DNA of 23,400 nucleotides from a virus. How positions within the stretch are numbered: the stretch's first letter is position 1; every line of letters starts with the position of its first letter. The notes under the pieces were generated by a model, which made no database searches, was not told the origin of the DNA, and worked only from the letters and a program-made list of their open reading frames with translations. Made by a program: the position numbers and the translations under genes. The stretch is from positions 1 through 23,400 of the IMG/VR virus record IMGVR_UViG_3300032282_003084; one strand, written 5' to 3'. Below are positions 1 through 23,400 of this stretch, piece after piece.

Positions 1-522
1 GATAAGGATTTTATACAGCTTTGCAAACATGATACTATTCTCTATAGACCCGTTCAAGATGAAATTTTAAACAGTAAACGGATTGTAGAAGAATATGGTA
101 TTCACCCTACTAATTTTTGCTTGGCAAGAGCCATTTCTGGTGATACAAGCGATAATCTGGTCGGGGTTGGTGGTGCAGGTTTGCCAACAATTGCTAAAAG
201 ATTTCCGCAATTAAGGGAAGATAAAAGTTATCGTATTGACGATATTGTTGATGTATGCAAAAGCACAGAAAGCAAAATCAAGCTATTCTCTAATATTGTA
301 GAACATCAAGATTTAATTCGGGAAAACTATAAAATAATGCAACTTGCTATTCCCAACATGTCTATTCAGGATATGCAAAAAATTAATTATGCTTTAGAAA
401 ATAGCGAATGTACCTTTAACAAAACTGAATTGGTAACTATGATGTTGAAGGATGGTTTTGGTGAAAGTAATTTTGAAGAACTATATGCACACATGAATAA
501 AATCGTCGTGGAGAATTGTTAA
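1..522 (+). CDS. 5'-3' exonuclease / flap endonuclease, C-terminal part (5' end outside window)
   Basis: The reading frame is open from base 1 and ends in TAA at 520-522, so 173 C-terminal residues are visible and the start lies upstream. The visible part opens with DKDFIQL, which matches the metal-binding DKD-x-x-QL motif of the FEN / Pol I 5' nuclease family. It is followed by ISGDTSDNLVGVGGAG, the helix-hairpin-helix (H3TH) signature that grips duplex DNA and carries further acidic metal ligands. In phages this family (for example T4 RNase H and T5 exonuclease) removes RNA primers and flaps during replication. That role fits the helicase and polymerase genes in this window. There is no polymerase domain downstream in the frame, so this is a stand-alone nuclease rather than part of a Pol I. 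The next gene starts 1 base after the stop. Confidence 0.85.
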   Translation, partial: DKDFIQLCKHDTILYRPVQDEILNSKRIVEEYGIHPTNFCLARAISGDTSDNLVGVGGAGLPTIAKRFPQLREDKSYRIDDIVDVCKSTESKIKLFSNIVEHQDLIRENYKIMQLAIPNMSIQDMQKINYALENSECTFNKTELVTMMLKDGFGESNFEELYAHMNKIVVENC

Positions 523-523
523 A

Positions 524-1393
524 ATGCCAAGAGGATATAAATACATAAAAGAGACTTTAATTGAAGCTGTTTTACAAAAGTTTCCACAAAATAAAGATAA
601 ATATATTTATAGTTCTGTTATATATAAAAATGTTAAAACATATGTAGACATAATTTGTGTTCTTCATGGTATTTTTCAACAAACGCCCCAACAGCACTTA
701 AAAGGGAATGGTTGTCCAAAATGTGCTGTTGAAAAACAAACTAAAACACATCAACAGTTTTTTGAAGATGCACAGAAAATTCATCCTGACAAATATATTT
801 ATTTATCGTCTTATGCAGGCTATCACATAAAAATAAAAATGCAATGTAAAACTTGCAATCATGTTTTTCAACAAACACCTAATGACCATCTTTGTAGAGG
901 TAGTGGCTGCCCAAAATGTGGGATACAAGAAAGCTCTAAAAAACTCAATGAAAGAGCAAAGACTTTTAAAGATGAAAAAACTGGTTTTTATATTAATAAC
1001 AAAATTTGGAATAAATATAAAAAAGGAGCCATAGAAAGAAATTTATTATTTGAAATAACGCCAGAAGATGTTTTTGAAAAATTTAAAGAACAAAACGGTT
1101 TATGCGCTTTCAGTGGTGCAAAATTAAACTGTATTGCTATTAATAGTAAAGATATTAATTGGTCTATTGATAGAACGGACAATATGAAAGGTTATACCAA
1201 AGATAATATAATTCTAGTTACCAAAACAGCTAATATAATTAGAAATAAAAGTACCGTAAAGGAGTTATTAGAATTTTGTAATATGGTTGCTAGTAGAAAA
1301 AATCTTATAGACAAATATTCTGCGATGTCATCTGAAGAAAAAGCAAAGCGTTTAGAAACATATTCCATACTGTATAATAAAAAGAAGGATTAG
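524..1393 (+). CDS. HNH-family homing endonuclease with two N-terminal zinc-binding repeats
   Basis: This 289-residue protein carries two copies of a roughly 57-residue module (about 12-68 and 76-132). Each has a Y-x-Y core, an FQQTP segment and a terminal G-x-GCPKC zinc pair (C64/C67 and C129/C132); the second copy also has C108/C111. Such modules are typical DNA-binding parts of phage-borne endonucleases. The C-terminal half has an HNH variant: C194-x-x-SG, then SIDRTDN (214-220), GYTKDN (223-228) and the late N237 / N241-K242. The first His of HNH appears as Asp, which is common in this subgroup. Arginine is almost always AGA, unlike the CGT-rich replication genes nearby, which suggests separate acquisition. 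It sits between the 5' nuclease gene and the helicase region, a usual neighbourhood for a free-standing homing gene. Exact target and activity are unknown. Confidence 0.85.
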   Translation: MPRGYKYIKETLIEAVLQKFPQNKDKYIYSSVIYKNVKTYVDIICVLHGIFQQTPQQHLKGNGCPKCAVEKQTKTHQQFFEDAQKIHPDKYIYLSSYAGYHIKIKMQCKTCNHVFQQTPNDHLCRGSGCPKCGIQESSKKLNERAKTFKDEKTGFYINNKIWNKYKKGAIERNLLFEITPEDVFEKFKEQNGLCAFSGAKLNCIAINSKDINWSIDRTDNMKGYTKDNIILVTKTANIIRNKSTVKELLEFCNMVASRKNLIDKYSAMSSEEKAKRLETYSILYNKKKD

Positions 1394-1396
1394 TTT

Positions 1397-1672
1397 ATGT
1401 CAGAACAAAAAAGTTGGTTTAGAGATTACATGGAAGATAGATTTATCTGTCCATATTGTCACGAAACATATGAAGAAGATGAATATCTTTGGCAAAGAAT
1501 AGATTTTGATGGCGAAAAAGGTGACTCTTACAGAGTTATAAGATGCACTAAATGTGATAATAAATTTCAACTTTTTATTTGGTCTTCTATACATTATATG
1601 ACCGAACCGCATTTCTCAAAACCTATTGCAGAAAAACCTAAACTAACTTTAATTAAAGGCGGAAAAGAATAG
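1397..1672 (+). CDS. Small zinc-ribbon protein, function unknown
   Basis: This 91-residue protein has two Cys pairs in zinc-ribbon spacing, CPYC near residue 18 and CTKC near residue 50, separated by an acidic and aromatic stretch. The C-terminal tail is Pro/Lys rich. It begins 3 bases after the endonuclease stop and has an AAGGA ribosome-binding site upstream. No catalytic motif is visible. A nucleic-acid or protein-binding accessory role is likely but is inferred from the fold only. Confidence 0.7.
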   Translation: MSEQKSWFRDYMEDRFICPYCHETYEEDEYLWQRIDFDGEKGDSYRVIRCTKCDNKFQLFIWSSIHYMTEPHFSKPIAEKPKLTLIKGGKE

Positions 1673-1674
1673 GT

Positions 1675-1702
1675 TTGAAACAATCTGTATAGGTGTTATA
1701 GT
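1675..1702 (+). promoter_or_regulatory. Sigma70-like promoter with extended -10 upstream of the helicase gene
   Basis: A TTGAAA -35 element (1675-1680) and a TATAGT -10 element (1697-1702) are separated by 16 bases. TG at 1694-1695 makes an extended -10. The element lies in the 52-base gap before the helicase gene, and its -10 ends 22 bases before the ATG. It matches bacterial sigma70 consensus well, but no start site is proven. Confidence 0.6.
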
Positions 1703-1724
1703 ATAGAGAACCTTTGGAGGAACA

Positions 1725-3104
1725 ATGTCGTTTATTAACGAAAAACAATCTTTTGAGCGTTTCGGGAAAACATTTCAGGAAAACCTTGTCCAATTAATTT
1801 TGGATGATAGGGCATTTGCTGACCAAATCAGCGAAGTAATGGATACTAGCTTCTTAGAGCTAAAATATCTACGAGTTTTTGTAGATAAAATATTTGATTA
1901 TCGTAAGAAATATGGCACACATCCTTCTAGAGATACAATTACAACTATCTTACGTACAGACATTGACAAAGAAAACGAACTATTACAAAAGCAAGTTCGT
2001 GAATACTTTGCTCGTATTTCGTCTAATGAATTTAGCGTAGACGGCGAACAACACATTAAAGACACTTCTCTTGATTTCTGCAAAAAGCAGAAGTTAAAAG
2101 AAGCAATGATTAAAAGCGTAGGTCTTATTCAGAATTCCTCATATGATGAAATTTCTAAAATTATTAATGATGCACTCAAGCTTGGAACAGATAATAATCA
2201 TGGTTATGATTTTATTCTTGACTTTGAAAAGCGTTTTGAGTTAAAAGCACGTAATCCAGTATCTACTGGTTGGGAGCTTATTGATAACATTTCCAAGGGT
2301 GGTCTTGGTCGTGGTGAATTAGGCGTTGTAATCGCCCCTACAGGCGCAGGAAAAAGCATGGCGCTTGTTCATCTTGGCGCTATGGCTTTACAAGCAGGAT
2401 TAAACGTAGTGCATTATACGCTTGAATTACAGGATAAGGTTGTAGCATTACGTTACGATTCCTGTATTACTGGCATTTCCCTAACCGACGTTAAGGAACA
2501 AAAGGATATTGTTTGGAATGGCGTAAAGGATGTTAAGGGCAAGCTTATTATTAAAGAATACCCAACAAAGTCTGCTTCTACAAATACCATCAAGAACCAT
2601 CTTGAAAAACTTAAGCGTAAGGATTTTCGTATTGATATGGTTATTGTAGACTACGGCGACCTAATTAGACCAATTAATGCACAAAAGGAGAAACGTATTG
2701 AGCTTGAGAGCATCTATGAGGAATTGCGTGGATTAGCACAGGTATATCAATGTTCCCTATGGACTGCATCACAAACAAATCGTTCTGGACTAAATGCGGA
2801 AGTAATTACGATGGAAAGTATTTCCGAAGCTTTTAACAAGTGTTTCGTAGCGGATTTCATCTTTACTATTTCCAGAACAATCAAAGATAAAAATATGAAT
2901 GAAGGTAGACTATTCGTAGCTAAAAATAGAAACGGTCCTGATGGATTAGTTTTTCCGATATTCATGGATACAAGTAATGTTAAAATAAAGGTTCTTTCTC
3001 AAAGTGCAGAAAGTGCAACAGAGATAATTGAGAAGGCAACAAAGAAACAAGAAGAGAATCTTAAACAGAAGTACAAAAACTATAAGAAAGAAAAGAAAGG
3101 GTAA
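1725..3104 (+). CDS. DnaB-like replicative DNA helicase
   Basis: This 459-residue protein has the length and order of a hexameric DnaB-type helicase. A helical N-terminal domain (about 1-150) is followed by a RecA-like ATPase domain. Walker A is APTGAGKS (204-211) in the usual G-x-L-x-x-GELGVVIAPTG setting. Walker B is MVIVDYGDL (305-313). The later TASQTNRSG segment corresponds to the DnaB H4 region that contacts DNA. The C terminus is a Lys-rich tail. It would unwind the phage fork ahead of the DnaE-type polymerase encoded downstream. No primase domain is fused to it, and none is seen in this window. A strong GGAGG site lies 5 bases before the ATG, and a good promoter lies just upstream. 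Arg codons are mostly CGT, as in the RNR and polymerase genes. Confidence 0.92.
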   Translation: MSFINEKQSFERFGKTFQENLVQLILDDRAFADQISEVMDTSFLELKYLRVFVDKIFDYRKKYGTHPSRDTITTILRTDIDKENELLQKQVREYFARISSNEFSVDGEQHIKDTSLDFCKKQKLKEAMIKSVGLIQNSSYDEISKIINDALKLGTDNNHGYDFILDFEKRFELKARNPVSTGWELIDNISKGGLGRGELGVVIAPTGAGKSMALVHLGAMALQAGLNVVHYTLELQDKVVALRYDSCITGISLTDVKEQKDIVWNGVKDVKGKLIIKEYPTKSASTNTIKNHLEKLKRKDFRIDMVIVDYGDLIRPINAQKEKRIELESIYEELRGLAQVYQCSLWTASQTNRSGLNAEVITMESISEAFNKCFVADFIFTISRTIKDKNMNEGRLFVAKNRNGPDGLVFPIFMDTSNVKIKVLSQSAESATEIIEKATKKQEENLKQKYKNYKKEKKG

Positions 3105-3107
3105 TAT

Positions 3108-3413
3108 ATGAAATTTATAGATTTTGCTTTTAAATTATTTGGCTATCAAAAAAGACTAGTAGTGACCGGCTCTAAAGATTCAGTTTTAGCAGGAACAGAA
3201 AAACCAGTAAAAAAATATATTAAAGTGCATCCTCCAATATTTGGATTAGTATTTTTTAATGCTTTAAATATGTTTTCCGATTGGTATAGAACAAAGCTTT
3301 TAGGACTTAAATTTTCTATTGGAAAAACAGCAGCAGAATTTGCAGTTAAAAATCCATTATATAAGAACGCTAATATTGGGTATATAGAAGTTCCAGAACA
3401 AAAAAAGGAATAA
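3108..3413 (+). CDS. Hypothetical protein, 101 residues
   Basis: I do not recognise this protein. It has a basic N terminus, a short hydrophobic stretch (around PPIFGLVFFNAL, residues 42-53) too short and isolated to call a membrane segment, then a mixed basic/aromatic region. It starts 3 bases after the helicase stop and ends 1 base before the thioredoxin gene, so it is probably in the same operon. AGA is the preferred Arg codon. Confidence 0.65.
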   Translation: MKFIDFAFKLFGYQKRLVVTGSKDSVLAGTEKPVKKYIKVHPPIFGLVFFNALNMFSDWYRTKLLGLKFSIGKTAAEFAVKNPLYKNANIGYIEVPEQKKE

Positions 3414-3414
3414 T

Positions 3415-3669
3415 ATGAAAAAAGTAATAATGTTTAGTGCCCAATGGTGCAGCCCTTGCAAAGCAACAAAACCACATTTTAATACCTTAAAAGAAAGTGT
3501 AACTGATGTAGAATACCAACTTGTTGACGTTGATGAAGAAGGACATTTGGCGGAGAAATTTAATATTCGTGCTGTACCAACTTTTGTACTACTTAAGGAT
3601 AATACGGAAGTAGCACGTATGAGCGGTGGAGCATCAGCAGATAAATTAAAAGCATTTATAAATCAATAA
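3415..3669 (+). CDS. Thioredoxin / glutaredoxin-like protein
   Basis: This short (84-residue) thioredoxin-fold protein has the redox motif WCSPC (residues 11-15) after the first beta strand. The cis-proline segment AVPTFVLL (P55 at the conserved site) and a final GG-containing helix are also present. It is shorter than cellular thioredoxins of about 105 residues because the N-terminal strand and helix are missing, which is normal for phage versions. It lies immediately upstream of the class II ribonucleotide reductase. Its likely job is to reduce the reductase's C-terminal shuttle cysteines each turnover, an inference from the known RNR mechanism and this arrangement. Confidence 0.9.
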   Translation: MKKVIMFSAQWCSPCKATKPHFNTLKESVTDVEYQLVDVDEEGHLAEKFNIRAVPTFVLLKDNTEVARMSGGASADKLKAFINQ

Positions 3670-3682
3670 AGGAAACAAAACA

Positions 3683-5545
3683 ATGTCTAACTGGTCTAAC
3701 CTTGCAAAAGTAGTTTATAAGCGCACATATGCCCGTAAGGACAATGGGACGCTAGAAAATTGGGCAGATACTGTTGAGCGTGTAGTTCGTGGTAATGTTC
3801 AAGGTCATAATGTTTCAGCGGAAGAAATTGAGCGTTTGCGTTATTACCTACTTAATCGCAAGGCAGGACCAGCTGGGCGTGGTTGGTGGTATAGTGGCGC
3901 ACCAAGTCATAAAAAGCTTGGTGGTGTAGCATTAAATAATTGCTGGTTCGTAGCTAGTGATGAATGGAATAACTTTGTATTGGCACAAGACTTGCTAATG
4001 CTTGGTGGTGGTGTTGGTATGAGCGTTGAACACCGCTTTGTTTCAAAATTGCCAAGATTAAAGAAAGATGTAAATATTGTTAGCCGTGAAACAAAAGATG
4101 CAGACTTCATCGTTCCAGATTCCCGTGAAGGTTGGAATGAATTAACTCGCAGAGTATTAGAAGCTTATTTTGTAACTGGTAAGTCTTTCTCATATTCTAC
4201 TGTTTGTATCCGCCCAGCAGGAGAACAAATCAAAGGTTTCGGCGGCGTATCCAGCGGTCCAAAACCATTAGTAGTTTATGTAGAAAAATTGGTATCACTA
4301 TTAAAGTCCCGTGAAGGTCGTCATTTACGTCCTGTAGATGCAGCAGATATTCTTTGCTCAATTGGAGAAATGGTTGTAAGCGGCAACGTTCGTCGTTCTG
4401 CAATTATTATTCTTGGCGACCCTTGGGATAAGGAATATTTAAAAGCAAAGCGTTGGGATTTAGGCAATATCCCAACTCAACGTGCTATGGCTAACTTCTC
4501 TGTTGTTGTAGACGATGTAGAAGATTTACATCCCTTATTCTGGAAAACATATGAACAAGGCGAACCATTTGGTATTGTAAACCGTAAGAACATCCAGAAA
4601 TATGCACGCATGGGCGATTTAAAGCCCGATACAGCAGTTGGTGTAAACCCATGTGCAGAAGCTACATTAGAAGATGGTGAACCATGCAACCTTCAAGAAA
4701 TTGCGTTACCTAATCTTTTAAACGAAGAAGAATTTATTGAAGCAGCACGTTTAATGCATCGTTGGGGTAAACGTGTAACTATGGAAACATATCACCAACC
4801 AAAATGTGACGCCGTTGTGAAACGTAATCGCAGAATTGGTACAGGTATTACAGGATGTCTACAAAGTCCGCTATTTAATCCTGACACATTAGATAGAGCT
4901 TATGCGGCAATCCAAAAAGAAAATCGGGAATACTCAAAAGAATTAAATATTCCAGAAAGTATCCGCACTACTGTTATTAAACCAAGTGGAACCATTAGTA
5001 AAGTTATGGATTGTTATGAAGGCGTACATCCAGCTTATTCACGCCATATTATTCAACGTGTACGCTTTGCTGGTAATGACCCGCTACTTCCATTATTACG
5101 TGAAGCTGGTCATTATATGGAACCAACAATTCGTTTTGATGGCACATTAGACCACAATACACAAGTTGTAGATTTTTATGTTGCTGCACCAGAAAATGCC
5201 CCTGTAGCTGACGAGGATTGGACAACATGGAAACAATTAGATGTTGTTAAAATGGCTCAGAAACATTGGGCAGACCAAGCAGTAAGCGTTACTGTATATT
5301 ATAAGCAAAGCGAATTAGAAGAATTAAAAACTTGGTTAAAAGATAATCTTAAGTATCTAAAGACTATTTCTTTCCTTTGCCACAGTGAACATGGTTTTAA
5401 ACAAGCACCAAAAGAAAAAATTAGCAAAGAACAATATGAAAAATTATCTGCTAAGATTAAACCAATTAATATTGATAATGGAGTTGGAGATGGAGACTTA
5501 TTAAGTTCGCTAGAATGTGAAGGCGGCGTCTGTCCAGTTAAATAA
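3683..5545 (+). CDS. nrdJ: Adenosylcobalamin-dependent (class II) ribonucleoside-triphosphate reductase, monomeric type
   Basis: This 620-residue enzyme would convert ribonucleotides to deoxyribonucleotides with a B12-generated thiyl radical. It follows the monomeric RTPR pattern of Lactobacillus leichmannii. LNNCWFV provides the first redox cysteine (C87). NPCAEATLEDGEPC provides the radical cysteine C324, the catalytic E326 and the second redox cysteine C335. The extreme C terminus ECEGGVCPVK carries the shuttle pair C612/C617. All key residues are present. It is about 120 residues shorter than the roughly 739-residue Lactobacillus enzyme, with losses spread over the N terminus and internal loops, so allosteric control may be simplified. 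No NrdB-like radical subunit is needed or seen. It follows the thioredoxin gene by 13 bases with an AAAGGAA ribosome-binding site, and a terminator follows it. Confidence 0.93.
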   Translation: MSNWSNLAKVVYKRTYARKDNGTLENWADTVERVVRGNVQGHNVSAEEIERLRYYLLNRKAGPAGRGWWYSGAPSHKKLGGVALNNCWFVASDEWNNFVLAQDLLMLGGGVGMSVEHRFVSKLPRLKKDVNIVSRETKDADFIVPDSREGWNELTRRVLEAYFVTGKSFSYSTVCIRPAGEQIKGFGGVSSGPKPLVVYVEKLVSLLKSREGRHLRPVDAADILCSIGEMVVSGNVRRSAIIILGDPWDKEYLKAKRWDLGNIPTQRAMANFSVVVDDVEDLHPLFWKTYEQGEPFGIVNRKNIQKYARMGDLKPDTAVGVNPCAEATLEDGEPCNLQEIALPNLLNEEEFIEAARLMHRWGKRVTMETYHQPKCDAVVKRNRRIGTGITGCLQSPLFNPDTLDRAYAAIQKENREYSKELNIPESIRTTVIKPSGTISKVMDCYEGVHPAYSRHIIQRVRFAGNDPLLPLLREAGHYMEPTIRFDGTLDHNTQVVDFYVAAPENAPVADEDWTTWKQLDVVKMAQKHWADQAVSVTVYYKQSELEELKTWLKDNLKYLKTISFLCHSEHGFKQAPKEKISKEQYEKLSAKIKPINIDNGVGDGDLLSSLECEGGVCPVK

Positions 5546-5564
5546 TCTTTCTTCTTAACAAGGG

Positions 5565-5606
5565 AGCGGCACTATGGTACAAAAGACTGTAGTGCTGTTT
5601 TCTTTT
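5565..5606 (+). terminator. Rho-independent terminator after the RNR gene
   Basis: AGCGGCACTA (5565-5574) pairs with TAGTGCTGTT (5590-5599) through 10 positions, including two G-U pairs. Further weak pairs can form in the 15-base loop. The stem runs straight into a T-rich tract (5598-5606, TTTTCTTTT). It sits 20 bases past the RNR stop, as expected for an operon end. It also argues against starting the next gene at the ATG at 5574. Confidence 0.75.
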
Positions 5607-5618
5607 GGAGGAATCGCT

Positions 5619-5861
5619 ATGTTTAATATCAAAGTCATTGAAAATGAATTAACAACTCGCTCTAATCATGAAGTGCGATTTTCCCATGAGTCATATTATA
5701 TGTCAGATGATTTCGGTTTCTACCGTAAATTAATCGTAGATAATAAGGACACAGGAATTAAAGTTCGATTAGACCAGTTGCAAGAAGCAGAAGAGCGTGG
5801 TAGATTAGAGGATAAGTACAGAGTCCTGCTAGGACAAATACAGAAGGTCACTAACCAATAG
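5619..5861 (+). CDS. Hypothetical protein, 80 residues
   Basis: I do not recognise this protein. The start at 5619 is chosen because GGAGG (5607-5611) lies 7 bases upstream. The alternative ATG at 5574 falls inside the terminator hairpin and would add 15 unlikely residues. The protein has a beta-rich N-terminal half and a charged helical C-terminal half (QLQEAEERGRLEDKYRVLL). It may be the first gene of a new transcription unit running to ThyX, although no convincing promoter was found in the short gap. Confidence 0.65.
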   Translation: MFNIKVIENELTTRSNHEVRFSHESYYMSDDFGFYRKLIVDNKDTGIKVRLDQLQEAEERGRLEDKYRVLLGQIQKVTNQ

Positions 5862-5869
5862 GAGAATAT

Positions 5870-6130
5870 ATGTCACAATCTGTCGCCAACGTATCTGATA
5901 AGCCGAAGTCTAAGGAAGAACGCATCAAGGATTTTGTTCGTGCGCTAGGTTCTATTGACCAAGCTATGCAGCCATTCCGTGAGCAACGTGCGGACTTAAA
6001 GAAAAACTATGTTGAGAATGATTGGTTGAGCAAGGAAGATATGAAGTATGTATCAAAGGCTTATACTCTTGCCAAGAAGACAGACTTTGATATTGACAAG
6101 TTTGTAGATGCATTCAATAAGGTAAAGTAA
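5870..6130 (+). CDS. Small charged helical protein, function unknown
   Basis: This 86-residue protein is highly charged and almost entirely helical by composition. One long amphipathic segment (about 16-50) with a regular heptad look is followed by a short C-terminal helix pair. The overall plan resembles small coiled-coil DNA-binding proteins of the GapR/DUF2312 type, but the sequence match is too weak to assign. A GGAG ribosome-binding site precedes the ATG. It ends 1 base before the GroES-like gene. Confidence 0.65.
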   Translation: MSQSVANVSDKPKSKEERIKDFVRALGSIDQAMQPFREQRADLKKNYVENDWLSKEDMKYVSKAYTLAKKTDFDIDKFVDAFNKVK

Positions 6131-6131
6131 C

Positions 6132-6410
6132 ATGGAATTTAGACCAAAGAATAAATATCTTTTGGTCGAACAGGTAGAGGATAAGAAGCCAGAGAGTCAA
6201 ACCTCTGGCTTCATTTTACCTGACGACTATAAAAAAGTAGAAACACATAAGCTAGTTAGATTATTGAGCGCACCAAGTGGTTCCTCTTATCACGATTGTC
6301 TAGGATGCCTTGTGGTTGTTCCAGCAAACATGGTTGAGGAAATCAAGGTGCATGGCAGAAGTTATTACGTAGTGCCCGAACAGGGCGTTTATGGTGTATT
6401 TTACAACTAG
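6132..6410 (+). CDS. GroES-like co-chaperonin (tentative)
   Basis: The 92 residues follow the order of the Cpn10 fold. An opening RPKNKYLLVEQVE strand resembles the RPL-x-DRVLV-x-x-x-E start. A polar loop ending SGFILPD (25-31) sits where GroES has the GroEL-binding mobile loop and GGIILP-like segment. Later there is a VVVPANMVEEIKV strand and a closing YYVVPEQGVYGVF. Length is close to the usual 95-100. Phages are known to encode GroES substitutes such as T4 gp31, which adapt the host chaperonin for capsid protein folding; no GroEL is encoded here. A perfect hairpin lies within the 5' part of this gene. Distant similarity leaves other small beta-barrel proteins possible. Confidence 0.6.
   Translation: MEFRPKNKYLLVEQVEDKKPESQTSGFILPDDYKKVETHKLVRLLSAPSGSSYHDCLGCLVVVPANMVEEIKVHGRSYYVVPEQGVYGVFYN
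6185..6217 (+). other. Perfect 10-bp hairpin inside the GroES-like gene, followed by ATTTT
   Basis: GAAGCCAGAG (6185-6194) and CTCTGGCTTC (6203-6212) form a perfect 10-base-pair stem with an 8-base loop, followed by ATTTTA. It begins 53 bases into the coding region and overlaps the codons of the predicted mobile loop. The form is that of a weak intrinsic terminator or attenuator, but the T tract is short, so it may instead slow ribosomes or be a protein-binding RNA element. Confidence 0.5.
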
Positions 6411-6417
6411 GTGAAAG

Positions 6418-7137
6418 ATGACTAACGATACGATTTATTTATACGATGATAATATTGGCCGTGTTCAATATGTTCAACATGTTGGTAACGATAAGATGAT
6501 TGTAAATGCTGCCCGTGTATCTTTTGGACAAGATAATCAAAAAGAGTTAGATGATAGAGATAAAAAGCTCATTCGTTATCTTATTAAGCATCGTCATACA
6601 TCAACACTTGAGCATTGCAGTATTACGTTTAAGTTTGTTGTGCCCCTATATATTCGTTCGCAACATCACAGACATCGTACATGGTCATATAATGAAATTT
6701 CTCGTAGATATACAGACGAGAATTTACAGTTCTATCAGCCAAAAGCATTTCGCACACAACATAAAAGCAATCGCCAAGCCAGCAATAGCGAAGAATTAGT
6801 TGACCCATTAATAGATATTGGAGAATCAGGTTTTTCTGCTATTATGCCAGCATCTGCATTAATTGAAAATTGGCATAATAATTGTCTCAGGTTATATAAT
6901 CGTTTATTAGATTCTGGTGTTTGTCGTGAACAGGCAAGAGGTGTATTACCGCAGAATCTTTATACCGAATATTATGGCACTACGAACTTAAATAATCTTT
7001 TTAAGTTTGTTGAATTACGTACTCATGATGGAGCGCAATGGGAAATTCAGCAAGTTGCAAAATCTTGTTTAAAAATGGCAGAAGAATTATTCCCAGAAAC
7101 CATTAAAGCTTATAATGAAATAAGAAAAGGCGAATAA
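6418..7137 (+). CDS. thyX: Flavin-dependent thymidylate synthase ThyX
   Basis: This 239-residue protein would make dTMP from dUMP with methylenetetrahydrofolate and reduced FAD. The diagnostic ThyX motif RHRTWSYNEIS (85-95) matches R-H-R-x7-S exactly, and RRY follows. H60-TSTLEH supplies the usual upstream FAD-contact region (H-x-S-x-x-EH). The later NLYTEYYGTTNLNNLFKFVELR stretch fits the conserved C-terminal substrate-binding part (the N-L-R-x-x-x-x-F-x-x-LR pattern in relaxed form). It belongs to the dNTP supply set with RNR, thioredoxin and dUTPase. The stop overlaps the ATG of the next gene by 1 base, suggesting translational coupling. Confidence 0.95.
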   Translation: MTNDTIYLYDDNIGRVQYVQHVGNDKMIVNAARVSFGQDNQKELDDRDKKLIRYLIKHRHTSTLEHCSITFKFVVPLYIRSQHHRHRTWSYNEISRRYTDENLQFYQPKAFRTQHKSNRQASNSEELVDPLIDIGESGFSAIMPASALIENWHNNCLRLYNRLLDSGVCREQARGVLPQNLYTEYYGTTNLNNLFKFVELRTHDGAQWEIQQVAKSCLKMAEELFPETIKAYNEIRKGE

Positions 7138-7688
7138 TGACTTGTATAATTGGATATCTAAAAGACAGCACTGTACATATAGCGGCGGATAGTCAGATAA
7201 CTTGCGGTGCAAGAATTGATGAAAATAATTATGAGAAAATTTTAGTTAATGGCGATATAGTTGCTGCTTTTTCTGGTAACTTACATTGTGTCGTCGCATT
7301 AGAGACAGAGTTTAATAAACTAGAACCAGAAAAAGTAGTAACTTTAAAAAATGATATATATGATGTTTTTCTTAAGCCAGTAAGAAATTTAATTAAGCAA
7401 AGAGAAATACCAGATAACTCTATAAGTTTTAGAGCTTTGATAGCTAAAAAAAACGAATTAATTGAAACCGATAATAATTATGCTATTTTAAACGTTAGTG
7501 AAAAAATTAGTATAGGCTCTGGTTCGTTCCATGCTATAGGAAGTCTAGAAGCTTTAGACAGATTTAGCGCTCTATCACTTGAACAAAAATTAAAAACATC
7601 TATTTTGATTGCTAATAAATATGATGCTGGAACAAACGATAATATTAAATATTGCAATACAAAAGATTTAAAAATTATTAAACTATAG
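7137..7688 (+). CDS. Proteasome beta / HslV-like Ntn hydrolase (predicted threonine peptidase)
   Basis: This 183-residue protein begins MTCIIGY, so removal of Met would expose Thr as an N-terminal nucleophile. Relative to that Thr as residue 1, an Asp falls at position 17 (AADSQIT) and a Lys at position 33 (NYEKI). This is exactly the T1-D17-K33 catalytic spacing of proteasome beta subunits and HslV. A GSGS segment near residue 130 and a Y-D-x-G segment near 163 fit the positions of the S129 and D166 partners. Length agrees with HslV at about 175. No HslU-type ATPase is in the window, so any unfoldase would come from the host or elsewhere in the genome. The target is unknown; turnover of host or phage proteins is an inference. 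It lies between ThyX and the phosphomannomutase gene. Confidence 0.8.
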   Translation: MTCIIGYLKDSTVHIAADSQITCGARIDENNYEKILVNGDIVAAFSGNLHCVVALETEFNKLEPEKVVTLKNDIYDVFLKPVRNLIKQREIPDNSISFRALIAKKNELIETDNNYAILNVSEKISIGSGSFHAIGSLEALDRFSALSLEQKLKTSILIANKYDAGTNDNIKYCNTKDLKIIKL

Positions 7689-7698
7689 AAAGAGTAAT

Positions 7699-8415
7699 AT
7701 GATTAGTTATTTATTTGACATTGACGGAACATTAACACAGCCAAGACAAAAGATAACTCCAGAGTTTGAGGAATTCTTTTTTAATTGGATGCAAGATAGA
7801 ATGGTTTTTCTTGTAACTGGTAGTGATTTAGTTAAAGTAAAAGAACAATTAAGTGAAAGAATTCTTCTTTCCTGCCAAGGAATCTTTTGCTCTATGGCTA
7901 ATGAGCTTTATAAGGGAGACAAACAACTATACAAGAATGAGCTAAAGATATCCGATGAATTAATCTTTTGGCTTAAGCAGCAATTAGAAAGATCATCATA
8001 TCCCGTCAAGAGAACTAATAATTTAGAATTTCGTAGCGGCATGTTAAATTTCTCCGTAGCTGGTAGAGATTCTACTGTAGAAGAACGTAATGCATATTAT
8101 GAATGGGATAAGGTAAACGGCGAACGTCAAAGAATCGCTGATTACATTAATAGAACATATCCCGATATGGAAGCGTGTGTTGGTGGACAGATAAGCATTG
8201 ATATTCAAAACAAAGGTAAGAATAAAAGCCAAGCTAGTGCATTTGTTCGTATGCATGTATCTGATACAGATATTATTTTCTTTGGCGATAAAACAATGGT
8301 AGGTGGAAACGATAGAGCTATTGTAGAAGATATAATTAAGAATATGGATGGTTTTAGTGGTTTCTATCAAGTAGAAGGACCAGAAGATTTAAAAAGTATA
8401 TTAGAGCAAATTTAA
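7699..8415 (+). CDS. Eukaryote-type (HAD-superfamily) phosphomannomutase-like protein
   Basis: This 238-residue protein matches the alpha-phosphomannomutase (PMM1/PMM2) branch of HAD phosphatases along its whole length; human PMM2 is 246 residues. The catalytic motif DIDGTLTQPRQKI (7-19) has both aspartates. LEFRSGMLNFSVAGR, followed by VEERNAYYEWDK, covers the cap-domain substrate arginines. GGQISIDI and FFGDKTMVGGNDRAI form the Mg-binding closing motifs. PMMs interconvert mannose-6-phosphate and mannose-1-phosphate. One region differs: the PMM segment after GGQIS-x-D (usually FP-x-GWDK) reads IQNKGKNKSQ, which may change specificity or leave a plain sugar phosphatase. It starts a run with an unknown protein and a nucleotidyltransferase-like gene, and a mannose-6-phosphate isomerase cupin lies at 20349. 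Confidence 0.88.
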   Translation: MISYLFDIDGTLTQPRQKITPEFEEFFFNWMQDRMVFLVTGSDLVKVKEQLSERILLSCQGIFCSMANELYKGDKQLYKNELKISDELIFWLKQQLERSSYPVKRTNNLEFRSGMLNFSVAGRDSTVEERNAYYEWDKVNGERQRIADYINRTYPDMEACVGGQISIDIQNKGKNKSQASAFVRMHVSDTDIIFFGDKTMVGGNDRAIVEDIIKNMDGFSGFYQVEGPEDLKSILEQI

Positions 8416-8416
8416 T

Positions 8417-9247
8417 ATGATTCAGCGCACTCTTGAACTGCAATATGATCAATTGGTCATTGGTAGCGACTTGAGTGCGCTTTCTTATTGTTATGTTAAT
8501 AAATGTCCAGCAGTCTTTTTAACAATTGATAGACCATACGAATATAATGAAAAAGGTATCTGGGACGAAGATATAGCACTATGGAATGATATGGCGTATC
8601 TACTATCAAACAGTAAATACATACCTTTTAGTGATAAAATAGTATCTATAAGACTTGAAAATGATAATCAATTAAAAGTTATTACAAAATATAATCTTGT
8701 GGCAACAATAAGTTTTCAAAATTTGATTATTAGTAATGATAAAAACATAGAAGGCTTGCCGCCGCCAATTTCTAAAACAAATCATGATAATTGGGTTATT
8801 GATTGGTTTAACGTTAATATTGGAGCAAAACACGATTTAGATTTCATTGATGATAATGAAAGTGATTTTGTTAAAAAAATATATTTCTACATCACTCGCA
8901 GATATCAATATAATATAGATAGAAAAGATTTAGTTTGTGTTTCAAAAATAAACGACGAAAATCTTTTAAAAGACGAATATAACCAAAATATTTGTAGATT
9001 AAAAACAATTAAAATGATGCAGCAGGCTGGTATAAAAGGAAAATGGGATAAAACAAATAATATGTTTGTTAAACCAAGATTAACCTCGATAAAAAGAGAT
9101 ATACACCCATTTGGTAAAAATATTTACAATAATTTACCATCTAGTATTTCTATGCTTTATAATAGCCATAAAGATATTTTATTAGATGCACAATATGATG
9201 AGAAATGGGCTAATCTAGTAGAAGGTAGATATGTATGGAAGAAATAA
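8417..9247 (+). CDS. Hypothetical protein with a possible N-terminal dinucleotide-binding strand
   Basis: The function of this 276-residue protein is not recognised. Residues 10-35 (YDQLVIGSDLSALSY followed by a second hydrophobic strand) look like the beta-alpha-beta start of a Rossmann fold, with G-S-D-L-S-A in place of G-x-G-x-x-G. The rest has many aromatic and Asn/Lys residues and no clear motif. It sits between the phosphomannomutase-like and nucleotidyltransferase-like genes and overlaps the latter by 13 bases, so it may act in the same pathway, perhaps as a sugar-modifying oxidoreductase (inference only). The ribosome-binding site is weak, and a 9-bp stem starts 7 bases after the start of the gene. 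Confidence 0.7.
   Translation: MIQRTLELQYDQLVIGSDLSALSYCYVNKCPAVFLTIDRPYEYNEKGIWDEDIALWNDMAYLLSNSKYIPFSDKIVSIRLENDNQLKVITKYNLVATISFQNLIISNDKNIEGLPPPISKTNHDNWVIDWFNVNIGAKHDLDFIDDNESDFVKKIYFYITRRYQYNIDRKDLVCVSKINDENLLKDEYNQNICRLKTIKMMQQAGIKGKWDKTNNMFVKPRLTSIKRDIHPFGKNIYNNLPSSISMLYNSHKDILLDAQYDEKWANLVEGRYVWKK
8424..8486 (+). other. Nested inverted repeat at the start of the 8417 gene (possible terminator or attenuator)
   Basis: AGCGCACTC (8424-8432) and GAGTGCGCT (8473-8481) form a perfect, GC-rich 9-bp stem. An inner hairpin is formed by ATGATC (8445-8450) and GGTCAT (8455-8460) over an AATT loop. The outer stem is followed by TTTCTT. This resembles an intrinsic terminator for the preceding phosphomannomutase-like gene, placed inside the next coding region, or a translational control element. 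Confidence 0.45.
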
Positions 9248-10128
9248 TTAAAGATAAAAATGTTAACCATTTAGCTGGTATAGTACCAATTGCTGGACAG
9301 CCATTAGAATTTAATTTTCCTTGGCATGATTGTTTACTGCCTATTAATTCAAATTACCTAGCCGTTGAAAGAGCGGTATTCCAATGTGTATTGGCAGGAT
9401 GCGAAACTATATGGGTTGTTGGTCACGTTGGAACACAACCATTAGTCAGAAAAAGAATAGGCGATATAATCGTAGATCCAGTTTATCTGCAATATCTTAA
9501 TAAAGTAGACAAGATGAAAGAAGTTAGTATTTATTATGTACCTATACATCCGCGTGATAAGGAAAAGCGAGATTGTTTAGGATGGAGCGTGTTATATGGC
9601 GCAGATACAGCTTATAAAGTATCCCTATTTATTTCTAAATGGATAGCACCAGAAAGGTTCTTTTGCTCTTTTCCTTATGGCATAGTGTCAGATGAAAGTT
9701 TGCGGGACAACAGAAAATTAATCTCTAGTAGTAAAAGAGTGACTTATTTTTATAATAATAAAACAGTAAAAGACAACCTTCATTTACCTTTTACTTTTGA
9801 TGCTCAAGATTTCTTTCGTTGTCGTGATATAGTAAAACATAAACAAGTAGAAGAATGGGAAGAAAAAAATGCTAGATATTATGATTTAGCTACAGTTTTT
9901 AAAGGTCTTGACGTTGATACATCACAAATGATAGAATTACCTTGGTTTCACGATATAAGTACTTGGGAAGGGTATAGAAACTATTTATTGTCGGAACAAA
10001 GTAAATTATATACAAAGCCTGTTACCCTATTTAAAGGCAATCGGAGAAGATATGATGATCGTTCAAGCAGAAAAGATTTACAACAAGATTCCGTTGCACA
10101 TGAAACAGGCACTCAATCTACCACTTAA
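9235..10128 (+). CDS. Nucleotidyltransferase-like protein (GT-A fold, tentative)
   Basis: The N-terminal third of this 297-residue protein resembles sugar-1-phosphate nucleotidyltransferases. GIVPIAGQPLEF leads into CLLPINSNYLAVERAV and QCVLAGCETIWVVG, matching the order 'strand, PL, LPI, helix with RAV, G-x-x-x-I-x-x-V' of that family. The glycine-rich G-x-G-x-R loop of classical members is not evident, so the call stays tentative. If correct, it could activate the sugar-1-phosphate made by the upstream mutase-like enzyme. The last 30 or so residues are polar and basic and are read from the region that overlaps the next gene by 77 bases, so this tail may be unstructured. Its start overlaps the preceding gene by 13 bases. 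Confidence 0.6.
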   Translation: MEEIIKDKNVNHLAGIVPIAGQPLEFNFPWHDCLLPINSNYLAVERAVFQCVLAGCETIWVVGHVGTQPLVRKRIGDIIVDPVYLQYLNKVDKMKEVSIYYVPIHPRDKEKRDCLGWSVLYGADTAYKVSLFISKWIAPERFFCSFPYGIVSDESLRDNRKLISSSKRVTYFYNNKTVKDNLHLPFTFDAQDFFRCRDIVKHKQVEEWEEKNARYYDLATVFKGLDVDTSQMIELPWFHDISTWEGYRNYLLSEQSKLYTKPVTLFKGNRRRYDDRSSRKDLQQDSVAHETGTQSTT

Positions 10129-10303
10129 TTATCTTGATTTAAGTGTAGATCAAATGTTATTTATTAATGAATTCTATTTTGCCAGTTCGCAAAAGCTAGA
10201 TGTAAAGAAGCTAAAGAAATCTTTAGCTGATGCAGCTATTAATGCTGATTTAATTTATATTGCGATGAATGAAATGGAGGATTTATTAAATGATGCCGAA
10301 TAA
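10052..10303 (+). CDS. Small hypothetical protein overlapping the nucleotidyltransferase gene
   Basis: This 83-residue protein is acidic and helical at its C terminus (IAMNEMEDLLND). It begins inside the end of the preceding gene in another frame, with GGAGAAG a few bases before two tandem ATG codons (10052 and 10055). That supports real translation. The 77-base overlap is much longer than the others in the window. No motif is recognised. Confidence 0.6.
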   Translation: MMIVQAEKIYNKIPLHMKQALNLPLNYLDLSVDQMLFINEFYFASSQKLDVKKLKKSLADAAINADLIYIAMNEMEDLLNDAE

Positions 10304-10309
10304 GTTTAT

Positions 10310-10334
10310 GATGCCTAGTTAATATGAGGGCATC
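10310..10334 (+). promoter_or_regulatory. Hairpin covering the ribosome-binding site of the lipoprotein gene
   Basis: GATGCC (10310-10315) can pair with GGCATC (10329-10334) over a 13-base loop, ending 2 bases before the ATG at 10337. The Shine-Dalgarno GAGGG (10326-10330) is partly in the stem and partly in the loop. Folding would limit initiation. A second GATGCC copy lies at 10292-10297 and could compete for the same partner. Confidence 0.4.
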
Positions 10335-10336
10335 TT

Positions 10337-11491
10337 ATGAGAAAGGCACTATTATTATTAATATTATTATCTTGCGGTAGTCCAAAAATTCAAAAATATA
10401 ATGTCTGTGGGCAAGTATGCCACCCAGATTCTAAAAAAGCTGGTGTTGGTGTTTGTACTTTGGGTTATTGGGAATGTGATAACCGACCAGAACCTGAATG
10501 TGTAGGTTATGGAGCGGCAGGTAAAGAAGTGTGTGATGGTTTAGATAATGATTGTGATGGCGCTGTAGATGAATCTATTATACAATCCTGCCAAACACAA
10601 TGCGGTGCTGGCTTTGAAATATGCAGCAATGGACAGTTTGTTAATTGTGATGCACCAAAACCTGAAACAGAAACATGCGACGGAAAAGATAATGATTGTA
10701 ATGGAAAAATAGATGATTTTCAACTCTTATCACAACCATGTTATACAGGAGATGCAGGAGATTTAATGTATGGCGAATGTCATCCCGGCTCTAGCAGATG
10801 TATAGCAGGAAAAGTACAGTGTGTAAATCAACAATTACCGCATTACGAAATGTGTGACGGCAAGGATAATGATTGTGATGGCGAAATAGACGAAAATGTA
10901 ACAAAACCAAACCGTTTAATAGATGTTGTATTTGTTATTGACGAAAGTGGGTCAATGGAAAGTGTTATTAGAAATATAGCTAATGTTTCTAAAACTTGGG
11001 TAACAAAATATAATAACAGAGCAGATTTAAAATTTGCAGTTGTTGCCGCACCTTGGTCTAATTCGGCATATGACTCGCAAACGTTGTTGATTCAAGATTT
11101 AGCTAATGCTAGTATTGCATCTATCGCCTTGTCTAACCAATATGCAGGTAACTGTACCTATGAACCAACATGGGATGCAATATATTTATTAAGTAATTCT
11201 CTTAATGAATTAGGCTTGACATGGAGAACAAACTCAGTTAAAGTGATTATTATGTTTACAGATGAAACAGGGCAATCTTACGAATATAACCCCCCACTTG
11301 TTTTGCAAGAAGTAGTAGATATGGCAGTCCAAGAAAATAGACATGTTTATGTTTTTACTGTTGCAAATGTTTATACGTCATACCAACCAATAGCTGATGC
11401 AACAGACGGTGGAATATATAATTTATATCTGTCTCAACCAGAAATGGAATCAGTATTAGACTCTATCGTAGCGGAGGAAACGTGCAAATAA
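10337..11491 (+). CDS. Secreted lipoprotein with three CDGxDNDCDG repeats and a VWA domain
   Basis: The 384-residue protein starts with a short signal peptide and a lipobox ending LLSC (C13), so it is probably lipidated and exported. Residues 20-190 are Cys-rich and hold three copies of an acidic metal-binding motif: CDGLDNDCDGAVDE (66-79), CDGKDNDCNGKIDD (114-127) and CDGKDNDCDGEIDE (173-186). These match the putative metal-binding (MopE-like) repeat common in secreted proteins of Myxococcota and related groups. A von Willebrand factor A domain follows (about 195-380), with the MIDAS start DESGSM (202-207) and a later MFTDETG strand. Such proteins bind divalent metal and other proteins at the cell surface. 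Nothing here suggests a virion part, so a host-surface change during infection (exclusion, adhesion) is plausible but inferred. The gene stop overlaps the next start by 10 bases. Confidence 0.88.
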   Translation: MRKALLLLILLSCGSPKIQKYNVCGQVCHPDSKKAGVGVCTLGYWECDNRPEPECVGYGAAGKEVCDGLDNDCDGAVDESIIQSCQTQCGAGFEICSNGQFVNCDAPKPETETCDGKDNDCNGKIDDFQLLSQPCYTGDAGDLMYGECHPGSSRCIAGKVQCVNQQLPHYEMCDGKDNDCDGEIDENVTKPNRLIDVVFVIDESGSMESVIRNIANVSKTWVTKYNNRADLKFAVVAAPWSNSAYDSQTLLIQDLANASIASIALSNQYAGNCTYEPTWDAIYLLSNSLNELGLTWRTNSVKVIIMFTDETGQSYEYNPPLVLQEVVDMAVQENRHVYVFTVANVYTSYQPIADATDGGIYNLYLSQPEMESVLDSIVAEETCK

Positions 11492-11715
11492 TCAAGAACG
11501 CAGCACAGTGTTTAAGCTGTAATGAAGTGGTTGAAAGCAAGCATCGCCATGATTTTGTTCGTTGTAGCTGTGGAAACTTAGCCGTAGATGGTGGGAAAGA
11601 TTATCTAAAACGTTCTGTAGGTAAGCATGGTATAAAAAATATGTCCCAGACAGAACACGATAAAGATTGCTATTGGCATAAAGATTGGCATCAGTGTAGC
11701 TGCGGTGCTTTCTAA
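11482..11715 (+). CDS. Small zinc-ribbon protein of a widespread phage/bacterial family
   Basis: This 77-residue protein carries CLSC, then SKHRHDFVRCSCG and VDGGKDYLKRS. That arrangement (CxxC, S-x-HRHDF, CxCG, VDGG-x-x-Y-L-x-R) recurs in many small phage proteins of unknown function. An additional CSCGAF ends the protein. The GTG start at 11482 is chosen because GGAGG (11473-11477) lies 4 bases before it, and translation is probably coupled to the lipoprotein gene it overlaps. Confidence 0.75.
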   Translation: MQIIKNAAQCLSCNEVVESKHRHDFVRCSCGNLAVDGGKDYLKRSVGKHGIKNMSQTEHDKDCYWHKDWHQCSCGAF

Positions 11716-12122
11716 TGCCAATTAAAAAAGATGAAACGTATTTTCGTCAATACGTAAACAAATTATTTTCACTTCCAAGCCGTACCGACAAATACGCAAT
11801 CGTAGATGTAAAAAAGATTGGCAAGATATATTATTTTGTTTATATCGGATTTGAAAATCACAGCAGCGATGAACCAGCTATGGAAGAATGTAAAACATTA
11901 TTAAAAACAGTTAATATCCTAGACCTGCCATGTGATTATAAATGTGAAAGTTGTCAAGAAGCATGTGCAATAGTTAAGAATAGCGAACAGAATAATCTTT
12001 CTTGCCCAAAATGTTTTCATGCATCAAATTGTCAATCATGTGATGAATGTGGAGTGGATGTTTATTGGGAACACGCAAAGAAAAAAGATGATATGAGAGT
12101 TTGCGAGGATTGTTTTGAATAA
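11715..12122 (+). CDS. Cys-rich putative zinc-binding protein
   Basis: The first 75 residues of this 135-residue protein look like an alpha/beta domain (YAIVDVKKIGKIYYFVYIGF). The C-terminal 60 residues hold four or more Cys pairs (CESC, CPKC, CQSCDEC, CEDC), pointing to two zinc ribbons. Function is unknown. It starts on the stop codon of the previous gene (TAATG) and overlaps the next one by 8 bases. Confidence 0.7.
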   Translation: MPIKKDETYFRQYVNKLFSLPSRTDKYAIVDVKKIGKIYYFVYIGFENHSSDEPAMEECKTLLKTVNILDLPCDYKCESCQEACAIVKNSEQNNLSCPKCFHASNCQSCDECGVDVYWEHAKKKDDMRVCEDCFE

Positions 12123-12324
12123 TCTTACTATCAATAAAACAAACGTTAAATGTTGTGAAAAGGGAAACCAAGCTCTTCATTATCTCCATAAACGCAAAGA
12201 GTTCATGATAATGTATGAAGGTGAAGAATGGTGGATTATAGTTGACTTCTGCCCGTGGTGTGGTGTAAGATTAGACACATCACATGTTGATTACGATAGA
12301 ACTGAAAGATTTGAAAGGCTATAA
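12115..12324 (+). CDS. Small CPWC-containing protein, TTG start
   Basis: This 69-residue protein has KCCEKG near the N terminus and DFCPWCGVRL near residue 44-53, a zinc-ribbon-like pairing often seen in phage small proteins with the 'YCPFCGK-x-L' ending. No ATG exists early in the frame. TTG at 12115 has GAGG (12105-12108) 6 bases upstream and gives the usual small overlap with the gene before. Function is unknown. Confidence 0.65.
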   Translation: MNNLTINKTNVKCCEKGNQALHYLHKRKEFMIMYEGEEWWIIVDFCPWCGVRLDTSHVDYDRTERFERL

Positions 12325-12325
12325 A

Positions 12326-13918
12326 ATGAAAATTGATATTCACGATAATCAAAAGAAGGCAGCTAATGAAATTGTAAATCATTACAACAGTGTTAAAGTA
12401 GATAATTATCCTCCCGTGCTTCTTGTAGCGCAGCCGCAGTCAGGAAAGACAGGTGCTGTTATTAATGCATTGGAAAAAATTATTGAAAACAATAAGCAAA
12501 AATCTCCAGATTCTTGGACTACAGTTTTTTGGATTGGCCCTTCGGATGTTAACCTGAAAGAGCAAACCCTTGAAAGAATAGAAGGCACTTCTCAAACAGT
12601 TAAGAGAAATCTACTCGATGCTACAGTTTATCATATGCCTGATTTACTATTATCGAATAATTCAAATGAATTACTTATCAAGAGATATAACGAGGCAAAA
12701 GAAAGAAAAGATTATATCTTAGTTGTAATGGATGAAGCGCATATTGGTATTGGACTCGATCAAACATTGCCAGAATTCTTTAAAGAAAGATTAGGTTTTT
12801 TTCCCGGTTTTGAGGATTCAAAAGAAAAAGTATTTACTATTATTATAACTGCTACTCCCGGCTCTTTTTTAAATTATGCTAGATATAGAAAAACTTCTAG
12901 TACTGGTGATTGTTTTCGGTATGTTTATCTGGAGCCGGGAAAAAATTATAATTCTTTTAAACTGATGAAGCAAAATGGAAGAATTAATAATGCTTATCTT
13001 GTTAAAGATGAAGCATCTTGGTATAAATTTTTTCATGATCAGTTTATACCATTTATTACGGGAGAAAAAGGATATTATATTTTTAGAATGAGCAAAAAAA
13101 ATGACTTTATTTCTAAAAAACTAAATGAATATTCTTCTAAATTTTCTTTTGGCATTAAGACATATCACAGTGATTATAAAAATATTGCCCAGCTTGATGA
13201 AGATTTAAAGTCTTCTCCAAACAAGCATACATTTTGCTTAATTGTAGGCTCTTATTTACAGGGTAAGACTTTTGATGATATGAAATATGTTAGAGGATGG
13301 TGGGAAAGAGTAAATAAGACAACTACACATACTTTTACAGCGCAATCTGCTGGTAGAAATTGTGGATATAATAATCGTGATACTTATAATTATCCTATTA
13401 GTCTACATATGGAGCAATTTGACGATATTATTAAATTTTATGATTTGGCATCTAGAGGTGAATGGTCTAAATTAGAAGAAGATTTTCTACTTAATAGCAC
13501 TCATGTTAAGAAGCTTAATTCTATTAATAGACTCACAACAAAAATTATTTGGGATTTACCAAAGATGTTTAAAACTTTAAAACAAGCTAAAAATTATTGT
13601 CAACAAAATGCAGTTGATTTTCGTGTTGCCACGGTAAGTGGACATTCTTATAAAGATTTGGCAGGAGAGTTAAATAATAATATGAATAATCCACAGCTTG
13701 GTAGATCTAATGGTAATAAAGAAAAAGATGCTGTAGTTGTGTATATCGATAAGCCATCAAATAAATATAAAAATTCATATAAGCAATTATTGAAAAAAAC
13801 AAAAGGCGATTCTGCGGTTGTCTTTTTGCGTAAAAAGACAAATGAAAAAAATATCATTGTAAAAAGCAAAGATGTTTATTCCAAGCCTTTTGGATATAGA
13901 AAAGGAAATAAAAAATAG
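12326..13918 (+). CDS. Superfamily 2 DNA/RNA helicase
   Basis: The 530-residue protein has the SF2 motif set. A Q-rich entry and Walker A QPQSGKTG (36-43) are followed by motif II MDEAH (135-139) and motif III ITATP (174-178). In the second RecA domain there is a YLQGKTFDD segment and motif VI AQSAGRNCGY. The closing 130 residues are basic and probably bind nucleic acid. Phage SF2 helicases (for example T4 UvsW) remodel recombination and fork intermediates or RNA, but the exact branch is not clear here. The ATG at 12326 is preferred over an upstream TTG at 12284, which would overlap the previous gene by 41 bases and lacks a site. Arg codons are mainly AGA. It is followed by a regulatory gap. 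Confidence 0.8.
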   Translation: MKIDIHDNQKKAANEIVNHYNSVKVDNYPPVLLVAQPQSGKTGAVINALEKIIENNKQKSPDSWTTVFWIGPSDVNLKEQTLERIEGTSQTVKRNLLDATVYHMPDLLLSNNSNELLIKRYNEAKERKDYILVVMDEAHIGIGLDQTLPEFFKERLGFFPGFEDSKEKVFTIIITATPGSFLNYARYRKTSSTGDCFRYVYLEPGKNYNSFKLMKQNGRINNAYLVKDEASWYKFFHDQFIPFITGEKGYYIFRMSKKNDFISKKLNEYSSKFSFGIKTYHSDYKNIAQLDEDLKSSPNKHTFCLIVGSYLQGKTFDDMKYVRGWWERVNKTTTHTFTAQSAGRNCGYNNRDTYNYPISLHMEQFDDIIKFYDLASRGEWSKLEEDFLLNSTHVKKLNSINRLTTKIIWDLPKMFKTLKQAKNYCQQNAVDFRVATVSGHSYKDLAGELNNNMNNPQLGRSNGNKEKDAVVVYIDKPSNKYKNSYKQLLKKTKGDSAVVFLRKKTNEKNIIVKSKDVYSKPFGYRKGNKK

Positions 13919-13925
13919 ATTAAAT

Positions 13926-13968
13926 GTATGCCACAAGTCGCTTGACAAAAATAGGGCTTGTGGCATAC
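13926..13968 (+). repeat. Perfect 12-bp inverted repeat overlapping a promoter
   Basis: GTATGCCACAAG (13926-13937) and CTTGTGGCATAC (13957-13968) are exact reverse complements separated by 19 bases. The right arm contains most of the predicted -10 element and the spacer contains the -35. No T tract follows, so this is more likely an operator (a two-half-site repressor or activator target) than a terminator. Confidence 0.7.
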
Positions 13969-13969
13969 T
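13942..13969 (+). promoter_or_regulatory. Sigma70-like promoter for the small-gene cassette
   Basis: A consensus -35 TTGACA (13942-13947) is followed after 16 bases by CATACT (13964-13969), with TG at 13961-13962 giving an extended -10. It lies in the 78-base gap after the helicase gene and would drive the run of small genes from 13997. The overlap with the inverted repeat predicts control by a DNA-binding protein. Confidence 0.6.
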
Positions 13970-13996
13970 TGTATCTACTGAAAGGTTTGAAAAGGT

Positions 13997-14197
13997 ATGA
14001 GCGGTAATCATAAATCAAAATCTTTAAATAATTTATTAGAATCATTAGAAAAAGCTGGTTGCATTTTAAATGAAACTAAGAACGGCATTAAGATATATGC
14101 ACCCGATGGTATAAACACATATATTTGTCATAGAACCGAAAAGGCTTTTCACCCTGTTCGTAGGTGGGCTAACCGATTTGTGTTTAAGAATCTGTAA
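13997..14197 (+). CDS. Small protein with a HicA-like look (tentative)
   Basis: This 66-residue protein has a first helix (LLESLEKAGCIL), then a beta hairpin with NGIKIYAPDG, a HRTEKA segment and a final basic helix (VRRWANRF). This order resembles the small double-stranded-RNA-binding fold of HicA toxins, whose catalytic His sits in a G-S/N-H-x-x-y segment. Here that position reads NGIKIY, so the catalytic His is missing, and no HicB partner follows. A non-toxic RNA-binding protein is possible. It is the first gene after the promoter/operator. Confidence 0.55.
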   Translation: MSGNHKSKSLNNLLESLEKAGCILNETKNGIKIYAPDGINTYICHRTEKAFHPVRRWANRFVFKNL

Positions 14198-14212
14198 AGA
14201 AAGAAACTTAAT

Positions 14213-14467
14213 ATGCCTAAGAAATCTAAACTGCAAAAGGTAATTGAAGCAGCGGCAGAAACTCCAGAAGTTCGTACCTTTAAACCTTATACTTGGATTA
14301 AGTGTAATCGTCCTAGTATGTGGAGTGATAAATTAAAGAAAGACGCTCGTTATCTTTTTATGGGTTGGATTACGAACAATCCTGAATTTGGCGATAATGC
14401 TGTTTTAATGGATGACCGTGGAGTATTTACTTGCTCCATAAAAGAAGAAGATTTTGAGGTTTATTAA
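14213..14467 (+). CDS. Hypothetical protein, 84 residues
   Basis: I do not recognise this protein. A basic N terminus (PKKSKLQK) is followed by an aromatic-rich domain (YTWIKCNRPSMW, YLFMGWITNN) and an acidic end. The pattern YLFMGWI...NAVLMDDRG...V resembles a small SH3-like beta barrel, but this is only an impression. It is in tandem with the neighbours (15-base gap before, 4-base gap after). Confidence 0.6.
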   Translation: MPKKSKLQKVIEAAAETPEVRTFKPYTWIKCNRPSMWSDKLKKDARYLFMGWITNNPEFGDNAVLMDDRGVFTCSIKEEDFEVY

Positions 14468-14471
14468 TAAA

Positions 14472-14873
14472 ATGACTGAACATGAAATGCGATTAAAGAT
14501 TCAGGAATATGATTGTACTTATGGTGATAATCCATTTTTAATTCATTGTCCTCTTAATAAGCCGTGCATGAAGCACAAGTATGAAAATCTTCACCAGAAA
14601 CTTCTTGAAGAAACCCAGACAAAGGGTGTAGAATGTGATAAGTGTGGTTGGGCAATGAAGTTTCCCGACGAACCTTGTCGTTGTGAATTGGAAGAAAAAG
14701 TAAAGTTATTGAGAAGTGCTTTGGATATCTTATTTGACGAAGCTACCAATAGCAGCAATATAGATACACACGATGGTTGGAATGTACGTAATCCTTATCT
14801 TGAATTACCGAAAAAGGTAGAAGAACAAGTACGTGAAGCTTTAAGAATTACTAAAGATAATGAGGATATTTAA
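14472..14873 (+). CDS. Hypothetical protein with a Cys cluster
   Basis: The 133-residue protein is charged. Its middle contains CDKCGWAMKFPDEPCRC, a zinc-ribbon-like group, and its C-terminal half looks helical (EEKVKLLRSALDILFDEA). The ATG at 14472 is preferred; a TTG at 14454 in the same frame would overlap the previous gene. GAGG lies 12 bases upstream, a little far, so the start is uncertain. The gene abuts the next start directly. Confidence 0.65.
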   Translation: MTEHEMRLKIQEYDCTYGDNPFLIHCPLNKPCMKHKYENLHQKLLEETQTKGVECDKCGWAMKFPDEPCRCELEEKVKLLRSALDILFDEATNSSNIDTHDGWNVRNPYLELPKKVEEQVREALRITKDNEDI

Positions 14874-15131
14874 ATGGAACGAGAAATTGGCTGCGGAGAT
14901 AATAGTTGTATTTTTTCTTCTTTCCGTAATAATGGCGGTATGAGAACAAATGGTGGTTGCCGTTGTTTCAAAAATCTTGAATTAAATACACTTATTGTAG
15001 CTGCCGACATGTCCGAAACTACTGTACCTTATGACAATCGTGAAGAAATTAGTCATTTACGAAAAAGCGTTATGACACTTATGGCGGAATATAGAAAGTT
15101 AAAGAAAGAATATGATAATCAGATTAAATAG
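14874..15131 (+). CDS. Hypothetical protein, Cys/Gly-rich head and coiled-coil tail
   Basis: The first 35 residues of this 85-residue protein are rich in Cys and Gly (GCGDNSC and GGMRTNGGCRC). The last 35 form a Lys/Glu-rich helix likely to be a short coiled coil (HLRKSVMTLMAEYRKLKKEY). I recall similar GC-x-DNSC / TNGGC heads in other phage small proteins, without a known role. It overlaps the next gene by 20 bases. Confidence 0.65.
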   Translation: MEREIGCGDNSCIFSSFRNNGGMRTNGGCRCFKNLELNTLIVAADMSETTVPYDNREEISHLRKSVMTLMAEYRKLKKEYDNQIK

Positions 15132-15348
15132 AGCGCCTTATATTTGTCCTGTAATAAATGACCATTTAGACAGTGGCGCAGGACATTATCAGTTTGGTAC
15201 TTCATGGTTAAATGTTCCTGTTCGCTTCCATAAAGAAAAGGAAGATGATAGGTTTTGGACAGGTAAAATCATGACACGTTATGAAAATACAGATGGTTGG
15301 TTACAAGTAGAATTGTATAAAGAATGTTTTGATGTTGTGGAGGAATAA
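15112..15348 (+). CDS. Hypothetical protein, 78 residues
   Basis: I do not recognise this protein. It appears beta-rich with several aromatics (FGTSWLNVPVRF, FWTGKIMTRY, WLQVELYKECFDV). It starts within the previous gene and ends sharing one base with the next ATG, which supports coupled translation. An AAAGAAAG stretch serves as a weak ribosome-binding site. Confidence 0.6.
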   Translation: MIIRLNRAPYICPVINDHLDSGAGHYQFGTSWLNVPVRFHKEKEDDRFWTGKIMTRYENTDGWLQVELYKECFDVVEE

Positions 15349-15503
15349 TGAGAATCTTCAAAGAAAAAGCAGGAGTCATTAGTGAAAAACCTGTATGGGT
15401 TGTTATTGACGATTGCTATCTTTATACACACGACAATCTATTTGGTTTAATTAAAACTATGCTTCTTGAATGGAAGCATGATAAACATTTGGCAGGATAT
15501 TAA
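15348..15503 (+). CDS. Short hypothetical protein, 51 residues
   Basis: A short open frame starts at an ATG overlapping the previous stop (TAATG), with a perfect GGAGG (15339-15343) 4 bases upstream. The product opens MRIFKEKAGVI and contains WVVIDDCYLYTH, then a Leu-rich helix. The site and the 1-base overlaps at both ends make it a probable gene. Function is unknown. Confidence 0.6.
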   Translation: MRIFKEKAGVISEKPVWVVIDDCYLYTHDNLFGLIKTMLLEWKHDKHLAGY

Positions 15504-15628
15504 TGTCTAACGAAGAATTATTAGATTTATTAATTCGTGCCGCAGGCAATAACAATGAGTTTGACAATAGAAGAGAATTAGAATACTATAGATTAGAAGT
15601 ATTACAAAGGATGAAGAATGAGCGCTGA
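15503..15628 (+). CDS. Short hypothetical protein, 41 residues
   Basis: A short open frame starts on the previous stop (TAATG). The product is mostly charged helix (NEELLDLLIRAAG, then RRELEYYRLEVLQRMK). It overlaps the next gene by 11 bases. There is a GGCAGGA stretch ahead of the ATG. Position in an unbroken chain of overlapping genes is the main support. Confidence 0.5.
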   Translation: MSNEELLDLLIRAAGNNNEFDNRRELEYYRLEVLQRMKNER

Positions 15629-15830
15629 TATTTCAATTATTGAAGAAGAAGATAGAGGCGTTGATGTAGTGGTAAGAGCTTCAGTCGTTCAGTTGCAAGT
15701 CCATGAGTATTATTCTAATTACACAGAGTTTCCTTTTGACATGACAAAAGAAACCCATAGACAAGCAATAAAAAATTTGGTAGGAGTATTACAACAACAA
15801 TTGGAAGTTCATGAGGTAACTAATGTCTGA
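15618..15830 (+). CDS. Hypothetical protein, 70 residues
   Basis: I do not recognise this protein. It has an acidic head (IIEEEDRG), a beta strand pair (VDVVVRASVVQLQVHEYY) and a C-terminal helix. AGGATGAAG precedes the ATG. It overlaps both neighbours (11 and 8 bases), fitting the cassette. Confidence 0.6.
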   Translation: MSADISIIEEEDRGVDVVVRASVVQLQVHEYYSNYTEFPFDMTKETHRQAIKNLVGVLQQQLEVHEVTNV

Positions 15831-16050
15831 TATACCACTAAAACCATTATGTTACGTAGAAGATGTAAAACACGCTGTTCACGCAGCTTTCCAAAACTTT
15901 TATGATAATCAAGATAAGTATACAAATCTTAAGCAATTAATGGAACTTGTATATGATGAATTTCGTAAGATTCCTACCTACACACCAGAATTTGCTTCTG
16001 CGTTTAGACAAGATTGTGAGCAATATATTGTGAAAACAAAATTAAAATAA
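15823..16050 (+). CDS. Hypothetical protein, 75 residues; last gene of the small-gene cassette
   Basis: I do not recognise this protein. It is a mostly helical small protein (VEDVKHAVHAAFQNFYDN, LKQLMELVYDEFRKI, FASAFRQDCEQYIVK) with no motif. It begins within the preceding gene. It is followed by a 69-base non-coding gap holding the endonuclease leader hairpin. Confidence 0.6.
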   Translation: MSDIPLKPLCYVEDVKHAVHAAFQNFYDNQDKYTNLKQLMELVYDEFRKIPTYTPEFASAFRQDCEQYIVKTKLK

Positions 16051-16070
16051 TTAACTTTCATAGGCATTAT

Positions 16071-16112
16071 CCTTTTACCTATACTATTTATAGTATGACC
16101 GTGTAAAAGGAG
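16071..16112 (+). promoter_or_regulatory. Leader hairpin sequestering the ribosome-binding site of the homing endonuclease
   Basis: CCTTTTAC (16071-16078) pairs perfectly with GTAAAAGG (16103-16110). Inside it, ATACTA (16081-16086) pairs with TAGTAT (16091-16096) over a TTTA loop. The outer stem buries the Shine-Dalgarno AAAAGGAG (16105-16112). A competing pairing of ATAGG (16060-16064) with CCTAT (16078-16082) would break the outer stem and open the site. Similar hairpins restrict translation of T4 homing endonucleases such as I-TevI. Confidence 0.6.
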
Positions 16113-16119
16113 ACAAACT

Positions 16120-16911
16120 ATGCGTAAAGGCGTAAAAGAAAGAAGAATAGAAGGTAGGCACAAAATATGTCCTAATTGTAAAGCAGAATTTTGTTCTATA
16201 ACTCCAACTGGCTATAGAACACCAAAATCTGTTTCTTGTTCAGAAGAATGTGCTAGACTATTTGCTGTTAATAAAAGATATCAAAATGGTACGTATAGTA
16301 AAAACGACAAAGCAATAGAAAAGATGCACGCCACAAAACGGTCCAAAAATCCTGATTATGGCAAAAAATGGAATGCAGTTAAAGAGGCTATTAAACAAAG
16401 AGGATTGGGTGGTTTTGATAAAACCAAATATAAGCATTGGGCACAAACACCAGAAGGTAAAAAAAGAATTAGCGAAATTCATACTGGAAGATTTGTAGAA
16501 GAAAGCACAAGAAAATTAAATTCAGAAAGAATGAAAAAACTTCTTCATGAACATCCAGAAAAAGTTTATTCTAATGCTAATGGTGGTAGAAGAAAAGATT
16601 TAAATAATAAATATTTCCGAAGTAATTGGGAAGCCAACTATGCTCGTATTTTGAATGAGCAAAAAATCTCTTGGGAATATGAACCAGAAACATTTTCATT
16701 ATCTAATGGTTTAACATATACGCCAGATTTTAAAATTGCTCCAAATAAATATGTTGAAATTAAGGGATGGTATGACAATGATTCTAAAGAAAAGATAAGT
16801 CTCTTTTTAAAAGAGTATCCTCATTTAGAGCTTGATTTGATAGGCGAAACAGAGTATTATAGTCTTCGTAACGTATTCAAGAACAAAATTTCACTTTGGG
16901 AAGGTAAATAA
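16120..16911 (+). CDS. PD-(D/E)XK-type homing endonuclease with N-terminal zinc finger
   Basis: The N terminus of this 263-residue protein has a four-Cys zinc site (C17, C20, C40, C44). The middle is basic, with a helical ISEIHTGRFVEEST segment resembling the NUMOD3-like DNA-binding modules of homing enzymes. The C-terminal nuclease domain shows RSNWEANYARIL (E171), then TPDF (D203) and YVEIKG (E213, K215), a complete E...PD...ExK set. Arg codons are almost all AGA and the gene is very AT-rich. It is inserted between the small-gene cassette and the polymerase gene; its stop shares a base with the polymerase ATG. Its leader hairpin suggests tight translational control. Whether it cleaves DNA at the homologous site of related phages is inferred from the class. 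Confidence 0.82.
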   Translation: MRKGVKERRIEGRHKICPNCKAEFCSITPTGYRTPKSVSCSEECARLFAVNKRYQNGTYSKNDKAIEKMHATKRSKNPDYGKKWNAVKEAIKQRGLGGFDKTKYKHWAQTPEGKKRISEIHTGRFVEESTRKLNSERMKKLLHEHPEKVYSNANGGRRKDLNNKYFRSNWEANYARILNEQKISWEYEPETFSLSNGLTYTPDFKIAPNKYVEIKGWYDNDSKEKISLFLKEYPHLELDLIGETEYYSLRNVFKNKISLWEGK

Positions 16912-19900
16912 TGTCTGATAGAAAGAAATCATCAATTCCGTTTTTCTCTATGCATATGCACTCCACTTATTCTATCTATGATGGAATTGGCTATCCTGAT
17001 GATTTTGCTGACTTTTCTTATAGCAATGGGTTATCAGGAATGGCTATGACCGAACACGGTTCAATGAATTCCTTTAGCCACGCTTTCATGAAAGCCAAAA
17101 AAATGAAAGAGCAGGGAATAAATGACTTTAAGATTGCGTATGGAATTGAGGCTTATATTCACCCCTCAATCACCCAATGGAAGCAAGAACATTTAAAGCA
17201 CAAAGAAGATGCAAAGCTTGCAAAGCAAGTTGACGATGATATTGGTCTGGTTGTAGAGAATGAGAGCGAAACCAAGAAGGGTATTCGTTCTTCTCTTAAT
17301 CGCCGTTCTCACCTTGTCTTGGTAGCGCAGAATCAGAAGGGTCTAAACAATCTTTTCAAGCTTGTCAGCGATTCATATCGTGGCGATAACTTCTATCGTT
17401 TCCCACGTATGGACTATGAACTGCTTAAGAAACACAACGAAGGTATTATTGCAAGTTCCGCTTGTCTTGGCGGTGTACTTGCCAATGACTATTGGGATAA
17501 CATTGATAAGGGTGATAAGGCTGTTTATACAGCAATGGAAAAGACTGTCGGGAGCATGATGGATATCTTTGGCGACCGCTTTTACGGTGAATTACAGTGG
17601 GCAAACTATAAGGAACAGCACATTGTAAATCAATTTGTTATTAATCTTTCCAAGCAATTTGGATTCAAACTAATTAGCACTTGTGATGCACACTTCCCCA
17701 ATCCTGATATGTGGAAGGACCGTGAAATCTATAAGATGCTTGGTTGGGTAGGAAAAGGTGGTAATGACCTCAAAATTGACGCACTTCCACACACACTGGA
17801 AGAAATGGAATACCAGCTTTATCCCAAGAATGGTGACGAACTATTCGCAACGTATAAGCGTTTTTCAGGTCGTCTTGGATTTAGTTACGATGATAAATTG
17901 GTAGAGGAGAGTATCGCTCGTACTGCGGATATTCTCAAGAATCGCATTGAAGATTATATGCCTGATACAGCAGTTAAGCTTCCGTCCTTTGTTATTCCAG
18001 AAGGTGAAACCGCTGATAGTGCATTAGCAAAGATTGCCGTTGATGCACTAAAGAACACTGGTCTATATAAAGACAACGATTATGTTTCCAGACTTAAGGA
18101 AGAACTCCACACCATTAAGGACCGTGGATTCTCCAAGTATTTCCTTACAATGAAAAAGATTTCCGATAAGTCTAAGGAAGTCCAACTTTGCGGTGCAGGC
18201 CGTGGTTCAGGCGCAGGTTCACTTGTATCTTATCTCCTCAATATTACAGAGGTGGACCCAATCAAGTATAAGCTCCAGTTCTCACGGTTTATTCGCCGTA
18301 ATGCTAAGGACATGCCTGATATTGACTTTGACGTTTCCGACCCGATGGAAATCAAGGAAATGTTTATCAAGGAATTCGGTGAAAACACCGTTGTTCCTAT
18401 CTCAAATTATAACACTCTAAAGGCACGTTCACTTGTTAAAGATATCAGCAAGCTCTATGGTATTCCTTTTACAGAGGTAAACGAAGTTACGTCCAAAATG
18501 ATTCATGAGGCAACTCCTGTCTGTAAGAAGATTCATGGAATTATTGCGGGTGTATATGAGCCTACTTGGGAAGAGTTAAAGGAACACTCTCCTTCTCTTG
18601 TGTCATATCTAAAGAAGTATCCACACGTTGCGACACACGTTGATAACTTGCAGAAGCAGGTTCGTTCAATCTCTCGCCATGCTGGTGGTGTATTGTTTGC
18701 AGATAATATTGACCAAGTAATGCCGCTAATTAACAGCGGTGGTATTATTCAAACTCCTTGGACAGAAGGGCAAACTGTTCGTCACTTGGAACCGCTTGGT
18801 TTCATTAAGTTCGATATTCTTGGTCTTGCTTCACTCCGCATGATTGAAGGTGCGATTGAACATATCTTGAAGCGGCACCACAATATGCCAAATCCGTCAT
18901 TTGCGGATATCAAGAAGTATTACAACGAAAAGCTACATCCAGAAAAGATTGACCTAAATGATGCAAACGTATATAAGCATGTCTTTAATGAAGGCAACTT
19001 CTGTGGAACGTTCCAGTTCACCAGTAAGAATGCACAGAAATTCTGCATGCAAGCACATCCAAAGAACATTGTAGATATTGCCGCAATTACGTCAATTTTC
19101 CGTCCCGGTCCTCTATCTGCAAACGTTCATGAAAATTATATCACTGCAAAGAATAATCCTGAGTCTATTCGTTATGCGCATCCACTAATTAAAGAAGTAA
19201 CACAAGAAACACAAGGTTTTATTGTGTTTCAAGAGCAGTTAAGCCTACTCGCTCATAAACTAGGCAAGGATATCTCGCTGGATGAAGGCAACGAACTCAG
19301 AAAAGTTCTTACAAAGAAAGGCACTGGAAAAGAGGTTCAAGTTAAAGAGAAACTGTACAGCAAGTTCATTGCCGGTTGCACCGAAAAAGGTCTTTCAGAG
19401 GATGACGGAATCTCTCTTTGGAAGACTATGGAATTCTTCTCAGGATATGGCTTTAACCTTTCTCATGCTATCTGTTATTCTATACTTTCTTATCAGTGTG
19501 CTTATCTTTTCTATCATTACCCTGCTGAATGGCTTGCTGCATTTCTTACGAAAGAGCCAGAAGACAGAAAAGAAGCAGCAATAAGCCTTGCTAAGTATTA
19601 TGGATATAACATCAAGGGTCTAGACATTAATTTGTCTGGTACTAAATGGGAAGTTGATAGTGATGGTAAAACATTAATCCAACCGCTATCTTCTATTAAA
19701 GGTCTTGGCGATACTGCTATGGCGGAAATCATGAAGCATCGTCCATTTAGGGATGTAGAGCATTTACTATTCAGTGAAGATATAGTTTACAGCAAACTAA
19801 ACAAGAAGGCTTTGGACGCATTAACACGCAGCGGAGCTATGAATAATCTAATGGACAAAAGATTTACTGGATTAAAGCATTTCTGGTCTGCTGTTGTAGT

Positions 19901-20345
19901 AGACCGTCCAAAGAATGTTAAGAAGCTACATGAAAACATTGATAAGTATAAGCCAGAAGGAGATTTCACAACTGAAGAAACAATTGAAAATCTAACTTCA
20001 CTTTCTGGTGTATATCCAATCAACCTTGTCGTTGATGCTAAAACACTAAAGAACATTGAAGATAAATATATTCCTCCGATTGGAGACTATGAGCCAGCAT
20101 TAGGAGAAGTTGTTTGGTTTATTCCTCGTAAGATTACAGAAAAGAAAACAAAGAATGGTAAAATATTTTGGATTCTTGAAGTTACCGATATCACAAATAA
20201 GATTACAAATGTTAAGTGCTGGGGTGTGAATCCAGAAAAGGACAAGATTTGGCTTAACAGGCCATACTTGAGTAAGCTACAGTATGACGAAACTTGGGGG
20301 TTCAGTTCCAGAAGTATCAAACACACATTTAAACTATTAGGATAA
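16911..20345 (+). CDS. dnaE: DNA polymerase III alpha subunit, DnaE type, with PHP domain
   Basis: This 1144-residue C-family replicative polymerase is close to the size of bacterial DnaE. The N-terminal PHP domain keeps the HMHSTYS start (H15, H17), the TEHGS segment (E48, H49) and a later DAHFPNPD segment, so the metal site may be intact. The palm has AGRGSGAGSLVSYLL (about 427-441), MPDIDFD with D470 and D472, and KFDILGL with D635, giving all three catalytic aspartates. A helix-hairpin-helix region (IKGLGDTA) and a C-terminal OB-like domain (VVWFIPRKITEKK onward) follow. No separate epsilon proofreading subunit is visible here. It would copy the phage genome with the DnaB-like helicase and the 5' nuclease. 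It is translationally coupled to the endonuclease before it. Arg codons are CGT-rich over most of the gene, with more AGA near the 3' end. Confidence 0.95.
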   Translation: MSDRKKSSIPFFSMHMHSTYSIYDGIGYPDDFADFSYSNGLSGMAMTEHGSMNSFSHAFMKAKKMKEQGINDFKIAYGIEAYIHPSITQWKQEHLKHKEDAKLAKQVDDDIGLVVENESETKKGIRSSLNRRSHLVLVAQNQKGLNNLFKLVSDSYRGDNFYRFPRMDYELLKKHNEGIIASSACLGGVLANDYWDNIDKGDKAVYTAMEKTVGSMMDIFGDRFYGELQWANYKEQHIVNQFVINLSKQFGFKLISTCDAHFPNPDMWKDREIYKMLGWVGKGGNDLKIDALPHTLEEMEYQLYPKNGDELFATYKRFSGRLGFSYDDKLVEESIARTADILKNRIEDYMPDTAVKLPSFVIPEGETADSALAKIAVDALKNTGLYKDNDYVSRLKEELHTIKDRGFSKYFLTMKKISDKSKEVQLCGAGRGSGAGSLVSYLLNITEVDPIKYKLQFSRFIRRNAKDMPDIDFDVSDPMEIKEMFIKEFGENTVVPISNYNTLKARSLVKDISKLYGIPFTEVNEVTSKMIHEATPVCKKIHGIIAGVYEPTWEELKEHSPSLVSYLKKYPHVATHVDNLQKQVRSISRHAGGVLFADNIDQVMPLINSGGIIQTPWTEGQTVRHLEPLGFIKFDILGLASLRMIEGAIEHILKRHHNMPNPSFADIKKYYNEKLHPEKIDLNDANVYKHVFNEGNFCGTFQFTSKNAQKFCMQAHPKNIVDIAAITSIFRPGPLSANVHENYITAKNNPESIRYAHPLIKEVTQETQGFIVFQEQLSLLAHKLGKDISLDEGNELRKVLTKKGTGKEVQVKEKLYSKFIAGCTEKGLSEDDGISLWKTMEFFSGYGFNLSHAICYSILSYQCAYLFYHYPAEWLAAFLTKEPEDRKEAAISLAKYYGYNIKGLDINLSGTKWEVDSDGKTLIQPLSSIKGLGDTAMAEIMKHRPFRDVEHLLFSEDIVYSKLNKKALDALTRSGAMNNLMDKRFTGLKHFWSAVVVDRPKNVKKLHENIDKYKPEGDFTTEETIENLTSLSGVYPINLVVDAKTLKNIEDKYIPPIGDYEPALGEVVWFIPRKITEKKTKNGKIFWILEVTDITNKITNVKCWGVNPEKDKIWLNRPYLSKLQYDETWGFSSRSIKHTFKLLG

Positions 20346-20348
20346 TAT

Positions 20349-20687
20349 ATGACAGAACAAAGACCTTGGGGATATTATAAGATTTTAGAAGACGCTGACA
20401 CACATAAGGTTAAGCGTATTTGTGTTAATCCAAATCAGCGTTTAAGTTTGCAATCTCATGCCAAGCGTGAAGAACTGTGGATTGTATTAAAAGGTAGAGG
20501 TTTTGTAACTTTAGATGATAAAGATGTTTTAGTAATTCCCGGCTCTATTATACGTATACCATTAGGAGCAAAGCATCGTGTAAAAAACGATGGTGTGGAA
20601 GATTTAGAATTTATTGAAGTTCAAACAGGCAGTTATTTTGGCGAAGATGATATTGTTCGCTATAGCGATGATTACGGGAGAGCATAA
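20349..20687 (+). CDS. Mannose-6-phosphate isomerase, type II cupin (stand-alone)
   Basis: The 112 residues match the C-terminal isomerase domain of bifunctional ManC/AlgA proteins from end to end. It opens with RPWGYYKIL, followed by KVKRICVNPNQRLSLQSH, then KREELWIVLKG, IPLGAKHRVKN and the closing IEVQTGSYFGEDDIVR with a final DDYGR. Metal-binding residues are H37, E42 and H76 (the His normally next to E42 is Leu here). It would interconvert fructose-6-phosphate and mannose-6-phosphate; there is no attached guanylyltransferase domain. It sits beside an HldE-like nucleotidyltransferase, and its product would be the substrate of the phosphomannomutase-like enzyme at 7699. A related sugar isomerase/epimerase role remains possible. 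Confidence 0.85.
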   Translation: MTEQRPWGYYKILEDADTHKVKRICVNPNQRLSLQSHAKREELWIVLKGRGFVTLDDKDVLVIPGSIIRIPLGAKHRVKNDGVEDLEFIEVQTGSYFGEDDIVRYSDDYGRA

Positions 20688-20688
20688 T

Positions 20689-21084
20689 ATGAAAATAGTA
20701 GCGTGTTCGGGTTATTTCAACCCTTTACATAAGGGACATGTAGAATATCTAGAAAAAGCAAAATCATTAGGCGATAAGCTTGTAGTCATTGTTAATAGCG
20801 ACTACCAACGAGCTTTAAAAGGTTCAAAAGAATTTATGAGTCAAGAAGAGCGAATGATTATTATAAAAGCTTTACGCTGTGTGGATGAAGTGGTACTATC
20901 AGTTGATACTGATGGGACTGTTTGTGAAAGCTTAAGGTTGGTAAAACCGCATATATTTGCCAAAGGTGGAGATAGATTTGCAAGCGAAATCCCAGAAGCA
21001 AAAGTTTGTGATGAATTAGGTATTACAATGGTAGATGGATTAGGAAATAAGATTCAAAGCTCTTCGTGGCTTTTGGCTAAGTAA
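20689..21084 (+). CDS. Cytidylyltransferase-fold nucleotidyltransferase, HldE C-domain (RfaE2) like
   Basis: This 131-residue protein has the catalytic HxGH motif (H14-KG-H17) within SGYFNPLHKGHVEYL. It also has LGDKLVVIVNSDYQRALKG, a VDEVVLS strand, KPHIFAKGGDR (GGD near 93-95) and a terminal SSS in the place of the family's ST-rich loop. This is the plan of HldE/RfaE2, GCT and TagD enzymes that transfer a nucleotide to a sugar or glycerol phosphate. The ATG at 20689 is used because the protein then begins at the first beta strand. An in-frame ATG at 20614 would overlap the isomerase gene by 74 bases. The paired isomerase suggests a sugar-nucleotide product. The exact substrate cannot be read from the sequence. 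Confidence 0.82.
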   Translation: MKIVACSGYFNPLHKGHVEYLEKAKSLGDKLVVIVNSDYQRALKGSKEFMSQEERMIIIKALRCVDEVVLSVDTDGTVCESLRLVKPHIFAKGGDRFASEIPEAKVCDELGITMVDGLGNKIQSSSWLLAK

Positions 21085-21095
21085 AGGATTAGATA

Positions 21096-21536
21096 ATGAT
21101 TAAATTGCAATGTAAAAAACTATCAGAAACAGCAAAGATTCCTTCTAAAGCACATTCGCAAGATGCAGCATATGATTTATTTGCAGATATTCCAAATGGT
21201 GATTTGCATATAGCTGCTGGACAGACTAAAATTGTTCCTACTAATATAGCTATTATGCCACCACAAGATTGGTCATGCGATATTAGAGGTAGAAGTGGCA
21301 TGTCGAGTAAGGGTAAATTGGTGGCTATTGGATTAGTTGATGCTTATTATACTGGTCCTTGGGGTGTTATTCTTTATAATAGCACTCCTGATACTATAGT
21401 AGTTAATCATCACGATAAAATTGCACAGTTTACAGTAAACCGCGTTAATGATAGTATGCTAGAACTAGTTGAAGAGTTCGATGTTCCAGAAAATACTCGT
21501 TCTACTGCTGGTTTTGGTTCAACGGGGCATAAATAA
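21096..21536 (+). CDS. dut: Trimeric deoxyuridine 5'-triphosphatase (dUTPase)
   Basis: This 146-residue protein has the five dUTPase motifs in order: DAAYDLFA (23-30), RGRSGMSSKG (64-73), GLVDAYYTGPWGVILYN (79-95, with active-site D82), KIAQFTV (108-114) and RSTAGFGSTG (135-144). It hydrolyses dUTP to dUMP, which keeps uracil out of DNA and feeds the ThyX reaction. Motif 3 is slightly unusual, with Tyr in the second acidic position (VDAY for VD-x-D), so activity is likely but not certain to be normal. The TAATG overlap links it to the next gene. Confidence 0.93.
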   Translation: MIKLQCKKLSETAKIPSKAHSQDAAYDLFADIPNGDLHIAAGQTKIVPTNIAIMPPQDWSCDIRGRSGMSSKGKLVAIGLVDAYYTGPWGVILYNSTPDTIVVNHHDKIAQFTVNRVNDSMLELVEEFDVPENTRSTAGFGSTGHK

Positions 21537-21793
21537 TGAGCTATCAAATTGGTGAATTAATACTTTTTCATGATGCAGAAGGAAATGTAGATGATACCGC
21601 TATTATTTTAGATAGCAGAGTAATGATGCATTCAGAACATTATTACCCTTCACATGCTTCTGAATTAATTTATAAAATACATCTTACAGAAGATGGGCGT
21701 ACATTAGAATATCCCGAACATCACTTACGTTTGAGAGCAAGTAGCAGAAAAGAATATGAGGCTAAATATGGGATCCAGAAGCAAGACGGGTAA
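21536..21793 (+). CDS. Hypothetical protein, 85 residues
   Basis: I do not recognise this protein. The N-terminal strand pattern (YQIGELILFHD...DDTAIILDSR) looks like a small beta barrel. The middle is His-rich (HSEHYYPSHASELIYKIHL) and could bind metal. The basic tail overlaps the next gene by 26 bases. It is coupled to dUTPase through a 1-base overlap. Confidence 0.6.
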   Translation: MSYQIGELILFHDAEGNVDDTAIILDSRVMMHSEHYYPSHASELIYKIHLTEDGRTLEYPEHHLRLRASSRKEYEAKYGIQKQDG

Positions 21794-22013
21794 TAAAAAG
21801 AAAAATTTAGAAAATACAATGGCTCAACAAGCAGCGCTTATTTTAAGGATTCCAGATAAATGTAAGGATTGTGGCGAACCTTTTGATAAGAAAAACAAGA
21901 TGATGGTTATGACTTGGTTTGTAGAGGTGTTTAATGAACAAAAACGTATTGATTTATTCTGTCCAAAGTGCCAAGATCGGAGGAAAGATGTTCAAGGAAA
22001 CTCTAGCGTTTGA
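21768..22013 (+). CDS. Small zinc-ribbon protein
   Basis: A basic head (MGSRSKTGNKKK) of this 81-residue protein is followed by CKDCGEPF and, 36 residues later, FCPKCQDRR, a two-pair zinc ribbon. GAGG lies 6 bases before the ATG at 21768, favouring it over the ATG at 21756. A further ATG at 21819 is possible. It overlaps the IMPDH-like gene by 26 bases, and the GGAGG of that gene lies inside its coding region. Confidence 0.65.
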   Translation: MGSRSKTGNKKKNLENTMAQQAALILRIPDKCKDCGEPFDKKNKMMVMTWFVEVFNEQKRIDLFCPKCQDRRKDVQGNSSV

Positions 22014-23010
22014 TGATGTCTTGTTAGTTCCAAGATATAGTGATATAGAATCAAGAAAAGAAGTAGATTTATCGTCGCATCTTGGGACTAACATTAAATT
22101 AGATATACCCATTATATCTAGTCCTATGGATACTGTTACTGAAAATCATATGGCAGTATCCATTTCCCTAATGGGAGGATTAGGAATAGTACATCGCTAC
22201 AACACAATTGAACAACAGACAACAATAATTAAAAATGCCATCATTGATGGCGCTGTAAATATTGGTGCTGCTATTGGTGTTACCGACGATTATTTAGAGA
22301 GAGCACAAAAGCTAGTAAAATGCGGCGCAAATGTATTATGTGTAGACGTTGCTCACGGGCATCACATTAGCGTTAAAAACGCTTTAGAGCAGTTGCGAAA
22401 TGTATTAGGTAGAGACATCCATATAATGGCGGGTAATGTTGCTACTCAGCAGGCATTTAAAGATTTATCATCTTGGGGAGCAAATAGCATCCGCGTTGGT
22501 GTAGGAGGCGGAAGCATATGTTCTACAAGAATCCAAACAGGACATGGTGTTCCAACATTAACTTCCGTTATTGATTGTCAAGGTACAGATTACGGTTCAA
22601 CACTAGTTGCCGATGGAGGAATTAAAACCTCTGGCGATATTGTCAAGGCTTTAGCGGCTGGAGCGGATTTTGTAATGTTAGGTTCAATGTTAGCAGGAAC
22701 ACATGAAGCGCCGGGAACTACATTTGAAGAAAATGGTAGGCAATATAAGCTTTATCGCGGAATGGCTAGTAAAGAAGCACAGATGAACTGGAAGGGGTCT
22801 TATTCTTCTTTTGAAGGTGTTTCTCATAAGGTAGCATATAAAGGAACTCTTAATGAAGTTCTTGGAGATATTGTACGTAATATTCGTAGTGGTTTATCTT
22901 ACAGCGGCGCAAGAACAATAAGAGAACTACAGGGCAAGGCACAGTTTATTAAACAAAGCGCCGCTGGACAAATAGAAAGTTCTCCACACATCTTAAATCA
23001 TGCAAAGTAA
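21988..23010 (+). CDS. IMP dehydrogenase / GMP reductase family enzyme lacking CBS domains
   Basis: The 340 residues form one TIM barrel of the IMPDH/GMPR family. It starts with [14 protein letters not shown], then [11 protein letters not shown] and [11 protein letters not shown]. The active-site loop is [13 protein letters not shown] with catalytic C178, followed by [10 protein letters not shown] and MLGSMLAGT. The length equals GMP reductase (about 330-350), and the CBS pair of normal IMPDH (about 490 residues) is absent. The C terminus ([10 protein letters not shown]...[10 protein letters not shown]) is closer to IMPDH. The flap Arg-Tyr of IMPDH after the GS (here GSYSSF) is not obvious, so the direction of catalysis is open. 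It would adjust guanine nucleotide pools for DNA synthesis or for a modified guanine. The start at 21988 has GGAGG (21979-21983) 4 bases upstream; a GTG/ATG further up at 21934 is unlikely. Confidence 0.88.
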
Positions 23011-23314
23011 TGAAAAGAAACTTATATTTACAATTGATGATGATTTGCACGCGAGATTTAAGATCGCTTTACGTTATGACAATCTCACTCAATCGACATT
23101 TATTAAATATATTATTGCGGCTTATTTAGCTAACAATAGCCATATTCGTAATTTAGTTGATGAAGTTATAATTGATAGGCTAAACAAAAGAAAAATTAAA
23201 ATGAGAAATAAAGATAGACAACAGGAATCTAAAACGATTAATGATTTTGCTTTAAATGATGAAGAAATAGAAAGCATATTTGATATGATAGAAAGCGAGA
23301 ATCCAGATTTATGA
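23000..23314 (+). CDS. Hypothetical protein, possibly RHH-like DNA binding
   Basis: The N-terminal 50 residues of this 104-residue protein (KLIFTIDDDLHARFKIALRYDNLTQSTFIKYIIAAYL) resemble a strand-helix-helix of the ribbon-helix-helix type, with a hydrophobic strand and a T-x-S-x-F turn. The rest is a Lys/Arg-rich stretch and an acidic end (DEEIESIFDMIES). Role as a small regulator is a guess. It overlaps the gene before it by 11 bases and the next by 4 bases. Confidence 0.6.
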   Translation: MQSNEKKLIFTIDDDLHARFKIALRYDNLTQSTFIKYIIAAYLANNSHIRNLVDEVIIDRLNKRKIKMRNKDRQQESKTINDFALNDEEIESIFDMIESENPDL

Positions 23315-23400
23315 GTCAGTTTAAAAGTTGTGTTCAGGCGTGCCAAAAACTAGGAGTTTCATGTCCAAATAAAGATTGTAGAAGCTGGATAAATTATGAA
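23311..23400 (+). CDS. Partial gene: Cys-containing protein (3' end outside window)
   Basis: Thirty codons are visible from an ATG that overlaps the previous stop (ATGA). The residues include SCVQACQKLGVSCPNKDCR and WINYE, a Cys-x-x-x-Cys, CP-x-x-x-CR-x-WI-x-Y pattern. I recall this pattern at the N terminus of small phage proteins that carry a sigma-factor-like helix-turn-helix, but the diagnostic part lies beyond the window. Call it unknown until the rest is seen. Confidence 0.5.
   Translation, partial: MSQFKSCVQACQKLGVSCPNKDCRSWINYE

Follow-up and report, generated by a model that had tools for sequence, protein, structure and literature searches.

Does a short open reading frame on a phage contig encode a proteasome-type peptidase, and if so, to which of the known proteasome relatives does it belong and with what partner would it act? 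The question is raised by the gene at positions 7137 to 7688 of the window, a 23.4-kb viral contig that is a fragment of a tailed phage. The product of this gene is referred to here as the Ntn protein.

The gene and its neighborhood

The frame is intact from the ATG start to the TAG stop and encodes 183 amino acids, with the N terminus MTCIIGYLKDSTVHIAADSQITCGARIDENNYEKI. Thr2, Asp18, and Lys34 can be read directly from the frame and correspond, in mature numbering, to the T1-D17-K33 spacing, so that the Met-Thr start, the spacing, and the intactness of the gene described in the initial annotation are all borne out. The relevant features are as follows.

7137..7688, + strand: proteasome-family Ntn hydrolase gene, 183 aa, predicted Thr nucleophile at codon 2
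7140..7142, + strand: Thr2 codon (mature Thr1, predicted nucleophile), from the sequence; invariant, and aligned in the model to residue 1 of beta5/HslV/Anbu chains
7188..7190, + strand: Asp18 codon (mature Asp17), from the sequence; invariant in relatives
7236..7238, + strand: Lys34 codon (mature Lys33), from the sequence; invariant in relatives
7266..7268, + strand: Ala44 codon, at the oxyanion-hole Gly position of nearly all relatives, from the alignment
7515..7526, + strand: GSGS motif, residues 127 to 130; both Gly invariant, Ser128 equated with proteasome Ser129 via alignment to HslV IGSGG
6418..7137, + strand: ThyX thymidylate synthase, upstream neighbor (PF02511, 7.6e-51)
7699..8415, + strand: HAD/phosphomannomutase-like protein, downstream neighbor (PF03332, 5.6e-31)

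The TAA of thyX and the ATG of the Ntn gene share one base, and 10 bases separate the Ntn stop from the start of the HAD/phosphomannomutase-like gene, which places the Ntn gene in a tightly packed phage operon. A gene for a B12-dependent RNR also lies upstream, and together these three neighbors support the metabolic-operon setting proposed earlier. The downstream product matches both the Pfam family “Eukaryotic phosphomannomutase” (PF03332, 5.6e-31) and PHROG_29277 (function unknown). Elsewhere in the window, positions 16911 to 20345 encode a bacterial-type DNA polymerase III alpha subunit with a PHP domain, and the products of 524 to 1393 and 16120 to 16911 resemble, judging from the sequence, homing/recombination-associated endonucleases with zinc-ribbon-like cysteine pairs. 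A lipoprotein-like product (10337 to 11491), also present in the sister phage that carries the closest relative of the Ntn gene, combines MopE-type metal-binding repeats (CDGxDNDCDG) with a subsequent VWA domain; this gene may hint at a myxobacterium-like host.

The genomic context bears on one possible function, that of a head-maturation protease that processes phage structural proteins. The Ntn gene is a protease-like gene of a phage, and in some relatives' genomes a search for proteases of the S77 type, and of that type only, yielded no match. However, the sister phage possesses an S77 prohead protease within its structural block (PF03420, 2.8e-30; PHROG_207); its Ntn gene is ∼35 kb away, in a block devoted to nucleotide metabolism. 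Capsid maturation in this phage would therefore not need the Ntn enzyme. Furthermore, in those annotated phages that were inspected, the neighbors of the Ntn gene are metabolism and hypothetical genes rather than head genes. Processing of phage proteins, one of the functions suggested initially, is thus very unlikely to take the form of capsid maturation.

Homology, predicted fold, and conservation

The Ntn protein passes the gathering cutoff of the Pfam Proteasome family (PF00227; 26 bits versus 22.4) and matches PHROG_1040, “peptidase HslV family,” over residues 1 to 180 (5.2e-23). All 62 of the 62 relatives match PHROG_1040 and no other PHROG. For comparison with the profile scores given below, 200 shuffles of the Ntn sequence reached at best 4.9 bits against the phage-family profile and at most 7.1 bits across the phage-family, bacterial, and HslV profiles.

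Homologs are already known from phages, and the novelty implied by the initial annotation does not hold: tblastn matches 13 phage records, several of which are already labeled HslV family, proteasome subunit, or nucleophile aminohydrolase, and phage homologs have been reported in the literature (PMC8665760; PMC7823757). One pattern scan of IMG/VR recovered at least 334 related stretches, and a pattern scan of bacterial genomes recovered 180, the 80 listed being chiefly from Azospirillum, rhizobia, Frankia, Streptomyces, Dactylosporangium, Paenibacillus, and myxobacteria. Queries of IMG/VR with the single protein or the pair returned one close relative (L002, 79% at the amino acid level) and two distant ones. 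The pair query of genome_contigs gave no match, two single-protein scans gave the self-match or none, and the INPHARED phages contain no nucleotide match to the window. An alignment of 11 sequences was too variable throughout to supply a conserved stretch for scanning. Some relatives differ in architecture: those of Vibrio phages (L006, 8001 to 8984; L008, 4001 to 4963; L011, 4001 to 4867) carry long C-terminal extensions, for overall lengths of 289 to 328 aa, and in phage R16F (L009) the corresponding region carries annotations for two neighboring nucleophile aminohydrolase genes (4001 to 4642 and 4645 to 4989), perhaps a single frameshifted gene.

The AlphaFold2 model, built from 62 sequences, has a pLDDT of 95.3 and a pTM of 0.90. 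The best solved structures in Foldseek were HslV, which ranked first, and BPH (E ∼1e-12, TM 0.7 to 0.8), and VIA-align superimposed 165 to 175 residues on 20S beta5, HslV, and Anbu (Z 20 to 21, rmsd 2.2 to 3.1), placing residue 2 of the model on residue 1 of most of the listed beta5/HslV/Anbu chains. Helices at residues 49 to 61, 70 to 88, 130 to 140, and 148 to 162 form the pairs H1-H4; there is no fifth helix, and a short strand (170 to 174) is the final secondary-structure element (no H5/S12). The predicted structure is an Ntn sandwich, and both the model and the structure searches thus agree with the Ntn/proteasome fold expected from the catalytic spacing.

Conservation of the predicted active site was examined in 74 phage-set relatives and, in a separate alignment of 77 sequences, in 76 bacterial relatives. 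Thr2, Asp18, Lys34, Gly127, and Gly129 are invariant wherever the residue is present, so that the assignment of the triad stands in every aligned relative. The further active-site positions proposed for the GSGS and Y-D-x-G segments fared unevenly. The two glycines of GSGS are among the invariant residues, but the position of Ser128 is occupied by Cys in most relatives (52 of the 74 phage-set sequences that have a residue at this position; 58/77 in the bacterial alignment); in the second segment (YDAG, residues 162 to 165), the position of Asp163 is Ser, Asn, or Thr in nearly all relatives, whereas Gly165 is mostly kept (66/77). At the equivalent of the oxyanion-hole Gly47, the Ntn protein and its sister have Ala44, compared to Gly in 70 of the 74 phage-set sequences. 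Ala44 retains the backbone amide, and the substitution is therefore a variation rather than grounds for exclusion from the proteasome-like family, although, judging from the sequence, it could alter activity in the window clade.

Comparison of the Ntn gene with its sister gene in L002 yields a dN/dS of 0.18, indicating that the protein is under purifying selection. The dS between these two genes (7137 to 7688 versus L002 4001 to 4552) is 0.60, compared to 0.24 and 0.31 for two nearby genes, and the gene just upstream in the sister phage encodes a clearly different ThyX; the two observations together suggest local replacement of the thyX-Ntn stretch.

Placement among known proteasome homologs

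Given the fold and the ranking of HslV in the structure search, the Ntn protein might be a true HslV, derived from the host and working with host HslU. Of the 62 aligned relatives, it is indeed the one that fits the HslV models best, and it shares with HslV (ClpQ) the T1/D17/K33 residues, the IGSG motif, the fold, and the length. However, the matches to the HslV equivalog models, albeit full length, are far below threshold (TIGR03692, 37.4 bits versus 157.75; NF003964, 38.8 versus 137); the protein scores 72 bits against the phage-family profile, which was built without the window clade, and 53 against the bacterial one, versus 25 against an HslV profile made from three sequences only. Moreover, in the tree the three HslV sequences are separated from it by long branches. 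A host-derived HslV is therefore highly improbable. The Ntn protein also differs from HslV in having no propeptide and in the lack of an HslU match in the sister phage.

Two types of phage proteasome homologs, PPH and AAH, were described by Fuchs, Alva, and Lupas in 2021 (PMC8665760). PPH is, like the Ntn protein, a group I proteasome homolog carried by phage, but it has ∼140 aa and no helix H2 (PMC8665760), whereas the Ntn protein has 183 aa and an H2 at residues 70 to 88; identity with PPH was accordingly rejected. The resemblance to AAH/PHROG_1040 is broader: the MTCI- start, the triad, the GxG motif, a size of ∼180 aa, the compact group I subunit (H1-H4, no H5/S12) seen in the AlphaFold2 model, and an occurrence in phages as well as in alpha-proteobacteria, actinobacteria, and firmicutes. 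The size of the Ntn protein, the presence of H2, and the range of bacteria in which its relatives occur fit AAH, as described in print, better than PPH; from host range and size, we infer that the PHROG_1040 relatives are AAHs. The Ntn protein differs from them in its 18 to 27% identity to most members, its deep separate branch, the absence of the SFRMGQ signature, and the Ala in place of the oxyanion Gly.

Two other systems invite comparison. The beta-proteobacterial BPH (5ovs/5ovu) shares the fold (TM ∼0.8), and the Cupriavidus BPH also has a Thr-Cys N terminus, but the Ntn protein is only 18 to 22% identical to BPH and occupies a separate long branch. In the Salmonella jumbo phage pSal-SNUABM-04, an HslV gene has been reported without HslU (PMC7823757), a parallel that, going by the published description, consists in a phage HslV-type gene lacking its usual partner gene. 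The tree puts the Ntn protein together with L002 on a long branch of their own, with HslV/BPH on one side and all remaining phage and bacterial relatives on the other; the length of the branches makes this position uncertain. The Ntn protein is, then, a divergent member of a family of phage proteasome homologs described in 2021. We tentatively entertain the possibility that the window clade, that is, the Ntn protein and its one IMG/VR relative, is a separate, unnamed phage branch of group I proteasome homologs, intermediate between HslV/BPH and the AAH type, whose oxyanion site is modified and whose role in infection does not depend on an unfoldase.

Unfoldase partners and proposed function

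No HslU or AAA_2 match was detected in the 103-kb sister phage, and none above the cutoff in five named phages, which together with the 23.4-kb fragment represented by the window make up the scope of this statement; host HslU could serve instead. The sister phage gives a single weak AAA match, to a protein that is RecA-like by sequence; the match in G003 is, also by sequence, a polynucleotide-kinase-like protein. Among 20 large viral contigs that carry members of the family, 3 encode a ClpB_D2-small ATPase, but at ∼30 kb or more from the Ntn gene and hence not as a linked partner. The lack of an ATPase partner noted for the window thus extends to the sister phage and the five named phages; nor did Fuchs et al. 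detect an AAA+ interactor that co-occurs (PMC8665760).

Taken together, the Ntn protein is most likely a proteasome-family Ntn hydrolase (PF00227, PHROG_1040, AAH-like), namely, a Thr1 peptidase, probably ring-forming, that would function without a phage-encoded unfoldase. Because Thr follows Met and there is no propeptide, the initiator Met would probably be removed by the host methionine aminopeptidase, freeing the alpha-amino group of Thr1, which, with Lys33 and Asp17, would then cleave peptide bonds. The analogy of HslV and BPH suggests that the subunits would probably assemble into rings and, in the course of infection, act on proteins that are unfolded or on particular ones. Such self-compartmentalization, the breakdown of host proteins, and the use of an unfoldase supplied by the host, all raised in the initial annotation, would be compatible with an enzyme of this type.

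Homology to the proteasome does not guarantee proteolysis: connectase, a monomeric ligase, has a proteasome-like fold and belongs to the proteasome-like family (PMC8665760). The Ntn protein could accordingly be a specialized amidase or a connectase-like transpeptidase/ligase with a single protein as its substrate, and not a general peptidase. The altered oxyanion position and the lack of a detected unfoldase partner are consistent with such a specialization, but the predicted subunit has both helix pairs H1-H4; in connectase, the first of these is missing and an S3/S4 insertion is present (PMC8665760). We therefore consider this possibility rather unlikely and retain the Thr1 peptidase as the preferred assignment.

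Phage proteasome homologs are widespread (at least 334 stretches in IMG/VR), yet a search of the open-access literature turned up no test of function for any of them and no functional study later than 2021. With the family itself known, the remaining interest lies in the divergent branch; small, stable, and partner-free members such as the Ntn protein would be convenient for learning what viral relatives of the proteasome do.
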